A stretch of DNA of 64,000 nucleotides from Sneathiella limimaris (GTDB taxonomy: Bacteria; Pseudomonadota; Alphaproteobacteria; Sneathiellales; Sneathiellaceae), in assembly GCF_012932565.1 (NCBI RefSeq), contig NZ_JABBYJ010000002.1, positions 1 to 64,000 of the forward strand, in the 5' to 3' direction. Of this stretch, positions 1 to 64,000 are shown one piece after another (positions within the stretch are counted from its first letter, which is position 1; each line of letters begins with the position of its first letter). Below the pieces are notes generated by a model. The model had not been told where the DNA came from. It searched no databases and was given only the letters and a program-made list of their open reading frames with translations. The position numbers and the translations under genes are program-made.

Positions 1-78
1 AAAACCACCCGTTCAGCTCCTAATCCCTACCAGTCTCGCTGGCCTCAGGACCGTTGCCCCCCAAGCGGCGTGGGGCGG

Positions 79-107
79 TTTATAGGCCCCTCACAACAAA
101 CCGTCAA
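79..107 (-). promoter_or_regulatory. Strong sigma70 promoter, rRNA-operon type, firing off the left edge
   Basis: On the minus strand a -35 box TTGACG (102-107) and a -10 box TATAAA (79-84) are separated by exactly 17 bases. The stretch after the -10 is very GC-rich (CCGCCCCACGCC), as expected of a stringently controlled discriminator, and the DNA upstream (108-190) is made of A and T tracts that could act as UP elements. Nothing is encoded in 1-78, which would be untranslated leader. This combination is typical of alphaproteobacterial rRNA promoters, so a 16S gene probably begins to the left of base 1; that gene itself cannot be seen. Confidence 0.75.
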
Positions 108-131
108 ACCCTTTTTTTAAAAAAAATGTCA

Positions 132-153
132 TTTTTTTGCATTCGCAAAAAAA
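132..153. repeat. Perfect 9-bp inverted repeat with 4-base loop in an A/T-tract region
   Basis: TTTTTTTGC at 132-140 is complementary to GCAAAAAAA at 145-153. It lies after the acyl-CoA dehydrogenase stop codon and upstream of the leftward promoter. It may end the dehydrogenase transcript weakly, or simply be part of the promoter's upstream A/T tracts. The stem has only two GC pairs. Confidence 0.45.
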
Positions 154-217
154 GGTCAGCAAAACTGCCATTTTTAAGAAAAATATATTCAACGCCTTAT
201 TCCACTGAAAACGGAAA

Positions 218-1372
218 TCAGTAGGAACGTGGAAGATCCAATTCATGTTCAGCAATGAAAGAAAGGATCAAGTTCGTTGAAATCGGTGCGATCTGATAGA
301 GACGCGTCTCCCTAAACTTTCGCTCCACGTCATATTCCTCAGCAAAACCGAATCCACCATGAGATTGCAAGCATGCCTCACCAGCAGCCCAGGACGCCTC
401 GGATGCCAGCATCTTACACATGTTGGCTTCGGCCCCACACGGTTCACCGGCATCATAAAGTTCAAAGGCCCGCTCAACCATCAACTTGGCTGCCTGCATC
501 TGCGCATAAGACCGGGCAATCGGAAACTGCACTCCCTGATTCTGACCAATAGGACGGCCAAACACTTTTCGATCCCGAACATAGTTTGATGCGGTTTCTA
601 TAAACCAACGTGCATCACCAATGCATTCAGATGCGATCAGAATACGTTCAGCATTCATTCCGGTCAGAATATATTTAAAGCCCTTGCCCTCTTCACCTAT
701 CAAGCTATCAGCAGGGATCCGCAAATCATCAAAGAAGACTTCTGTCGTTGCATGATTGATCATGGTACGAATGGGGCGAATGGTCATACCGTTCCCGACA
801 GCTTTTCGCATATCGACGAGAAAAACGGATAGTCCATCGGATTTCTTTTTCACATCTTCTTTTGGCGTGGTTCTGGCCAGCAGGATCATAAGATCCGAAT
901 ATTCTGCTCTGGACGTCCAGACTTTCTGTCCGTTAATCACATATTCATCGCCATCGCGAACAGCATCGGTGGATATACTGGTCGTATCTGTGCCCGCTGT
1001 GGGCTCAGTCACTCCGAACGCCTGCAACCGCAGTTCACCGGTCGCAATCTTTGGCAGAAACTCTCTCCGTTGAACCTCGCTTCCATGACGAAGCAGAGTT
1101 CCCATGGTATACATCTGCGCATGACAGGCTGCGCCATTACATCCTTGCGCATGAATTTCTTCCAGAATTGCTGAAGCAACCGAGAGGGGCAAACCTGCAC
1201 CCCCGTATTCCTCGGGGATAAGGGAAGACAACAAACCCGCTTCTGTCAGCGCATTGACAAATTCGGTTGGATAAGCCCGTTCCCGATCTTTTTCCTGCCA
1301 ATAAGTCCCCGGATAATCCCGACATAGCTGAACAACTGTCTGCCGGATTTGATCAATTACACCTACATCCAT
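218..1372 (-). CDS. Acyl-CoA dehydrogenase family protein
   Basis: This 384-residue protein has the usual length and signatures of the flavin-dependent acyl-CoA dehydrogenases, which introduce an alpha-beta double bond into acyl-CoA thioesters and pass electrons to ETF. The first signature is EPTAGTD (residues 123-129) and the second QSHGGFGFAEEY (346-357). The C-terminal position that holds the catalytic Glu in medium-chain enzymes (usually YEGT) reads APIST here. The likely base is instead E242 in AERI, the helix position used by isovaleryl- and long-chain enzymes; this is inference. The gene starts 12 bases after the nitroreductase stop and so is probably cotranscribed with it. Substrate unknown. 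Confidence 0.9.
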   Translation of the reverse strand: MDVGVIDQIRQTVVQLCRDYPGTYWQEKDRERAYPTEFVNALTEAGLLSSLIPEEYGGAGLPLSVASAILEEIHAQGCNGAACHAQMYTMGTLLRHGSEVQRREFLPKIATGELRLQAFGVTEPTAGTDTTSISTDAVRDGDEYVINGQKVWTSRAEYSDLMILLARTTPKEDVKKKSDGLSVFLVDMRKAVGNGMTIRPIRTMINHATTEVFFDDLRIPADSLIGEEGKGFKYILTGMNAERILIASECIGDARWFIETASNYVRDRKVFGRPIGQNQGVQFPIARSYAQMQAAKLMVERAFELYDAGEPCGAEANMCKMLASEASWAAGEACLQSHGGFGFAEEYDVERKFRETRLYQIAPISTNLILSFIAEHELDLPRSY

Positions 1373-1384
1373 AAACCTTAATCC

Positions 1385-2068
1385 TCAGTCGAACCCGCGC
1401 CAGGTTACAAATTCCGATAAGCTTGCACGCTCACTTTGAAGTTCATTAATTTTAGCCGCATCATCTTCATAGCCGAGCGCAAGGCCACAAAACATCATCT
1501 CGTCGTCTGAAAGCTCGAGATGCTTAGAGACTGTGTTTGGCCAACGTGCCCAGGCCTCTTGCGGACAAGTTTGAAGACCTTTCTCACGCGCCATCAACAT
1601 TATGTTCTGTAAAAACATTCCAAGATCAGCAAATTGACCGATCTCCATTTGACGATCCATTACAAAGAACATTCCAACCGGAGCTCCAAAAAACTCATAG
1701 TTCTTGGCCAGTTGACGCAGCTTTCCGGCTGTATCTTCCCTCGGAACTCCTATTAAGTCATACAATTGTTGACCAACAATGCGACGGCGGGTCCGGTAGG
1801 GATCTTTCAAATCTGGTGGATACACATTGTATTCCGGTGTTTCCATTCGTCCGGCTTTCATATGATCCTGAATTGTTTCAAGCAGGGTTTTCAAGTCATC
1901 ACCAACCAGCACATGCACGGTCCAAGGCTGCAGATTACCGCCAGATGGCGCCCATTTCGCCATCTCCAGAATCTCTTCGATCACTTCTTTGGAAACTGGT
2001 TTGTCAGTAAATTGACGAACGGATTTACGGCTTCTGATCGCGTCAACAAGTTGCACGGAAAACTCCAT
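1385..2068 (-). CDS. Nitroreductase family protein (FMN-dependent)
   Basis: A 227-residue protein with the nitroreductase fold. The N-terminal RSRKSVRQF motif (residues 12-20) and WAPSGGNLQPW (about 38-48) bind FMN and are characteristic of the family. Such enzymes use NAD(P)H to reduce nitro groups, quinones, enones or other electrophiles; the physiological substrate is rarely known. It sits between a terminator that closes the MaoC-SDR transcript and the downstream acyl-CoA dehydrogenase, so it is probably first in a two-gene unit. A role in reducing an unsaturated acyl or aromatic intermediate together with the dehydrogenase is possible but not shown. Confidence 0.88.
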   Translation of the reverse strand: MEFSVQLVDAIRSRKSVRQFTDKPVSKEVIEEILEMAKWAPSGGNLQPWTVHVLVGDDLKTLLETIQDHMKAGRMETPEYNVYPPDLKDPYRTRRRIVGQQLYDLIGVPREDTAGKLRQLAKNYEFFGAPVGMFFVMDRQMEIGQFADLGMFLQNIMLMAREKGLQTCPQEAWARWPNTVSKHLELSDDEMMFCGLALGYEDDAAKINELQSERASLSEFVTWRGFD

Positions 2069-2069
2069 T

Positions 2070-2105
2070 AAAAAAGGGAAAGGCCTGACGCAGTCGCCAG
2101 GCCTT
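2070..2105 (-). terminator. Rho-independent terminator after the MaoC gene
   Basis: The minus strand reads AAGGCCTG, a 10-base loop that can pair further internally, CAGGCCTT (2080-2105), then a short pyrimidine stretch and a T-run (2070-2075). It lies just past the stop of the MaoC gene, separating the SDR-MaoC transcript from nitroreductase. Confidence 0.8.
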
Positions 2106-2116
2106 GATCACAACAA

Positions 2117-2974
2117 TCAGGCTACGCGCGCGTAACCATTATTGAGAACGACGACATCCCGCTCCTTAACCCGGCAACGGAAAGACACATCTTCTCCATC
2201 CTTCCAGATTTCGGTCACGATTGTTTCACCTGGGTAAACAGGTGACGTGAAACGTAACTTGAAGGACTTAAAGCGATCTGGATTATATCCGCAGGCATCT
2301 TTGAGAACAGCATGTCCTGCAACCCCAAGTGAGGCTAACCCGTGCAAAATCGGCTTTTCAAAACCTGCAGATTTTGCAACACGTGGATCCGCATGCAGTG
2401 GATTAAAATCACCGCTTAGCCGATAGATCAACGCAGCTTGTGGCAGGGTTGCAGTCTCCACAATACTGTCAGGGGCTCTATCAGGTAAATCATGAGGCTT
2501 AGGAGCCTCACGTGCCGGCCCACCAAAACCACCATCACCGCGCGCGAATGTGGTAGATGTTAGTGTCGCAAGAAGGTCGCCAGAGCTTTTTTCAAAGACT
2601 TTGCGCTCAGAGTACAGAAGCGCCCCACGCCCCTCACCCTTATCAATGATTTCGGTAAACCGGTTTTCCCCAATGACATGCCCGGAAGCAGGCAACGTCT
2701 TGTGAATTTCAATGCCTTGCTCACCGTGCAAGACTTTGACCCAGTCAACTCCGAATTGCGGATCTTTCAAGAAGAACCCAGGGTAAGCGAGGACCACTGC
2801 CATTGTCGGCAGAGCCAGCTGATCTTCTTCATATGTGAAACGAAGTTGGTCCATATCCAGAGGATCGGCAGACAACCCAACCCCAAGCGCATAGAGAATA
2901 CTGTCTTTTGACGTATATTCCTGCTCGACTGGATCAAACTTCCAGTTCATCAATTTATCATAATCAATTGCCAT
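2117..2974 (-). CDS. MaoC-like (R)-specific enoyl-CoA hydratase, double hot-dog
   Basis: This 285-residue protein has two hot-dog halves, like the hydratase-2 part of eukaryotic peroxisomal multifunctional enzyme 2. The C-terminal half holds the hydratase-2 motif GDFNPLHADP (around residue 190), whose Asp and His act in adding water to trans-2-enoyl-CoA to give (3R)-hydroxyacyl-CoA. The start follows GGGGG by 6-7 bases and lies 14 bases after the SDR stop, so the two are one operon. The SDR upstream is of the matching type, and the pair resembles a split version of the eukaryotic fusion enzyme. Chain length and substrate class cannot be read from sequence. Confidence 0.87.
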   Translation of the reverse strand: MAIDYDKLMNWKFDPVEQEYTSKDSILYALGVGLSADPLDMDQLRFTYEEDQLALPTMAVVLAYPGFFLKDPQFGVDWVKVLHGEQGIEIHKTLPASGHVIGENRFTEIIDKGEGRGALLYSERKVFEKSSGDLLATLTSTTFARGDGGFGGPAREAPKPHDLPDRAPDSIVETATLPQAALIYRLSGDFNPLHADPRVAKSAGFEKPILHGLASLGVAGHAVLKDACGYNPDRFKSFKLRFTSPVYPGETIVTEIWKDGEDVSFRCRVKERDVVVLNNGYARVA

Positions 2975-2988
2975 TAGATGCCCCCGAC

Positions 2989-3906
2989 TTAGACCGGATC
3001 CCAGTTGAAAACATCACCAGAGCGTTCCAGCGGCACCAAAGAAGATTTCACAGCAGGCCCAACCCGCTCAGCTACTTTTTCTGGTGTCCAGCCTTCAGAC
3101 GTTTGCAAGTTCCGAATTGGTCTTGGTTGGCTCATCAAGCAGATTTCATTGTTCCGAACGACAAAGATCTGGCCGGTAATATCCTTGGCCTCATCACTCA
3201 GAAGATAAACAGCCATCGGCGCGATCTTCTCAGGCGTCATTTGCTGGATCTTCTTGACCCGTTCGCGTTCTGCATCAGTTCCCTGAGGGATAGTACCGAT
3301 CAAACGTGACCATGCGAAGGGGGAGATACAGTTTGAACGGACATTAAAACGGCTCATGTCGAGCGCTATTGACCGGGACAAACCGACGATTCCCATTTTT
3401 GCAGCTGCATAGTTTGCCTGACCAAAGTTACCAATCAAACCGGAAGTAGAGGTCATATGTACATATGATCCACTTTGTTGCTCTCTGAAATATGGGGCAG
3501 CGGCTCTAGAAACGTTGAAGCTGCCTTTCAGATGCACAGCAATCACAGCATCAAATTCGGCCTCTGTCATTTTATGAAAAATAACGTCACGAAGAATACC
3601 CGCATTATTGACGATACAATCAATGCTCCCAAAATTGCTGCGCGCATCTTCAATCATCTGGCCTGCATCATCGGCATTCGCAACATTACCAAAGTTTGCA
3701 ATAGCTTCGCCGCCGTTATCTTCGATGGTTTTCACAACTTCAAGTGCCGGAATATTATCCGCACCATCACCTTGTTCGTTACCTCCAAGATCGTTGACCA
3801 CGACTTTCGCGCCCTGTTCTGCTGCCATGATCGCAATACCGCGACCAACACCGCGACCAGCACCTGTTACGACAACAACTTTACCTTCTAACATTTTTCC
3901 GGACAT
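2989..3906 (-). CDS. Short-chain dehydrogenase, HSD17B4-like (3R)-hydroxyacyl-CoA dehydrogenase
   Basis: A 305-residue classical SDR, with the glycine-rich NAD site TGAGRGVGRG near residues 14-23, NNAG, a serine in STSG, and the catalytic YAAAK near residue 166. The C-terminal extension beyond the usual 250 residues and the VVVNDLGG segment match the dehydrogenase part of multifunctional enzyme type 2, which oxidises (3R)-hydroxyacyl-CoA. The ATG follows GAGGAGAAGG. It is the first gene of the SDR-MaoC pair; 184 untranscribed bases separate it from the next minus-strand gene upstream and should hold the promoter. Confidence 0.87.
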   Translation of the reverse strand: MSGKMLEGKVVVVTGAGRGVGRGIAIMAAEQGAKVVVNDLGGNEQGDGADNIPALEVVKTIEDNGGEAIANFGNVANADDAGQMIEDARSNFGSIDCIVNNAGILRDVIFHKMTEAEFDAVIAVHLKGSFNVSRAAAPYFREQQSGSYVHMTSTSGLIGNFGQANYAAAKMGIVGLSRSIALDMSRFNVRSNCISPFAWSRLIGTIPQGTDAERERVKKIQQMTPEKIAPMAVYLLSDEAKDITGQIFVVRNNEICLMSQPRPIRNLQTSEGWTPEKVAERVGPAVKSSLVPLERSGDVFNWDPV

Positions 3907-4090
3907 TGCGCCCTTCTCCTCGTTCTTATTCTTACTTCTTATTTATTGGCCTTAGGGCCGATCTGTATGTAGCTATAGTTAATCTATGGCTCATTCAACA
4001 CCACACCAAGGATCAATTAATTAGCTTGCTTATTATCTAGCCAATTCCATAACAATTTAAAAGCAAAAAATTATGGAATGCGAAGTTGAT

Positions 4091-5035
4091 TTAATAGCCC
4101 CTCTGCCTATCAATAAAAGTTGGGGTTACACCCTTTTCCAGATACAAACGAATGTTATTTGCCACGATCTCAGAGGCCGTATCCATATCGGTCGGCGCAG
4201 AGATATGCGGCAGAACTGTAATCTGTGCATGTTCCCAAAAGGGTGATGTTTGCGGCAATGGCTCCTCATCGAACACATCTAAAACGGCATGGGATAAATG
4301 TCCCCCATCCAGTAGTGCCAACAAGTCTTCAGACTGAATAATTGGTCCCCTGGCGAAATTAATTATTGATGCCCCAGCAGGCAACAAACCGAGCATTCGT
4401 TCATTGAGTAACCCTCGTGTTTGATCGGTTAAGGGAAGTAGAACAACCAGAATATCCGTTGTCTTCAGGATCTCAGTAAGCCCTTCATCTCCGGAATATG
4501 TCTCTAGTCCGTCAACTGACTTCAATGACCGGCTCCAACCTTTAACCTGATAACCATTGGCCTTTAATCTGAGTGCGGCTTCTTGGCCTAGAGCCCCCAA
4601 GCCCAATATTCCAACTGCTGTATTCGATGCCTTCTTGTAGGACAGTTCATTCCAGATTTTCTTTTGCTGCTGCTCACGGTATTGCGGCATGTGCCGGTGA
4701 AGATAGAGTGTCCAGGCTAATACAGCTTCTGCCATTGTTCTAGAGAGCTCAGGATCGACAAGCCGGACAATATCAAATTCTTTGTCCTTAAGCTCAATAA
4801 CCATACGTTCAACACCTGCCCAAACAGAATGTATCCATCTCAGGTTTTTTAATTTATCCAATTCGACTGGGTCAGGATTAGCCGTAATGGCAATTTGGAC
4901 GGCATCAAAATCCTTCAAACTTAAATCGGAAAAAGGAACAACTTCAACATCAGGTAACTTGTCTGAGATTTGACGGGCCCAATCACATTGTTCCGCGTAA
5001 CTGATCTGGCCTACAAAAGGAATTAAGGATGTCAT
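4091..5035 (-). CDS. D-2-hydroxyacid dehydrogenase, glyoxylate/hydroxypyruvate reductase A-like
   Basis: A 314-residue NAD(P)-dependent 2-hydroxyacid dehydrogenase. It has the nucleotide-binding GILGLGALGQ (about 142-151), the substrate-binding Arg in NFARGPI, the catalytic Glu in DVFDEEPLP and the catalytic His in PHISAPTD. The HisAlaPro-type active-site context is that of GhrA-like enzymes, which reduce glyoxylate or hydroxypyruvate. It stands alone, with 97 bases before the cyclase stop on its upstream side. A link to the glycerate kinase at 35-36.5 kb (hydroxypyruvate/glycerate metabolism) is conceivable but distant. Confidence 0.85.
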   Translation of the reverse strand: MTSLIPFVGQISYAEQCDWARQISDKLPDVEVVPFSDLSLKDFDAVQIAITANPDPVELDKLKNLRWIHSVWAGVERMVIELKDKEFDIVRLVDPELSRTMAEAVLAWTLYLHRHMPQYREQQQKKIWNELSYKKASNTAVGILGLGALGQEAALRLKANGYQVKGWSRSLKSVDGLETYSGDEGLTEILKTTDILVVLLPLTDQTRGLLNERMLGLLPAGASIINFARGPIIQSEDLLALLDGGHLSHAVLDVFDEEPLPQTSPFWEHAQITVLPHISAPTDMDTASEIVANNIRLYLEKGVTPTFIDRQRGY

Positions 5036-5132
5036 TTAGTTTTCCACTGTCGGGGCGTTGGTGAATATTAATGCGTTACCCTACAGTGATCAGACAATCA
5101 GCCTCAAGTCATGAGCGACAACTTTTTTGAAG

Positions 5133-6173
5133 TCACAAATCTACTCGGCTGTCTCTCAGTTTGAAAACTTCTTGTTCTCCAAACCCTCTGATTTGTTTTA
5201 CACCTGCCTCTTCTACCAGAAACTCATTTGTCAGAGCCTCACTCACAGACTTGCTTATTGTAATTTCCATCGCCTCAGAACAATCTTGAAGACGCGATGC
5301 AAAATTTACAGCCGGGCCGAAAATATCGTAGACATACTTTTGAATGCCGACAACCGAGCCCACCACAGAGCCCGTGGCCAATCCAATTCGGCATCTCCAT
5401 TTCGTTGAATGACTTTGATTACGTCGTTTTAGATAGCGGACAAAACGAATTGCCGTGCTCGCAACAGCAAGAGTGTGATCAGGTGTTGGTTCCGGCAGGC
5501 CAGCGACAGTGATATATGCATCCCCGATCGTTTTAATCCGCTCACATCCATATTGCTCACCAATTCGATCAAAAGCGCTGTAGATATCATTCAACTCGCT
5601 GACTGTTGTACTCGGATCTGCTGACACTGCCATTTCGGTAAAGCCAACAAAGTCGAGCATCAATACAGTAATCGGGTCATACAAGGTCGGCGTTACAACC
5701 CCAAAGGTTTTATATTCTTCGTAAACAGACCGTGGCATCATGTTGAGCAATAGTTTTTCGACTTGCTCTTTTTCCCTCTTTATTTCCCTTGTGTTGCGCT
5801 CCACCATCTTGGAATAACTGTCAATCATGGTTTCCAATTCCCGAATACGGGAAATGTTTTGGCAAACCATTACGATCAAGGGATTCTCCTGGTTTTTCGC
5901 ATAAGAAAAGTCCGCAGCGAAAATCATAGGGCGCCGCCCCTTCTTGAAACTGAATTCCAACGTATATTGGTTATTCTCTTGGAGACCGCTTCGCAGACTT
6001 TCCCCATCTAACTGAGGAAACAATTCCTCAAACTGCAGTGTTGGATCATCAGTTAGAAACCAATCCGAAAAGGTATCGTTTGAAAATGTAATGCCAAGCG
6101 TGTCTTCTTCGAGCAAAGCAACACCGACGCCGATTGCCCTTAGCAATTGCTCGTTTATATCTGCGATGGACAT
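5133..6173 (-). CDS. PAS-linked class III adenylate cyclase
   Basis: This 346-residue soluble protein has a PAS-like N-terminal half (about 1-115), a helical linker (110-150) ending in LLLNMMP, and a class III cyclase domain (160-340). The two metal-binding Asp are in MLDFVGF and GDAYI. The purine-selecting residues are Lys in ERIKTIGD and Asp in VYDIFG, the pair that specifies ATP, so cAMP is the expected product. The transition-state Asn and Arg are present in AVNFASR. The ATG begins one base after the stop of the truncated haemoglobin gene, which indicates translational coupling and suggests that the globin feeds a gas or redox signal to the cyclase. Confidence 0.9.
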   Translation of the reverse strand: MSIADINEQLLRAIGVGVALLEEDTLGITFSNDTFSDWFLTDDPTLQFEELFPQLDGESLRSGLQENNQYTLEFSFKKGRRPMIFAADFSYAKNQENPLIVMVCQNISRIRELETMIDSYSKMVERNTREIKREKEQVEKLLLNMMPRSVYEEYKTFGVVTPTLYDPITVLMLDFVGFTEMAVSADPSTTVSELNDIYSAFDRIGEQYGCERIKTIGDAYITVAGLPEPTPDHTLAVASTAIRFVRYLKRRNQSHSTKWRCRIGLATGSVVGSVVGIQKYVYDIFGPAVNFASRLQDCSEAMEITISKSVSEALTNEFLVEEAGVKQIRGFGEQEVFKLRDSRVDL

Positions 6174-6174
6174 A

Positions 6175-6540
6175 TTACGCTGACCCGACTACCAAGTCGC
6201 GGTGTTGTTCCAGCACCCGCATGACTGACGAAGTATCTTCTTCACTAAAACCATGGCTCAAGAGGTTATCAGCTAAGATTTTCATGGTTTCATCATACTG
6301 CGCATCCGTAATCGAAATGCGTTCATGAATCTGCTTGATCTGAGCCTGAGTATAAGAAGATGGTCCGCCAAGCAATGAGGCTATAAATTTTGTTTGGTGA
6401 TCTACCAAGCCGCCCATATCAACGTCGTCAAAAATAGGGCCGACCTCATCACTGTCTAACAAATCGTTATAGAAGCTGAGTACCACGCGACTAATGGCCG
6501 CAAAGCCACCATACTTTTCAAATAGTGTACGCTTGTTCAT
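6175..6540 (-). CDS. Truncated haemoglobin, group 1-like
   Basis: The 121-residue protein matches the short 2-on-2 globin fold: LFEKYGG at the start, SFYND with the B10 Tyr, the VDM.GLVDHQTKF E-helix, LGGPSSY, and the probable proximal His in IHERI. Such globins bind O2 or NO. The stop codon TAA is separated from the cyclase ATG by a single base, so the two are translated together. Upstream 133 bases hold no gene and should contain the operon promoter. Bacterial globin sensors are usually fused to cyclases; here the globin and cyclase are separate polypeptides. Confidence 0.9.
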   Translation of the reverse strand: MNKRTLFEKYGGFAAISRVVLSFYNDLLDSDEVGPIFDDVDMGGLVDHQTKFIASLLGGPSSYTQAQIKQIHERISITDAQYDETMKILADNLLSHGFSEEDTSSVMRVLEQHRDLVVGSA

Positions 6541-6673
6541 AACACTGCTCGCATCTTATTGTTCTAAAGCGTTAAACAACGCCGACGTACAACGCAACTG
6601 GTGGGGGTTTCACGAGCATATACCATCAGTTTTATTTAATACAGGCAAAACTTATATAGTATTGCGTTAGAAT

Positions 6674-7990
6674 TTATACAGATTTAGCGAGTGCTTGAAC
6701 TGAAGAGGACGCGACAACTTTCTTCTCATTTACATAAGCTTCGTGGTTTTTCTCGATATTTTTGAGACTGTAATAGTAATTCACGAGTAATCCAGCAGAT
6801 TGGGAAAGTCCATTTCGTGAAGTATCCCCCAACCAATTAATCCGTTCCAGTCGCGCGCCATTACCCAAATGAAACCTAGAAACAGGATCTAATGGCCGGT
6901 CATTTCTTTTTTCGTTTAGGAGGTAATGAGCAACAAGATGCTCTAACGGGTCTTTCACCTGCTCTACAACTTCGTCATTTTGCCACCAGTTTTTCTCAGA
7001 GAGTAACTTTTTGACTTTGGTAACTTTTCCAGCCGACAATTTTGCTGCCTTCCCGTTCACAGAATTCAGCCATTTCATAAAACCTGGAATTGGTGAGAGT
7101 GTTGAAAAATGCTTCAAATTTGGCAATTCTACAGAAAGCTCAGCAACAACCTGCTTAATCAAGAAGTTACCAAAGCTGATGCCTTTCAGGCCTTCCTGAC
7201 AGTTACTGATAGAGTAGAAAATAGCGGTATCAGCCCGATCTGGATCCAAACGATCAGCTTGAAGATCTAGAAGAGGTTGTACGGCACTGGCCAATCCCTT
7301 CACGAGGGCGACCTCAACAAAGATTAATGGCTCATCTGGTAGGGCCGGATGAAAAAAGGCAAAACAGCGCCTGTCATCCTCCAAACGTCTACGAAGGTCT
7401 TCCCAACCCTCAATTTCATGAACTGCTTCATACTCAATGAGTTTTTCAAGAACTACTGCTGGTGTCCTCCAGTTAATCTGTCGAACCTCCAAAAAACCAC
7501 GATTGAACCAACTTACGAGGAGATGCTTTAAGTCCCTGTCCACTTCGGAAAGGTCAGGAAACTCCCGCAGTCGACTGACAATAAATTTTCGCATATCAAC
7601 GAGCGCAGCCGTCCCGCCCGGAGCAAAATTTATCCGCCTCATCAATTCCTGCCTCGGAGCCTCAACTGCTTGAGTCAAATTCTGCAAGTTTTCAGGTGTT
7701 TTATCTTTCGAATAAGCAGAAATAGCCTTATCAAGCTTTGCCTGGTTTACGCCCTCTTCATTTTGCAAAAACCTGAAAAAGGACAGTCTTTCCTCTTCGT
7801 TGAGGCTATACCACAAACCAACAATTTCACGAGCGAGAGCCATTCCTGAAGCTTCACCACGCTGGGTCAAAAGATCTCGACAAAGTCCTTCCATGGAGTG
7901 GCTTCGTGATTTGCCATTTCCCCTATCCAGAAGATCTCGCCCCGCATCCGCGATTGAATTCAAAATTTGCGATACGAAAGTTTGTCTCAT
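6674..7990 (-). CDS. Malonyl-CoA decarboxylase
   Basis: The 438-residue protein has the two-domain architecture of MLYCD: an alpha-helical N-terminal half and a GNAT-like catalytic C-terminal half. Visible active-site elements are the Ser in TLSPIPGF (about residue 302) and the His in FHLGNGA (about 385-390), which match the Ser-His pair of the human enzyme. It converts malonyl-CoA to acetyl-CoA and CO2. The gene is divergent from malonyl-CoA synthetase across a 311-base region, the normal pairing of a malonate-catabolic locus in which malonate is activated and then decarboxylated. Confidence 0.93.
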   Translation of the reverse strand: MRQTFVSQILNSIADAGRDLLDRGNGKSRSHSMEGLCRDLLTQRGEASGMALAREIVGLWYSLNEEERLSFFRFLQNEEGVNQAKLDKAISAYSKDKTPENLQNLTQAVEAPRQELMRRINFAPGGTAALVDMRKFIVSRLREFPDLSEVDRDLKHLLVSWFNRGFLEVRQINWRTPAVVLEKLIEYEAVHEIEGWEDLRRRLEDDRRCFAFFHPALPDEPLIFVEVALVKGLASAVQPLLDLQADRLDPDRADTAIFYSISNCQEGLKGISFGNFLIKQVVAELSVELPNLKHFSTLSPIPGFMKWLNSVNGKAAKLSAGKVTKVKKLLSEKNWWQNDEVVEQVKDPLEHLVAHYLLNEKRNDRPLDPVSRFHLGNGARLERINWLGDTSRNGLSQSAGLLVNYYYSLKNIEKNHEAYVNEKKVVASSSVQALAKSV

Positions 7991-8301
7991 ACTAAATGCC
8001 CCATAACCTTTTCAGGTAATAAATTGAGATACCTTTATATTTACACACATCAATATTTTCTACTCCTTTACAGATCATGAGGGAAAGCACTCCTTTCAAG
8101 ATGGGCCAAGCGGAATTTTCAGGTAAAACTCCATTATTCAGAAATATTTAGAACCCGATTTAAGGAGTGTTTCACATGTTTGTTAGCCATATTTGTGGGT
8201 AATAATTCCCAGAGAGCACGTGACAAGTGAAGGAGAACACATTACAGATTTCCCCTCAACACAAGATCTAATCATGAACAGCCTACTGCTTGAGAAATTT
8301 A
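7991..8301. promoter_or_regulatory. Divergent control region between malonyl-CoA decarboxylase and matB
   Basis: These 311 bases must hold both promoters. An 11-bp direct repeat TTTTCAGGTAA occurs at 8009-8019 and 8116-8126. A CACTCCT/AGGAGTG inverted pair lies at about 8086 and 8165. There is also a good Shine-Dalgarno AAGGAG followed 8 bases later by an ATG at 8176 that opens a frame of only eight codons (8176-8202), a possible leader peptide. No regulator gene for malonate use is adjacent. Confidence 0.4.
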
Positions 8302-9810
8302 ATGACCGATAACAATCTCTACAGCCAGTTCGAATCCGTATTTGCAGCCAATGCAACAAAAACTGCTTTTGAAACCCCAGAAGGGAAGAGCTATTCCTAC
8401 GCAGATCTGATGAAGCAGTCTTCGCAAATTGCAAATTTACTTGTTCAGAGCGGAGCTCAACCTGGTGACCGGGTAGCAGTTCAAGTCGATAAAACTGTAG
8501 AAGCTGTCATTTTGTATCTTTCTTGTCTTAAAGCCGGATTGGTGTACCTCCCACTCAACACAGCCTACAAAAGCGCTGAAGTTGATTATTTTCTAACTGA
8601 CGCCCTTCCGGCCATTCTAGTCTGCGATCCGGCTAACCTGACGGAACTTCAGAAAATTGCCGACAAGGCAAATGTCTTAAAAGTATTTACGCTGGATAAT
8701 CAGGGGAATGGATCCCTCACAGATGCAGCTTCCGAGCAGGAGGATAAGTTTAATCCCGTGAAGCGAGACGGCGATGATCTTGCTGCAATCTTGTACACTT
8801 CTGGTACCACGGGTCGTTCAAAAGGCGCCATGTTGACCCATAACAACCTGGCCAGTAACGCCCAAAGCCTAATCAAAGCTTGGGCATTTGAGACAGATGA
8901 TGTGCTCCTGCATGCCTTACCCATTTTTCATGTGCATGGCCTATTTGTTGCGCTTCACTGCGCGTTTTTAAAAGGAAACACTGTTATTTTCCTTTCAAAA
9001 TTTGATCCCGCATTGGTCATTAAATATCTGCCCCACTCAACCGTCTTTATGGGAGTTCCGACTTTTTACGTTCGTCTGCTCAGCACACCAGAATTCACTA
9101 AAGAAACGTGCAGTAACATGCGCTTGTTTACAGCCGGTTCAGCCCCGCTTCTCGAAGATACCTTCAACGAATTCACCGACAGGACAGGGCACGTCATTTT
9201 AGAACGATATGGTATGTCCGAAGCTGGCATGATTACCTCCAACCCCTATGAGGGAAAGCGGATCGCAGGTTCTGTCGGTTTTCCGTTAGATAACGATGTG
9301 CGGATTGCCGATGAAGATGGCAATATTGTCGCAGATGGTGAAATTGGTATCCTTGAGATTAAGGGTCCGAACGTCTTTAAAGGCTATTGGAACATGCCCG
9401 ATAAAACGGCCCAGGAATTTCGTAAAGATGGGTACTTTATTACCGGTGACATGACCCGAAAAGGGGAAGACGGGTATTACCGAATTGTCGGCCGTGCAAA
9501 AGATCTCATTATTTCAGGCGGTTACAACGTCTATCCAAAAGAAATTGAAAGCTATCTGGATGAAATGCCGGGTATTCTGGAAAGCGCTATTGTCGGGAAG
9601 CCTCATCCTGATTTTGGCGAAGCTGTGGTCGCCTGCGTTGTTCTTGATGGGAGCGCAGAGGTTACCGAGCAAAATGTTATTGAATTCGTTAAGGAAAATT
9701 TGGCTAACTTCAAAGTACCAAAAGAAGTTTTCATACTTGAAGAACTACCTCGCAATACCATGGGCAAAGTTCAGAAGAATGAGCTGAGAGCTCTGGTTAC
9801 GAACGGGTAA
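8302..9810 (+). CDS. matB: Malonyl-CoA synthetase (malonate--CoA ligase)
   Basis: A 502-residue ANL-superfamily acyl-CoA synthetase. The ATP-binding loop LYTSGTTGRSKGAM lies near residues 165-180, the A5 motif ERYGMSEAG near 302, the hinge region GRAKDLIISGGYNVYPKE near 400-417, and the catalytic Lys in PRNTMGKVQKN close to the C terminus. It joins malonate to CoA with ATP hydrolysis to AMP. The malonate assignment comes from strong resemblance to MatB and from the divergent decarboxylase. I chose the ATG at 8302, preceded by GAGA, over a TTG twelve bases upstream. Its end overlaps the end of the convergent DUF2867 gene by 14 bases. Confidence 0.92.
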   Translation: MTDNNLYSQFESVFAANATKTAFETPEGKSYSYADLMKQSSQIANLLVQSGAQPGDRVAVQVDKTVEAVILYLSCLKAGLVYLPLNTAYKSAEVDYFLTDALPAILVCDPANLTELQKIADKANVLKVFTLDNQGNGSLTDAASEQEDKFNPVKRDGDDLAAILYTSGTTGRSKGAMLTHNNLASNAQSLIKAWAFETDDVLLHALPIFHVHGLFVALHCAFLKGNTVIFLSKFDPALVIKYLPHSTVFMGVPTFYVRLLSTPEFTKETCSNMRLFTAGSAPLLEDTFNEFTDRTGHVILERYGMSEAGMITSNPYEGKRIAGSVGFPLDNDVRIADEDGNIVADGEIGILEIKGPNVFKGYWNMPDKTAQEFRKDGYFITGDMTRKGEDGYYRIVGRAKDLIISGGYNVYPKEIESYLDEMPGILESAIVGKPHPDFGEAVVACVVLDGSAEVTEQNVIEFVKENLANFKVPKEVFILEELPRNTMGKVQKNELRALVTNG

Positions 9811-10300
9811 GGCGGCTCAGTAAATATTTGACGATTGCCCTATGAAATGGGGCAATCACGAAGATATACAATTTGCCAAACCTTTCCTTTGTCGTGACGG
9901 TTGACGTGAGTGTAACCTCTTGCCGAGAACTCCCAATCTGGAACGAGAAATAAGCATCCAAATGCCGATCATTGGTAGAGACAACCAACTCTTCTGGGCC
10001 GTCACGCTCGATAAGAAAAAAACCGATATAATCGCCTGGTTTATAGGATCGAACACTTTCCTCAGAAAAATCAGCATTCGGTGTTTCAGACTTTAAGCCA
10101 AAAATACGGACAACCGAATTCCGGACAGCCATCAATCCCCGGATCCACCAAGGCTCATTCTTCATAACACGGGCGAAAAGAACTGCCGCGGTTTCATCTG
10201 ATTTTACGGCATATCTCTCGCTGAAACAGTCTCGATACGAACACGAACGCCATCGATCTATCAGCGAGCAGTTTTCTGGTATTTCAGATGGGTAGGCCAT
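9797..10300 (-). CDS. DUF2867 family protein
   Basis: A 167-residue protein without signal peptide. The pattern of an N-terminal DRWRSCSYRDCF segment, the PWWIRGLMAVRN helix, the central GDYIGFF and DRHLDAYFSF strands and a C-terminal FHRAIVKYLLSRL helix is that of the DUF2867 family, whose function is unknown. The ATG follows GGGG by five bases. It converges on and overlaps the last 14 bases of matB, so the two transcripts share complementary 3' ends. It is 70 bases downstream of the CGNR regulator on the same strand and could be controlled with it. Confidence 0.75.
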   Translation of the reverse strand: MAYPSEIPENCSLIDRWRSCSYRDCFSERYAVKSDETAAVLFARVMKNEPWWIRGLMAVRNSVVRIFGLKSETPNADFSEESVRSYKPGDYIGFFLIERDGPEELVVSTNDRHLDAYFSFQIGSSRQEVTLTSTVTTKERFGKLYIFVIAPFHRAIVKYLLSRLTRS

Positions 10301-10370
10301 TTGCGCCCCTTCTCAGACTGTTTTTCTAACAATAACAGCTGAGCAATAAATAGCGATGCGACAAACTGCC

Positions 10371-11006
10371 TTACGCTTCTTGGCGCTTCAGATAAGCGTT
10401 TACCTTAGCGCGATTTCCGCAAGTCGACATGGAACACCACCGCCGGCGCCCATTTCGGGACGTATTGATGAAATATAACTGGCAGTCATCAGCTGCACAT
10501 TGGCGAATTTTGTCAGTTTGATCACTGGCCAAAAACCCGGCGATATCCTTGAGTATGGGATATGTTAGTTGTTCAGGCCCTTCATCTGTCAAATAGGTTT
10601 GCAGTGAATATCCCTCTTCAGCGGGCTCCAGACGGATCTGAGTTTTATATCCAGCGAGCTGATCATTGATTTCACTCACGAACATCGGATCCATTGGCCA
10701 GCCAGTAGATAATTGTTCCAGAGCTTGGCGAAATTTTGCACGGATTTCACGTAATTGCGCCATCACCTGATCACATCTTTCCGGATTCTGGAAAAGATAC
10801 ATGTGATAGCTTGAAGCTTCATCCTCATGGAGCAGTTCTTGAGCCTTCAGGAAGGTCAACAAATCCTCAAACGAGGCCAAACCATCCTCTTTTCGCTCTA
10901 ACCTGACAATCGTATTAGCAAAATCCACAGCGGTTCGACCGCCAACAGAATAAAAACCTTCAGAATTTACTACACCTGCCTTCACCAAGGCACGTAATTT
11001 TGCCAA
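10371..11006 (-). CDS. CGNR zinc-finger, ABATE-domain putative transcription regulator
   Basis: The 211-residue protein has the C-terminal zinc finger that gives this family its name: C..DDC about residue 165-172, then RRRWCSMSTCGNRAKV (about 188-203). The N-terminal part (GGRTAVDFANT...) is the ABATE-type sensor domain. Proteins of this class are presumed stress- or ligand-responsive DNA-binding regulators. The start is a TTG preceded by GGAG with seven bases between; no ATG gives a better fit. The target genes are not evident; the DUF2867 gene immediately downstream is one candidate. Confidence 0.85.
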   Translation of the reverse strand: MAKLRALVKAGVVNSEGFYSVGGRTAVDFANTIVRLERKEDGLASFEDLLTFLKAQELLHEDEASSYHMYLFQNPERCDQVMAQLREIRAKFRQALEQLSTGWPMDPMFVSEINDQLAGYKTQIRLEPAEEGYSLQTYLTDEGPEQLTYPILKDIAGFLASDQTDKIRQCAADDCQLYFINTSRNGRRRWCSMSTCGNRAKVNAYLKRQEA

Positions 11007-11233
11007 AACGCTTCTCCGTCAGATTACTGAATTTAAGAGTAGTTCCACACAATTGGGCGACTCATCGGCCGCAATCTGCACCAAAACACGTGTAACGAAA
11101 ACCCCTAAATTTCAACAAAAAACTTATAAAAATATAATAACCAGTTAAAATTATTTTTAAAGGTTATATTCTGATTATTCTTAATTTAATTTTTGGCAAA
11201 AATATGGTGAGATAAAGGCTTGTTTCTTATAAC

Positions 11234-11270
11234 AAAAAAAGAGGCCCCAGCCCACTGGGCAGAGACCTCT
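11234..11270 (-). terminator. Strong Rho-independent terminator after the acid phosphatase gene
   Basis: On the minus strand a 14-base stem with one mismatch (11257-11270 with 11240-11253), a three-base loop and a run of seven T form a textbook terminator 24 bases past the stop codon. The remaining sequence to the CGNR start (11007-11233) is A/T-rich and holds no recognisable gene. Confidence 0.9.
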
Positions 11271-11294
11271 CTAATAACGTTTACGGGATGAGCC

Positions 11295-12149
11295 TCACTC
11301 TTTTGGTTCCCAATATCTCATCGCATCCATTTTCATTTTCCGCTTTTCAGCTGAACTCGCACGCCAATTGTACTGAATAGCGGCACCTTCCCATGATCCG
11401 TACATAGGATTGGCGATAGTTATCCATTTGGTGTTCCAGTTAGCTTTATACTTCTCGAAGATTTCATCGCGCTCTTTTATTGAAGCACTTTTGGCATCGA
11501 GAAAATCACCGAGATTGTCCCCTAACAGCAATACAACGCGGTAGTTCTGTGCAACGTGGGCACGCCGTGTCCCTTTTTCAGAACCCCAATCATTTTCACC
11601 ACGAAGCAGAACCGTATCCATGGCTTCGTTAATCGGATAACCCAGAGCTTTCAGGTTTTTTCGTGTTCCCGCTTCACCTGGTTTTTTACGATTGGAAACA
11701 TAGAAAATTTCAACGCCTTTAGATTTCGCATAATTTATAAATTCAAGAGATCCTGGAATCGGGTCCGAAATTGCATCATCAACAAACGGTCCCCAGGTTT
11801 TTGAACTGTAGCTTTTGCCGGCCTTAATCAACCATGCTTCATACTCAGTGTTATCCAGGACTGTTTCATCCACATCCAAAATAACCGCTGGTGGCTTACC
11901 CTGATAATTATCGCCCTGTTCGAGGGCTGCGGTCCAATCCTTGTTTTCTAAAGCCCGATCAAGCATCACTTCAGCCAGCTTAAACGCTGCCATGGAAGAT
12001 GCTTTAAATTCAACTGAAGTCTGCGTCCATACTGTCGCATTCATCAGATCATTTGGTGTTTCTTCAGCATTTACTGCTGGTATCATTGCGACCGCCCCCA
12101 AAGCGGCCAAACCACACACTGCACCCCACGCGCGTTTTCCAACTGTCAT
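11295..12149 (-). CDS. Secreted class C acid phosphatase / 5'-nucleotidase, e(P4)-like
   Basis: A 284-residue HAD-superfamily phosphatase with a Sec signal peptide (residues 1-28, cut after VNA), so it acts in the periplasm. The HAD nucleophile motif ILDVDETVLDN is near residues 91-101 and the metal-binding Asp pair is in LLGDNLGDF. This DDDD signature is that of acid phosphatases related to Haemophilus lipoprotein e(P4), which strips phosphate from nucleotides such as NMN. The lipobox cysteine of e(P4) is absent, so it is probably soluble. The ATG follows AGGGAG by seven bases; it stands alone with its own terminator. Confidence 0.88.
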   Translation of the reverse strand: MTVGKRAWGAVCGLAALGAVAMIPAVNAEETPNDLMNATVWTQTSVEFKASSMAAFKLAEVMLDRALENKDWTAALEQGDNYQGKPPAVILDVDETVLDNTEYEAWLIKAGKSYSSKTWGPFVDDAISDPIPGSLEFINYAKSKGVEIFYVSNRKKPGEAGTRKNLKALGYPINEAMDTVLLRGENDWGSEKGTRRAHVAQNYRVVLLLGDNLGDFLDAKSASIKERDEIFEKYKANWNTKWITIANPMYGSWEGAAIQYNWRASSAEKRKMKMDAMRYWEPKE

Positions 12150-12324
12150 CTGATATCTCCCTGATCACATAATACCCCAGATTTTGAGGTAACAGTCTCA
12201 TCCGTGTATTCGGCACTTGCCGAAGCATCTATTTCGACAGAATTCAAAAGCCAAGACAAGCTCTATTTTGAATAGCTTGAAAGAAACTTGAAACAAAAGT
12301 GAAACATAGAATAGCCTGGCCGTC

Positions 12325-13347
12325 CTAGATAAAGGCAACCAGACCGTAGATGAACAAAGCAATAAAAATCGTTTCTGAAACGACTAAACCAACAATCGGC
12401 CAACCAACCTTGAACAATTCCTGTAAAGACGTTTTCATTCCAAGGCCTGCAATTGCTGTCACGAGACAAACCCGCGATAGGTCCGTAAGGTGATCTACAG
12501 CCAGTTCGGGCATCAAATTAAAGCTGTTCAAGATAACAAAGACAATAAAGCCAACCAAAAAAGCAGGAGGAAGTAAGCTCGCTTTTTGCCCCTCCTCTTT
12601 TGCTTTGTTTCTTGCACTGAAAATAAAGCTGAAAATCAGGACAACAGGTACCAGCATTGTCACTCTCAGCAACTTAACAACAGTACTAATGTCACCAGTT
12701 TCATCTGAAATACTATATCCGGCGCCCACAACCTGAGCGACATCATGTATTGTCCCGCCGAGAAACACGCCTGAGTCAATTGCTCCAAAACCGGCCTGCT
12801 GAGTAATCAACGGATAGAGCACCATTGCGATCGTGCTCAATGTTGTTACTGCAACAACGGTAACAATAGTGTTGTTTTCGGAGTGTTTATTTTTAGGCAT
12901 AACGGCAGAAAGAGCGAGCGCAGCCGAAGCACCACAAATTGCCACGGCGCCTCCTGAAAGCAGTCCTTGGGAGGGTTTCAACTTAAACACCTGCGCGAAA
13001 ACCCATCCAAAAAATATTGTCGCAAAAATCGCAACAATGACACCCAAAATGGTGACTTCCCCGAGATCCGCAATTTGCCCGAATGTAATTCGAACTCCTA
13101 GCAAGGCGACCCCGACCCGAAGGACTGTTTTGGAGGCAAACTCAATCCCCTTTTTACAGGGCCCTTCCTCAGACAAAAAATGAAAAGCCATCCCTAGGAG
13201 AAGGGCAAATAGCATAACCGGCCCACCGTAATGATCACTGAGGAAAGTGGCTGCCATTGCTATAGTCAGGCACACAAGAACGCCCGGAAAGAGTTCCTGG
13301 ATCACACTTATTAGTCTAAAAAATTTGGATGAGCTCTCTGCTGGCAT
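12325..13347 (-). CDS. yeiH: YeiH/UPF0324 family membrane transporter
   Basis: The 340-residue protein is almost entirely hydrophobic, with about ten transmembrane helices. It contains the family hallmarks GGAVAICGASAALA (about 129-142), GGTIHDVAQVVGAG (195-208) and a C-terminal GLGMKTS. UPF0324 members are annotated as putative sulfate exporters on slight evidence, so the substrate should be regarded as unknown. It is divergent from the hybrid kinase at 13610 over 262 bases that include a 7-2-7 palindrome. The usual neighbouring LysR regulator is absent. Confidence 0.85.
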   Translation of the reverse strand: MPAESSSKFFRLISVIQELFPGVLVCLTIAMAATFLSDHYGGPVMLFALLLGMAFHFLSEEGPCKKGIEFASKTVLRVGVALLGVRITFGQIADLGEVTILGVIVAIFATIFFGWVFAQVFKLKPSQGLLSGGAVAICGASAALALSAVMPKNKHSENNTIVTVVAVTTLSTIAMVLYPLITQQAGFGAIDSGVFLGGTIHDVAQVVGAGYSISDETGDISTVVKLLRVTMLVPVVLIFSFIFSARNKAKEEGQKASLLPPAFLVGFIVFVILNSFNLMPELAVDHLTDLSRVCLVTAIAGLGMKTSLQELFKVGWPIVGLVVSETIFIALFIYGLVAFI

Positions 13348-13416
13348 AGTTATTTACCCAAGTTTACTGTCCCCAAGTCAAGGCATGACCATACATTTAG
13401 CTGATACCATACCAAT

Positions 13417-13432
13417 TGTTGGACCTCCAACA
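13417..13432. promoter_or_regulatory. Perfect palindrome, candidate operator between yeiH and the hybrid kinase
   Basis: TGTTGGA and TCCAACA are separated by CC in a region shared by two divergent genes, 70 bases from the yeiH start. The symmetry suits a dimeric regulator. No second copy is seen nearby. Confidence 0.35.
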
Positions 13433-13609
13433 GATAAACAGAAAAAAATTGTAAAATAACGAGCTTAGAAACAATTATTTAAAACTATTGCTGATAATCA
13501 ACATACAGATACTTTTCTATGCTAAATGAGATTTACTTGAAACATAGTTGTAGACGGACTAATTCATTAGAGTTAGCCTAAGGATACCCTAATTTACCGA
13601 GGCATTAGT

Positions 13610-15817
13610 ATGACTGTAGCCAGACGGCTGATCCTGTGGATAGTATGTTTCAGTGTTATTATCACACTCGCAAGTACAGTAATTCAGTTGTACATAGACT
13701 ACCGGTCTGAACTCGGTGTTATTGATGAACGTCTTAATGAAATAGAAGAAAACCAGCTTAATAACCTCACATATAATATTTGGGTTCTGGATGACGAACA
13801 GATTCAGGTTTTCCTAACAGGCTTGGTAAATTCGCCCTACATCGAATACGTTTCGATTACAGAGGATAATGATGTTAGATGGGTTCAGGGCGCGATCAAA
13901 TCTGAAAGAACAGTCGAACGTGAGGTTAATCTCACTCTAACGAATGATGGTCAAAGCTTTAACCTAGGCTCAATCCGCATCGTCGCAGGACTTAATCCAG
14001 TATTCGCGAATATCAAATCAAGAGCCTTTATCATTCTTGCAAGCAATGCAGTTGTGATCTCTTTGATCGCTGGTTTCTTTCTATTTGTTTTTCAGTATCA
14101 AATCTCGCGGCATCTTCTGACACTCTCTAACTTTGCTCGCAACGTCAAACTTGAAAGCCAGCAGCCATCTCTATCGCTATCGCGAACGCGCAATCCGGAC
14201 AGACCAGATGAACTCGACGATGTGGTCTCAGCGCTTAATCTAATGCGACAAAACATTGAGACGTCCTATCTCGCTCTTAGAGAGAGTGAACAATATAACC
14301 GCATGTTATTTGATCAGTCTCCGATCGGACTTGCATTAACTAAACAAGATGGAACTTTTGTGGATGCGAATCCAGCATTCAGAAAAATTGTTGGTTACGA
14401 GGGTCAGGAGCTAACCGGTCTATCTATCTGGAACATAACACCAGAAAGTGAGATAGAGGCTGAAAGAGAACGTTTTAATGCGGCAACAAGCGGCGCAACC
14501 ACCAGCTTGATTGAGCGTGAGGTAGTCAGCCAATCCGGAAAGAAGGTACCTGTTCAATTTGCTTACCATAGTCTGGAAAGAGCGGGTCAAATTTTTACGG
14601 GCATCAGCATGCAGGATATTTCTGATCGTAAAGCGTCAGAAATTGCTCTTGCAAAAAGTGAGGAACAACTCAGACAGTCTGAGAAGATGCGTGCAGTTGG
14701 TGAATTGACTGGCGGTGTCGCGCATGACTTCAACAACCTGCTTGCTATTGTTCTTGGGAACGCAGAACTGCTCGAAGAAAAATTAAAGCCTGAAGGTGAA
14801 GAAATGAGTCACTTGAAGGTGCTTATTTCTGCGGCATTACGCGGGGCCGAGCTGACGCAGCAACTCCTTGCATTCTCTCGCAAGCAAATGTTGACACCCA
14901 AAACGACCAATCTGACGGAACTGGTCGATAAAATGGCAGGTATGCTAGCCCGCGTTCTTGGTGAGAGCATCAAAGTCAACACCCGCTTCCAAAGCGAGAT
15001 TTGGCCTTGCAACGTGGACCAAGGGCAACTTGAAAATGCAATTATCAACTTGGCGATCAATGCTCGGGATGCAATCAACTCGGCAAATGTACCAGAAGGC
15101 GTTCTGACAATTGAGATTGCCAATACGACTGTAGATGAAGAGGCCGCGCGTCATAATGAGGATGTTATCGCGGGCGACTATGTCATGCTCTCCATCTCAG
15201 ACAATGGATCCGGCATCCCGGAAGAAATTCTTGACCGAATTTTCGAGCCATTCTTCACAACTAAACAAGTTGGCGAAGGAACGGGACTTGGGTTAAGCAT
15301 GATCTATGGATTTGTAAAGCAATCCGGCGGACATGTGTTAGTATATAGTGAAGTAAATGTAGGTACGACAGTAAAACTATTCTTGCCAAAGGCACTGGAA
15401 GAAAGCGCAGGAGTTGATGAAGACATGACTCAACAACAATTTAAGACAGGATCAGAAACCATACTTGTCTTGGAGGATGATCCAGATGTGCGTGAGCTTA
15501 CAGTGCTGCAACTCAAAAGTTTAGGATATAACGTACTGCAGGCTCATGATGGTGCCTCAGCACTCGATGTCCTTGACAAAAATGATGACATTGATTTGCT
15601 GCTGTCTGATGTTGTTCTTCCCGGGGGGTTAAGAGGACCGGAAGTCGCTATCAAAGCAAGAGAGAGTAAACCTGAACTAAATGTGCTTTTCATGTCAGGT
15701 TATACCCAGAATGCACTGGAGGCCCATACAGAGCTTGGAGATAGTGCGCTCTTAATCAACAAACCATTTCGGAAAAAAGATCTGGCTGACAAGATCCGAG
15801 AAGCGATCGAGAAATAA
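13610..15817 (+). CDS. Membrane-bound hybrid sensor histidine kinase/response regulator
   Basis: A 735-residue protein with TM1 (about 7-28), a periplasmic sensor of some 110 residues, TM2 (about 140-165), HAMP, a PAS domain (225-345), HisKA with phospho-acceptor His371 in [11 protein letters not shown], an HATPase (N-box INARDA; G boxes DNGSGIP and GEGTGLGLS) and a C-terminal receiver with phospho-acceptor Asp667 in [11 protein letters not shown]. The ATG follows GAGG by seven bases. No partner regulator lies next to it, so the output must be through a distant phosphotransferase. Its catalytic core is closely similar to that of the kinase at 61077, which suggests paralogy. Confidence 0.92.
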
Positions 15818-15849
15818 TACCTTCCTTCTCGGATTTACAGGTCTCTACG

Positions 15850-16857
15850 CTACCAACTTTCACCAACCAAAGGTGCAAGACAGTCGTTGTTCAGAAGCGC
15901 CTGCTCTAGTTTCTCATTGCCTTTCAGCGGCTGTAGTCTGGTTTTCAGTATGGCAAAGGATCGCCCCAGATACTTAACGGTATCCTGTTTAAATTCGCGG
16001 CCCAATAAATCCACTGAGAAGTCGTCTTTTTCGTCCTTGAGAGCAGCCTGATTGGAAATAGCCCAGGGAAGATAAAGACCTGCAATCTGGGATTTCAGTA
16101 TAGTACCAAAATCCTGAACCACTTCATCCCAGTCTGCCCACGTCCCTTCGATGGATGGATCAAGCATTCGGTTTATCCACTTCAAAACATGAGGGTAACT
16201 CTCCATCAACCGATCTGTCGTTGGTTGTTGGGTACAACAATAGAGCTGCGCAAATAGACCAAAGTCTCCAAAGGATGGAATTCCGCCAAAGAGATAAGGA
16301 CGTTTCTTTAAAATCGGCTCAAAACTCTCCAACAACATCGTCAGAGATAGCTCAATTGTTTCTTTGTTTTGTTCATTCGATCCAACAAAACTCAACCTTG
16401 GAACCATGCGTTCCCGAATTTGAGCACTTAGCTTTTGCCGATCCTCAGTTGAAGCATTGGGTGCAAGTGTTTCAGAGAGTCCATTAGCAACAGCGATCTG
16501 ATCCTCATCACGCCACCACCTGAAATGAAACATCGGTTTATTCACCCACTCATCTGCATATTCTTCCACCAAATAGGAAATGAAAGCGAGAGCTGGATCA
16601 CTCGGAACAATAGGGTTATCTGGATATCTCTCCTCCATTTTTTCCATGATGGGGGTGCTATCCTGAAGAACCTCCTCTACTCCATCATAAACAAGTGGAA
16701 TGAGAGGTAACTTTGCGAGCTCTTGAAATTCCTGAAAATTATCTCTGGTTCTTACTCTCCATTCATGGGGAATATTTTTAAATCGAAAGTAAGATCTGAC
16801 TTTGACTGAGAACGGTGAATATTCAGATCCATATATGAGATAATGTTTGTCAGCCAT
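15850..16857 (-). CDS. Glutathione S-transferase family protein with extended C terminus
   Basis: The 335-residue protein opens with a thioredoxin-like GST domain (YGSEYSPFSVKVRSYFRF, residues 9-26; LPLIPLVYDG; LQDSTPIM with the glutathione-binding Asp-Ser). An all-helical GST C-domain follows to about residue 240, then roughly 90 extra residues with no recognised motif. Usual GSTs are 200-230 residues. A start ATG follows GGGAG by five bases. It converges with the kinase gene and is divergent from the M14-like peptidase. No particular substrate can be assigned. Confidence 0.82.
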   Translation of the reverse strand: MADKHYLIYGSEYSPFSVKVRSYFRFKNIPHEWRVRTRDNFQEFQELAKLPLIPLVYDGVEEVLQDSTPIMEKMEERYPDNPIVPSDPALAFISYLVEEYADEWVNKPMFHFRWWRDEDQIAVANGLSETLAPNASTEDRQKLSAQIRERMVPRLSFVGSNEQNKETIELSLTMLLESFEPILKKRPYLFGGIPSFGDFGLFAQLYCCTQQPTTDRLMESYPHVLKWINRMLDPSIEGTWADWDEVVQDFGTILKSQIAGLYLPWAISNQAALKDEKDDFSVDLLGREFKQDTVKYLGRSFAILKTRLQPLKGNEKLEQALLNNDCLAPLVGESW

Positions 16858-16926
16858 AGTTTCTCCCGATTGTTGTTTTTGATCTTTAACTTTGTTGGCT
16901 TCTACTGAGCTTTTTTATTTCGCATC

Positions 16927-16982
16927 ACATTGTTTGCTGTAAAATCATCTCGCATTTTAAAGTAGGAGTCATCAAACAATGT
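16927..16982 (+). promoter_or_regulatory. 10-bp inverted repeat enclosing the ribosome site and covering the start codon
   Basis: ACATTGTTTG (16927-16936) pairs perfectly with CAAACAATGT (16973-16982). The right arm includes the ATG of the peptidase gene (16979-16981), and the loop contains its Shine-Dalgarno AGGAG. In the mRNA this would be a long-loop hairpin hiding the start codon; in DNA it could be a regulator site. Confidence 0.5.
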
Positions 16983-18061
16983 CCATACCACAGTATTTTT
17001 CCGCCACCTATTCAGAAGCAAGACAAAAATTTTTGAAGGCTTGTGAAAAGAGAGGGTTGGTTGTCGAAAACAACCTAAACCCAAACGCAAAAGGACGGGA
17101 AGGTGAAGAGCTCTATATGGATGTTGCGCGATTGGGCCCCGAAGATGCGTCAAAAGTCCTTTTCGTTAGCTCTGGCACCCATGGAGGCGAGGGTTTCTGT
17201 GGTTCAGGTATTCAAGTAGCTCTTTTAGAACAGAACTACCTTGAAAGCTTGCCTGAAGATGTCGCAGTCGTTTTTATTCACGCAATCAATCCCTATGGTT
17301 TCTCTCATGTCCGCCGTGTGAATGAAGATAATATTGACCTTAACAGGAATTTTCGGGATTTTTCTGAGCCCCTTCCCGACAATGGAGCCTATCAGGAAGT
17401 CCATGACATGATCGTGCCTGCTGACTGGGACGGTCCAGCCAGAGAAGCCGCCGAGAAAGCGATTGAGGCATATATCCAAAAGAATGGAATGCCTAAATAC
17501 CAGGCTGCTGTATCAGGTGGTCAGTATATCAAACCAAATGGCATCTTTTATGGCGGCTCCAAGCCAGCCTGGAGCAATGAAACGCTTCGCGCCGTCACCG
17601 CCAAGCATGCAGGCAACGCAGCGCATGTGGCACTCCTTGATATCCACACAGGCCTTGGTCCCTACGGCTATGGTGAACTGATTTATGTTGGGGACCTAGA
17701 TGGTATCGATCGGGCTATGGAATGGTATGATGGCGAAGTGACCTCCCATGAGACAGGAACGTCTTCATCAGCGCCGGTTACAGGAACGATGAACAAGGGT
17801 ATCACTGAAAGTGTACCCAATGCCACTAACACCTGCGTTGCTATCGAGTATGGTACATTGGAGCTCATGGAAGTGCTGAACTCCTTAAGGGCAGATAATT
17901 GGCTTTATGCCTATGGAGACGTGGACAGCGAACTTGGTCAGAAAATCAAAAAACAGGTGAGAGACGCATTTTACTGTGATGCAGATGACTGGAAAGAAAT
18001 GGTCTGGAAGCGTGGAATTGAAACGATTGAAAAAGCAATCAAGGGGTTAGCAAAAAGCTAG
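16979..18061 (+). CDS. DUF2817, M14-like zinc carboxypeptidase
   Basis: A 360-residue protein of the DUF2817 family, related to M14 zinc carboxypeptidases and succinylglutamate desuccinylases. The probable zinc ligands are His and Glu in THGGEGF (about 61-67) and a later His in LDIHTG (about 220-225); NLDLNRNFRD-like NIDLNRNF supplies the substrate-binding Arg region. No signal peptide is seen, so it is cytoplasmic. It converges on the dipeptide ABC importer operon, with a shared terminator between them. A role in trimming imported peptides or amidated acids is a reasonable guess from context only. Confidence 0.82.
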   Translation: MSIPQYFSATYSEARQKFLKACEKRGLVVENNLNPNAKGREGEELYMDVARLGPEDASKVLFVSSGTHGGEGFCGSGIQVALLEQNYLESLPEDVAVVFIHAINPYGFSHVRRVNEDNIDLNRNFRDFSEPLPDNGAYQEVHDMIVPADWDGPAREAAEKAIEAYIQKNGMPKYQAAVSGGQYIKPNGIFYGGSKPAWSNETLRAVTAKHAGNAAHVALLDIHTGLGPYGYGELIYVGDLDGIDRAMEWYDGEVTSHETGTSSSAPVTGTMNKGITESVPNATNTCVAIEYGTLELMEVLNSLRADNWLYAYGDVDSELGQKIKKQVRDAFYCDADDWKEMVWKRGIETIEKAIKGLAKS

Positions 18062-18075
18062 TTTTTACCTTCATC

Positions 18076-18103
18076 AAAAAAGGGGCCGGCCGGCCCCTTT
18101 TTT
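18076..18103. terminator. Perfectly symmetrical bidirectional terminator
   Basis: Six A, an uninterrupted GC palindrome (GGGGCCGGCCGGCCCC), then six T. Because it is self-complementary with A and T tails on both sides, it can end both the rightward peptidase and the leftward ABC transporter transcripts. Confidence 0.9.
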
Positions 18104-18137
18104 AGTTCTTAAATCAACCAAATACCATAAGAAGAGA

Positions 18138-19865
18138 TCACTCTTTTTCGATATCCAATCCTGTATGATCCAGATTATCCAATTTTGGCATCAAGGACAG
18201 CAGTTCTTGTGTGTAAGGAGCCTTTGGATTTTCAAAGAGTTCTTCAGTCTCTGCAACCTCAACCAGTTTACCCGACTTCATCACTCCGACGCGGTCACAC
18301 ATTTGTCGGATAACCGGCAAATCATGACTGATAAAGAGCATGGTAAGACCCAATTCTTCCTGAAGATCTTTTAGAAGATTGAGGATCTGTGCTTGAATGG
18401 ACACGTCCAAAGCTGAGGTCGGTTCATCACAAATCAAGAAACGTGGGCGGGTCGCCAATGCGCGAGCGATCGAAATTCGCTGACGCTGACCGCCAGAAAA
18501 TTCGTGTGGGTATCGCATACCGGCTTTACGGCCAAGGCCAACATGTTCCAGAAGATCCAGAACAATAGATTCCACTTCAGCATTAGTTGAAGCAAGCTTA
18601 TGGAACCGAATAGGCTCTGCAACAATATCCAGCACCCGCATCCGACCGTTCAGCGAAGAAAATGGGTCCTGGAAGATCATCTGCATTTGCCGACGATAAT
18701 AGTCTAGCTCTGTTTGTGACTTGATCTGCGTGAGATCAGTTTCGCCGAAGCGAACAGCACCGCTAGCTGGGCGATATAGTCCACAAATCATCCGAGCTAC
18801 TGTAGACTTACCACTACCACTTTCACCAACAACACCAAAGACTTCGCCCTGTTTGATATCAAATGTGACGTGATCTACGGCAGTGAAAAACTTCCGTTTG
18901 CTCTTAAAGATAGAATCCTTTGTGATGAATTTCATCACCAGGTTCTCTACTGAAACTAACGGTCCTTTGATTTCATCAAAATTCTGGGCCTTACCCAACC
19001 AGTGGGTCGAGATATCGAAGTCCTTTTTCCGGTCTTCCTCTTTCTCAATGTAGTTCACCATTGGAAAGCGGTGCAGCCGTACATCAGGACGCGGAACGGC
19101 ACTGATCAAACTTTTTGTATATGGGTGATCAGGGTTTCCGAGGATTTTTGCAGTGGTCCCCTCTTCCACCAAATCACCGCGATACATCACAGCTACCCGG
19201 TCAGTGATGTCTGCAATCACACCCATGTCGTGGGTAATGATGAGCATCCCAACCTGTTTCTCGCGACACAGCTTCCTCATCAGTTCGAGGATCTGAGCCT
19301 GAATAGACACATCCAAGGCTGTAGTCGGCTCATCGGCAATAATTACCTCAGGTTCGGCACAAAGGGCTAAGGCAATCACAACCCGTTGGCGCATACCACC
19401 TGAAAACTGATGCGGATAATGCTTAATCCGTTCAGCTGGATCTGGAATACCTACCTGATCCAGTAGCTCGATAGCTCTTTCCAGTGATTTCTGAGGTCCA
19501 AGCTTCAAATGCAGATCAATGGTTTCGACAAGTTGTTGCTCGATCGTCTGCAAAGGATCCAAAGACGTTAGAGGATCCTGGAAAATCATACCAATGCGGC
19601 GGCCACGAATTTTCCGAATAGCCTCTTTGTCCAGATTGTTGATCTGTTCACCCTTGAGGTACACATCCCCACCGGACACACGCCCAGGAGGTTCCAGCAA
19701 TCCAATAACCGCGTTCCCAATAGTTGACTTACCTGCACCGGACTCGCCAACAACACCAAGAACTTCACCTGGACGAACAGTCAAGCTTACACCTTTAACG
19801 GCCTTTACTGTTCCCCTGCGGCTTGGAAATTCAATTTGGAGATCTTTAATATTTAATAATTCCAT
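18138..19865 (-). CDS. Peptide ABC transporter, fused DppD-DppF-type ATPase
   Basis: The 575-residue protein carries two complete ABC ATPase domains. Domain 1 has Walker A GESGAGKS (about 38-45), signature FSGGMRQR and Walker B VIIADEPT; domain 2 has GESGSGKS (about 352-359), FSGGQRQR and FLICDEPT. It combines in one chain the two ATPases that power dipeptide/oligopeptide importers. The oligopeptide-type C-terminal extension with PYTKSLI and PYTQELL is present after each domain. It is last in an operon with the two permeases, 12 bases after the upstream permease. Confidence 0.93.
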
Positions 19866-19877
19866 CTCTGATCTCCC

Positions 19878-20807
19878 TTAACGCAGTTTCGGATTTAGGG
19901 CATCACGCATCCAGTCACCCAACAGATTCACTGCCAAGACTAGAATGAGAAGTGCCGCACCAGGAAAGATCGTGATCCACCATTCACCAGAGAACAAATA
20001 CTCGTTACCAATTCGGATCAACGTCCCAAGCGAGGGAGTGGTTGGTGGAACACCAACACCCAGGAATGACAAAGTTGCCTCTGTAATCACAGCAACCGCC
20101 AAATGAATGGTAGCAATAACCATGACCGGTCCCATCACATTTGGAAGAATATGACGGTGCAAGATCGTGACTGGACGAATACCAATAACACGAGCTGCCT
20201 GAACATATTCCTTACCTTTCTCTACAAGAGTAGAGCCACGGACTGTCCGCGCATACTGCACCCAACCGGAAATTCCGATCGCAAAGATCAAAACGTAAAT
20301 GGAAATTTCTTCATGAAGCTCTTTCGGGAAAATACCGCGCGCGACACCATCAATCAGCAGAGCAATCAAAATGGCAGGAAATGACAATTGGATATCCGCC
20401 ACACGCATGATAAATGCATCGACCCGGCCACCAGCATAACCGCTGATAAGTCCGAGTGTAATACCAACGATCATTGAAAAAATCACAGAGGCAAACCCGA
20501 CCAACAAGGAAATCCGCGCTCCATAAATAATCGTGGAGAGAATATCGCGGCCCTGATCATCTGTCCCCAAGAGAAAACGTGGATCACCTTCTAACATCCA
20601 TACAGGAGGTAGGCTCGAATCCATGATATCAATCTTAGCCAGATCAAACGGATCATGCGGTGCGACGAACGGAGCGAATATCGCAGCCGCCAGCATAATT
20701 ACGGTGATCACAAAAGAGACAATGGCAACTGGGTTCGTCTTGAAACTGTGCCAGATATCGCTATCGAGAAAACGCTCGAGACGTGTTGTTTCTACAGCTT
20801 TATCCAT
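19878..20807 (-). CDS. Peptide ABC transporter permease, DppC-type
   Basis: A 309-residue inner-membrane protein with an N-terminal cytoplasmic segment, about six transmembrane helices and the cytoplasmic EAA loop (EYVQAARVIG...) that docks with the ATPase. The N-terminal OppC-type helix (VAIVSFVITVIML) and the GTDDQGRDILS motif identify it as the DppC/OppC partner. The ATG starts two bases after the stop of the DppB-type gene, so the two permeases are translationally linked. Confidence 0.92.
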   Translation of the reverse strand: MDKAVETTRLERFLDSDIWHSFKTNPVAIVSFVITVIMLAAAIFAPFVAPHDPFDLAKIDIMDSSLPPVWMLEGDPRFLLGTDDQGRDILSTIIYGARISLLVGFASVIFSMIVGITLGLISGYAGGRVDAFIMRVADIQLSFPAILIALLIDGVARGIFPKELHEEISIYVLIFAIGISGWVQYARTVRGSTLVEKGKEYVQAARVIGIRPVTILHRHILPNVMGPVMVIATIHLAVAVITEATLSFLGVGVPPTTPSLGTLIRIGNEYLFSGEWWITIFPGAALLILVLAVNLLGDWMRDALNPKLR

Positions 20808-20809
20808 TG

Positions 20810-21784
20810 TTACGATCCGTCCTTAGTCCGCAAACGAGGATCTACCGCGAAATACAGAATATCCACAATCATATTAATCACTACAAAGAAGAAGGCGATG
20901 AGAACCAGATATGCCGCCATAATCGGAATATCCACGTCAGATATCGCCTGAACAAACATCAAACCCATACCTGGCCACTGGAATACACTTTCCGTAATAA
21001 TCGCAAAGGCGATCAAGGAGCCAAGCTGAAGACCCGTAATTGTAATCACCGGCACAAGTGTATTTTTGAGCGCATGCTTAAAGTGAACAGAGCGATCAGG
21101 AAGTCCCCTTGCTCTTGCAAACTTAACGAAATCAGTTCTCAAAACTTCAAGCATCTCTGCTCTTACCAGACGCATGATCAATGTCATCTGGAACAATGCC
21201 AATGTAATTGATGGCAAGATTAGAGACTGAATACCAGACCAGGTGAGGAAGCCTGTGGTCCAAAAGCCAAGATCAACCACGTCACCCCGGCCGAAGGTTG
21301 GTAACCACCTTAAAATCACACCAAAGAAAAGAATTAAAAGAATACCGATCAGGAATGTAGGAAGAGACACCCCGACCAGGGACATGGTCATGACGACTTT
21401 AGACCAAAACCCATTTCGCCTGAGGGCTGTATAAACCCCAAAGGGAATTCCAATTAACAACGCCAAAATGGCCGAAACAAATGCCAGTTCCAAAGTTGCG
21501 GGCATCCGCTCTAAGATCATGTCTCTAACGGGAATTTTAAATTTGTAGGAATTTCCGAAATCTCCAACAGCAGCATTTGCTGCAAATCGTCCAAATTGGA
21601 CGATAAAAGGATCATTCAACCCCAACTTTTCTCTGAGAACTTCCCGTTCGGCTTGAGTCGTGTCCTGACCAACCATATTGTTGATCGGATCACCAACGAA
21701 CCGGAACATTGAGAAAGCGATTAGCGCGACAGTGAACATCACAATGAATGACTGCAACAATCGCTTGAACAAAAATGTGACCAT
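20810..21784 (-). CDS. Peptide ABC transporter permease, DppB-type
   Basis: A 324-residue permease with the DppB/OppB start (FLFKRLLQSFIVMF), a periplasmic loop containing LGLNDPF, the permease core and an EAA loop (FVKFARARGLPD). It forms a heterodimer with the DppC-type protein. It lies downstream of the binding-protein gene with a terminator-like hairpin between, so its expression is probably lower than that of the binding protein. Confidence 0.92.
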   Translation of the reverse strand: MVTFLFKRLLQSFIVMFTVALIAFSMFRFVGDPINNMVGQDTTQAEREVLREKLGLNDPFIVQFGRFAANAAVGDFGNSYKFKIPVRDMILERMPATLELAFVSAILALLIGIPFGVYTALRRNGFWSKVVMTMSLVGVSLPTFLIGILLILFFGVILRWLPTFGRGDVVDLGFWTTGFLTWSGIQSLILPSITLALFQMTLIMRLVRAEMLEVLRTDFVKFARARGLPDRSVHFKHALKNTLVPVITITGLQLGSLIAFAIITESVFQWPGMGLMFVQAISDVDIPIMAAYLVLIAFFFVVINMIVDILYFAVDPRLRTKDGS

Positions 21785-21810
21785 GGCAATAAATTGTATT
21801 TACATATTAA

Positions 21811-21841
21811 AATAAAAATAGGGCCTGCGTTTGCAGGCCCT
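21811..21841 (-). terminator. Intra-operon terminator/attenuator after the peptide-binding protein gene
   Basis: On the minus strand GCAGGCCC/GGGCCTGC form an eight-bp GC-rich stem with a four-base loop (21821-21840), extended by a TA pair and followed by TTTTTATTTT. It lies 16 bases past the binding-protein stop and 26 bases before the DppB-type start, the usual place for partial termination that keeps binding protein in excess. Confidence 0.85.
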
Positions 21842-21856
21842 AAATCGAACGGCTAA

Positions 21857-23452
21857 TTAGTTGACTACCACATAGCGGAAATCAAGTACGTTATCAGCAC
21901 GCTGGTTTACAGTAACGCCATCTTTAACACCCCAAGACAGAGGCTGCTGATGAAGTGGCAGGTAACCGTATTCTTTCTGAACGATTGAGAATGCTTCTTT
22001 GATCATAGCATTCCGTTTCGCCTGATCAGTCTCTGAACCGATCTTCTCAGCCAGTGCGTCAACTTCTGGGTTACAGTAGTTACCCAGGTTGAACATACCT
22101 TTTTTGGCTTCTTTGTTCTGACATGTGATCAGAGAAGAGAAGACGTTTTCGGCATCCATAGTACCTGGTGTCCAGCCGAGAAGGTAGAAGCTTGTGTCGT
22201 AACCACCTGTTGCCAGAACCTTACCAAAGTATTTGGATTTAGGTTGCGCAAGCAGGTCAACTTTAACACCAACTTTAGCCAGCATAGACACAACTGCCTG
22301 ACAGATTTTTTCGTCATTTACATAACGGTTATTCGGGCAGTCCATAGTCACTTCAAATCCATCTGGATATCCGGCTTCAGCCAGAAGTTCTTTGGATTTA
22401 GCAGGATCGTATGCGTATGGAGTATTCAGCTCAGGAATATGACCATTGATTTGAGGTGCAACCATCAAACCAGAAGGAGTTGATGCGCCGCGCATAACTT
22501 TCTTCTTGATTGCATCCAGGTTCAGAGCATGTGCGAATGCCTGACGAACACGAACGTCCTTGAATGGGTTCTTACCCTTAATGTTGGAATAGAGAAGCTC
22601 ATCACGTCCCTGATCCATTCCAAGGAAGATTGTACGCGCCTCTGGACCAGCAAGTGGCTTAACGCCAGCAGCTTCTTCCAGACGGTTCCAGTCCTGAACA
22701 GGAACTGGGTATACCAGATCCAATTCACCTGAAATCAGAGCAGCAACACGAGTTGCAGCTTCTTTAATAGGCGTAAACTCAACTTCAGTGACGTTAGACT
22801 TCATTGTCCCCCAATAGCCGTCGAACTTTTTGAATGTTGTCTTCACGTCCGCTTTATGTTCAACGACCACGAATGGACCTGTGCCATTTTCATTTAGGTT
22901 CGCGTAGTTACCTGAATTATCGGCAGAAGCACTAGTCGCGTTTTCTGTCTTATTTTCTACAGACCATTCCTTATCCATGATGTAGATATAAGCAAGGTCT
23001 GAGGTCAGGATTGGGTTTGGCGCAGGTGTTTCGATGATGATTGTGTGATCATCGACAACTTCGATGTTTTTGATTTTGGAAGCGCGAGCAATCTGGTCAG
23101 ACCCTTCGCTCAAGGCACGTTTCCAAGAGAATACAACGTCATCAGCAGTAAAAGCATTACCGTTATGGAACTTTACACCTTTACGCAGGTTGAACTTCCA
23201 TTTAGTTGGCTCAATTGTCTCCCAGGACTCTGCAAGTCCAGGAACAGCAGCAAGGTTATCATCATAAAGGACAAGACCTTCATAGATGTTACCGAGTGTT
23301 CCCAAAAGGAAGGTTTCGTTCAAGGAATGCGGATCCAAGGAACTCAAGTTCCCCTGGAAAGCAAATTTGAACGTCTCCGCTTTAGCTACAGGCGCAGACA
23401 ATGCCAGTGTGGCAGCTGCAGCTGCTGCTAAAAATCCATGACGCAATTTCAT
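21857..23452 (-). CDS. Periplasmic peptide-binding protein of an ABC importer (family 5)
   Basis: A 531-residue solute-binding protein of the DppA/OppA/NikA family. Residues 1-25 form a Sec signal peptide ending AKA. The NLSSLDPH, YEGLV and WKFNLRKGVKFHNG segments are the family signature. It captures peptides or a similar ligand in the periplasm and delivers it to the two permeases. The ATG follows AGGGAG. It is the first gene of the operon; the 300 bases upstream include the M20 deacylase end, so the two may be separately transcribed. Confidence 0.92.
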   Translation of the reverse strand: MKLRHGFLAAAAAATLALSAPVAKAETFKFAFQGNLSSLDPHSLNETFLLGTLGNIYEGLVLYDDNLAAVPGLAESWETIEPTKWKFNLRKGVKFHNGNAFTADDVVFSWKRALSEGSDQIARASKIKNIEVVDDHTIIIETPAPNPILTSDLAYIYIMDKEWSVENKTENATSASADNSGNYANLNENGTGPFVVVEHKADVKTTFKKFDGYWGTMKSNVTEVEFTPIKEAATRVAALISGELDLVYPVPVQDWNRLEEAAGVKPLAGPEARTIFLGMDQGRDELLYSNIKGKNPFKDVRVRQAFAHALNLDAIKKKVMRGASTPSGLMVAPQINGHIPELNTPYAYDPAKSKELLAEAGYPDGFEVTMDCPNNRYVNDEKICQAVVSMLAKVGVKVDLLAQPKSKYFGKVLATGGYDTSFYLLGWTPGTMDAENVFSSLITCQNKEAKKGMFNLGNYCNPEVDALAEKIGSETDQAKRNAMIKEAFSIVQKEYGYLPLHQQPLSWGVKDGVTVNQRADNVLDFRYVVVN

Positions 23453-23584
23453 AAAAATCTCCCTGTGTTCATGGTTACATAAGTTTCAGCAATTTAAAAT
23501 GCTGAGGAACGACATCCCGTTACCCTGTTGGTATGTCGAATAAGGAAGTGAGAGTACCCAATAGTTGTGATGCTGTCTACTTCC

Positions 23585-24751
23585 CTAATTTGCTAAATCA
23601 TCAATAAGCTTGCGTATAAATTGCTCGGATTCCTTGACCTGAGACAACTCAATATACTCATTTGGCTGGTGTGCAATTCCAATTGATCCCGGTCCGCAAA
23701 TTACAGTTGAGTAGCCAGCATCTTGAAATTGCCCTGCTTCCGCAGCGTAAGCAACATATGTAGTACTATTCCGACCAGTGAGCTTCTTGCACAGCTCCTC
23801 CGCAGCACCTTTTTCTTCCGGACCAAGCGCTGAAGTTGAAGAAACAAGCTCTGTCGTTATAGAGCATTCAGGATCAATCGCTCTCATAGCTGGCAGAATC
23901 TCTTCCTCGCAGTATTTATTGAAGCGATCGACAAAATCCTGCGGGTTATCGTCAGAAATATACCGAATATCCCATGCAAATTCACATTCACGGGAAATAA
24001 TGTTCATAGCTGTCCCACCATTCATCACGCCAACGTGCAAAGTGGTATAAGCTGGGGCTGGGTGATAAAGGCTATCTGGATCAGCCTTAGCCTTGTTTTC
24101 AGCCATCATTTCGCCAATGAAGTTGACAAGTTTTGCAGCCGTCATGACAGCACTCACGCCATCTTCGACAAGGCTTGAGTGCGCCTCTTTACCAATAACC
24201 TTTGTTTTAAGTCCCCAAATTCCTTTATGAGCGGTCACAATGCCCATCATGGTTGGCTCACCAACTACAACTGCATGTGGCTTCATTCCATCATCGACCA
24301 TTTTTTGGATCATGCGAGGTGAGCCTAGACAGCCAATTTCCTCATCATATGACAGAGCAAAGTGAATTGGGCGCTTAATCTTTTTTTCGAGCATCAACGG
24401 AACTTGAGACAGCGCGATGGCAGAGAAGCTCTTCATATCAGAAGTTCCCCGGCCGTATAGCTTACCGTCTTTTTCAGTCACTTTAAAAGGGTCAGTTACC
24501 CATGGCTGGCCATCGACAGGAACAACATCTGTATGACCAGAGAGGACAATACCGCCTTCTATATCGGGTCCTACTGTCGCAAAAAGGTTCGCTTTGGTGC
24601 CATCATCATTATAAATCTTTTCCGATTTTACGCCGTACTCTTCCAAGTAATCAGCAACAAAATCAATAAGTCCCAAATTCGAATTTCGGGAAACCGTGTC
24701 GAAAGAAACTAATTTTTCGATCATTTCGACAGGTGTATAGCGGGTGGCCAA
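23585..24751 (-). CDS. M20 family deacylase, acetylornithine deacetylase-like
   Basis: A binuclear zinc amidohydrolase of the ArgE/DapE/ACY1 type. Metal and catalytic motifs are LSGHTDVVPVDG (His, Asp), GRGTSDMKSF, YDEEIGCLG (catalytic Glu and metal Glu), GEPT and the dimer-domain EAHSS. I start it at a TTG (24749-24751), which has GGAGG six bases upstream, giving 388 residues; a longer frame to 24790 lacks any ribosome site and adds 13 atypical residues. It lies just upstream of the peptide importer on the same strand and may hydrolyse acylated amino acids or peptides it brings in. The true substrate is not certain. Confidence 0.82.
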   Translation of the reverse strand: MATRYTPVEMIEKLVSFDTVSRNSNLGLIDFVADYLEEYGVKSEKIYNDDGTKANLFATVGPDIEGGIVLSGHTDVVPVDGQPWVTDPFKVTEKDGKLYGRGTSDMKSFSAIALSQVPLMLEKKIKRPIHFALSYDEEIGCLGSPRMIQKMVDDGMKPHAVVVGEPTMMGIVTAHKGIWGLKTKVIGKEAHSSLVEDGVSAVMTAAKLVNFIGEMMAENKAKADPDSLYHPAPAYTTLHVGVMNGGTAMNIISRECEFAWDIRYISDDNPQDFVDRFNKYCEEEILPAMRAIDPECSITTELVSSTSALGPEEKGAAEELCKKLTGRNSTTYVAYAAEAGQFQDAGYSTVICGPGSIGIAHQPNEYIELSQVKESEQFIRKLIDDLAN

Positions 24752-24872
24752 AGCACTCCTCCATTTGTTTGACTTCAACTTAAGCCGCAAACTTTAAACA
24801 AATAAATTTTGGAATTCAAAGCCCATTTTTTAATTTTTTGCAAAACGATGATAAATTATCGGCTTTTTGTAA

Positions 24873-25775
24873 TTATCCCAAAACTAAGACTAGGATTCCC
24901 GCAATAATCAGTAAGATTCCCATTCCTTCATTAAGGGAAGTTTTCTCCTTAAAATAGAAATAGGAGATTAAAAAAGTAAACACGAGTTCTATCTGTCCAA
25001 CAGCCCGTACATAAGCCGCGTTCTGCAAGGCCATCGCTGTAAACCAACCGATTGACCCTAACATACTTGTGACCCCGACCCAAACAGCAACCCTCCATGA
25101 CCGGAGAACAAGCGAGAATTGCCCTTTTTCAAAAACCGTCAGATAAATAGTGACAACAACTGACTGAAAAATAAGAACAAATAGGATTGAAGTAGCTGCT
25201 TGCATCCATACTCCCTCTCCACCAAGGGAAAGTGAAGCTGCTCTGTAACAAACCGCGCAAATTCCAAACAGGCCACCGGACAATAATCCATATAGGGCAG
25301 ACTTGCCTGTCCAACCAACCAGCAGCTCTTTAAGTGAGATGCGGCTACCAGACACCGAGATCAACATGATTCCAACAAGACTGATAGCAATGGCGATTAA
25401 AGCGGGAACCGACAAATGATCCCCCAGAAGGACAATTCCAAAAACTGCAGCCTGAACTGTTTCCGTTTTACTATAGACGGTTCCAACAGCAAAATTTCTA
25501 AGAGAGAAAAGAGCAACCAATAGCGCCGTTGCCAGAATTTGAGACAACCCACCAACGACCACATAAGTTAAAAATTCGGGGTTTGGCGAAAAATATTCGA
25601 ACCCACCACCATGATGCAAAGCCAACACATAAATCAGCGCAAAAGGCATTGCGTAGAAAAAGCGAACATGTGTGGCGCCGCCTGTCGTCAACCGATCCTT
25701 CAGGTATTTTTGAAGTGCAGTTCTGACATTCTGAAAAAAAGCTGCAAAAATTGTTATGGGAATCCAGGCTTCCAT
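24873..25775 (-). CDS. EamA/DMT-superfamily transporter
   Basis: A 300-residue membrane protein with ten predicted helices in two EamA repeats (first half about 5-140, second 155-300). The second repeat ends in the usual FKEKTSLNEGMGILLIIAGI-like helix pair. Proteins of this family export amino acids, metabolites or drugs; the substrate cannot be inferred. It is on the same strand as its neighbours, 82 bases upstream of the deacylase. Confidence 0.85.
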   Translation of the reverse strand: MEAWIPITIFAAFFQNVRTALQKYLKDRLTTGGATHVRFFYAMPFALIYVLALHHGGGFEYFSPNPEFLTYVVVGGLSQILATALLVALFSLRNFAVGTVYSKTETVQAAVFGIVLLGDHLSVPALIAIAISLVGIMLISVSGSRISLKELLVGWTGKSALYGLLSGGLFGICAVCYRAASLSLGGEGVWMQAATSILFVLIFQSVVVTIYLTVFEKGQFSLVLRSWRVAVWVGVTSMLGSIGWFTAMALQNAAYVRAVGQIELVFTFLISYFYFKEKTSLNEGMGILLIIAGILVLVLG

Positions 25776-25873
25776 AGAACAGTCCTGATTTGTTTTTATT
25801 TGGAAGACTGAAAGCCTAAAAGCTTTCTATTCCCTGTCAATTATTTGCTGCGCATAGCTGCCATGTTCCGCAC

Positions 25874-27337
25874 TCAGTAACTACTCTCAACATCCCCAAG
25901 TTCAACATAGACGCTCTTAATTTCACTGAAATGGTCGAGGGTACGAGCACAGTTTTCACGGCCGATTCCAGATTGCTTACTGCCGCCGAAGGGAACACCG
26001 GCCGGTGTCAGGTTATAGTTATTTACCCAGCAGGACCCAGCCTGCAATTTGCGAACGACACGATGTGCGCGAGCCAGATCTTTTGTAAATAACCCTGCAG
26101 CCAAACCAAATTCCGTATTATTCGCCCGCTTAATGACTTCTTTTTCGTCCTGAAATGTCAAAACAGACATTACAGGACCAAAAATTTCCTCCTGACATAT
26201 CCGCATATGATCTTCGCACCCTGCAAAAACGGCTGGAGACATATAGAAGCCACCTTCCATATCAGGCACTTCTACTCTTTCGCCGCCCGTAATAAGCGTT
26301 GCGCCCTGTTGAACACCGAGCTCGACATAAGACAAAACTTTCTCACCATGGTCTTCACTAATCAGAGCACCGACATGTGTCTCTTCAGCCATTGGATCCC
26401 CAATGACCATCTTCTCAGTCCGCTCCACCAGCTTTTCAAGAAACATGTCCCGGATTGACGCATGTACAAATACCCGCGTCCCATTGGAGCAAACCTCTCC
26501 CTGACTATAAAAATTGGCATTCATCGCAGCAGCCACAGCGTTATCTAGATCCGCATCCTCAAAAATGATCAAAGGAGACTTACCCCCCAATTCCATAGTG
26601 GTATGTTTCACAGTAGAAGCTGCGGCTTCGAGCACCCTCTTGCCTGTGGGGACTGACCCTGTGAATGTCAGCTTATCAATGCCTGGGTGTGACGCCAGAA
26701 TTGCCCCAACCTGCCCCATTCCTTGAACAACATTGAACAAGCCATCCGGAAGCCCTGCTTCCCTATAAATCTCGGCAAGAGTATATGCGTTCAAGGGCGT
26801 GAGCTCAGACGGCTTAAAAATCATTGCGTTTCCAGCCGCCAGAGCCGGCGCAGATTTCCAGGTCGCAATCTGTAAAGGATAGTTCCAAGCCCCGATACCA
26901 GCGCAAACACCGAGAGGTTCCCGAATGGAATAAGCCATTGACCCGTTTCCAAGATCATGAAAGTCACCTTTCATATCCATGGCAATCCCGCCAAAAAACT
27001 CTAGGGCGTCAATGGCACTATCAACATCAGCATAAGGTGTCTCTGAAATCGGTTTACCGGTGTCCAGTGTTTCAATTTCCGCTATCTCTTGTCGACGATC
27101 CCGCATAATTCGCGCCGCCGCCAACAAAATACGGCCTCTCTCAATCCCTGGCACTGTTGCCCATTCTTCTTGAGCATTCTGCGCTACTGAAATCGCGAGT
27201 TCAACGTCATCTGGTCCCGCAAGACTGATCTCCCTATCGACAGCCCCGTCCATTGGACGATAGTTAGTAAAGGTTTCCCCACTACTTGAGAAAACAGCTT
27301 TACCGCCAATAAATAAGGGTAATGTAGATATTGCCAT
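25874..27337 (-). CDS. betB: Betaine-aldehyde dehydrogenase-like NAD-dependent aldehyde dehydrogenase
   Basis: A 487-residue aldehyde dehydrogenase. The catalytic Glu is in MELGGKSPL, the nucleophilic Cys in GEVCSNGTRV, the NAD site in FTGSVPTG, and the C-terminal GGSKQSGIGREN is as in BetB. Betaine-aldehyde dehydrogenase makes the osmoprotectant glycine betaine. The start ATG at 27337 follows GGGGG by three bases; a longer frame adds 11 residues without a ribosome site. No betA, betI or choline transporter is adjacent, so the substrate could instead be another amino-aldehyde such as gamma-trimethylaminobutyraldehyde. Confidence 0.85.
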   Translation of the reverse strand: MAISTLPLFIGGKAVFSSSGETFTNYRPMDGAVDREISLAGPDDVELAISVAQNAQEEWATVPGIERGRILLAAARIMRDRRQEIAEIETLDTGKPISETPYADVDSAIDALEFFGGIAMDMKGDFHDLGNGSMAYSIREPLGVCAGIGAWNYPLQIATWKSAPALAAGNAMIFKPSELTPLNAYTLAEIYREAGLPDGLFNVVQGMGQVGAILASHPGIDKLTFTGSVPTGKRVLEAAASTVKHTTMELGGKSPLIIFEDADLDNAVAAAMNANFYSQGEVCSNGTRVFVHASIRDMFLEKLVERTEKMVIGDPMAEETHVGALISEDHGEKVLSYVELGVQQGATLITGGERVEVPDMEGGFYMSPAVFAGCEDHMRICQEEIFGPVMSVLTFQDEKEVIKRANNTEFGLAAGLFTKDLARAHRVVRKLQAGSCWVNNYNLTPAGVPFGGSKQSGIGRENCARTLDHFSEIKSVYVELGDVESSY

Positions 27338-27415
27338 AGATCCCCCACGAACCAATCGAAAGTTAATCAAACACCTGATGCTTAACTAGACCTCTAAAGG
27401 ATCGGACCTGGCAAT

Positions 27416-28873
27416 TCAATCCTGAAGAAAATAACTTGTGATTGGGTCTTTCATCAAATCGGATGTCATGCTCAATCCCTTTTCATCAAAAACATAGCAG
27501 GCCGAGCTTTCCTTGAGCTGTGTTTCCAAAAAGACTTTCCGTCCCCATAGCCGGTAGATATGCTCCAGCGTTTTCTCAGCATACCCGGCATCCAACTCCC
27601 GACCATCGAACTCATGCCTGAGCTTTAAGCCACGCGCTCCGTCACAATCGCCATCAGTAACAAGAATATTTGGAATGCCTCCCAGACCTACTGATTTAAT
27701 TAAAAGGTTCCGAACATCTTTCCAATCCACTTCGTTAGAGGTTTTGGTCACAATCCATTCTGATTGCTGAACTTCCGCTTCGAAGAGGTCCAGTTTTTCC
27801 ATAGTCTCTCTATCCATAAAACGCCGGATGAAGGAAGCATCACGATCTACTTCCCGAATTTCAAAGAGAGCCTCGCGAACATCTAGGGGCTGTTGATCAG
27901 TTGAATGATCACGCGCCTCTCCAATCAATTTTTCCTCAATCCGGTCCCAGAGCGTGAGACCAATATTGTATGGATTGATATCACCAGGAATGGGACGAAC
28001 CACCTGATTGTGGCGGACCAAAAATTCCATATGAATATCGGAAGGCAGATCGAGACTATTCATGATTTCTCGATGCCAATAGCAGGCCCAACCCTCGTTG
28101 ATAATCTTTGTTTCCATTTGTGGCTGAAAATAAAGAGCTTCCTCATGAACAATCGTCAGTAAGTCTTTTTCCCATTCAGATAATCTCGGATTTTGATCGC
28201 GAATGAAAAGAAGTAAATTTTCATCAGGTTCAATTGGAAACTTGTGCACTATTTGCTCGCTCAACACTTCGCCATCAGCCTTCTGTTTCTTATTATCGGC
28301 TTCAACCCGATGAACCGCACGCTCCAACTGCTGTTCATGAGTCCTCCGGCGAATTCCTTGATTTTTTTGACAATGGAATGAAAGTGCATGCGCTGCATCA
28401 AGAATACTCTCCACAGCTTCTTGGCCAATTGAAGGGTCTTCCACATATCCCCGAACCCTGTCAGCATGCGCTTTGAAACGAGCAACGACCCGATCCGCCT
28501 CAGTATGGGAAAACGTGAAGTTGTTTTTGAAAAAATCATTATGCCCATAAACATGCGCCATGGTCAGGATCTGCAGGCATAAGGAATTATCCCTCATCAG
28601 ACCGGCAATACAGGGGTTACTGTTAATCACCATTTCATAGGGAATGCCCTGCACACCGTAATCATAAAAGGTTTTAGTCTTTTCAAATGATTTTCCAAAA
28701 GACCAATGGGGGTAATGAGACGGCATACCGTGATAGGCCATCATCCCCAACATCTGCACATGATCACAGATTTCAAACTCCTGCGGATAACAGTCCAGAC
28801 CAAATTCAGCGACTTTCTCAGAGATTCTGGCTTCCCACTTTTCCAAATCTTTTAACTCATAACTCCGTCCCAT
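27416..28873 (-). CDS. spoVR: SpoVR family protein
   Basis: A 485-residue SpoVR-like protein. Typical features are WSFGKSFEKTKTFYDYG near residue 82, LTMAHVYGHNDFFKNN near 113-128, NEGWACYWH near residue 267, and LTLWDRIEE. Its biochemical role is not known; outside spore formers it is nearly always found with YeaH and PrkA in a stress and stationary-phase operon. The ATG starts six bases after the yeaH stop, with GGGGG spanning the junction as ribosome site. It is the last gene of the trio. Confidence 0.93.
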   Translation of the reverse strand: MGRSYELKDLEKWEARISEKVAEFGLDCYPQEFEICDHVQMLGMMAYHGMPSHYPHWSFGKSFEKTKTFYDYGVQGIPYEMVINSNPCIAGLMRDNSLCLQILTMAHVYGHNDFFKNNFTFSHTEADRVVARFKAHADRVRGYVEDPSIGQEAVESILDAAHALSFHCQKNQGIRRRTHEQQLERAVHRVEADNKKQKADGEVLSEQIVHKFPIEPDENLLLFIRDQNPRLSEWEKDLLTIVHEEALYFQPQMETKIINEGWACYWHREIMNSLDLPSDIHMEFLVRHNQVVRPIPGDINPYNIGLTLWDRIEEKLIGEARDHSTDQQPLDVREALFEIREVDRDASFIRRFMDRETMEKLDLFEAEVQQSEWIVTKTSNEVDWKDVRNLLIKSVGLGGIPNILVTDGDCDGARGLKLRHEFDGRELDAGYAEKTLEHIYRLWGRKVFLETQLKESSACYVFDEKGLSMTSDLMKDPITSYFLQD

Positions 28874-28879
28874 AGCCTG

Positions 28880-30136
28880 CTACCCCCAGCTTTCTGGATC
28901 AGCATGAATAGCGTTGCTCTTCTCTCGCTCTCGCGACAGAAAAGCTTTGAATTTCGGCCAAACATCTGCCTTTGACGTGATGCAGACTGTTGTAAAGTTC
29001 TTCTCTGAAAAATCATCGTATTTCTCGAGCATCGGTGTTCCCCAAGAAATTGTCCCTTCTGGTTTAATCTCACCATATCCAAAGAGGTTGCAAACCTCGC
29101 AAAGCTTGCCAGCCAAATCCAGCGTTCTTGGAATATCCTCCTGAAAATTATCTCCATCCGAACAATGAAATGCGTAAATATTCCAAAGGGATGGATCAAA
29201 TCTCTCATCAATAATATCAAGGGCTTTTTGATAGCCGGATGAAATCATAGTTCCCCCGGATTCTCCCTTGTGAAAAAAGTCGTCTTCACTGACTTCTTTC
29301 GCCGCTGAGTCATGCGCGATAAACACGAGTTCCGTGTTCCGGTATTTTAGTCGGACAAACTGGTAAAGAAGGAAAAAGAAGCTTCTTGCCAAGTATTTTT
29401 TCAGCACCGTCATGGAACCAGATGTATCCATAATACACATCACCACCGCATTGCTCTCATAACGGATATCCGGTTTATGTCTGTGGTAGCGAAAATCCCT
29501 TTGATTAAATGGAAAACGTTCTTTTTCTTCAACTTCGAGCGGATCGACTATCGCCTCTGCATCCTCGGTTCGGGCTGCTTCCAATTTTTGATGGACAAAT
29601 TTGCGACGGAGGCGACTTTTCGCCGTCTTCTTCTTATCCAGGTGGGCCCGTATTCCGACCCGTTTAGTCCCACTTCGTTTATGGGTATACTCCGCTTCGA
29701 TAGCTCTTAACGGTTTACTCTCAAGATCTGGTAACTCGAGATCTTCAAACATCAACTCAATCAACTCATCAAGCGTAACGTCTGTCTCGTAATAGTCATC
29801 GCCAGGCTGATTACCTGCCTCACCCTCACCTGGCTTGCTGCCGTCGCCATCCTGATCAACCTTACCAACAATCTGCCCCTCCTCAGTCCCCCCATTTCCC
29901 TGGGCAACACGAGGTTGGTTCTGACCATAGATAAAGCGATATTCTTTAATTCCACGAATTGGAATTTTGATGATTTGGTCTGAAGCGCGACCAATGATCG
30001 ACTGCTCCGAAATTACATCTGCGACATTCTCTTTTAAAACCTCCCGCAGTTTCTCTTTATGCCGCTGCCGATCCCCAGATGAGCGATCAGACTGTAGACT
30101 GTCAGAAGGCGAATAAGGGCGGAAAATAGCACCCAT
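28880..30136 (-). CDS. yeaH: YeaH/YhbH family protein (DUF444) with VWA domain
   Basis: The 418-residue protein has a charged N-terminal half with several acidic, glycine-rich linkers (about 80-125) and a C-terminal VWA domain with an intact MIDAS motif DTSGSM (about 241-246). It matches E. coli YeaH and Bacillus YhbH, partners of the PrkA kinase. I place the start at 30136, where AAGGAG stands seven bases before ATG; a nine-residue longer frame reaches back into prkA without a ribosome site. It lies 14 bases after the prkA stop and is clearly in its operon. Confidence 0.92.
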   Translation of the reverse strand: MGAIFRPYSPSDSLQSDRSSGDRQRHKEKLREVLKENVADVISEQSIIGRASDQIIKIPIRGIKEYRFIYGQNQPRVAQGNGGTEEGQIVGKVDQDGDGSKPGEGEAGNQPGDDYYETDVTLDELIELMFEDLELPDLESKPLRAIEAEYTHKRSGTKRVGIRAHLDKKKTAKSRLRRKFVHQKLEAARTEDAEAIVDPLEVEEKERFPFNQRDFRYHRHKPDIRYESNAVVMCIMDTSGSMTVLKKYLARSFFFLLYQFVRLKYRNTELVFIAHDSAAKEVSEDDFFHKGESGGTMISSGYQKALDIIDERFDPSLWNIYAFHCSDGDNFQEDIPRTLDLAGKLCEVCNLFGYGEIKPEGTISWGTPMLEKYDDFSEKNFTTVCITSKADVWPKFKAFLSREREKSNAIHADPESWG

Positions 30137-30150
30137 TTCAGCTCTCCTTT

Positions 30151-30933
30151 CTAATCCTTCCAAAGATGATTGGCGGCATACTTCAGAACTATATCTGCTG
30201 AAAATTCGGTATAGCCCCGCTCCAACATATTTTCGACAAGCGCGTTGAACTTATCCTGCTGATCTTCATCCCGGGTTCTTGCCTTAGTAATAATCCGGCT
30301 GATGTCCCTGACAGATTCCATCAGTTTCTTTTCAATCGCCTCTCGCAATGGATCGTAACTTTTATAATCCACTTTCTTGCCGCGCCGACCAACTGACCAG
30401 AGGTATGAAATCACCTCTTGACGGAAACCATCTACAGAAGAGCCAATTATCGCGATTTGTTCTTCAATATTTTTCAGGAAATTTTCGTCAGGCTCCATCT
30501 CATCGCTGGAGTTTCGATCTTTCAAAGTGGTTTTATTTACGTAGGCCTCGGCATGATCCAAATAATTCTGGAACAGAGTTTCCGCCTGTTCCTCGTAGGC
30601 ATAGACAAATGCTTTGGTGATTTCTTTTTCTAAAATCTCCAGATAGGCCTTGTGGATGACGTCTTGCAACAGCTCCAGATAGTATTTGCGCACATCATCC
30701 GCAAACTCCATTTCCTTGACCATTTTAATCATGACATCGCGGATATGAATTGGTGTAATTCCATCCACACTATCCGTTAGCGCCGTGTCAATCGCCTTCA
30801 TAATGAAACGCGGGGAAATCCCACTCATTCCCTCATTAAGCGCGTCTTCCTTCAGTTCCTGAAGGTCAATTTTCTTGGTACGGCCTTTTTCAACAACGTC
30901 CTCACCATTATAGAGACGCATCTTGGTGACCAC
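30151..30933 (-). pseudogene. prkA: PrkA serine kinase, C-terminal part after an in-frame TAA
   Basis: This 260-residue frame is the C-terminal 40 percent of PrkA, beginning at the KMRLYNGE segment that is normally continuous with the preceding kinase core. It is in the same reading frame as the upstream part, and the region between is only a TAA (30949-30951) and five sense codons (SPKCD). A GTG at 30933 could restart translation, but no Shine-Dalgarno precedes it. The coding quality is high to the end, so the damage is recent, is a sequence error, or is tolerated. The product alone would lack the AAA+ module. Confidence 0.85.
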
Positions 30934-30948
30934 ATCGCATTTTGGAGA

Positions 30949-32085
30949 TTATTCAAGCCTGCTCATGATCGCGAACATGGCTGCGACCTCCAAGGTGTGA
31001 GGTGCGATATGAGACTTAAAGCCCGAGCGTCCTAGCATTTTCTCATAAATCTGGATCTCTTCATTAAGTCGCAAATTATAGGGCACTCTAACAGTGACAA
31101 TTCGGTCCAGAATTGCCTCGTTTGTGTGATCAGCCTTGAACCTTCGCCATTCCGCCTCGTTTGAATGAGCCAAAATCACGCAATCCACATAAATGGTTCC
31201 ATGGCGACCAGGCGCCGGTACGAACTTTTCCTGTGTAGCCGTAATAATTGAATGGAGATATTCAGTTTCGTTCTTGAAAACCTCAATAAATTCGACAATC
31301 CCCCGGTTTCCTGCGTTAAAAGCACCATTGAGATCAAGAACCCGCGGATCCCCTTCAGAATACTGATCCAGTTTTGAGATATCCTCAGAACCGATCAGAA
31401 CGGATGTATCCTGATTATTGGGATCCACGGGTGGAACGACAGCAATCCCCCTGCGATGCATTCTGGAAAAGGTACTTGTTGTTACTGGGAATTTTTCATA
31501 CTTACCATCGAACTCATGCTCAAGGCGGTGACGACAAACAGGACACAATTCACCCTCGATCTGCACATCCAGCATTTCGTTAAATTTCTCACGAAGAGGA
31601 CGCGGAATTAAGTGAAGGGGTTCCTCTCTGATAGGGCAGCCCTCTATCACATAAATTGGTGGCGCTTCAGTCAGTTTGCGTTTCAAATGTTCGGAAATTG
31701 AGCTTTTACCGGCACCTACGGGCCCCATTAGGTAAAGAACTTGCCGGCTTTCTTCACCCTTCATTGCAGCGGCGTGGAAGTATCGGACAATTTTTTCAAG
31801 TGCAGGCTCAACACCAAAAAATTCATTTTTAAAGAAGTTATACATCTTGGGTGGTGTGTCCCCCCACAGCTTCAAACTTCTCGCGCTGTCGTCCATTTCC
31901 TCTGCTGGAACCATCCCGGTCCCTGCGATAACATCATACATATGCTTATGAGAGAGGGCGTATATTTCTGGAGTTTCCCGAACAAGTTCCAGATAGTCCA
32001 AAAACGTTCCGCTCCAACTCTGATTTTTACGATCTTCGTGGTCTTTGTTGATAATCTCCCTAAAGTCTTCTTTCTTGCGTGGCAT
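30949..32085 (-). CDS. prkA: PrkA serine protein kinase / AAA+ protein, N-terminal part, cut by in-frame stop
   Basis: PrkA is a roughly 640-residue cytoplasmic AAA+ protein with kinase or protease activity, acting with YeaH and SpoVR in stress responses. This 378-residue part has the Walker A GPVGAGKSS (about 121-129), a CPVCRHRL element, VILAHSNEAEWRRF (Walker/sensor region) and ends MSRLE followed by TAA where the family continues. Joined to the downstream part it gives the expected full length of about 640. I start at the ATG 32085 with GGAG eight bases upstream; a TTG at 32109 is less likely. The AAA+ module is complete, but the C-terminal kinase-like region is missing. Confidence 0.88.
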   Translation of the reverse strand: MPRKKEDFREIINKDHEDRKNQSWSGTFLDYLELVRETPEIYALSHKHMYDVIAGTGMVPAEEMDDSARSLKLWGDTPPKMYNFFKNEFFGVEPALEKIVRYFHAAAMKGEESRQVLYLMGPVGAGKSSISEHLKRKLTEAPPIYVIEGCPIREEPLHLIPRPLREKFNEMLDVQIEGELCPVCRHRLEHEFDGKYEKFPVTTSTFSRMHRRGIAVVPPVDPNNQDTSVLIGSEDISKLDQYSEGDPRVLDLNGAFNAGNRGIVEFIEVFKNETEYLHSIITATQEKFVPAPGRHGTIYVDCVILAHSNEAEWRRFKADHTNEAILDRIVTVRVPYNLRLNEEIQIYEKMLGRSGFKSHIAPHTLEVAAMFAIMSRLE

Positions 32086-32260
32086 GTAAATCACTCCGTC
32101 CTGTGACAACTCAACTTATGCCAATTCTGGCATATGCTCATGTTAACGAAGTGCTCTAATTTAGAATTAAATCAAGTATGAGGCGGCAAAATTTTTATTT
32201 AGCCGCACATCACAAACATTTGAATTTATTAAATTATTTATGACGTAAATTGAAAATGAG

Positions 32261-32291
32261 AAAAATGTGACGATCATTACAGATCGTCACA
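32261..32291 (-). terminator. Rho-independent terminator of the tdh-kbl operon
   Basis: On the minus strand TGTGACGATC and GATCGTCACA form a perfect ten-bp stem with a six-base loop (32266-32291), followed by five T. It is 25 bases past the kbl stop. The remaining 120 bases up to the prkA start are A/T-rich and presumably hold the prkA promoter. Confidence 0.9.
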
Positions 32292-32316
32292 CACCAGTAA
32301 ATTGCGAGTTTGAAGG

Positions 32317-33510
32317 TCAGGCTAATCCGGAGTTTTCCAGACATTTTTTCAGTGTGATGGCAACCTCTTCCAATTGTTCTTTGCTATGCGCACGAGATAC
32401 CTGGAAACGCAGGCGCGCTTCCCCTTCAGGCACAACGGGAAATCCAAATCCAGTAACGAAAATACCCTCTTTGAGTAATTCGCCTGCAATACGAATTGCA
32501 GTTGAAGTCTCACCCAATATCACAGGGACGATGGCACTATCCCCCTCCAGAGGAGACAATCCCAACTCTCTCAGGTAATTTCGAAACCATCCTGCCTTCT
32601 CTTGAAGGGCAGCAACCCACTCTGGATGAGATTTCAGTAGCTCTATAGATTTGAGACCCGCAGCCGCCACAGATGGAGGAAGAGCATTTGAAAACAAATG
32701 AGGCCGGGATTTCTGGATCAATGTTTCAGTAACTGCCTTGGGTCCTGCGACAAATCCGCCAGTTCCTGCCCCCAATGCTTTACCAAGCGTTCCCGTAAAA
32801 ATATCAATTTGATCCAATACGCCGAAATGTTCTGCGACACCAAGGCCAGTTGCCCCCAGAACGCCAAGACCATGGCTATCATCCAAGACAATTAAGGCGT
32901 CATACTCCTCAGCCAGTTTGACAACCTGATCGAGGGGTGCAATGTCCCCCTCCATTGAGAAAACACCATCCGTAACGATGATCCGACTGGGTGAGCCTGA
33001 ATATTCTTTTAGCAACCGTTCCAAATCTGCCATATCAGAATGACTATAGACCTTGCGGACAACTCCTTTTCCTGTCGCCCTAATACCATCGATCAAACTG
33101 GCATGATTTAACTCATCTGAAAGGATCACGTCCCCCTCCCCGCAGATGGCTGCGAAGAGACCCGTATTCGCGGCCCAACAGGATGAGTAGGTCAATGCAG
33201 CTTCTGTTCCATGCAAATCTGCCAAGGCAGCTTCAAGTCGCTGGTGGATATCTTGCGTGCCACAAATAAACCGCACAGAGGCAGTGCTAGCACCATAATC
33301 AAGCAAGGCACCTCTCGCTGCCTCGACGACCTCTGGATGATTTGCCAATCCCAGATAATCATTTGAAGACAGAAGGGATACCCCTTCTTTCCCTTCCAAC
33401 TTGATCTGGGCACCGATCGGACCTTCAATTGACTTCAAGTGCTTATAAGTACCACTAGTTTCCGCCGCTTTCAGGTTATCTGATAAACGATCGAGTAATT
33501 GATTGCTCAT
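32317..33510 (-). CDS. kbl: Glycine C-acetyltransferase (2-amino-3-ketobutyrate CoA ligase)
   Basis: A 397-residue alpha-oxoamine synthase using PLP. Conserved elements are NDYLGLANHPEV, HQRLEAALADLHG, DELNHASLIDG, the PLP-phenol Asp-His in LDDSHGLGVLG and the Schiff-base Lys in FTGTLGKALG. It splits 2-amino-3-ketobutyrate with CoA to glycine and acetyl-CoA. BioF is the nearest alternative, but the ATG overlaps the stop of threonine dehydrogenase (ATGA), which fixes the role in threonine catabolism. Confidence 0.93.
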   Translation of the reverse strand: MSNQLLDRLSDNLKAAETSGTYKHLKSIEGPIGAQIKLEGKEGVSLLSSNDYLGLANHPEVVEAARGALLDYGASTASVRFICGTQDIHQRLEAALADLHGTEAALTYSSCWAANTGLFAAICGEGDVILSDELNHASLIDGIRATGKGVVRKVYSHSDMADLERLLKEYSGSPSRIIVTDGVFSMEGDIAPLDQVVKLAEEYDALIVLDDSHGLGVLGATGLGVAEHFGVLDQIDIFTGTLGKALGAGTGGFVAGPKAVTETLIQKSRPHLFSNALPPSVAAAGLKSIELLKSHPEWVAALQEKAGWFRNYLRELGLSPLEGDSAIVPVILGETSTAIRIAGELLKEGIFVTGFGFPVVPEGEARLRFQVSRAHSKEQLEEVAITLKKCLENSGLA

Positions 33511-34565
33511 TGCAGAACTCCTGTTTTCAGGCTTTTGAAATCCAGCACAACTTTACCGCAAGCCCCTTCTTCCATCAGCTTAAAGCCAGTATCGAAATCT
33601 CTGGCAGGTAAGGTGTGCGTAATCACCTTATCAATCAGTTCGGGGTTTTTCAGCATAAACGCCTCCACCTGATACCAGGTTTCATACATACGCCGACCGG
33701 TTACACCCAGCAGGCTAATACCTTTCATTACAACCTTGCCACCAAGATCCAGCTCAACAGGACCACCAGGGATCCCTAAAAGCGCAACAGTCGCACCGGG
33801 CGCAGCGATTTCCAATGCGTCGTTCAAGGCCCGGCCGTTACCACTAACCTCCAGCACAACATCAGGACCATGCCCATTCGTTAAATCCAGGATATCTGAT
33901 TTACAGGTTTCGTGCCGCGGATTGACAACAAGATCTATGTCGAGGCTTCTAGCAATCGCCGATCTAGCCTGGTTCGGCTCCTGCACTGAAACAGTTCTGG
34001 CACCGTGCGCTTTTGCAATTGCCGCTGCAAACAGGCCAATAGGACCGCCGCCAACAATCAAAACATCTTTCGCCGTAACCTTGGCTGTTGCCACCATGTG
34101 CATTGCGTTGCCAACCGGATCGAAAACAGCGGCATGCTCATCCGGAATTGCAGCCGGCACCTTCCATAGATTTGTGGCAGGAACCAAGACTTGTTCAGCA
34201 AAAGCACCAGCCCGATCAACACCAATAATCTCGGTTTTTTCGCAGATATGCGCATTTCCCGTCCGACAAAGTGTGCATTGACCGCAGGCAATATGACACT
34301 CGGCGGAAACCCGCTCCCCAACTTCAAAGCCACTGACTTCTTCGCCAATAGCGCTGATAACACCGACAAATTCATGCCCGATTGTCATGGGTGTTCGGAT
34401 ACGGCCAGATGACCAGCTATCCCATTGGTAAATATGAAAATCAGTTCCACAAATACCAGCAGCAATGACATCTACCATAACCATACCGCGGCCTGGCTTT
34501 TCAAGAGCTGGCTGGTCACTGGACCAGATCCCATATTCCGCTTTGGCTTTGGCTATCGTAAACAT
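33507..34565 (-). CDS. tdh: L-threonine 3-dehydrogenase
   Basis: A 352-residue zinc alcohol dehydrogenase family member. Catalytic zinc ligands are Cys in GICGTD and the GHE motif; four cysteines around residues 94-110 (CGQCTLCRTGNAHIC) bind structural zinc; GGGPIGLFA binds NAD. It oxidises threonine to 2-amino-3-ketobutyrate. First gene of the tdh-kbl pair, 93 bases from the divergent XRE-cupin gene. The leader contains one of two matching operator sites, so the regulator very likely controls it. Confidence 0.94.
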   Translation of the reverse strand: MFTIAKAKAEYGIWSSDQPALEKPGRGMVMVDVIAAGICGTDFHIYQWDSWSSGRIRTPMTIGHEFVGVISAIGEEVSGFEVGERVSAECHIACGQCTLCRTGNAHICEKTEIIGVDRAGAFAEQVLVPATNLWKVPAAIPDEHAAVFDPVGNAMHMVATAKVTAKDVLIVGGGPIGLFAAAIAKAHGARTVSVQEPNQARSAIARSLDIDLVVNPRHETCKSDILDLTNGHGPDVVLEVSGNGRALNDALEIAAPGATVALLGIPGGPVELDLGGKVVMKGISLLGVTGRRMYETWYQVEAFMLKNPELIDKVITHTLPARDFDTGFKLMEEGACGKVVLDFKSLKTGVLQ

Positions 34566-34587
34566 TTTTTCAATCTCACTAGCAATT

Positions 34588-34644
34588 GGATAAAAATCCA
34601 GTATAATGGAAAAATTGTCCGTACAATATATTGGATTTTTATCC
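34588..34644. promoter_or_regulatory. Paired operators between tdh and the XRE-cupin regulator
   Basis: GGATAAAAATCC (34588-34599) and GGATTTTTATCC (34633-34644) are exact reverse complements and each is itself nearly palindromic (GGAT/ATCC). A weaker relative GGAAAAATTGTCC lies between them (34608-34620), and ATTGT/ACAAT flank CCGT at 34614-34627. A TATACT -10 for tdh can be placed at 34600-34605 and a TTTATC -10 for the regulator inside the second site. The layout fits a regulator binding both sites to control both genes. Confidence 0.75.
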
Positions 34645-34658
34645 TGTCAACAGGAAAT

Positions 34659-35234
34659 ATGACTGAAAAAGCTTTTGCCACACCAACGGTCGGAAAAACC
34701 GTAAATCGTCTTCGAAAACAAAAACAGCTCACACTGGACCAACTGGCCAGTCAGTGTGGTGTTTCCAAGTCTATGTTATCACAGATAGAGCGGAATGAGA
34801 CCAATCCTACCCTTGCCATTGTCTGGCGATTGGCAGATGCACTGGGTCAAACTATTGATGATCTCATTCGCGGGGAAGAAGGCGAGACAAGCCTTTCAAT
34901 TGTTGGCGGTTCATCAATCCCTATCCTGCATGATCCCAATGGGACTTATACATTGACAGTCCTTAGCCCAGCTGATCTCGTGAATAATATTGAATGGTAT
35001 GAGCTTTCATTGGAGCCGGGTGGAATTTTGGACTCAGAACCTCACCCTGCCCGAACAATGGAGCATCTAACAGTACTGGAAGGTGAGGTTGAAGTAAAAT
35101 GTGGCCGTGAGGTTGGTGCCGTTAAGTCAGGCGAAACCGCCCGCTATGGAGCTGACCAACCCCATTACATCAAAAATAAAACCAAAAAGGTGGCGAGAGC
35201 TCTTCTCGTCATGATGATGGGCGGCACGACCTAA
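34659..35234 (+). CDS. XRE-family regulator with C-terminal cupin domain
   Basis: A 191-residue protein: a helix-turn-helix (about 10-70) including LDQLASQCGVSKSMLSQIE, then a cupin (about 110-185). In this class the cupin binds a small ligand and controls DNA binding. The start ATG at 34659 follows AGGAA; a longer frame starting at 34425 would run through tdh and the operators and is rejected. Divergent from tdh, so the most likely job is to control threonine catabolism in response to threonine, glycine or a related compound. Confidence 0.9.
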   Translation: MTEKAFATPTVGKTVNRLRKQKQLTLDQLASQCGVSKSMLSQIERNETNPTLAIVWRLADALGQTIDDLIRGEEGETSLSIVGGSSIPILHDPNGTYTLTVLSPADLVNNIEWYELSLEPGGILDSEPHPARTMEHLTVLEGEVEVKCGREVGAVKSGETARYGADQPHYIKNKTKKVARALLVMMMGGTT

Positions 35235-35240
35235 TTCAGA

Positions 35241-36521
35241 TTACAAAATCAGGATCGCCCGGAAATCATTGACGTTCGTCCGGGTTGGGCCGGTCTTGAC
35301 CAAGTATCCCAGCTTCTCAAAAAAGCTGTAAGCATCGTGACGCTCCAGATATTCCCGAATTGAAAGCCCCTCTTCTTCTGCTTTTTCATAAAGACCCGGA
35401 TTGAGAAGAGCACCTGCATTATCTTCTGTTCCATCAATACCATCTGTATCAGCTGCCAGCGCAAATACATTCTCCATTGGTCCCAATGCATCTGCAAGAG
35501 CAAGCAGAAATTCAGCGTTTCGGCCGCCCCTACCGGGTGTTTCAGTCGATCGGACTGTAACGGTTGTTTCACCGCCAGATAAGATTACACAGGGCTTCGG
35601 CAATGGCTGATCATAATCATTCTCTTGCCGGACAATTGCAGCGTGGACTTTAGCGACATCTTTCGCCTCTCCCTCCAGCTGATCACCAAGAACGACAGGT
35701 GTAATTCCAAGGGAACGCGCATAAATAGCCGTTTCCTGCAATATATCCTGTGGGATGGTCATCATATGAGCATCTGAAGACTGAAAGGCAGGATGATCCT
35801 TTGACGGAGGCTCGGCCGCTTCTGTTTCCAGATGAACTGCCACATCAGCAGGTATGTCGATCTGGTATTTTTTAAGGATTGCTTTTGCATCCGCTACAGT
35901 TGTCAGATCCGGCACTGTAGGCCCCGATGCAATAACCGATGGATCATCACCAGGCACATCCGAGATCATATAAGTCACTACTTTAGCTGGGTACGCGGAA
36001 ACGGCCAAACGCCCACCTTTAATGCTGGAGAGTTTCTTTCGAACAGTGTTCATCTCACTGATATCTGCACCGGAGGCTAGCAAAGCTTTGTTGACAGCCT
36101 TTTTGCTTTCCAGGCTAACGCCGTCTGCCGGCAAGGCGAGAAGCGAAGATCCGCCACCGGAAATCAGCACGATGACAAGATCATCCTCGGTAAGGTCGGA
36201 GACTTGCGCCAGAATTTTCTCAGCTGCTTTTTGACCGGCTTCATCCGGCACAGGATGTCCTGCCTCAACAACTTCAATTTTTTCAAGGGGCAAGCCATGG
36301 GCGTAGCGAGTAATCACTACTCCTTCAAGCGGGCCATGTGCCCAGTTTTTCTCAATAACTTCTGCCATGGAGGCTGCCGCTTTTCCAGCGCCAACCACAA
36401 TCGTTCTGCCTGAAACAGGTTCAGGGAGAGGCATTTTTTCCGCAGAAGGATAAGCAGTCGTAACCGCCAGTCGGAAGAGCGATAAAAGAAACTCTTCAGG
36501 TGCTAAAATATCGTCAGTCAC
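35241..36521 (-). CDS. gckA: Glycerate 2-kinase (MOFRL family)
   Basis: A 426-residue protein with the N-terminal DUF4147 glycerate kinase domain (VGAGKAAASMAEVIE near 43-57, LISGGGSSLLALP near 118-130) and the C-terminal MOFRL domain ending LVKTGPTRTNVND. It phosphorylates glycerate to 2-phosphoglycerate; older annotations call it hydroxypyruvate reductase TtuD. The likely start is GTG without a clear ribosome site. It converges with the XRE regulator, seven bases apart. The glycine made by Kbl could reach glycerate by serine and hydroxypyruvate, a plausible metabolic link. Confidence 0.88.
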   Translation of the reverse strand: MTDDILAPEEFLLSLFRLAVTTAYPSAEKMPLPEPVSGRTIVVGAGKAAASMAEVIEKNWAHGPLEGVVITRYAHGLPLEKIEVVEAGHPVPDEAGQKAAEKILAQVSDLTEDDLVIVLISGGGSSLLALPADGVSLESKKAVNKALLASGADISEMNTVRKKLSSIKGGRLAVSAYPAKVVTYMISDVPGDDPSVIASGPTVPDLTTVADAKAILKKYQIDIPADVAVHLETEAAEPPSKDHPAFQSSDAHMMTIPQDILQETAIYARSLGITPVVLGDQLEGEAKDVAKVHAAIVRQENDYDQPLPKPCVILSGGETTVTVRSTETPGRGGRNAEFLLALADALGPMENVFALAADTDGIDGTEDNAGALLNPGLYEKAEEEGLSIREYLERHDAYSFFEKLGYLVKTGPTRTNVNDFRAILIL

Positions 36522-36537
36522 AGTTTAGGCTCAGGCT

Positions 36538-36933
36538 TTACTCTTCTTCATACTTGGGTAGATCATCATGGATATCATAGTAATCTCCCTTAGAGCCAAC
36601 AAAGATATGGCTGGCCGAACGAATACCCGTGGGCTCCTCAAGACAGCCTGCTGTAATGCTCATTGTTTGGGGCCTATTTAGCTCAAAAAAGAACATACTG
36701 GCACCGCAAGTTTTACAAAAACCACGCTTCGCGATGTCTGAGGATTGATACCAGGTCAAGCCATCGTCTTTGATGAAATTGAGACCTTCCATAGGTGCGG
36801 TCGTATAAGCAACCGCATCTCCGTGAAATTTCCGGCACATCTTGCAATGACAAACAATGGGATCCCGCATATCTCCCTGAATTTCAAACGAAACTTCACC
36901 GCAGAGACAGCCTCCTCTTACAACTTTGGTCAC
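36538..36933 (-). CDS. GFA family (glutathione-dependent formaldehyde-activating-like) protein
   Basis: A 131-residue zinc protein with the complete family pattern GGCLCGEV, VCHCKMCRKFHG and CKTCGASMFF, six or more cysteines binding two zinc ions. The family includes a protein that binds glutathione and formaldehyde, but most members have no proven role. A GTG start follows GGGGGAAAG. It lies between a molybdopterin oxidoreductase and glycerate kinase on the same strand. Confidence 0.88.
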   Translation of the reverse strand: MTKVVRGGCLCGEVSFEIQGDMRDPIVCHCKMCRKFHGDAVAYTTAPMEGLNFIKDDGLTWYQSSDIAKRGFCKTCGASMFFFELNRPQTMSITAGCLEEPTGIRSASHIFVGSKGDYYDIHDDLPKYEEE

Positions 36934-36951
36934 CGCTGTCTTTCCCCCTAT

Positions 36952-38979
36952 TCAAGCAATTTCCACATCGACGCGCGCATCGTTGTAACATGCCCCTTCA
37001 CAGAGGTCAGCCTTAGATGTCGGCGCCAAAGCAGAAACCGTTTGGTTGTTGCGTGTCGTCACAAACCAGGAGCCCTTGGGAGAATAGACAACACCTGGTC
37101 GAACATCTTCCGTGATTTTCAAAGGAAGGAACACCTCACCCAAGTCATTAAACACCCGAACCTCGGCACCATCTCTCAGGCTTCTTGCTTTTGCATCAAT
37201 TGGATTCATTTCAAGTTCGGGCGTTTTTGTATTCGCCTTAACTCCACCAAAAGTCGACGTAATCAATTTATTCGAAGAAGGTGTAATAAGGACCAAAGGG
37301 TACTGGCTTTCTAAAGGCCGAAAGGTTGGGATCTGCTGACCATATTTCTGCTCTAGATAATCAGAGCTAAGCTCTATCCGCCCAGAAGGTGTTTTTGGCA
37401 TCACATTTTCAAAGAGGATCACTTCGCCCAGTTCCTGTTCCATCGAAACAGAAGTCCCGACCAGTAATTCAGATGGCCGAACTCCGTGAAACCGAGGATC
37501 ATTAGGATCCAACGCTTCATCCATGAGCTCCTTATCCGTTGCGGCAAAGGCAGGATCATTAAATCCGAAGCGCTTCGCTAAACGGCGAAAAATCTCCATA
37601 TTAGGCAGGGCTTCTCCCACTGGGTCTATGACAGGTTCTGCCCGCTGGACATAAGGTTGTCCATATGCGCAGTAAATATCGTCATGTTCGAAATGGGTAC
37701 AGGCCGGCAAGATAATGTCAGCATATTTCATGCTATCCGTCATGGTCACGTCACATCCAACGATGAACAGATCTTCTCTTGCGAGCCCTCTTTTCATTTG
37801 GTTCTGATCCGGTGCGACAATGACCGGATTATGATCATAGATAAACACGCCTTTGATCGGTGTTTCCAAATCGTCCTCATCCAAGTGCCGTCCAATATCT
37901 AGGATATTCAGAGTTCGGGTTCCCTCCGGCACAAAATCAGGACGCGTCAATTTGGCTGATGTTTTGGGAAACAGATTACCCGAGCCACCGACGATACCGC
38001 CCCCCCGAACTCCGAACTTATTTGTCAGTGCTGGAATAGCGTAAATAGCGCGAACACTATTTCCACCATTTTGGTTGCGCTCAATTCCATTCCCAACAGC
38101 AAAAGCCGCAGGGCTACGCTCCTTAATCAAGGACGCGAATTCCTCTATCTGTTCAAGACTAATTCCACATATTTCCGACGCGGCTTCAAGAGAGAGGCTT
38201 TTTGCCTGCTCCATTACCTCTGTAGCACCTTTGACATGCGCATCAATAAATGCCTGATCAAATGCTCCTTTTGCTTCAAGCAACTGAAGCAAGGCAAACG
38301 CCAGTACAATGTCTGTACCTGGTTTTACCGGCAGGTATAAATCGGCCTGATCCGCAACCTTAATTTTTTTGGGGTCCACAACAACAACTTTAGCTCCACT
38401 CGCTTTTGCCTTCTTAATCAACGGCGCTAGATGGAGGTTGGAAAAAGTGACATTGTTTCCCCAAACAACAATTAGCTTCGCATGCACAATTTGTTCAGGC
38501 TGCATGGCTGGCGCTGACCCAAAAGTCCCCATATAGGCTTCGCCTTTAACACCGCCGCACATCGGGCGCCGTGAAAGCAACGTCGCTCCTAATTTGTGAA
38601 AGAAGCGCAAATCCATGGAACCACCTGCCAACATCCCATGGGGGCCCGCATAATTCAGCGGCAAAATGGCTTCAGGTCCATATTCTGCGATGATGTCTGA
38701 AAAACGATCGAAGATTGCATCGAGCGCTTCATCCCAACTGATCCGTTCAAATTCGTCACCGCCTCTAGCACCTATTCGCTTCAGCGGATACATCAGTCGG
38801 CCGGCTTCATGCACAAATTCTGGGTAATACTGGGATACTTTGTTGCAAATAACCCCATTTGTCAGGGGGTTTGCTTTGGATCCGCGAACTTTGACAATCT
38901 GGTTATCTTCAACGGTGACGGATAAGCTGCAGGTATCAGGGCAATCCAATGTGCAGACACTCGGGCGTTCCAGACGCAT
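36952..38979 (-). CDS. Molybdopterin-dependent oxidoreductase with [4Fe-4S] cluster
   Basis: A 675-residue DMSO-reductase family catalytic subunit. The N-terminal cluster motif CTLDCPDTC...C with the fourth Cys in GVICNK is present (residues 9-46), followed by the molybdopterin domain (NYAGPHGMLAGG; VWGNNVTFSN; AVGNGIERNQNGG) and a C-terminal dinucleotide-binding domain from about 555. There is no Tat signal and no small subunits, so it is a cytoplasmic, stand-alone enzyme of the BisC-like group. Substrate unknown. Confidence 0.88.
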   Translation of the reverse strand: MRLERPSVCTLDCPDTCSLSVTVEDNQIVKVRGSKANPLTNGVICNKVSQYYPEFVHEAGRLMYPLKRIGARGGDEFERISWDEALDAIFDRFSDIIAEYGPEAILPLNYAGPHGMLAGGSMDLRFFHKLGATLLSRRPMCGGVKGEAYMGTFGSAPAMQPEQIVHAKLIVVWGNNVTFSNLHLAPLIKKAKASGAKVVVVDPKKIKVADQADLYLPVKPGTDIVLAFALLQLLEAKGAFDQAFIDAHVKGATEVMEQAKSLSLEAASEICGISLEQIEEFASLIKERSPAAFAVGNGIERNQNGGNSVRAIYAIPALTNKFGVRGGGIVGGSGNLFPKTSAKLTRPDFVPEGTRTLNILDIGRHLDEDDLETPIKGVFIYDHNPVIVAPDQNQMKRGLAREDLFIVGCDVTMTDSMKYADIILPACTHFEHDDIYCAYGQPYVQRAEPVIDPVGEALPNMEIFRRLAKRFGFNDPAFAATDKELMDEALDPNDPRFHGVRPSELLVGTSVSMEQELGEVILFENVMPKTPSGRIELSSDYLEQKYGQQIPTFRPLESQYPLVLITPSSNKLITSTFGGVKANTKTPELEMNPIDAKARSLRDGAEVRVFNDLGEVFLPLKITEDVRPGVVYSPKGSWFVTTRNNQTVSALAPTSKADLCEGACYNDARVDVEIA

Positions 38980-39076
38980 TTCAGACCTCTTCTAACTCTA
39001 GGACCAGCCTAAAGATTAAATCAAACCGGTTCCTTCAAAAGATCCACTGCGTCAATCAGTGAGGTACCAATTTGTG

Positions 39077-40330
39077 CTAGAAACGGTTAGCGCGATAAGG
39101 CCACAAGGATATGGTTTCAGGTTTTTCCAATGCTAGATCCCGAACCAGACGTGCCGTTGTGACTCCCATCGTCATTCCATAATGCTGATGCCCAAAGGCA
39201 AGAATAACATTCCGGCTCTTCTGAGATCGCCCAATAACAGGTAGAGAATCTGGTGTGGATGGTCGATACCCTAGCCAAACATCCTGCTCAGTTGTGTCGA
39301 GGTTTGGAAGCATTTTCTTGGCAAAAGGAAGAAGTTTGCGAATTCTTCTAAAATCGGGACCTCTCTCCAATCCGGCAAATTCGACCTGACTGGTCATGCG
39401 GATGCCCCTTTCCATGGGCGCCAATACAAAGGATTTTTCACCATATACAATAGGACGTGAAATTCCCTTATCACCGAGGGGTGGTAGCATCATGTGATAC
39501 CCCCTCTCGGTGTCCAACAGGACTTCCGAGCCGACCTGTTCAGCCAAATGTTTGGACCAGGCCCCAGTTGCAATCACCAGCTTATCAGCCGTAAATTCTT
39601 TGCCACCACCACTCGCAGACACCTTGTCTTTTGAAACAATGTGAATGGTATCTATGTTGGAAATCTCAACTGTTCCGCCAATACTGCGAAATGCATCAGC
39701 AATACCGTGAACAACTTTTTCAGGATTGAGTAAAAAGCGTGCCTTGGATTGATAAATGCCATGCTGGAAAATTCCATTAAGGTTCGGCTCCAGATCCGTG
39801 ATCTCCTTTTGCCCCAATACATCAAACGGCGCTTTCATTTCCGTCATTAATTGGCGCATATCCCGTGTTGCCTGAAAACCCTCCTCACTGTCATAGACTT
39901 TCAGCCAGCCAACATCCTGGATCAGGTGCTCAAGTTTTAGGGTTTTCATGAAACGGGCCCAATCCCGAGTGGCGTATTGCGTTATCTGTTTCAGATAGGT
40001 CGCATTATGATGAACACGTTCTTCGCGGGCTTCCTGTGCAAATCGTAACAGCCATGGCAAAGCCTTGCCAAAATATGACCAACGTAAGGTTAAAGGCCCG
40101 GTTGGGTCCAACAACATGGATGGTACATCTTTAAGGATACCCGGCATTGAATTTGGAACACAGCCATCTGCGACAATTGCACCCGCATTCCCATAAGACG
40201 TCCCGGCACAAGGGCCGACACGATCAATGAGAGTGGTTTGAAAACCCGCTTTTTGGAGCATATATGCACTGCTGACACCAACTATGCCGGCTCCAACTAC
40301 AATTGCAGTTTTTTGTTCCTTCTTAGCCAT
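39077..40330 (-). CDS. dadA: FAD-dependent D-amino-acid dehydrogenase-like oxidoreductase
   Basis: A 417-residue DAO-fold protein. FAD is bound by VVGAGIVGVSSAYML (residues 11-25); the second half has LVIATGAWS and a C-terminal FGHQHYGMT. The best fit is the DadA family, which deaminates D-amino acids and passes electrons to the respiratory chain. Related amine or sarcosine oxidases cannot be ruled out. The ATG follows GGAAGG. It ends a same-strand run of oxidoreductase genes. Confidence 0.83.
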   Translation of the reverse strand: MAKKEQKTAIVVGAGIVGVSSAYMLQKAGFQTTLIDRVGPCAGTSYGNAGAIVADGCVPNSMPGILKDVPSMLLDPTGPLTLRWSYFGKALPWLLRFAQEAREERVHHNATYLKQITQYATRDWARFMKTLKLEHLIQDVGWLKVYDSEEGFQATRDMRQLMTEMKAPFDVLGQKEITDLEPNLNGIFQHGIYQSKARFLLNPEKVVHGIADAFRSIGGTVEISNIDTIHIVSKDKVSASGGGKEFTADKLVIATGAWSKHLAEQVGSEVLLDTERGYHMMLPPLGDKGISRPIVYGEKSFVLAPMERGIRMTSQVEFAGLERGPDFRRIRKLLPFAKKMLPNLDTTEQDVWLGYRPSTPDSLPVIGRSQKSRNVILAFGHQHYGMTMGVTTARLVRDLALEKPETISLWPYRANRF

Positions 40331-40384
40331 TTACCTTCCCACGTTTTATCTTCCGCTACAGTGTAACCGGATCGAGCGCGGGCT

Positions 40385-40414
40385 GCAAAAAAGAAAAGCC
40401 ACCCGAAGGTGGCT
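40385..40414 (-). terminator. Rho-independent terminator after the MBL-fold gene
   Basis: On the minus strand AGCCACC/GGTGGCT form a seven-bp stem capped by a TTCG tetraloop (40397-40414), followed by a T-rich run. It lies 15 bases after the MBL-fold stop, so dadA must have its own promoter. Confidence 0.9.
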
Positions 40415-40429
40415 CTGTGAATTTTGATG

Positions 40430-41392
40430 TCAGTCCTGCAACTGATCCCATACTTCCTGATCTCGCTCATCCGTCCAGATCCGCGGCCAGTCAATGCCGT
40501 CAAATTCATCCCAAAGACGTTGGACATCAAATGGCAGGCAGTGTTCAAATATTGGCCACATGCCAAATTTTGGCGCCAGATGTTCATGAGTGGCCAAGAA
40601 GGCTTCTTTTAGCGTACCGCCTCTTTTATGAACTTCACCAACTTTTTCAATCATACCGTTTAGAAAACCACGTGTCTGCTCAATGGCTGCGTCTACCTGA
40701 TCTCGGCCACGTGCAACAGCACCTCGACCACCGATCAGGATCTCAGCTTCATAAGACTTAACCTTGTCCAAAGTTTCTGAGGCCCAATCAAAATGGAAAG
40801 CATCACCTGTATACAAAGCCGCGGCTGCCTCCACCAAATCACCAGCAAACAAGATCTTCTGCTTTGGCAACCAAGCAATGATGTCACCAGCCGTGTGTCC
40901 ACGGCCGCAGAACTCGAGAACCAGGTCCCCTCTATCGCCGCCAAGTGGAATAGTGAGCTTGTCGTTAAATGTAATATCAGGATGAGTTAGACCTGGAATA
41001 CCTTCCGGCTCCCGGAATAGCCTTGGCATGCGGCCGAACTCGCTATCCCAGTCCTCTTTTCCACGCTCCTCAATCAGAAACTTGGTTTTCTCGTGGGTGA
41101 TAATGCTCTCAGCCTGAAAAGCACTCGCTCCCAGAACACGAACTGCATGGTAATGGGACAGCACCAAATATTTTACCGGCTTCTGAGTATGCTCCCGAAG
41201 TTTTTCCAACCAGTCATTAGCAGCCCGCGGAGTTGCTCTGGCTTCAAATGCAATCAAGAAATCCTCTGCCTCAATCGCACCAACATTTGGATCACCTTCC
41301 GCCGTCAGGGCATAGACCCCTTCGCTCAACACTTCTAGCGTTTCGGTTTTTTCTTCGGTATCTGCTGAAGACGCAAAAGGTTTTTTTGCCAT
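40430..41392 (-). CDS. MBL-fold protein with altered metal-binding motif
   Basis: A 320-residue metallo-beta-lactamase-fold protein. The place of the usual HxHxDH motif reads LSHYHAVRVLG, so the Asp and last His are replaced by Val and Arg; later FCGRGHTAGD and FAGDLV are intact. The site may bind one metal rather than two or use other ligands. The ATG at 41392 follows AAGGGTGAG; a longer frame to 41467 lacks a ribosome site. It faces the divergent fumarylacetoacetase gene, and may be linked to aromatic catabolism, but the function is not known. Confidence 0.75.
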   Translation of the reverse strand: MAKKPFASSADTEEKTETLEVLSEGVYALTAEGDPNVGAIEAEDFLIAFEARATPRAANDWLEKLREHTQKPVKYLVLSHYHAVRVLGASAFQAESIITHEKTKFLIEERGKEDWDSEFGRMPRLFREPEGIPGLTHPDITFNDKLTIPLGGDRGDLVLEFCGRGHTAGDIIAWLPKQKILFAGDLVEAAAALYTGDAFHFDWASETLDKVKSYEAEILIGGRGAVARGRDQVDAAIEQTRGFLNGMIEKVGEVHKRGGTLKEAFLATHEHLAPKFGMWPIFEHCLPFDVQRLWDEFDGIDWPRIWTDERDQEVWDQLQD

Positions 41393-41576
41393 TTTCTCAC
41401 CCTTACATAAGTTGCTATTTGATCCTGGCCCCTTTGGAGCGATCTTATGGTTTAAAGCCAATAGCACAATTTAGTTTCAAAAGTAACTATTTTTTATTGC
41501 CCTTGGCTTCCCATGAGGTTAAAGTAATTTCAACTGAAACTAAATTCAATGATCAATCGGACGAAAAGGGATCCCC

Positions 41577-42896
41577 ATGTTGAGCCTGAATGAAACCCAT
41601 GCTCCAAATCTGAAAAGCTGGATTGCTACTGCAAATGATGGGAAAACCGATTTTCCAATTCAAAATCTTCCGTTTGCAGTGTTTCGTAGAGCTGGCAGCT
41701 CAGATCAATTTGCAATCGGCGTTGCAATCGGCGATCAAATCCTCAACTTGAGAAAAGTAGCAAACACTGGGGCTCTGGACCTTGGCGATCAAAACATTCT
41801 TTCCGCGATAAAATCTGAAAAATTAAATGAGTTAATGAGCCTCGGCGCAAAGAGCTGGTCAACATTGCGCAAAGCTCTTTCACAGGGTCTTCGCGAGGGG
41901 TCAGCCGCCGAGGGTCAACTTAAATCCTGCCTTTTCCCCATGGACGAGGCAGAATACACAGTTCCTTGTACTATTCCCGATTACACAGACTTTTATGCGT
42001 CAGTTTATCATGCAACCAACATTGGTGCATTATTCCGGCCGGACAATCCACTGCTGCCCAATTACAAATGGATTCCAATCGGATATCATGGTCGCTCTTC
42101 TTCTATCGGTGTTTCTGGCCAAACCTTTCCACGCCCGAAGGGTCAAACAAAAACTCCTGATGCAGAAACCCCCTCTTTTGGGCCCTGTAAACGCCTGGAT
42201 TTCGAACTTGAAATGGGCATTTTAGTCGGCCCCGGAACTGAACTTGGAGACAGCGTCTCAATTGATCAAGCGGAAGAGCATGTATTTGGTATGTGCCTGT
42301 TCAATGATTGGTCAGCACGAGACATTCAGGCCTGGGAATATCAGCCCCTTGGTCCGTTCTTGGCCAAAAACTTCGCCTCAACCATGTCGCCATGGATCGT
42401 AACCATGGAAGCACTGGCGCCCTATAGGACCAGCTTTGCCCATCCAGCAGATGATCCTCAACCTATGGAATATCTGGCTTCTGAACAAAACAGCAAATCA
42501 GGTGGTCTGGACATCAACCTGGATGTCCTTATTCAGACAGAGAAAATGAAATCTGAAGAACAGGCCCCTCACTCACTCGCCACCTCCAATATGAAATACA
42601 GCTATTGGACAGTAGCGCAGATGGTGACCCACCACACTGTTGGTGGCTGCAACCTGAACCCAGGCGACTTGATGGCAACTGGAACCATGTCAGGCCCAGA
42701 TGCGACGGAGGCCTGTGCGATGATTGAGCTAACTAAAGGCGGTAAAGAACCAATTACTCTTCCCAATGGCGAAAGCCGAACTTTTATAGAAGATGGCGAT
42801 ACCATTGTGATCACTGGACACTGTGAGCGCGAGGGAGCCGTCAGAATTGGTTTTGGCAGCTCTGTTGGAACTGTCATTGCTGCAAGGAACAGCTAA
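41577..42896 (+). CDS. fahA: Fumarylacetoacetase
   Basis: A 439-residue hydrolase with the N-terminal SH3-like part (1-130) and the catalytic FAH domain. Metal and active-site residues are in YTDFYASVYHATNIG (Asp and His near 137-151), ELEMGILVG, FNDWSARDIQ and TGTMSGP. It splits fumarylacetoacetate to fumarate and acetoacetate, the last step of tyrosine and phenylalanine degradation. An AAGGGA precedes the ATG. It is followed immediately by maleylacetoacetate isomerase. The upstream enzyme homogentisate dioxygenase is not in the window. Confidence 0.94.
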   Translation: MLSLNETHAPNLKSWIATANDGKTDFPIQNLPFAVFRRAGSSDQFAIGVAIGDQILNLRKVANTGALDLGDQNILSAIKSEKLNELMSLGAKSWSTLRKALSQGLREGSAAEGQLKSCLFPMDEAEYTVPCTIPDYTDFYASVYHATNIGALFRPDNPLLPNYKWIPIGYHGRSSSIGVSGQTFPRPKGQTKTPDAETPSFGPCKRLDFELEMGILVGPGTELGDSVSIDQAEEHVFGMCLFNDWSARDIQAWEYQPLGPFLAKNFASTMSPWIVTMEALAPYRTSFAHPADDPQPMEYLASEQNSKSGGLDINLDVLIQTEKMKSEEQAPHSLATSNMKYSYWTVAQMVTHHTVGGCNLNPGDLMATGTMSGPDATEACAMIELTKGGKEPITLPNGESRTFIEDGDTIVITGHCEREGAVRIGFGSSVGTVIAARNS

Positions 42897-42900
42897 CAAC

Positions 42901-43548
42901 ATGCTTGAACTTTTTAACTACTTCCGCTCTTCCGCGGCTTATCGGGTGAGGATCGCACTTAATTTAAAGGAGATCGAACATGTTCTCACACCAGTCAACC
43001 TGGTGAAAAAGGAACATCAGTCTCCTGAATACTTAAAACTCAATCCCCAAGGGCTTGTTCCATCCCTCAAACTTGATGATGGTCGTATTCTGACGCAATC
43101 GCCTGCGATCTTAAACTACCTTGAAAAGGTCTATGCCGAGGTCAAACTTCTGCCAGAAGATCCTTTCTTAGCCGCCTCAATTCAAAGTTGGTGCGACATT
43201 ATCGGCTGCGACATTCATCCAATAGATAATCTTCGTGTTTTGAATTACTTAACGTCGAAACTTAACGTTTCAGAAGAAGATAAGCTCACTTGGTATGCTT
43301 ACTGGATTGAAAAAGGGTTCGCTGCCCTGGAGCCCCAACTTGTAGGATCACCTTATTGTGCAGGCCCTGAAGTTACAATGGCAGACCTTTATCTAGTACC
43401 ACAGGTTTATAATGCCCTTCGCTTTAAGGTAGACCTGACCCCCTTCCCCAAAATTGCTGCAATCTATTCTGCCTGCAATCAGTTGCCAGCCTTTAAAGAC
43501 GCGGCACCTGAAAACCAGTCCGATTGCCCACCGGATTTGAAAACCTAG
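42901..43548 (+). CDS. maiA: Maleylacetoacetate isomerase (GST zeta class)
   Basis: The 215-residue protein has the zeta-class signature FRSSAAYRVRIALNLK (about 7-22) and SPAILNYLE, with the glutathione-binding N domain followed by a helical C domain (GPEVTMADLYLVPQ). It isomerises maleylacetoacetate to fumarylacetoacetate using glutathione. The start ATG at 42901 is four bases after the fahA stop; a 26-residue longer frame overlaps fahA and is unlikely. The two genes are in reverse reaction order on one transcript. Confidence 0.94.
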   Translation: MLELFNYFRSSAAYRVRIALNLKEIEHVLTPVNLVKKEHQSPEYLKLNPQGLVPSLKLDDGRILTQSPAILNYLEKVYAEVKLLPEDPFLAASIQSWCDIIGCDIHPIDNLRVLNYLTSKLNVSEEDKLTWYAYWIEKGFAALEPQLVGSPYCAGPEVTMADLYLVPQVYNALRFKVDLTPFPKIAAIYSACNQLPAFKDAAPENQSDCPPDLKT

Positions 43549-43660
43549 AAACTGCTTGGTTTAGGGAAAAATCATATGTACCATTCTCCTCATAGCTGAA
43601 ATAAATAATTAATATTCGGCTTGATTGGCAGGTAACTGCAAATCATTGGGGAGGAAAAAC

Positions 43661-45268
43661 ATGTATGACTATATTGTTGTCGGTGGTGGATCCGGCGGAT
43701 CTGTCGTGGCCAGTCGGCTGAGCGAAGATCCGGCAGTTAAAGTGTGCCTTCTGGAGGCAGGCGGTCCGGATAAAAGTATTCTGATCCATGCACCGATTGG
43801 CGTCGCCGCTATGCTGCCCCGGAAGCTTAACAACTGGGCCTTTGAAACTGTGCCACAACCCGGTCTGAATAATCGCAAAGGCTATCAGCCTCGTGGCAAG
43901 ACCCTCGGCGGATCCAGCTCAATTAACGCGATGCTCTATGTCCGTGGCCACAAATGGGATTACGATCATTGGGCAAGCCTCGGCAATACGGGTTGGTCTT
44001 ATGACGAAGTCCTTCCCTACTTTAAACGAGCAGAGAATAATGAGCGGGGCGGTGACGAATTTCACGGCACAGGCGGCCCATTGAATGTTGCAGACCTCAG
44101 ATCCAAAAAGAAAATCGGCGATGTTTTTCTGGACGCTGCCCGAGAACTTCAATTCCCAATAACAGATGACTTTAACGGCGCAGACCAAGAAGGTGTGGGG
44201 TTTTACCAAACCACTCAAAAAAATGGCGAAAGATGGAGCGCCGCGAAGGGATATCTTACCCCGAATTTAGATAGACCTAATTTGACTGTAATTACCCACG
44301 CGCCCGCAACCAAAATCCTGCTGGATGGAAAAAAGGCGGTTGGGGTCCAGTATCAACAAGGTCGAGAGTTGAAGGAAATAAAAGCAACTCAAGAGGTAAT
44401 CCTCTGCGGCGGTGCGTTTGCGACCCCGCAACTCATGCTGCTTTCTGGAATAGGGCCTGCTGAAGCAATTAAGGAGCAAGGCCTGGATGTTCATCATGAA
44501 TTGAAAGGTGTTGGGGAGAACCTGCAAGATCACATTGATTATGTGACTGCCTACCGCTCAGATTCTAAAGATACCCTCGGCATAACCCTTGGCGGGCTAG
44601 GTGAGATTTTAAGTGGCATTTCTGAATGGCGAAAAAAGCGGACAGGGATTATCACAACCCCTTTTGCGGAAGCTGGTGCGTTTCTTAAAACCTCTCCAAG
44701 TCTGGAGGTGCCTGATTATCAACTCCACCTGGTCATTGGAATGATTGATGATCATGCACGAAAAACCAATTTGGGTTATGGATTTAGCTGTCATTGCTGT
44801 GTCCTTCGTCCAAAGAGCCGGGGTACGGTCAGGCTAAACTCGCCAAACCCACAAGCCGCCCCAAGAATTGATCCGAACTTTTTTGGGAATGAAGATGATC
44901 TTCAAACTCTCTTAAAAGCCGTCAAGGAAATGGAGAGACTTCTTCACGCTCCAGCTTTCGACAAATACCGAGGCAAAGCACTCTATCCGGTGGATTTGAG
45001 TTCAGACGAAGCGCTAATAGAAGCTCTTCGAAATCGCTCTGACACGGTTTACCATCCCGTTGGCACGTGCAAAATGGGAACCGATGATATGTCTGTGGTT
45101 GATCCGGAATTAAGGGTTCATGGGATGGAGAATTTGCGGATTGTTGATGCTTCCGTCATGCCCACCTTGATTGGCGGAAACACGAATGCGCCAACTATCA
45201 TGATTGCTGAAAAAGCGTCTGACATGATCAAGGCCAGCGCAAAGCAGAGATCACATCAAGCTGCATAA
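43661..45268 (+). CDS. GMC-family FAD oxidoreductase (choline/alcohol dehydrogenase-like)
   Basis: A 535-residue GMC oxidoreductase with the FAD site VVGGGSGGSVVASRL (about 5-19), both GMC signatures (GKTLGGSSSINAMLYVRG near 78-95; GAFATPQLMLLSGIGP near 253-268) and the C-terminal His in VYHPVGTCKMG. It oxidises an alcohol, perhaps choline or an aromatic or alkyl alcohol. The ATG at 43661 follows GGGGAGG; the 12-residue longer frame has no site. It is 112 bases after maiA and may or may not belong to that operon. Confidence 0.88.
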   Translation: MYDYIVVGGGSGGSVVASRLSEDPAVKVCLLEAGGPDKSILIHAPIGVAAMLPRKLNNWAFETVPQPGLNNRKGYQPRGKTLGGSSSINAMLYVRGHKWDYDHWASLGNTGWSYDEVLPYFKRAENNERGGDEFHGTGGPLNVADLRSKKKIGDVFLDAARELQFPITDDFNGADQEGVGFYQTTQKNGERWSAAKGYLTPNLDRPNLTVITHAPATKILLDGKKAVGVQYQQGRELKEIKATQEVILCGGAFATPQLMLLSGIGPAEAIKEQGLDVHHELKGVGENLQDHIDYVTAYRSDSKDTLGITLGGLGEILSGISEWRKKRTGIITTPFAEAGAFLKTSPSLEVPDYQLHLVIGMIDDHARKTNLGYGFSCHCCVLRPKSRGTVRLNSPNPQAAPRIDPNFFGNEDDLQTLLKAVKEMERLLHAPAFDKYRGKALYPVDLSSDEALIEALRNRSDTVYHPVGTCKMGTDDMSVVDPELRVHGMENLRIVDASVMPTLIGGNTNAPTIMIAEKASDMIKASAKQRSHQAA

Positions 45269-45294
45269 ATCCGCAAAGTAACTTGACCCGGGAT

Positions 45295-45322
45295 GTCTTT
45301 CACCGTTTAGTCGGTGAAAGAC
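45295..45322. repeat. Perfect 11-bp inverted repeat after the GMC gene
   Basis: GTCTTTCACCG and CGGTGAAAGAC are separated by six bases. It lies 27 bases past the GMC stop and 20 bases before the channel start. No T-run follows, so it is either a poor terminator, an RNA processing element or a protein-binding site for the channel gene. Confidence 0.6.
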
Positions 45323-45341
45323 AACAACTCTGGTAAACTTT

Positions 45342-45821
45342 ATGGCTCTTCAGCTTTTTGTCGGAACTGTTCTAATTATCCTGTGCGTTATCAATCATGC
45401 CTTATGTCTTGAGGTATTGCTCCGGCGCGTCAAAGTCTCAGGCCAGAAATGGGAACTGCGAATGCCCGTCCTTGGCCATGTGGTTATTATGATAATCGTT
45501 GTTCTCGGCATCTTTTTGGCGCATACGATCGAGGCATGGATATGGGCAATTTTCTATTGGCTGGCAGAGGAAAACGAAACTCTGTCGGAAGCCGTCTACT
45601 TTTCCACAGTTACCTTTACCACACTTGGATTTGGCGACATTACCCTATCTGAAGACTGGAGAATAACCTCTTCACTACAGGCTGTAAGCGGCATTCTCTT
45701 GTTCGGTTGGAGTACAGCCTTTCTGGTAAATGTTCGTGCGTTCTACTGGCGCAAACATGGTATGTCTGCTCATATCCCCCCGTATCTGGATCACGAAGAA
45801 CAATCCCCGAAAGACAAATAA
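45342..45821 (+). CDS. Two-pore-domain-like ion channel protein (K+ channel family)
   Basis: A 159-residue inner-membrane protein with a first helix (about 3-22), a second (about 42-72), a pore loop containing TVTFTTLGFGDI and a final helix (about 105-125). The FTTLGFGDI loop resembles the potassium selectivity filter TVGYGD but has Leu-Gly-Phe-Gly, as in many bacterial ion-channel-2 proteins. It shares a terminator with the convergent MscS channel and both may act in ion or osmotic balance. Ion selectivity is uncertain. Confidence 0.82.
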   Translation: MALQLFVGTVLIILCVINHALCLEVLLRRVKVSGQKWELRMPVLGHVVIMIIVVLGIFLAHTIEAWIWAIFYWLAEENETLSEAVYFSTVTFTTLGFGDITLSEDWRITSSLQAVSGILLFGWSTAFLVNVRAFYWRKHGMSAHIPPYLDHEEQSPKDK

Positions 45822-45847
45822 AAGCCCCGGCCAATGGCCGGGGCTTT
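45821..45847. terminator. Bidirectional terminator between the ion channel and MscS genes
   Basis: AAAGCCCCGGCC pairs perfectly with GGCCGGGGCTTT around a three-base loop, giving a 12-bp GC-rich stem flanked by short A and T runs, placed right after the channel stop and 21 bases past the end of mscS. Confidence 0.9.
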
Positions 45848-45868
45848 CTGAACTATTTAAATTTCCGT

Positions 45869-46699
45869 CTATTCCTTAACGGTATGCACAACACGTTGTG
45901 GGAATGGAATACTAATACCATTCTTATCAAAAGTTTCTTTGAACTGCTTCGTCATATCAAATTTCAGAGGCCAGTAATCGCTGGCGTTACACCATATTCT
46001 TACCGTGAAATTGACTGAACTGTCAGCAAGTTCAGAAACAACAACCATTGGCGCAGGGTCTTTTAGAGCCCGCTCATCCCCTTGAATAACGGAAAGCATC
46101 AAGTCACGCGCCTTGTCCATATCATCCGCGTAATCAATCCCCATCAGCAGATCAACCCGACGGGTGGAATGGAAGCTGAAATTCTTAATTGCGCTTCCCC
46201 ATACACTCGCGTTCGGCAAAATAATCTGGACGTTATCGGGGGTCGCCATTTCGGTGTTGAACAAGTTCAGTGCCTTGACGGTTCCACTGTAGCCCGCAAC
46301 CTCAACAAAGTCCCCGACGCGGAAAGGCCGGAACAAAAGAAGCATAACGCCGCCAGCAACATTGGAAAGCGTTCCTTGCAAAGCAAGACCAATTGCCAAA
46401 CCGGCAGCACCCAATACTGCGATCAGGCTGGCCGTTTGCACACCGAACTGCGCCAGGACCAAGAGTAGCGTAATCGCCATAATGGACATGCGCATCAGGT
46501 TGCTCAAAAAGTTGACGACAGTTACGTCAACTTTGCGTTTATTCATTGCCTTTGCGAGCAGACCTGGAAGCCACTTGGAGATGATATTCCCGATAATCAG
46601 GATAATAATGGCCCCAATAACATCGAGACCATAAGTCGTCAGGATAGTAACCAACTCCTCCGTTACTGCCTGAATATCAAAATTTTCCCAAGAATTCAT
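45869..46699 (-). CDS. mscS: Small-conductance mechanosensitive channel (MscS)
   Basis: A 276-residue MscS-type channel: three helices, the third being the glycine/alanine-rich pore helix (VLGAAGLAIGLALQGTLSN), then the beta domain (FRPFRVGDFVEV) and the alpha/beta C-terminal vestibule. It opens under membrane tension and protects against hypo-osmotic shock. The start ATG at 46699 stands eight bases after AGAGGGG; the GTG nine bases upstream overlaps the ribosome site. It is between a SulP transporter and the ion channel. Confidence 0.93.
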   Translation of the reverse strand: MNSWENFDIQAVTEELVTILTTYGLDVIGAIIILIIGNIISKWLPGLLAKAMNKRKVDVTVVNFLSNLMRMSIMAITLLLVLAQFGVQTASLIAVLGAAGLAIGLALQGTLSNVAGGVMLLLFRPFRVGDFVEVAGYSGTVKALNLFNTEMATPDNVQIILPNASVWGSAIKNFSFHSTRRVDLLMGIDYADDMDKARDLMLSVIQGDERALKDPAPMVVVSELADSSVNFTVRIWCNASDYWPLKFDMTKQFKETFDKNGISIPFPQRVVHTVKE

Positions 46700-46798
46700 A
46701 GGAGACACCCCTCTTAGAGTCTTAGATAGTTGTTTATTAAGGCTCTAATGTTTCAGGATGCTCCAGTTTTGTCCAGAAATTTGGCGTAACTTGAGAAT

Positions 46799-48349
46799 TT
46801 ATTTCTCGTAGTCTGCGGCAACGCTATATTTTGGATCTTCCAGAACAGACACTTCCACCATATTCCGCGCTTTGTGAAGCAAACTTCTGCAATCTTTACT
46901 TAAATGGCGAAGATGTAGCTGCTTACCTGCATTCGTGTATTTTTCTGCCAGACTATCAATCGCCTGCAAACCTGAATGATCGACCACGCGACTACCTTGA
47001 AAATCGATAATCACGTCTTCCGGATCATTTTTCGGATCGAAAAGCTCCTGAAAGCTTGCAACAGAACCAAAAAACAAGGGACCTTCCAGTTTATAAACCT
47101 TGGAGCCCTGATCATTTATTTCCGTCTTGACGTGGATCTTCTTAGCAGTCTCCCATGCGTATACGAGAGCGGATACAATAACCCCAACAACAACGGCAAT
47201 CGCAAGGTCACTAGCGACCGTGACGCCAGAAACCAATACCAGAACAAACGCGTCTGATTTCGGGATTTTCGTAATGATCCGAAAACTGGACCAGGCAAAT
47301 GTCGCTATAACAACCATAAACATCACACCGACAAGGGCTGCTAAAGGAATTTGCTCAATTAAAGGAGCACCAAACAAAATAAAGCCCAACAAAAAGAGAG
47401 CTGCTGAAATGCCTGAAAGACGTGCCCGTCCACCAGACGTCACATTAATCATGCTCTGTCCGATCATGGCGCAACCACCCATGCCACCGAAGAAGCCTGT
47501 AACCACGTTCGCAGTACCCTGGGCAATACATTCTTGGCTTGCGCCGCCCCGTGTATCGGTAAGTTCACTCACCAGATTGAGTGTCAGCAGGCTTTCGATC
47601 AATCCAATCGCCGCCAAAATGAAGGCATAAGGCAGAATAATCCAAAGGGTTTCCAAATTCATTGGAACCGAGGGAATAGCAAATTCTGGAAACTTACCGG
47701 CAATTGACGCAAGATCACCAACGGTGCGTGCTTCAAGGCCCAACCAAATTACCAAGACTGACACGACAAGAATACCAACCAAGGGCGCTGGAATTGCACG
47801 GGTAATTTTTGGCGTAAGAAAGATGATCGCCATAGTAAGGGCAACCAGTCCCAGCATGGTGTATAACTGCATCCCTTCAATCCAAACCATTTGGCCATTG
47901 GTGTCCGGAACTTGGAACTGCCCGAGCTGGGCTAAGAAAATCACAATAGCCAAGCCGTTTACAAAACCCAGCATGACAGGGTGTGGCACCATTCGGATAA
48001 ACTTACCAAGACGGAAAACGCCCGCGAGCACCTGAATTACGCCCATCAGCACAACAGTCGCAAAAAGATATTGCACGCCATGCAAGGCAACCAAACTGAC
48101 CATGACAACCGCCAATGCACCCGTCGCACCGGAAATCATGCCTGGGCGACCACCCATCACCGCTGTTATCAATCCGACTAGAAAAGCTGCATAAAGGCCG
48201 ACAAGCGGATGGACACCTGCAACAAAAGCGAAGGCCACAGCTTCTGGCACCAGAGCCAGCGCAACAGTCAGCCCGGATAGAAGTTCAGTTTTCAGACGTA
48301 ATGGAGATAAGTCACCGATGAATGGAATTGTCATAGATTTTGATTGCAC
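46799..48349 (-). CDS. SulP family anion transporter with STAS domain
   Basis: A 516-residue SulP/SLC26 transporter with 14 predicted helices, the conserved PxAxAFA-like [11 protein letters not shown] (about 36-46) and a C-terminal STAS domain (about 415-510; [18 protein letters not shown]). It moves sulfate, bicarbonate or another anion. A GTG start follows GGGAA; an internal ATG (48334) is an alternative. A palindromic site sits 36 bases upstream of the gene. Confidence 0.9.
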
Positions 48350-48774
48350 TCTAATTTCCCGAACACATTTTCCTACTTTAGCTTATTGTGCATTGCACAA
48401 TTTATGTCAGCAGTTCTAACCCATTCCCCTTAAAATTACTACCCACTTTTTCTAATATTTAGATTACGGAAAAATCATCATTTTATTCAACAAGTTACAT
48501 AAATTTATTAAATACATACAAAATGATCTCTTGACATTCCTGTGGAAAAACCGCATATCGGCAGCGCAGAATTAATGACGCATTTAGCAATTGCAGCATA
48601 TACTCTGCTTTTGTTTCAGGTTTGCGAACAGTCTTTCCGCAGCATTCATGATGCTGTCTGCCGGTTGTATTTTCCAAATTCAAGCCAGGCTGGGAGAAAC
48701 GGTTCCCACCTATTGGCTATTAAGAAAGTGAATGTCGATCCATGAGGACGGCAGCTCACAAGTATGAGGAATTT
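48350..48774. promoter_or_regulatory. Divergent region with structured 5' leader of the DEAD-box helicase
   Basis: This 425-base stretch has no credible gene. A promoter TTGACA (48531-48536), 17-base spacer, CATATC (48554-48559) points toward the helicase and would give an untranslated leader of about 200 bases. Two stems are visible in it: CAGCAT/ATGCTG (48640-48656) and GGGA/TCCC near 48693. Long structured leaders are known for cold-inducible RNA helicases. The left part is A/T-rich and holds the SulP control site. Confidence 0.5.
48385..48401. promoter_or_regulatory. Perfect 8-1-8 palindrome upstream of sulP
   Basis: ATTGTGCA and TGCACAAT flank a single T, 36 bases upstream of the SulP start. 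The symmetry and position fit an operator for a dimeric regulator that controls anion uptake. The identity of the regulator is not apparent. Confidence 0.55.
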
Positions 48775-50094
48775 ATGACAGCTTTTTCCGACCTACAACT
48801 GGTAGGTCCGCTTTTGCGCGCCCTTGAAAAACAGAATTTTACTGAACCTACAGAAATTCAGAAACGCGCCATCCCTGCCCTTCTAGATGGACAGGACCTG
48901 ATGGGTATTGCCCAAACCGGTGGTGGCAAGACCGCAGCTTTTCTGTTGCCGCTGCTTCAAAGCCTGCAACATGATCGCAAACGGCCAAAACCGAACAAGC
49001 CAACCTCCGTTATTCTGGCCCCAACCCGTGAGCTTGCCTTGCAGATCGGCAAAGAAATCCAGTTGCTGACAAGAGGTATCAAGCTATTTCATACAATTGT
49101 TTATGGTGGTGCACCTTATGGGCCACAGCTGCAACAATTAAAAAGAGGCGTTGATATTCTGGTTGCCACACCAGGCCGCCTGAAAGACCATATGGAACGC
49201 GGAACAGTTGATCTTTCCAACACTCATCATTTTATTTTGGACGAAGCTGACCGAATGCTCGACATGGGCTTCATCGAAGATGTTCAACAAATTGCGGCAA
49301 CCCTCCCTGAAGAGCACCAGACGGTTATGTTCTCGGCAACCATGAGCCCGAACATCCGAAAATTGTCCAATGAACTTCTGACAGAACCAAAATTTGTTGA
49401 AGCCCCTCGCCAGAGCGTTGTCGCTGATACAATTGATCACTCTGTCCTGATGGTCAAAAAAGAGCATAAACAAGATTTGCTTCTTCATTTGATTGGCCTT
49501 GAGCAAATCGAAAAAGTTATTGTTTTTGTGCGCACTAAAGCAACAACAGAAGCCATCGCAAAGCTCATTGAAGAGACATTTGAGCATATTAAGGCAACCG
49601 CGATCCATGGTGACCGACCTCAGCGGGCCCGCGAAAAGACTTTAAGGGCGTTTAAAAACAACCGAATTTCAGTTCTTGTTGCAACTGACGTTGCTGCCCG
49701 AGGAATTGACGTCAAAGACATCACACATGTCATCAACTATGACCTGCCTATGGAAGCCGAAAACTATGTTCATCGGGTCGGTAGAACTGGACGAGCAGGC
49801 GCCAACGGAACTGCTATTTCAATTTGTGAGCCCCGTGAGCGTAACCTTTTGAGAGACATTGAACGCCTCCTCAAACAAAGTGTCCGGATCGATAATGATC
49901 ATCCTTTCCCGGCACCTGAGGAAAAGAAAAAAGCCAAACGCCCCTCATTTAAGCGGCCAGGACAAAAAGGACCGAAAACTCACAAAGCTGGTGAGTTCAA
50001 AAATCAAGGCCCTAAGAAATGGAAACGTAAACCCAGCAAAAATGCTGGTAAACCATCCCCCAAACGGACAGCTCGCCTCAAGAAAGCAAGCTGA
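48775..50094 (+). CDS. DEAD-box ATP-dependent RNA helicase, RhlE-like
   Basis: A 439-residue helicase with the full motif set: Q-motif, AQTGGGKT-like QTGGGKTA (motif I), PTRELA, TPGR, DEAD, SAT, and the C-terminal HRVGRTGR. A basic C-terminal tail (about 375-439, rich in Lys, Pro and Arg) follows, as in RhlE and CsdA-related proteins. It remodels structured RNA, for example in ribosome assembly or at low temperature. The ATG at 48775 follows AGGA; the upstream ATG-frame (48742) overlaps the leader. Confidence 0.92.
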   Translation: MTAFSDLQLVGPLLRALEKQNFTEPTEIQKRAIPALLDGQDLMGIAQTGGGKTAAFLLPLLQSLQHDRKRPKPNKPTSVILAPTRELALQIGKEIQLLTRGIKLFHTIVYGGAPYGPQLQQLKRGVDILVATPGRLKDHMERGTVDLSNTHHFILDEADRMLDMGFIEDVQQIAATLPEEHQTVMFSATMSPNIRKLSNELLTEPKFVEAPRQSVVADTIDHSVLMVKKEHKQDLLLHLIGLEQIEKVIVFVRTKATTEAIAKLIEETFEHIKATAIHGDRPQRAREKTLRAFKNNRISVLVATDVAARGIDVKDITHVINYDLPMEAENYVHRVGRTGRAGANGTAISICEPRERNLLRDIERLLKQSVRIDNDHPFPAPEEKKKAKRPSFKRPGQKGPKTHKAGEFKNQGPKKWKRKPSKNAGKPSPKRTARLKKAS

Positions 50095-50189
50095 GCCTGA
50101 TTGCAGTTGCAATCATAACTTGAAACAGCTGACCTAGTTTGTAGACTGATTTTTCAGATCTTCAGACAGGTCAGCGATCAGGCGCATAC

Positions 50190-50597
50190 ATGCATATCTC
50201 TCCAGCGATACAAAACCCGGATGTCAGAGACGTTTTTTCTGCGCTTCCAAAAGCTGCACAAGCCCATCTCGCCACTCTGCGCAACGTTATTTTTGATTTT
50301 TCATCAAACTCACAGCAAGTCGGAAAAATCGAGGAATGCCTTAAATGGGGACAAATCAGCTTTGTCCCGTACGCGCCAAAAAGTGGCACAACCATTCGTT
50401 TTGACTATGATGGAACAGCAGATAGGCTCGGGCTACTAGTCCATTGCCAAACTCGTCTTATTGATGACTTCCGTCACGAATTTCCGAACGCGTTTGAATA
50501 TGAGAAAAATCGGGGGCTTTGGTTCTCATGCAAGGAAAAGTTGGATCTGGATCTTCTCAAGAGTTTTATTTTTCGGGCACTAACCTATCACCTATAA
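50190..50597 (+). CDS. DUF1801 domain-containing protein
   Basis: A 135-residue protein resembling the DUF1801 (YdhG-like) fold: VFSALPKAAQAHLATLRN at the start, then EECLKWGQISF and a hydrophobic C-terminal strand-helix. The family has no assigned biochemical role; some members are linked to iron-cluster proteins. It lies 95 bases after the helicase on the same strand and converges with the sigma factor. Confidence 0.75.
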   Translation: MHISPAIQNPDVRDVFSALPKAAQAHLATLRNVIFDFSSNSQQVGKIEECLKWGQISFVPYAPKSGTTIRFDYDGTADRLGLLVHCQTRLIDDFRHEFPNAFEYEKNRGLWFSCKEKLDLDLLKSFIFRALTYHL

Positions 50598-50624
50598 ACC
50601 TGATAATATTTGGTAAGGCCCTTA

Positions 50625-51275
50625 TTATTTCTGCTGTAAAAACGCTAAATCCCTCCGCAAAATCGCCCGTGCCTGCTGTACCCGTTTACGGGCATTGTCA
50701 TTTGATATATCAAGACGCCTTGCAATTTCATCGTAAGTCTCCTCTTGTACCAGTCTCATAATCAGAGGGCCTTTCAACTTCTCTGGAAGCTGCTCAATTT
50801 TAGAGCGCAATATTCTTCCAAGCTCCTGATTGAGCAAATGCCCCTCCGGTGTACCCGCATCAAGCGTGATTACGGCTTCGCTAATTTCTCTGATTTCTTT
50901 TAGCTTATCTCCCAATTGCACCCGACGACGATTAGAGCGATGACGATCGATACATATATTGTGGAGTAATCGTGCGAACCAAGCGCGTTGATTATTTATG
51001 TTCTTTTCATGAATTTTGTACTTTTCCAATGCCCTGATCGTCGCATCGCTTAAAGCATCCTCGACTTCCATTGCGCTGATATTCATCCAGAGCATGCTAA
51101 GGCGTTTTAGATATTCACGATGCTCATTCCAGGCAAGCCAGAACCGCTCCTCAACTCCTTTCTCTCTCCTCGCACTTATTGGAGATTTACGAACTTCTAG
51201 AGTTTGCGCCTTTTTTATCTCACTCGGCATGGATCCAGCAGATGAAACCTGAGGCTGTACAGATGATCGCGGCAA
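50625..51275 (-). CDS. ECF-type RNA polymerase sigma factor divergent from the R-body locus
   Basis: A 216-residue sigma-70 family factor with region 2 (VEDALSDATIRALEKY and the WFARLLHNICIDRHR helix) and region 4 (YDEIARRLDISNDNARKRVQQAR). The N terminus of about 40 residues is poorly conserved, basic and may be flexible. The TTG start at 51275 has AAGGAG seven bases upstream, better than any ATG. It is divergent from the reb genes with two copies of a palindrome between. ECF or related sigma factors are known next to R-body loci in other proteobacteria, so it probably drives reb expression. Confidence 0.82.
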   Translation of the reverse strand: MPRSSVQPQVSSAGSMPSEIKKAQTLEVRKSPISARREKGVEERFWLAWNEHREYLKRLSMLWMNISAMEVEDALSDATIRALEKYKIHEKNINNQRAWFARLLHNICIDRHRSNRRRVQLGDKLKEIREISEAVITLDAGTPEGHLLNQELGRILRSKIEQLPEKLKGPLIMRLVQEETYDEIARRLDISNDNARKRVQQARAILRRDLAFLQQK

Positions 51276-51298
51276 AGCCCTTCTCCTTCAATTGTTAT

Positions 51299-51313
51299 GC
51301 ACTTTTAAAGTGC
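51299..51313. promoter_or_regulatory. Palindrome 1 in the sigma/reb control region
   Basis: GCACTTTTAAAGTGC is a perfect 7-1-7 palindrome lying 24 bases before the sigma factor start. The sequence CACTTTTAAAGTGCTTTT (51300-51317) recurs exactly 52 bases to the right. The spacing equals five helical turns, so both copies face the same side of the DNA. Confidence 0.7.
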
Positions 51314-51351
51314 TTTTCTTAGATCAGGAACTAGACTTAGGTTGCATTATA

Positions 51352-51364
51352 CACTTTTAAAGTG
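51352..51364. promoter_or_regulatory. Palindrome 2 in the sigma/reb control region
   Basis: CACTTTTAAAGTG is the second copy, with the same trailing GCTTTT. It is about 155 bases upstream of the first reb gene. Two identical sites between divergent genes suggest cooperative binding of a regulator that controls both the sigma factor and the R-body genes. Confidence 0.7.
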
Positions 51365-51518
51365 CTTTTTTATTTATATTTTCATCTTTTTGGAGAAAAT
51401 ACGATTTATTTTTAGATTTAAAAATTACTCACAATATAGAAGCAATAAAAATTCATAAATCTTAGTAATACCCCGTCTCTTAAAGTAATAAATATTTTAA
51501 TATTAAGGACAAAATCTA

Positions 51519-51911
51519 ATGACAGATAAAAAATCAGGCGAATACTATGATCGAGTTACAGAATCCGTAGTAAAAGTAAATGAAATTGTTTTAGGTAGTG
51601 CCGCATCTACTGCGATGGCCACGATGTACATCACGATGGCACAAGCTGCCGGCATTAGCAGCCTGGGGACTGTCTCCACTCAACAGAACCGAAATATACT
51701 GGGAACAGCCACAATTGCTGCTGGTACAGGCAATCTGTTATGGAGCGGTATGAACGACCAAGTTGCGGAGCTCACTATTTCAGAAAGATTGAAGAATTGG
51801 GAAACAATGCTGTCTGTCTCTGAAGGCAATGATGGATCTAGTAAGGACGCTCAAGGGTCTGAAGACAATCAGCCAGATCAAAGAGCAGAGGGAGAACCCG
51901 AACGGCGTTAA
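51519..51911 (+). CDS. Reb-family R-body protein (reb1), divergent member
   Basis: The 130-residue protein follows the RebB pattern in its first 85 residues: V..VNEIVLGSAASTAMATMY, then AQAAG and STQQNRN, and a GTGNLL strand. It differs from the five downstream copies in lacking NSQITDA and in having a long acidic-polar tail (about 97-130, rich in Asp, Glu, Ser). There is no cysteine. Reb proteins assemble into the coiled ribbon of R-bodies. The ATG follows AAGGA. It is the first gene of the presumed reb operon. Confidence 0.72.
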   Translation: MTDKKSGEYYDRVTESVVKVNEIVLGSAASTAMATMYITMAQAAGISSLGTVSTQQNRNILGTATIAAGTGNLLWSGMNDQVAELTISERLKNWETMLSVSEGNDGSSKDAQGSEDNQPDQRAEGEPERR

Positions 51912-51958
51912 ACATTCTCGCCCCTTCTTTAGTTTTATATGTAATATACGGAGTTCCA

Positions 51959-52405
51959 ATGGCTGAAAAACCTTCGCCTCCCAAACTCGACAGCCTCTAT
52001 GCAAATGTCGAAGAATCCCCCAACTTTGCCATGGGGTTGCTTTACCAATTCGTCGCCCACTCTTCAGGTCTTGCCTTGGAAAACGCAACGATAAATGCTG
52101 GTATTCTGAATAGTGTGAATACGGCCAACGGAAATGTACTAACGGCCCTCAAAAACGCTGAAGCAGCAGTACTCAGCTCTCAACAAACCACCATCGGAAG
52201 TTCTTACAATTCTCAGACAGCCGCCATTACTGAAGCGATGAACTCCCAGACTACAACAGCGGTAACAGGGTTAAACTCAGTATCCAGCGCAGGTGCAACT
52301 GCCTTAAGTGCCCAGACCAGTCAGGAAATAGCTGGCATAACCGCTGATGCAATTGCGGCCACAGCGGTGGCGATGGATAGTATTGTTAAAAAGATGGGAG
52401 GTTAA
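51959..52405 (+). CDS. Reb-related protein (reb2) with Ser/Thr/Ala-rich C-terminal half
   Basis: A 148-residue protein. The first 50 residues keep the MGLLYQFVAHSSGLALENA helix of Reb proteins, but the rest (60-148) is a low-complexity sequence rich in Ala, Ser, Thr and Gln with repeated NSQT- and SAQT-like elements (SYNSQTAA, MNSQTTTA, LSAQTSQ). There is no cysteine. It could be a structural or accessory R-body component. CGGAG precedes the ATG, and it is cotranscribed with reb1, 47 bases downstream. Confidence 0.65.
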   Translation: MAEKPSPPKLDSLYANVEESPNFAMGLLYQFVAHSSGLALENATINAGILNSVNTANGNVLTALKNAEAAVLSSQQTTIGSSYNSQTAAITEAMNSQTTTAVTGLNSVSSAGATALSAQTSQEIAGITADAIAATAVAMDSIVKKMGG

Positions 52406-52414
52406 TGCAACTCT

Positions 52415-53152
52415 TTAGGTGAGGATGATTGGCTCATCATTGGTAATGATCATTGTATGCTCATACTGAGCAGCAGGAGAGCCATCGAGTGTTAATAACG
52501 TCCAGCCATCACGACCTTCTCGATAAGCACCGATACCAGGTGTTAGAAACGGCTCAATTGTAATCACCAGCCCCTCCTGAAGAACCTCACTGCCGGAACT
52601 TGCAAACCGGTTGTGAACTTCAGGAGGTTCATGAATATTCCGGCCAATACCGTGCCCTACCAGCCCTTCAATGATATTAAAGCCGGCCTGACTTGCCACG
52701 TCTTCGACGGCTTTGCCGATATTATGGATAGGAGATCCAGCTCTTGCAGCTTTGATACCAGCATCCAGGGAGTCTCTCGTTGTTTGGCACAAAACCTGTA
52801 AATCGTTTGATATAGAACCCACTGCAATCGATCGCCCGGAGTCAGCCCAAAAACCGTTTTTCTCTGCGCTGACATCGACATTCACAAGCTGCCCCTCCAG
52901 AAGACGTCTCGAGCCCGGGATACCATGAGCAGCCTCATCATGAACACTTATGCAAGAAAACCCTGGAAAATCATAAGCAAGTTTTGGCGCAGATTTAGCC
53001 CCTGCGTCGCTCAGCATTTGCCCAACCAGTTCATCCAACTCTCGTGTTGTCACGCCTGGCTTGACCAGCTGCTCCACTGTATCCAGAATTTCCTTAATGA
53101 TACCGCCAATTTCCATCAACCCGGAAATTTCAGCATCTGACTTGGCAATCAT
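52415..53152 (-). CDS. map: Type I methionine aminopeptidase
   Basis: A 245-residue M24 metalloprotease with the five metal ligands: Asp in VNVDVSAEK region and WADSGRS, His in VGHGIG, and Glu in TIEPFLTPG and near the C terminus (YEHTM). It removes the initiator Met from new proteins. The antisense gene separates reb1-reb2 from reb3-reb7 and ends ten bases after reb2. It is a housekeeping-type gene in an unusual place; whether it is the cell's only copy cannot be told. Confidence 0.9.
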   Translation of the reverse strand: MIAKSDAEISGLMEIGGIIKEILDTVEQLVKPGVTTRELDELVGQMLSDAGAKSAPKLAYDFPGFSCISVHDEAAHGIPGSRRLLEGQLVNVDVSAEKNGFWADSGRSIAVGSISNDLQVLCQTTRDSLDAGIKAARAGSPIHNIGKAVEDVASQAGFNIIEGLVGHGIGRNIHEPPEVHNRFASSGSEVLQEGLVITIEPFLTPGIGAYREGRDGWTLLTLDGSPAAQYEHTMIITNDEPIILT

Positions 53153-53321
53153 TAGTATCCACTCTCAATTAGCAGTCCATCCTCAACGGCTAGTCCTACC
53201 ATACACCTCACCAAACTACACTCGATTTTGATGCGAGATTTCGCATTCTGGAAAAGAAAATTTCCAACCGAATTTCACACCTGTTCCCAAAGCGGCGTCT
53301 AATCGCTGTCGCAAGGACGAC

Positions 53322-53336
53322 AGAAGATAGTCATCT
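53322..53336 (+). repeat. 15-bp leader repeat, copy 1 (before reb3)
   Basis: AGAAGATAGTCATCT occurs here and exactly again before reb5 at 54091-54105. Both copies are 17-24 bases ahead of a reb start. It contains a short AGAT/ATCT stem. It may be an RNA or DNA control element or a relic of gene duplication. Confidence 0.6.
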
Positions 53337-53359
53337 AAAATCCATGGAGGATCAACTGA

Positions 53360-53707
53360 ATGGCAAATGACACTCCGGTGAACAGCCAGATAACTGACGC
53401 CGTCACACAATCAAATATGACCGCGTTGGGCAATGCGCCCGCTCAATCAATGGCAACCGCCTACCAGTTATTAGCCCAGTCGGTTGGTGTTTCCATGCAG
53501 AATGCTGTCGCAAATCAGCAGAACATGAACACCATTGACAGCGCCATCGTCTCTCAGGGTATCAGCCTACTGTTCAATCTTGACGGGGCTGTAGATGCAC
53601 GCTCAGCCAAGGTCATGCTGGCAGATGACTCAAATGCTGAAGTCCTAGCGACATTGCAGGCAATCATTCAAGAACTGAAAGCCAAAAAAGATGATGAGGA
53701 AAATTAA
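53360..53707 (+). CDS. RebB-family R-body protein (reb3)
   Basis: A 115-residue canonical RebB-type protein: NSQITDAVTQSN (residues 8-19), LGNAPAQSMATAYQ, a SVGVSMQNAVANQQN helix and a TIDSAIVSQG strand, then a short acidic lysine-rich tail. R-bodies are built from these small proteins, which polymerise into sheets that roll up and extend on a pH trigger. No cysteine. The ATG follows GGAGG. It begins the second reb block, downstream of the map promoter region (207 bases). Confidence 0.87.
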   Translation: MANDTPVNSQITDAVTQSNMTALGNAPAQSMATAYQLLAQSVGVSMQNAVANQQNMNTIDSAIVSQGISLLFNLDGAVDARSAKVMLADDSNAEVLATLQAIIQELKAKKDDEEN

Positions 53708-53756
53708 CACATCTCTCATCACTTACACGTCTGTCGCATATGAAAGGAGTACCTAA

Positions 53757-54077
53757 ATGCCCGGCGATACACCCGTAAACTCATAAATCACTGATTCCAT
53801 TACCCAGGCCAATGTCACTAGCCTAGCGGAAGCCCCTGCCGTATCCATGGCCTACACTTATCAAGTGTTTGGTCAGGTTGTTGGCGCCAGCATGCAAAAT
53901 GCCGTATCCAACCAGCAAAGCGCCTCCACTATTGACTTGGCCGTCACCACACAGGGGACAAGTGTTCTTTATAGCTTGTCTTCCGCAACAGCTTCAAAAG
54001 CAACTTCTGAGATTCTTGCAGGTAATCCTGTCGCTGAATCCTTGACTGCTATGCAGGCTGCTGCCAACGCGTTTTAA
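53757..54077 (+). pseudogene. RebB-family gene (reb4) with in-frame TAA at codon 10
   Basis: The ATG at 53757, seven bases after AAGGAG, opens MPGDTPVNS and then a TAA (53784-53786) exactly where every paralogue has Gln in NSQITD. The frame then runs on as ITDSITQANVTSLAEAPA to 54077, 106 codons in all, still closely matching reb3 and reb5 with a normal NPVAESLTAMQA end. This suggests a single CAA-to-TAA change of recent date. A start at the ATG 53847 would miss the first 30 residues and has no ribosome site. Confidence 0.82.
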
Positions 54078-54090
54078 GTTTTTCATCACT

Positions 54091-54105
54091 AGAAGATAGT
54101 CATCT
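54091..54105 (+). repeat. 15-bp leader repeat, copy 2 (before reb5)
   Basis: An identical copy of AGAAGATAGTCATCT seen before reb3 (53322-53336). It is 17 bases before the ATG of reb5 and directly precedes its Shine-Dalgarno. Confidence 0.6.
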
Positions 54106-54121
54106 CTATAAGGAGTAAACC

Positions 54122-54484
54122 ATGGCTGAAAACACATGGATGAACAGTCAGATCACCGATGCGGTGACCCAATCGAATGTTAAGGTATTAGGTGATGCCC
54201 CCGCTGAATCAATGGGCATGCTTTATCAGATGCTTGCACAGAGTACAGGTATGAGCATGCAAAACATGGTCGCTAACCAGCAGCATAAAAACTCTATTGA
54301 TAGTGCTGTGGTAACAGGTGCGGTAACCGTGCTCTATACACTGGATACTGCCACAACAGGAAAAGCCACACAGGAAATTCTGAGTGGCAATCCTGTCGCA
54401 GAGTCAATGGCGTCTCTGAAAGGCGTTCTCTCGGCTTATGAGCGGGACCGCCACGACAACACCCCTAGCTTCACCAACCGGTAG
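54122..54484 (+). CDS. rebB: RebB-family R-body protein (reb5)
   Basis: A 120-residue protein that is the closest here to known RebB: NTWMNSQITDAVTQSN, VKVLGDAPAESMGMLYQ, QNMVANQQHKN, and a LYTLDTATTGKATQEIL tail like that of Caedibacter RebB. It would be the main structural protein. It has strong ribosome site AAGGAG. It is followed by a 111-base gap containing an 11-bp inverted repeat. Confidence 0.9.
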   Translation: MAENTWMNSQITDAVTQSNVKVLGDAPAESMGMLYQMLAQSTGMSMQNMVANQQHKNSIDSAVVTGAVTVLYTLDTATTGKATQEILSGNPVAESMASLKGVLSAYERDRHDNTPSFTNR

Positions 54485-54519
54485 TCTAAACCGACTCCCA
54501 TAAGAAGTCAGGGTCCAAG

Positions 54520-54571
54520 TCTGAACTTCACCGCCGCCCCTTCCCCTTGGTTGCGTGCGATGAAGTTCAGA
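54520..54571 (+). promoter_or_regulatory. Long-loop 11-bp hairpin between reb5 and reb6
   Basis: TCTGAACTTCA and TGAAGTTCAGA form a perfect stem around a 30-base pyrimidine-rich loop. No T-run follows. Inside a polycistronic message such a stem may stabilise the upstream reb5 mRNA or reduce read-through into reb6. Confidence 0.6.
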
Positions 54572-54595
54572 TGACTTTCATTTACGGAGAAGACC

Positions 54596-54961
54596 ATGCC
54601 ATCACCTGGAAACAAATCAGAAAAGATCAGAAGCGTTAACAGTCAAATTACCGATGCGATCACTCAGTCAAACACAATGTTGACGGGAATGGCACCTGCA
54701 CATTCTTTAAGTGCTCTTTATCAGACGCTTTCACAATCGATGGGAACAGCCTTCCAAAATTCCGTTTCGAACCAGCAACATATCAACTCGATCAGTCTGG
54801 CTTCTCTGGCGCAGAATGTTCAGCTTATTTTGCAACCAAAACAGACACAAGCTACCCCACAAACACTTCCCCCTATCATCATTGAGAACTGGAGTTCTGG
54901 TGAAACTCGAAAACGAAAAAGGAAAGTGCGCGCCCGATCCCCCAAAAGCACTTCAGCATGA
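54596..54961 (+). CDS. Reb-family protein (reb6) with basic C-terminal tail
   Basis: The 121-residue protein has the RebB core (VNSQITDAITQSN, LTGMAPAHSLSALYQ, FQNSVSNQQHINS) but replaces the usual second half by a proline-glutamine linker and a very basic end with KRKRKVRARSPK. No other Reb here has such a tail, which could bind nucleic acid or acidic membrane lipids. The ATG follows GGAG. Confidence 0.85.
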   Translation: MPSPGNKSEKIRSVNSQITDAITQSNTMLTGMAPAHSLSALYQTLSQSMGTAFQNSVSNQQHINSISLASLAQNVQLILQPKQTQATPQTLPPIIIENWSSGETRKRKRKVRARSPKSTSA

Positions 54962-55002
54962 TCCTCTGGCTTGATGAGAACGAGACAAGGCAGGAGCTGT
55001 AA

Positions 55003-55329
55003 ATGAGCAAAGAAGATTACGTAAATAGTCAGATAACTGACGCGATCGGTCAAACGAACCTTCAGGTGGTTGGCGAAGCACCCGCCGAAGCTGTTGGTAT
55101 GCTCTACCAACAGATGGCCCATAGCATTGGTCTGGCGCTGCAGAATGTAATATCCCAACAGCAGCATAGTTATTCAATTCACAATGCCATCACGCTCGCC
55201 GCTTCAAGGCAGTTGATTGCTACAGATCCAGTTGCGGCAGCAAAAGCGTCGCAGGCCCTGATCAACGACAGTGGTGTTGCCGAGAATTTGGCTGCAATCC
55301 AGGATGTGGTCAGCAAAATGGGCAAGTGA
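55003..55329 (+). CDS. RebB-family R-body protein (reb7)
   Basis: A 108-residue RebB-type protein: YVNSQITDAIGQTN, VGEAPAEAVGMLYQ, LALQNVISQQQHSYS and an alanine-rich second half ending in DVVSKMGK, which resembles the end of reb2 (SIVKKMGG). The ATG follows AGGAG by six bases. No cysteine. Confidence 0.87.
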   Translation: MSKEDYVNSQITDAIGQTNLQVVGEAPAEAVGMLYQQMAHSIGLALQNVISQQQHSYSIHNAITLAASRQLIATDPVAAAKASQALINDSGVAENLAAIQDVVSKMGK

Positions 55330-55371
55330 ATAGATCCCAATACCCCCCTCAACACAAAGAGTATTTAACAG

Positions 55372-55629
55372 ATGACTTATGGACATTTATCCACAGAGGA
55401 CAGATCCGTAATTTTGGCGGAATTAGAACGTGGAGTTGATATAAAGCGACTGGTTGAACGTTACGATATCTCAAAAGCCACCCTGTATCGCTGGCGAAAA
55501 AAACAGTTACAGAGTGCGAATGAAAAAGCGCAACAATTAAAGAATGTGGCAGAGGAAAATGTTCGACTAAGAAATCTACTGGCTGATGCCGCTCTCGAAA
55601 TACAAGCCTTAAAGGAAAAAATCGGATAA
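55372..55629 (+). CDS. Small helix-turn-helix/coiled-coil protein at the end of the reb cluster
   Basis: An 85-residue protein: an N-terminal HTH (ILAELERGVDIKRLVERYDISKATLYRW is the recognition core, residues 14-41), then a coiled coil (about 44-85). It resembles the OrfA part of IS3-type transposases, but no OrfB or terminal repeats follow, so it is not an insertion sequence. It may be a domesticated DNA-binding regulator of the reb locus; this is inference from position, 42 bases after reb7. Confidence 0.65.
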   Translation: MTYGHLSTEDRSVILAELERGVDIKRLVERYDISKATLYRWRKKQLQSANEKAQQLKNVAEENVRLRNLLADAALEIQALKEKIG

Positions 55630-55687
55630 TTCACGGTGTCACTAATTTCCCGGTTGAACCGACCAAGTAGTTCTGTATAACCGGCAT

Positions 55688-57481
55688 ATGTTGCGTGAAC
55701 CTCATCAAATCCTACAAGATGTATTCGGTTATCCAGAATTTAGAGGTAATCAGGAAGCTGTCATCCACCATGTGATGCAAGGTCGGGATGCATTAGTCCT
55801 GATGCCCACTGGCGGTGGCAAATCGCTCTGTTATCAGATTCCTGCATTGGCAATGGACGGTCTCACAGTCGTCATATCTCCCTTAATCGCACTCATGCAA
55901 AATCAGGTCGAAACCCTGAACGAGCTGGGCATTACCGCCGCAGCATATAACTCTGGCACCACACCAGAACACAGAGCCCAGATACACCAAGACCTGAAAG
56001 AGAAACGTCTTAAACTGTTGTATCTTGCGCCGGAGAGATTCTCAGCCCCTGGTTTTATCGAATTTCTCAAAACCCTTCACATAAACCTGTTTGCCATAGA
56101 TGAGGCGCACTGTATTTCCCAGTGGGGACATGATTTCAGACCAGAATACCTGAAGCTAAACAAACTTCATGATCTATTCCCGCATATCCCAAGACTCGCA
56201 CTTACAGCGACAGCTGATCAGCAAACAGAAAAAGATATAATCGATCGTCTGAATCTCGGATATGGAACCGTTTTCAGAGCAAGCTTTGACCGACCCAACA
56301 TCCAATATCGGATTACTGCAAAACAAAATGGCGTGCGCCAGTTAGTGGATTTTATTCAGTCTGAACACCCTAACGACTCTGGCATTATATATTGCATGTC
56401 CCGCAAGAAAACCGAGTCGATCGCTGAAAAACTAAAGGAAAAAGGGTTTGATGCACTTCCCTATCATGCTGGCCTGAGTCCTGAACTGCGTGAGAAACAC
56501 CAGCAGGCCTTTATCAAATCTGAAAAGGTGATCATGGTCGCTACGATTGCCTTTGGTATGGGAATTGATAAACCTGATGTGCGCTTTGTTGCTCATCTCG
56601 ATCTCCCCAAAAATTTAGAAGCCTATTATCAAGAAACGGGCCGCGCAGGCCGTGACGGCCTTCCAGCGACAGCTTGGCTTGCCTTTGGAACACAGGATAT
56701 CTTTAAAGTCCGAAACTTGATGAACTTGAACCAACCCCAAGACCAGCTTCAAGCAGAGCGACACAAATTCAATGCCTTATTAAGTTACTGCGAGGCACTG
56801 GATTGCCGTAGGATCCATCTACTTTCCTATTTTGGTGAACAATCAGAAGCTTGCGGAAATTGTGATAACTGTCTGTCACCACCTGAGACCGAAGATACTA
56901 CCGAAGCAGCTCAGCAGGCTTTGTCAGTAATCTATAGAACTGGCCAGCTTTTTGGCGTTACTCATTTGATTGAAGTACTACTTGGAAATGAGACCGACAA
57001 AATCAAAGAATTCGACCACGATAAATTAGCAGTTTTTGGGGTTGGCAAAGATAAAAGCCGACAGCAATGGCAGGCTCTTTTTCGTCAACTTGTTTCTAAG
57101 GACTTTGTCGCTCAAGACACAGATGGATACGGTGGATTAAGTTTAAATGAAAACTGCCGCTCTTTGCTTCGTGGCGAAGAAAAGTTTTTCAGTCGAAAGC
57201 AACCCTATCTGAAACAAAGCGGCGGAAAAGATCGAAAGCAGGTTCAATTCAAGTCAGACGCGGATCAGTCACTCTTTGAAAACCTGAGGGCGCTTAGAGG
57301 GCGTCTCGCTAAAGCAGCAGATATCCCCCCTTATATCATTTTCCATGACAAAACGCTGCTTGAGCTTGTGTTCCAGCGGCCTCAAAATTTACAGCAGCTG
57401 TCACGAATTCCCGGCATCGGAAAAAACAAACAGGAAAAATATGGTGAGGTGTTCCTCGAGTTATTAACAAATGAAGGCTAA
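55688..57481 (+). CDS. recQ: ATP-dependent DNA helicase RecQ
   Basis: A 597-residue RecQ with motif I MPTGGGKSLCYQIPA (about 38-52), DEAH box in AIDEAHC, HDFRPEY, QETGRAGRDG motif VI, a zinc-binding region with CRRIHLLSYFG and CGNCDNC, and an HRDC-like C-terminal domain (about 520-590). It unwinds recombination and replication intermediates. It lies 59 bases downstream of the small HTH gene and converges on the TetR gene. Confidence 0.95.
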   Translation: MLREPHQILQDVFGYPEFRGNQEAVIHHVMQGRDALVLMPTGGGKSLCYQIPALAMDGLTVVISPLIALMQNQVETLNELGITAAAYNSGTTPEHRAQIHQDLKEKRLKLLYLAPERFSAPGFIEFLKTLHINLFAIDEAHCISQWGHDFRPEYLKLNKLHDLFPHIPRLALTATADQQTEKDIIDRLNLGYGTVFRASFDRPNIQYRITAKQNGVRQLVDFIQSEHPNDSGIIYCMSRKKTESIAEKLKEKGFDALPYHAGLSPELREKHQQAFIKSEKVIMVATIAFGMGIDKPDVRFVAHLDLPKNLEAYYQETGRAGRDGLPATAWLAFGTQDIFKVRNLMNLNQPQDQLQAERHKFNALLSYCEALDCRRIHLLSYFGEQSEACGNCDNCLSPPETEDTTEAAQQALSVIYRTGQLFGVTHLIEVLLGNETDKIKEFDHDKLAVFGVGKDKSRQQWQALFRQLVSKDFVAQDTDGYGGLSLNENCRSLLRGEEKFFSRKQPYLKQSGGKDRKQVQFKSDADQSLFENLRALRGRLAKAADIPPYIIFHDKTLLELVFQRPQNLQQLSRIPGIGKNKQEKYGEVFLELLTNEG

Positions 57482-57499
57482 GCCTGACTAATGAGAGCC

Positions 57500-58177
57500 T
57501 CACCCTTGGACCTTGAATCCATCCAAGATCAGCGACATCGATCTGAAAAGGGCTGCCTCTCTATCATGCTTGAAAGCCTCCAACTCAGGTATTGTCAGCA
57601 CCTCATCGAGGATAGGTGAGCGCTGCGTCATTTGAACCCAGCCGAGCATCAAAGCATAAAACTGTGTTAGCACCTCAGCTCCTTGGCCGTCCTTCAAATA
57701 AAGCAATCGCGCTTCTATCAGTGGGGACAATTTCTCAATTTGCGTGAGTAGCTCTTTTTTAAAGCTCACGGCCTGTTCAAAGGAAACATTTTTCTCAAGC
57801 ACCGAATGTAAAAGTGACACAAGCTCATACATCGAATCCCGGCCCTGCAATGCTCCGCGAATGATTTCGAGAAACTGTGTGTTACTGAGTTCGCCGGTTG
57901 TTGCCACAAGCTCCTTTTCGACATGGCAAAACCAGCTCGAAAGCTCTTCAAGGGCCAATGTCAAGAAGATCTCTTCCTTTGTCTCAAAGTACAGATACAC
58001 TGTTCCCTTTGCCACTCCGGCCTCTTTGGCAATATTGGACATACTGACATCAAAAAAGCCACTTGAACTGAAGAGTTTTTTGGCAGCCTGAAGAACGCTT
58101 TTTCTGCGCAATAATTTTTGATCTTCGCTTGTCGCGCGCTGTCTTGTTGTTAGCTTCATTTCCAGCATACCGATCAC
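57500..58177 (-). CDS. TetR-family transcription regulator
   Basis: A 225-residue repressor: TetR HTH (AAKKLFSSSGFFDVSMSNIAKEAGVAKGTVYLYFETKEE over residues 29-67 in separate short motifs) and a C-terminal ligand domain. The GTG start at 58177 is tentative; ATGs at residues 4 and 7 are possible. It is divergent from the molybdenum hydroxylase genes and the region between holds a TGACC-AGC-GGTCA palindrome, so it very likely controls them and itself. Confidence 0.85.
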   Translation of the reverse strand: MIGMLEMKLTTRQRATSEDQKLLRRKSVLQAAKKLFSSSGFFDVSMSNIAKEAGVAKGTVYLYFETKEEIFLTLALEELSSWFCHVEKELVATTGELSNTQFLEIIRGALQGRDSMYELVSLLHSVLEKNVSFEQAVSFKKELLTQIEKLSPLIEARLLYLKDGQGAEVLTQFYALMLGWVQMTQRSPILDEVLTIPELEAFKHDREAALFRSMSLILDGFKVQG

Positions 58178-58276
58178 ATTCTTTGTTTCTGGGTTCTTTT
58201 TAGACCATTAGAGACTTTTTCCCAGATCTTTTTTCTATCATTTTATTGACATATAATGAGGAGGATATCAATATAC

Positions 58277-58289
58277 TGACCAGCGGTCA
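58277..58289. promoter_or_regulatory. Candidate TetR operator upstream of the hydroxylase genes
   Basis: TGACC and GGTCA flank AGC, a symmetric TetR-style site about 43 bases before the small-subunit ATG. A TTGACA at 58246-58251 with the AATATACT stretch right before the palindrome may be the promoter, so bound repressor would block polymerase. Confidence 0.65.
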
Positions 58290-58331
58290 TTTATAAAAAT
58301 TCGAAAGATACGCGTAAATCGGGGCTTGGGA

Positions 58332-58790
58332 ATGCTTTCATTAAATGTCAATGGTCAATCCATAGATGTGGACGTAGAAGAAGATACGCCACTTCTTTGG
58401 GTCTTAAGAGATACACTTCAATTAACTGGTACGAAATTTGGGTGTGGCATTGCCGCATGTGGTGCTTGTACGGTTCATTTGGACGGTGTTGCAACACGGT
58501 CATGTTCTATCCCGGTCGGTGATGTTGGAAACAGCAAAGTGACAACCATCGAAGCCGTTGGCGCGGAAGGTTTATCTGCCGTTCAAAAAGCCTGGATCGC
58601 GGAACAGGTTCCCCAATGTGGTTACTGCCAATCAGGAATGATTATGGCGGTCAGTGCCCTTTTATCTGAAAACCCGGATCCAAGCGATGAAGATATAGAT
58701 CAATCAATCACAAATATCTGCCGGTGTGGGACTTACCCCAGAATTAGAAAAGCCATTAAGCAGGCTGTAAAACTTCAAGCGGGATCATAA
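58332..58790 (+). CDS. (2Fe-2S) subunit of a molybdenum hydroxylase, IorA-like
   Basis: A 152-residue protein with two [2Fe-2S] clusters: plant-ferredoxin type CGIAACGAC (about 38-46) and the second in QCGYCQSGM and [11 protein letters not shown]. It matches small subunits of isoquinoline 1-oxidoreductase and related aldehyde or N-heterocycle dehydrogenases. The ATG at 58332 is preferred to a TTG two codons earlier. It is three bases before the large subunit gene and is translationally linked. Confidence 0.92.
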
Positions 58791-58793
58791 ATC

Positions 58794-61067
58794 ATGGCAA
58801 AAATGAAACTGATAACCCGCCGCAAATTCCTAATAACAGGCAGCCTTGTAGGTGGCGGACTAGCTGTCGCTTATGCGCTTGGCGGAGATGGAGCAGCAAA
58901 CAAGGAGCCCTTCGCACAAACAGGTGCAGATGGGGATTATACTCTGAATGCTTGGGTGAAGATTAACACTGACAATTCAATTCGAGTCGCGATTTCCCAA
59001 GCGGAAATGGGCCAGGGAATTCTGACGGGATTATGCATGCTCGTCGCGGAGGAACTCGGCGTTTCCGTTGACAAGATAACACCTGAACAAGCACCTGTTT
59101 CCTCTGTTTATGGGAATTTCACTGTAATACAGGATTCCCTTCCCTTCTCCGACGGTCATCATTTGGGGGAAAAAACAGCCGGCGCATGGGCAATGAAAAA
59201 AGTTGGTAAGCTGCTTGGTGTTCAGGTTACAGGCGGCAGCACGAGTGTTCGGAATTTTTGGGAACCCATGCAACAGGCTGGTGCCGCAGCCCGGGAAATG
59301 CTGAAGCAGGCCGCTGCGGCAAGATGGAGTATATCTCCCAATAAATGTGATGTTCGTGATGGGGACGTAATCGATACAACCAGCTCCCGTTCCCTCTCCT
59401 TTGGAGAACTCGCAGCTGAAGCTGCTGCCTTAAAAATTCCAGAGGATATCAAGTTGAAGCCTGCTGGAGTGCGGAAAGTAATTGGAACATCGCCCCAACG
59501 GCTGGACATTCCAGCCAAAATAACAGGTCAGGCCAAATTTGGCGTAGATACGATTTTACCGGATATGGCTTTCGCTGCCGTTCGCTTGTGCCCCTATTTC
59601 GGTGGCTCCATAAAATCAATAAACCCAGCTAGTATTGAGGGTATGCCAGGCATACTTACTAAGCCTGTGATGCTTGAGAATGGCGTTGCTGTTATTGCCG
59701 ACTGCTTCTGGCGAGCAAAACGTGCAGTGGAAGAACTGGAAATTGAGTTCGAAAAACCTGCATCTGGTACCATTTCAACAAATGACATCTTTGATCAATT
59801 TGCACAGCAGATTTCAGAGGACGATGGCCGGACCTACGCTGAGGACGGAGATGCGAAAGCAACTCTTCTGAAAAATGGCGATGTCTTTACCGCTATTTAT
59901 AAAGCTCCGTTTCTTGCCCATGCAACGATGGAGCCAATGAATTGTACCGCATTTGTCACTGATGACAGTGTCGAAGTTTGGGCGCCTACACAAGTTCCAA
60001 CTCTTGCGGCATGGTTTGCTGAAAAAATTGCAGATGTGCCTGGTGAAAATGTCAAAATTCACAATCCTTTACTCGGCGGCGGCTTTGGGCGAAGGCTGGA
60101 AGTTGACTACATCATAATGGGCATAACAATTGCCAAAGCCCTTAATGGGCGTCCTGTCAAAATGATCTGGACCCGAGAAAATGATATGCAGCATGATATG
60201 TATCGTCCTGCTGCTCTTGCCCAGTTCAGCGGGTGTCTTACCAATGATGGACGGATTGAGGCCTGGCATAATCAAGTGGCCAGCCCCTCCATCACCCGAG
60301 ATTATGTTCATCGCCTTCTTCCATGGGCAAGTGCTGACATGCCGGACAACACTACGTCCGAGGGTGCTGCCGATTTACCTTATCAGTTCATTACAAAACT
60401 TGTGGAACATTATCCCGGCCCTACCCCTATTCCGATCGGTTATTGGCGGAGTGTCGGACACTCCTACAACGGATTTTTCACTGAGTGCTTTATGGATGAG
60501 CTCGCAAACAAAGCTGGCATCGATCCGGTTGAGTTCCGGCTAAGACATCTAGCTGGCCATGAAGATTTTCATCAGGTTCTAACGTCTCTGGCCTCAGTCA
60601 GCAATTGGGCCGCGCCCCTACCGGAAGGACATGGAAGAGGTGTAGCGTTACATGAGAGCTTTGGCACAATTGTGGGGCAAGTAGTCGAGGTTAGTGTCTC
60701 TGAGTACAAAGAAATTACTATCCAAAAAGTAACTTGCGTCGTTGATTGCGGAGAAGTTCTCTACCCCGATGGCGTCATATCCCAGATGGAAGGTGCTATC
60801 ATATACGGCCTAACAGCTGCCCTTTTCGGTGAAATTACTATTGAAGACAACAAAGTTGTTCAGGAAAATTTCCCTGACTATGAAATGCTAACAATGGCGG
60901 CTTGTCCTGAAATAGATGTTCATCTAGCACCTTCAGGGCGCCCACTGGGTGGAGCTGGAGAACCTGGAACACCTCCGATAGCCCCAGCTCTTGTCAATGC
61001 GATCTTTAATGCAACTGGAGAACGGATAAGAGAGCTTCCGCTATCTAAGCATGGGTTTTTTGTTTAA
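58794..61067 (+). CDS. Molybdopterin-binding large subunit of a xanthine-oxidase-family enzyme, IorB-like
   Basis: A 757-residue catalytic subunit. The N terminus contains [10 protein letters not shown] and a hydrophobic stretch (15-30), a twin-arginine signal, so the enzyme probably acts in the periplasm. The Mo-pterin domain shows [12 protein letters not shown] (about 428-439) and [10 protein letters not shown] (about 720-729) near the end, with the catalytic Glu in the latter. Substrates of the IorAB group are N-heterocycles or aldehydes; the actual one is unknown. No electron acceptor gene is next to it. Confidence 0.92.
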
Positions 61068-61076
61068 ATTAGTGTT

Positions 61077-63692
61077 TTAGCTACCGTAGTCAGTCTGATT
61101 ATCGGCTAACGCTTCAGATAACTTCACCTTTGTAAATGGTTTCATCAGAATAGTAACGTGCGAGGGCAAGCTTTCGTCAAATTCCAGTGCCTTACCAGTG
61201 AAACCAGACATCAATAATATTTTTATGTCAGGATAATTTTCCTTAACAGCCTTGTATATTTCGATACCGGAAATCCCTCCCGGCAACACGACATCTGAAA
61301 GAACAATATCAATGGCCTCTGTCTTTAACTTGGCAAAAGCCTCTGTTGCATTTGCGCTTGCAACAGCATGATAGCCAATAGAAATCAATTGCTGCTCAAT
61401 TAGCTCTCGCAGCTTATCATTGTCTTCAATTACGAGAACGGTTTGTCCAGCGCCAGCCTTAATAATGCCGCGCCCTCTCTTTTCATGTATGGGATCCTCC
61501 GAGCTGGAAGCTCTAGGTAACAGCAGCTTCACAGAAGTTCCTTTTCCAAGCTCACTGTATATATCCAGATGTCCACCTGATTGTTTTGCGAAACCGAAGA
61601 CCATACTCAAGCCCAGGCCACTTCCTTTGCCCACTTCTTTGGTTGTAAAGAAAGGCTCAGTAATCCGAGAAAGATTTTCTTCAGATATGCCTGCACCTGT
61701 GTCGCTTACAATGATACAGACATACTCACCAGGCTTTACATCCGGCTTTTCCTGCGCTTCTTTTTCTTCTACTTGAATATTGAAGCTCTCTATTGAAAGC
61801 TTACCGACGCCATTCATTGCATCTCGCGCATTTACCACCAAATTTAATAGCGCATTTTCAAGTTCGGTAGGATCAGCCATGATGAACCATGTATCTTCAA
61901 GATATAGGGACATTTCCACCCCTTCACCCAAAGCCCGCTCCAACAAGGGTTTCACCCCTTCAATTACCTCCTTACTCAGCAACCGCTTTGGCGCCAGCTT
62001 CTGCTGCCGAGAATAGGCTAACAACTGATGAGTGAGATTGGCCCCCTTCTCGACACCAACCATTGCATCCTGCAAATACTGCTTCATCGGCGGAGAAAGA
62101 TCTTTCTGTTCAAGTGCCAGCTCCAAATTCCCCATGACAATTGACAGTAGATTATTGAAATCGTGAGCAATCCCACCCGTCAACTGGCCTACCACCTCCA
62201 GTTTCTGAGATTGACGTAATTGCTCTTCAATATGTTTGGTTTTTTGTTCTGCTTGCACTTCAGAGGTAATATCGGATGACACACCTCGATATCCTGCAAA
62301 GTTACCGTCGGCATCAAATAGAGGCTTTCCACTTGTCGAAATGAAGCTTTCCTCATCATCCCCCAAGATCCACTTAAACCGGAGATTTCTGAAAAGCTCA
62401 TGCTTATTCAACAGCTCTTCATATTCCTCCCAGGACATATCTACGATTTGTAAAACACCAACTTCCTGGCGTTTCTTTCCAATTAAATCTTCCGGATGAA
62501 TACCCAACTTCTTCAAATTTGGACCCGTGGACATCAGTCGATAACGATGTTCAGAATCTGTCTCCCAGATGGAGTCTGAAATGACACTCAGAAAGTCTTC
62601 AATACGTCGTTCACTTTCTTGCAGATCGGTAAGAATACCAGCCATCGTCTGACTGACTTCATTAAATTCCTTTACATTCGAGATGGGAACTTCTGGATTT
62701 TCATCCCTTTGAATTAAGGCTCCCGCATAGCTGGTAAGACTATTCAACGGTGACAAAATCTGACGCCGAATGACAAAATTAGCCAAAAGAGATAGTCCAA
62801 CAATCAACAGGACGGCAGCGACGCCTGCGAATAAATACAGTTCCTTGAGGTTTCTGGACGGATCTTGCTGAAGAAGAGTAAGCGTTTGAAGTTGACCATC
62901 CGGGAATATGTTCATCAATGGCTTGGACTGGATCATCAAACCATCTTGAAAATCTCGGGTGGCATCTACATCGAATAATTCTTGGAACCTAGTGCGGGGC
63001 CAATCACCCACTGTAGACAACACAGTACCATCAAAAATGATTGCAACAGTGTTTGCCTCGCTTTGAGTCGCCAATTCCGACACAAGAGAAAGATTATCTC
63101 TCAAAAACATTCCGCTTATAAGCGTACCAGCCACACGCCCAGTATTTGCGTCCATAATGGGCGTATTGAAAAAAACCAAAACATTTTCAACTGCTTTATT
63201 TTGGTCAACTTCAATTAACCAATTCCAGGTTTGCGCTAAATATCTATTGCTCCTAAAAGCGCGAGCGATCTCTTCATACTCTTCCAGTTCGGTACTGATA
63301 TTGAATACAAACTCGTTGTTATTGTCTAGGACCGCAAGATAATCGACTTTATGCTCATGCTGCGTCAAAAAAGCCCTTTGGAACAAATCCTGTAGCTCAT
63401 CCACATTCCGCGCCTTCAAGTATGCGGCATCCTCAGAGAGCAGCTCTGTCCATTCCTCAATAATGTCCAGCTCTTTTTTGAAGACTAACTCACTTATAAC
63501 ACCCGTCTTCTGCTCCAGCTGTTTCGCACCCTGATCAACAACTAGGTTTGCTCCGTAAAAAGTTACAGCCAATACAACCAAACCGAACATAGTTAGCAAG
63601 AGTAATTGGCCGACCAGAATAAGAAGCGAAAATGACCAGCTTTTAGAACTTTTAGTTCGAGTATCTAAACGCACGTTTTTGATAGCTTTCAA
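61077..63692 (-). CDS. LuxQ-like hybrid sensor kinase paired with a LuxP-like receptor
   Basis: An 871-residue membrane kinase: TM1 (about 22-46), a periplasmic domain (47-285), TM2 (about 285-307), HAMP, PAS (365-485), HisKA with His510 in [11 protein letters not shown], HATPase (NARDAMNG; GKGSGLGLS) and a receiver with Asp800 in [10 protein letters not shown]. Overall size and order match Vibrio LuxQ (about 859 residues), and the periplasmic segment has the LuxQ-style PIMDANTGRV.G pattern. Its HDFNNLL kinase core, however, differs from the HEIRTP core of LuxQ. The start (TTG) overlaps the end of the luxP-like gene by 41 bases. Confidence 0.87.
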   Translation of the reverse strand: MKAIKNVRLDTRTKSSKSWSFSLLILVGQLLLLTMFGLVVLAVTFYGANLVVDQGAKQLEQKTGVISELVFKKELDIIEEWTELLSEDAAYLKARNVDELQDLFQRAFLTQHEHKVDYLAVLDNNNEFVFNISTELEEYEEIARAFRSNRYLAQTWNWLIEVDQNKAVENVLVFFNTPIMDANTGRVAGTLISGMFLRDNLSLVSELATQSEANTVAIIFDGTVLSTVGDWPRTRFQELFDVDATRDFQDGLMIQSKPLMNIFPDGQLQTLTLLQQDPSRNLKELYLFAGVAAVLLIVGLSLLANFVIRRQILSPLNSLTSYAGALIQRDENPEVPISNVKEFNEVSQTMAGILTDLQESERRIEDFLSVISDSIWETDSEHRYRLMSTGPNLKKLGIHPEDLIGKKRQEVGVLQIVDMSWEEYEELLNKHELFRNLRFKWILGDDEESFISTSGKPLFDADGNFAGYRGVSSDITSEVQAEQKTKHIEEQLRQSQKLEVVGQLTGGIAHDFNNLLSIVMGNLELALEQKDLSPPMKQYLQDAMVGVEKGANLTHQLLAYSRQQKLAPKRLLSKEVIEGVKPLLERALGEGVEMSLYLEDTWFIMADPTELENALLNLVVNARDAMNGVGKLSIESFNIQVEEKEAQEKPDVKPGEYVCIIVSDTGAGISEENLSRITEPFFTTKEVGKGSGLGLSMVFGFAKQSGGHLDIYSELGKGTSVKLLLPRASSSEDPIHEKRGRGIIKAGAGQTVLVIEDNDKLRELIEQQLISIGYHAVASANATEAFAKLKTEAIDIVLSDVVLPGGISGIEIYKAVKENYPDIKILLMSGFTGKALEFDESLPSHVTILMKPFTKVKLSEALADNQTDYGS

Positions 63693-64000
63693 TCTGTTCA
63701 GGCTGCATCTCCTTGGTTACGAGATACATTTCACCCGAAAAAATTCTTGGAACTTGTGCACCTTCACCATGTGTCTCCATTGCAATCGCATCTGCCATAG
63801 CAACGCCGTTATCATCATTCATACGCATAACTGTGAACGCTAATCCCCCTTTTGCAATTTCCTCCAACTCCGCTGCTCCGCCGCCCCAACCATTTGTGAT
63901 CACCTGGCCATTTAGTCCCATTTCTTTAACTGCTTCAGCAACTCCAATGGCAATATCTGTTGAGCAACTATAAATAAATTTCAGATTTGGATGAGCTTTC
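63652..64000 (-). CDS. luxP: LuxP-like autoinducer-2 binding protein, C-terminal part (cut by window edge)
   Basis: The 115 visible residues are the C-terminal end of a periplasmic binding protein. The short motifs CSTD, NGWGGG, VMRMNDD and a final KRAFRYS match the end of Vibrio LuxP as I recall it. The LuxP residues that contact AI-2 near its C terminus, Asp (in CSTD), Trp (NGW) and Arg (VMR), are all retained, with the same 21-residue Trp-Arg spacing and one extra residue between Asp and Trp. The start lies beyond 64000. Its product should be secreted and signal through the overlapping kinase. Confidence 0.8.
   Translation of the reverse strand, partial: KAHPNLKFIYSCSTDIAIGVAEAVKEMGLNGQVITNGWGGGAAELEEIAKGGLAFTVMRMNDDNGVAMADAIAMETHGEGAQVPRIFSGEMYLVTKEMQPEQIESYQKRAFRYSN

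What the first reader, a model, noticed from the sequence alone, without database searches (positions are those of the whole stretch)
50625..55629. R-body (refractile body) locus with sigma factor, seven reb genes and a terminal HTH protein
Five small proteins share the RebB signature NSQITD...QSN, LG.AP..S...YQ and NQQ; two more (reb1, reb2) are divergent relatives. R-bodies are extendable protein ribbons first known from Paramecium endosymbionts. The genomic set here (divergent ECF sigma factor, repeated palindromes, OrfA-like HTH protein) forms a self-contained module. Seven paralogues in one locus, with three distinct tail types (acidic, Ser/Thr-rich, basic), suggest a composite ribbon rather than a simple RebB polymer.
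Basis: partly seen in the sequence, partly recalled or inferred. Interest (0 to 1): 0.85.

Follow-up and report, generated by a model that had tools for sequence, protein, structure and literature searches.

The report
R-body gene cluster in marine Sneathiella
This is a real gene cluster for R-bodies (coiled protein ribbons that some bacteria can fire open), conserved in a genus of marine bacteria, and comparing relatives points to how such clusters may be switched on and how their parts may be kept in proportion.

Summary
Confirmed: window 50625-55629 holds an R-body locus of an unnamed Sneathiella: an ECF-type sigma factor, seven reb paralogues and an OrfA-like HTH gene. Six of seven pass Pfam RebB as ORFs or ORF parts; reb2 is borderline. 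Corrections: reb4 has an early in-frame stop, seen in no relative examined, and a second methionine aminopeptidase gene lies inside the cluster.

RebB genes are in 22 of 24 genomes of the genus (both misses incomplete) but sparse in the class. Each paralogue forms its own orthogroup, and the Reb tree largely follows RecQ.

Not found in the papers I saw: (i) TCACA-N15/16-CGTC precedes reb3 in 18 of 18 Sneathiella loci and reb genes 26 times in 63 other loci, against 0-1 at each other spacing; it may be the target of the reb-linked sigma. (ii) The reb5-reb6 spacer forms a covarying hairpin. (iii) The HTH looks like a domesticated IS3 OrfA. (iv) A 13-bp palindrome at the sigma/reb1 divergence occurs nowhere else in this genome.

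No ribbon is shown in Sneathiella; nothing was tested at the bench. Known kind, new variant.

The parts
50625..51275 (-). ECF-type sigma factor, 216 aa, regions 2 and 4 only
   Evidence: Pfam Sigma70_r4_2 40.7 bits and Sigma70_r2 28.9 bits; orthologue beside reb in 17 of 17 Sneathiella stretches fetched and in Oceanibacterium, and in Skermanella
51300..51312 (.). palindrome copy 1, CACTTTTAAAGTG
   Evidence: one of only two copies in the genome
51352..51364. palindrome copy 2; judged by eye from its flanks to be the copy shared with relatives
   Evidence: a match of 11-13 of 13 positions lies in 17 of 18 Sneathiella divergent regions, this one counted
51519..51911 (+). reb1, divergent Reb with acidic tail
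   Evidence: RebB 39.5 bits; orthogroup monophyletic
51959..52405 (+). reb2, divergent Reb that lacks the N-terminal motif, with a long Ala/Ser/Thr-rich C-terminal half
   Evidence: 14.4 bits as an ORF, 26.9 bits in the genome scan; the Oceanibacterium orthologue keeps a recognisable Reb N-terminus
52415..53152 (-). second type I methionine aminopeptidase, inside the cluster
   Evidence: TIGR00500 249.4 bits; 11 of 24 genomes have such an extra copy, all 11 at the reb cluster
53274..53300 (+). predicted promoter P2, TTCACA-N16-CGTCT, before reb3
53360..53707 (+). reb3
   Evidence: RebB 83.4 bits
53758..54077 (+). reb4, broken in this species by an in-frame TAA at codon 10; downstream part open
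   Evidence: sequence; downstream part RebB 40.8 bits; intact copies exist in relatives
54122..54484 (+). reb5 (77-92% identity to Sneathiella orthologues)
   Evidence: RebB 89.5 bits
54519..54572 (+). covarying stem-loop in the reb5-reb6 spacer (arms 54519-54530 and 54561-54572)
54596..54961 (+). reb6, basic tail
   Evidence: RebB 70.4 bits
55003..55329 (+). reb7
   Evidence: RebB 71.8 bits
55372..55629 (+). 85-aa HTH protein, IS3 OrfA-like, with no OrfB after it
   Evidence: HTH_Tnp_1 38.3 bits; reb-linked in 20 of 24 genomes; four paralogues elsewhere have an OrfB-like gene beside them

Best explanation
An R-body locus. A short ECF-type sigma factor, encoded divergently, reads a promoter of the form TCACA-N15/16-CGTC in front of reb3 and so switches on the main ribbon genes reb3-reb7 and the HTH gene. 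A second promoter region, with a locus-specific palindrome, serves the sigma gene and reb1-reb2. The Reb proteins polymerise into a coiled ribbon made of several specialised subunits. A stem-loop between reb5 and reb6 most likely makes the upstream genes more abundant than reb6, reb7 and the HTH gene (as a 3' stabiliser or partial terminator), setting subunit ratios. The HTH protein, a domesticated IS3 OrfA, is probably a regulator. Shown here: gene family, conservation, promoter motif, hairpin covariation. Inferred: that the sigma reads the motif, what the hairpin does, what the HTH does, that ribbons form, and what the ribbons are for (in the papers cited they harm eukaryotic hosts or prey).
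For: RebB hits. RebB in 21 of 23 other Sneathiella genomes, both misses 65-66% complete, against 15 of 385 in a class sample, 5 of them this genus. Gene order kept next to recQ. Seven monophyletic orthogroups; Reb tree against RecQ: 9 of 12 splits shared, Mantel r 0.89, 0 of 2000 permutations. P2 motif in 18 of 18 aligned loci; its longer Sneathiella form, at zero mismatches, occurs in 19 of 24 genomes, once each, always at this promoter. Outside the Sneathiella group: 22 (N15) + 4 (N16) hits before 254 reb starts in 63 loci, 0-1 at each of 16 other spacings, 0 on the other strand at N15-16; over the whole loci 33 and 23 against a mean of 3.9. The four outside loci whose sigma is most like this one (L106, L112, L124, L136; over 110 bits) all have the motif before a reb gene, or inside the open frame upstream of its likely start (L124). 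The motif also lies on the sigma strand in or before the open frame of the sigma gene in Oceanibacterium, Skermanella, Oleisolibacter and Myxococcus. Hairpin: 50 double-change cells and covariation score 0.596, each 0 of 500 shuffles; 10 of 13 pairs with double changes, 3 of 500; mean z -4.46, 15 of 16 below -2, five other spacers near 0. In PA14 rebP1 expression needs the sigma factor FecI2 (PMC8322103, passages).
Against: I found no report of an R-body in Sneathiella, and none can be tested here. reb4 is broken in this species. The sigma-to-motif link is by association and not strong over all loci: an exact motif precedes a reb gene in 12 of 33 loci with any sigma hit and in 6 of 30 without one in the DNA fetched. 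The 18 loci include near relatives (three Chromobacterium, two Pannonibacter), so hits are not all independent. In Skermanella and Myxococcus the site at the sigma gene ends only 3-4 bases before the first possible ATG. The Sneathiella sigma/reb1 region lacks a clear copy (at best 8 of 9 positions, in 3 of 18). The number of pair types in the hairpin does not exceed shuffles (281 of 500), the fold is not significant in Oceanibacterium (z -1.54), and L041 breaks several pairs. No role of the HTH is shown. One supported split in each tree conflicts with the other. The one Reb model had low confidence (pLDDT 66, pTM 0.26).
Confidence: 0.8

Rival explanations
1. The cluster is decaying: the stop in reb4 marks loss of R-body function in this species, and the rest is a remnant.
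For: In-frame stop at codon 10 of reb4, not seen in the relatives.
Against: The other six reb genes, the sigma and the HTH are open; the part of reb4 after the stop is still 91% identical in protein to S. glossodoripedis, like reb5 at 92%; P2 and the hairpin are kept. In Azorhizobium either of two Reb proteins suffices beside two others (PMC5527310, passages), so loss of one need not end ribbon making. An assembly error at this base cannot be excluded.
Confidence: 0.12
2. The Reb proteins form a short filament or another cytoplasmic structure with a role inside the cell, not an extendable R-body.
For: Divergent reb1 and reb2; presence in nearly all genomes of the genus suggests a steady use rather than an occasional killer trait.
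Against: reb3, reb5, reb6 and reb7 match 63-67 of the 68 positions of the RebB profile and carry the QITD and QQ motifs described for Reb proteins (PMC13430693, Results).
Confidence: 0.1
3. The inverted repeat between reb5 and reb6 is a DNA site for the HTH protein rather than an RNA hairpin.
For: Long arms; an HTH gene in the same operon.
Against: The arms change sequence between clades while keeping pairing, and the repeat is kept in the genome that lacks the HTH (G022/L049).
Confidence: 0.12
4. TCACA-N15/16-CGTC is the site of another, general ECF sigma, not of the reb-linked one.
For: ECF41 sigma factors read TGTCACA-N16-CGTC (PMC3426412, passages). The motif is found in 6 of 30 loci without a sigma hit in the DNA fetched.
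Against: In 24 Sneathiella genomes KTCACA-N16-CGTCT occurs 89 times, 21 of them at P2; the other 68 compare with 54 for the reversed control, so there is no large further regulon. The motif lies at the sigma gene in four loci.
Confidence: 0.25

Closest known systems
reb cluster of Pseudomonas aeruginosa PA14 (rebP1P2, rapA, rebD, fecI2, rcgA; PMC8322103)
   Same: RebB-family genes with a linked sigma factor; several Reb-cluster proteins found in the ribbon fraction
   Different: Seven reb genes in fixed order and an IS3 OrfA-like HTH. Relatives of rcgA and rapA were not searched for here. The two Pseudomonas loci examined lack the exact motif (P. indica has 8 of 9 positions)
Raymann Group 2 reb synteny (HP2.1, HP2.2, sigma HP2.3, cyclic-nucleotide regulator HP2.4; PMC3583457, section read)
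   Same: Linked sigma factor
   Different: No cyclic-nucleotide-binding domain among the ten locus proteins scanned; HP2.1 and HP2.2 not tested; an IS3 OrfA-like HTH at the end of the array (the word transposase does not occur in that paper's text)
reb operon of Azorhizobium caulinodans (four reb genes, RebR, PraR; PMC5527310, passages)
   Same: Several Reb proteins needed together; palindromic operators at the promoter
   Different: Different regulators and operator sequences; 'sigma factor' occurs 0 times in that text
Reb groups 1-6 and S1-S4 (PMC13430693, Results)
   Same: reb3-reb7 carry features given for primary Reb proteins; reb1 and reb2 look like secondary ones
   Different: Sneathiella is not named in the main text; group assignment was not run here
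ECF41 sigma factors (PMC3426412, passages)
   Same: Similar promoter, TGTCACA-N16-CGTC
   Different: Only sigma regions 2 and 4 pass the Pfam cut-off in 216 aa

Membership tests
R-body (reb) locus | At least three clustered RebB-family genes | tested here: met
   6 of 7 ORFs or ORF parts over the Pfam cut-off; 7 of 7 places in the genome scan
R-body (reb) locus | Reb signature motifs (QITD and QQ of PMC13430693) | tested here: met
   Present in reb3, reb5, reb6, reb7; reb4 keeps the later motif after its stop; reb1 and reb2 lack QITD
R-body (reb) locus | Coiled, extendable ribbons in the cell | not testable with these tools
   Needs electron microscopy
Raymann Group 2 reb synteny | Linked sigma factor (HP2.3) | tested here: met
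   descent from the same sigma subfamily was not tested by a tree
Raymann Group 2 reb synteny | Cyclic-nucleotide-binding regulator (HP2.4) in the locus | tested here: not met
   None of the 10 locus proteins scanned has such a domain
Raymann Group 2 reb synteny | HP2.1 and HP2.2 (205-220 aa) near reb | not tested
   No model of these families was at hand
ECF41 sigma group | C-terminal fused regulatory domain | tested here: not met
   Only sigma region 2 and 4 domains pass the Pfam cut-off in 216 aa
ECF41 sigma group | Target promoter TGTCACA-N16-CGTC | tested here: inconclusive
   TCACA-N16-CGTC is present in 18 of 18 Sneathiella loci, but the leading TG is not constant
IS3 transposase OrfA | HTH_Tnp_1 domain | tested here: met
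   38.3 bits, cut-off 24.1
IS3 transposase OrfA | OrfB with rve domain next to it | tested here: not met
   A RecQ-like helicase ORF follows in the window. Of four paralogues examined (of 23 non-reb hits), three have an rve ORF and one an HTH_21 ORF beside them
Type I methionine aminopeptidase | Over the TIGR00500 cut-off | tested here: met
   249.4 bits, cut-off 171.35

The most novel reading that the evidence does not exclude
R-body genes travel across at least three phyla with one private transcription code, a short ECF sigma reading TCACA-N15/16-CGTC. In Sneathiellaceae this has become a hard-wired assembly line: a locus-only palindrome bound by a tamed IS3 OrfA protein as switch, an RNA hairpin that sets the ratio of ribbon subunits, and in one clade a dedicated methionine aminopeptidase that trims the Reb proteins (117 of 119 Reb starts have a small second residue).
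Probability: 0.3. Interest if true: 0.75.

Novelty: new variant of a known kind. Interest (0 to 1): 0.6.

Why it matters
R-bodies are large switchable protein machines (recalled), but it is poorly known when most bacteria make them, how subunit ratios are set, and what free-living species use them for. A shared promoter code would give a direct, cheap test of when reb genes are on in several phyla and a way to find partner genes that share the promoter. A genus in which reb genes are near-fixed and follow the RecQ tree, rather than sporadic, offers a natural system to ask what R-bodies are for outside symbiosis.

Tried and rejected
Sigma regulon beyond reb: KTCACA-N16-CGTCT in 24 genomes gave 89 sites against 54 for the reversed control, 21 of the 89 being P2 itself, so a modest excess and no clear further regulon. 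A sigma site at the Sneathiella sigma/reb1 promoter: best 8 of 9 positions, in only 3 of 18. Hairpin in Oceanibacterium: stems are present but not beyond shuffles (z -1.54). Rfam: no match at E up to 1 in 50000-56500 and none at gathering scores in the window. Solved structures: with reb5 as query, three chance-like hits, best E 0.005 on residues 74-114. AlphaFold of reb5: low confidence, mostly one long helix, so no fold search. dN/dS: synonymous sites saturated or not computable in most comparisons, so the stop in reb4 could not be dated. HTH-palindrome pairing: the one genome of the 17 at least 90% complete that lacks the HTH (G022) also has the worst palindrome (10 of 13, equal to its shuffled maximum), but this is a single event. 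Palindrome in Oceanibacterium: none (8 of 13). An aminopeptidase in other reb loci: found in 6 of 80 loci, all of the Sneathiella group. Of no use: a pattern search for the hairpin with a wrong loop length, and the fifth protein, meant to be the Oceanibacterium HTH, whose coordinates I got wrong. In one search a third control pattern is mislabelled in its header; it is the motif moved by one base and gave 3 hits at spacing 15, as overlap would give; the scrambled control gave 4 in all, none at 15 or 16.
Full report
What is there. The window is the first 64 kb of contig 2 of a 3.66-Mb genome. Contigs of genomes listed as same genus have the lengths of contigs named Sneathiella glossodoripedis, S. 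chungangensis and S. litorea, and the one same-family genome has that of Oceanibacterium hippocampi, so the strain is an unnamed Sneathiella; that the genus is marine is recalled. Between a small ORF that I take for DUF1801 and a recQ-like helicase ORF (both named by eye, not scanned) lie, in order: a divergent ECF-type sigma factor, reb1, reb2, a minus-strand type I methionine aminopeptidase gene, reb3 to reb7, and an 85-aa HTH gene.

The paralogues. Pfam RebB hits reb1, reb3, reb5, reb6, reb7 and the open part of reb4 over the cut-off; reb2 is below it as an ORF (14.4 bits) and just over it in the genome scan (26.9 bits). The Oceanibacterium reb2 keeps a Reb N-terminus that Sneathiella reb2 has lost, which supports reb2 as a true but derived Reb. 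In a FastTree of 125 proteins each of the seven classes is monophyletic (support 0.79 to 0.998; three rows left out). reb4 has an in-frame stop at codon 10 in this species; intact copies exist in relatives.

Spread and inheritance. RebB is found in 21 of 23 other Sneathiella genomes (both misses are 65-66% complete), in the one other genome of the family searched, and in 2 of 36 other genomes of that search. In a class sample 15 of 385 have it: 5 of this genus and 10 others, one of them a 16-position fragment. The block sigma-reb1..7-HTH followed by recQ keeps its order in the 17 Sneathiella stretches fetched, as far as contigs reach; one (L049) has no HTH, and two (L044, L050) have extra DNA before recQ. 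Reb and RecQ trees of 15 genomes share 9 of 12 splits and their distances correlate at r 0.89; one split above 0.9 in each conflicts with the other. RecQ is linked, so joint transfer is not excluded. Reb5 (77-92% identity) is more conserved than RecQ (57-64%).

The promoter. Upstream of reb3 all 18 Sneathiella loci aligned have TCACA-N16-CGTC. The longer form TCACANNNTCTCAN8CGTCT occurs at zero mismatches in 19 of 24 genomes, once each, always at this promoter; a 20th has it there with one mismatch, three further one-mismatch sites lie elsewhere, and the reversed control gave two. This genome's own copy departs in the TCTCA part. The motif was then tested in the 63 loci left of the 80 fetched after removing 17 of the Sneathiella group (L091-L105, L107, L108); the 80 are the best matches to reb5, not a random draw. 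There are 22 hits at spacing 15 and 4 at spacing 16 before 254 reb starts, 0-1 at each of the other 16 spacings from 8 to 25, and 0 on the other strand at 15 or 16. They lie in 18 of 63 loci: by record title and my recall of taxonomy Alpha- and Betaproteobacteria, Myxococcota and a MAG labelled Verrucomicrobia. In whole loci there are 33 and 23 at spacings 15 and 16 against a mean of 3.9 (sd 2.3, maximum 11) at 24 other spacings. A hit precedes a reb gene in 12 of 33 loci with any sigma hit and 6 of 30 without, so the tie to the sigma is not strong over all loci; but the four with the most similar sigma (L106, L112, L124, L136) all have it. The motif also lies on the sigma strand in or before the open frame of the sigma gene in Oceanibacterium, Skermanella, Oleisolibacter and Myxococcus, as expected of an autoregulated sigma; the distance to the likely start ranges from 3 to about 350 bases. 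It resembles the ECF41 promoter TGTCACA-N16-CGTC (PMC3426412, passages), but the sigma has no ECF41-like C-terminal domain hit. In PA14 rebP1 needs FecI2 (PMC8322103, abstract, Results part 1 and passages); a FecI2 logo exists in PMC4362757 Fig. 2 (passages seen, figure not), so the motif may be partly in print for Pseudomonas.

The palindrome. CACTTTTAAAGTG lies between sigma and reb1, at 11-13 of 13 positions in 17 of 18 Sneathiella regions (shuffled maxima 10-11); the exception, L049 with 10 of 13, is also the one genome of 17 at least 90% complete without the HTH gene. It occurs twice in this genome, both here. In the genus there are 18 exact copies, 12 of them at the reb locus, against 10 for the reversed control.

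The hairpin. The reb5-reb6 spacer folds far better than shuffles in 15 of 16 Sneathiella loci (mean z -4.46), whereas five other spacers average near zero (some reb3-reb4 rows include the first codons of reb4). The stem has 13 consensus pairs, 10 with changes on both sides (3 of 500 shuffles reach this); 50 double-change cells against 17.5 in shuffles (0 of 500) and 5-11 when slid; the number of pair types is no higher than in shuffles. On the RecQ tree of 15 of the 16 rows the pair states change 46 times in all, losses of pairing included. No Rfam family matches. A differential mRNA stabiliser or partial terminator is my inference from such stems in other operons (recalled).

The HTH and the aminopeptidase. 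The HTH is reb-linked in 20 of 24 genomes. Four of its 23 further hits in the genus were examined: each has an IS3 OrfB-like ORF beside it, while the one here is followed by the recQ-like ORF, so it looks domesticated. It is also linked to reb in Oceanibacterium and Skermanella. A second type I methionine aminopeptidase occurs in 11 of 24 genomes, all 11 inside the reb cluster; 23 of 24 have the usual copy, and the remaining genome (G006, 84% complete) shows only the reb-linked one. 117 of 119 Reb starts have a small second residue against 22 of 43 window ORFs of 200 aa or more (the Reb rows are related and some reb4 starts are approximate), which makes Reb trimming a fair guess, no more.

Novelty. 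Full-text searches found 0 papers with Sneathiella and R-bod, 1 with extracytoplasmic function and RebB and 1 with ECF sigma and R-body, the same iron-limitation paper both times (PMC3377617, passages). The words promoter, hairpin, transposase and Sneathiella occur 0 times in the main text of the surveys PMC3583457 (abstract, section 11 and a term search seen) and PMC13430693 (abstract, Results and a term search seen); supplements and figures were not seen. Linked sigma factors were known (PMC3583457; PMC3764935, passages). The library is open-access only.

Noticed in passing
window 53758-54077: reb4 carries an in-frame stop at codon 10, not seen in the relatives examined, with the rest of the frame still highly conserved; a natural single-subunit loss.
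   Followed up: partly
window 52415-53152: A second type I methionine aminopeptidase sits inside the reb cluster in 11 of 24 Sneathiella genomes and in none of the reb loci fetched from outside the group.
   Followed up: partly
L136 5235-10431: The Myxococcus sp. reb locus has six TCACA-N15/16-CGTC sites in or near the cluster, three of them not before a reb or sigma gene; candidate R-body partner genes.
   Followed up: no
L042, L037, L038, L048 divergent regions: A second shared element, about ATACGNGTGTATG, lies between the palindrome and reb1 in one Sneathiella clade, seen by eye.
   Followed up: no
L106 13634-14455: Skermanella has a long reb2-like protein with repeated Val/Ser/Gly segments upstream of and divergent from the sigma gene.
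   Followed up: no
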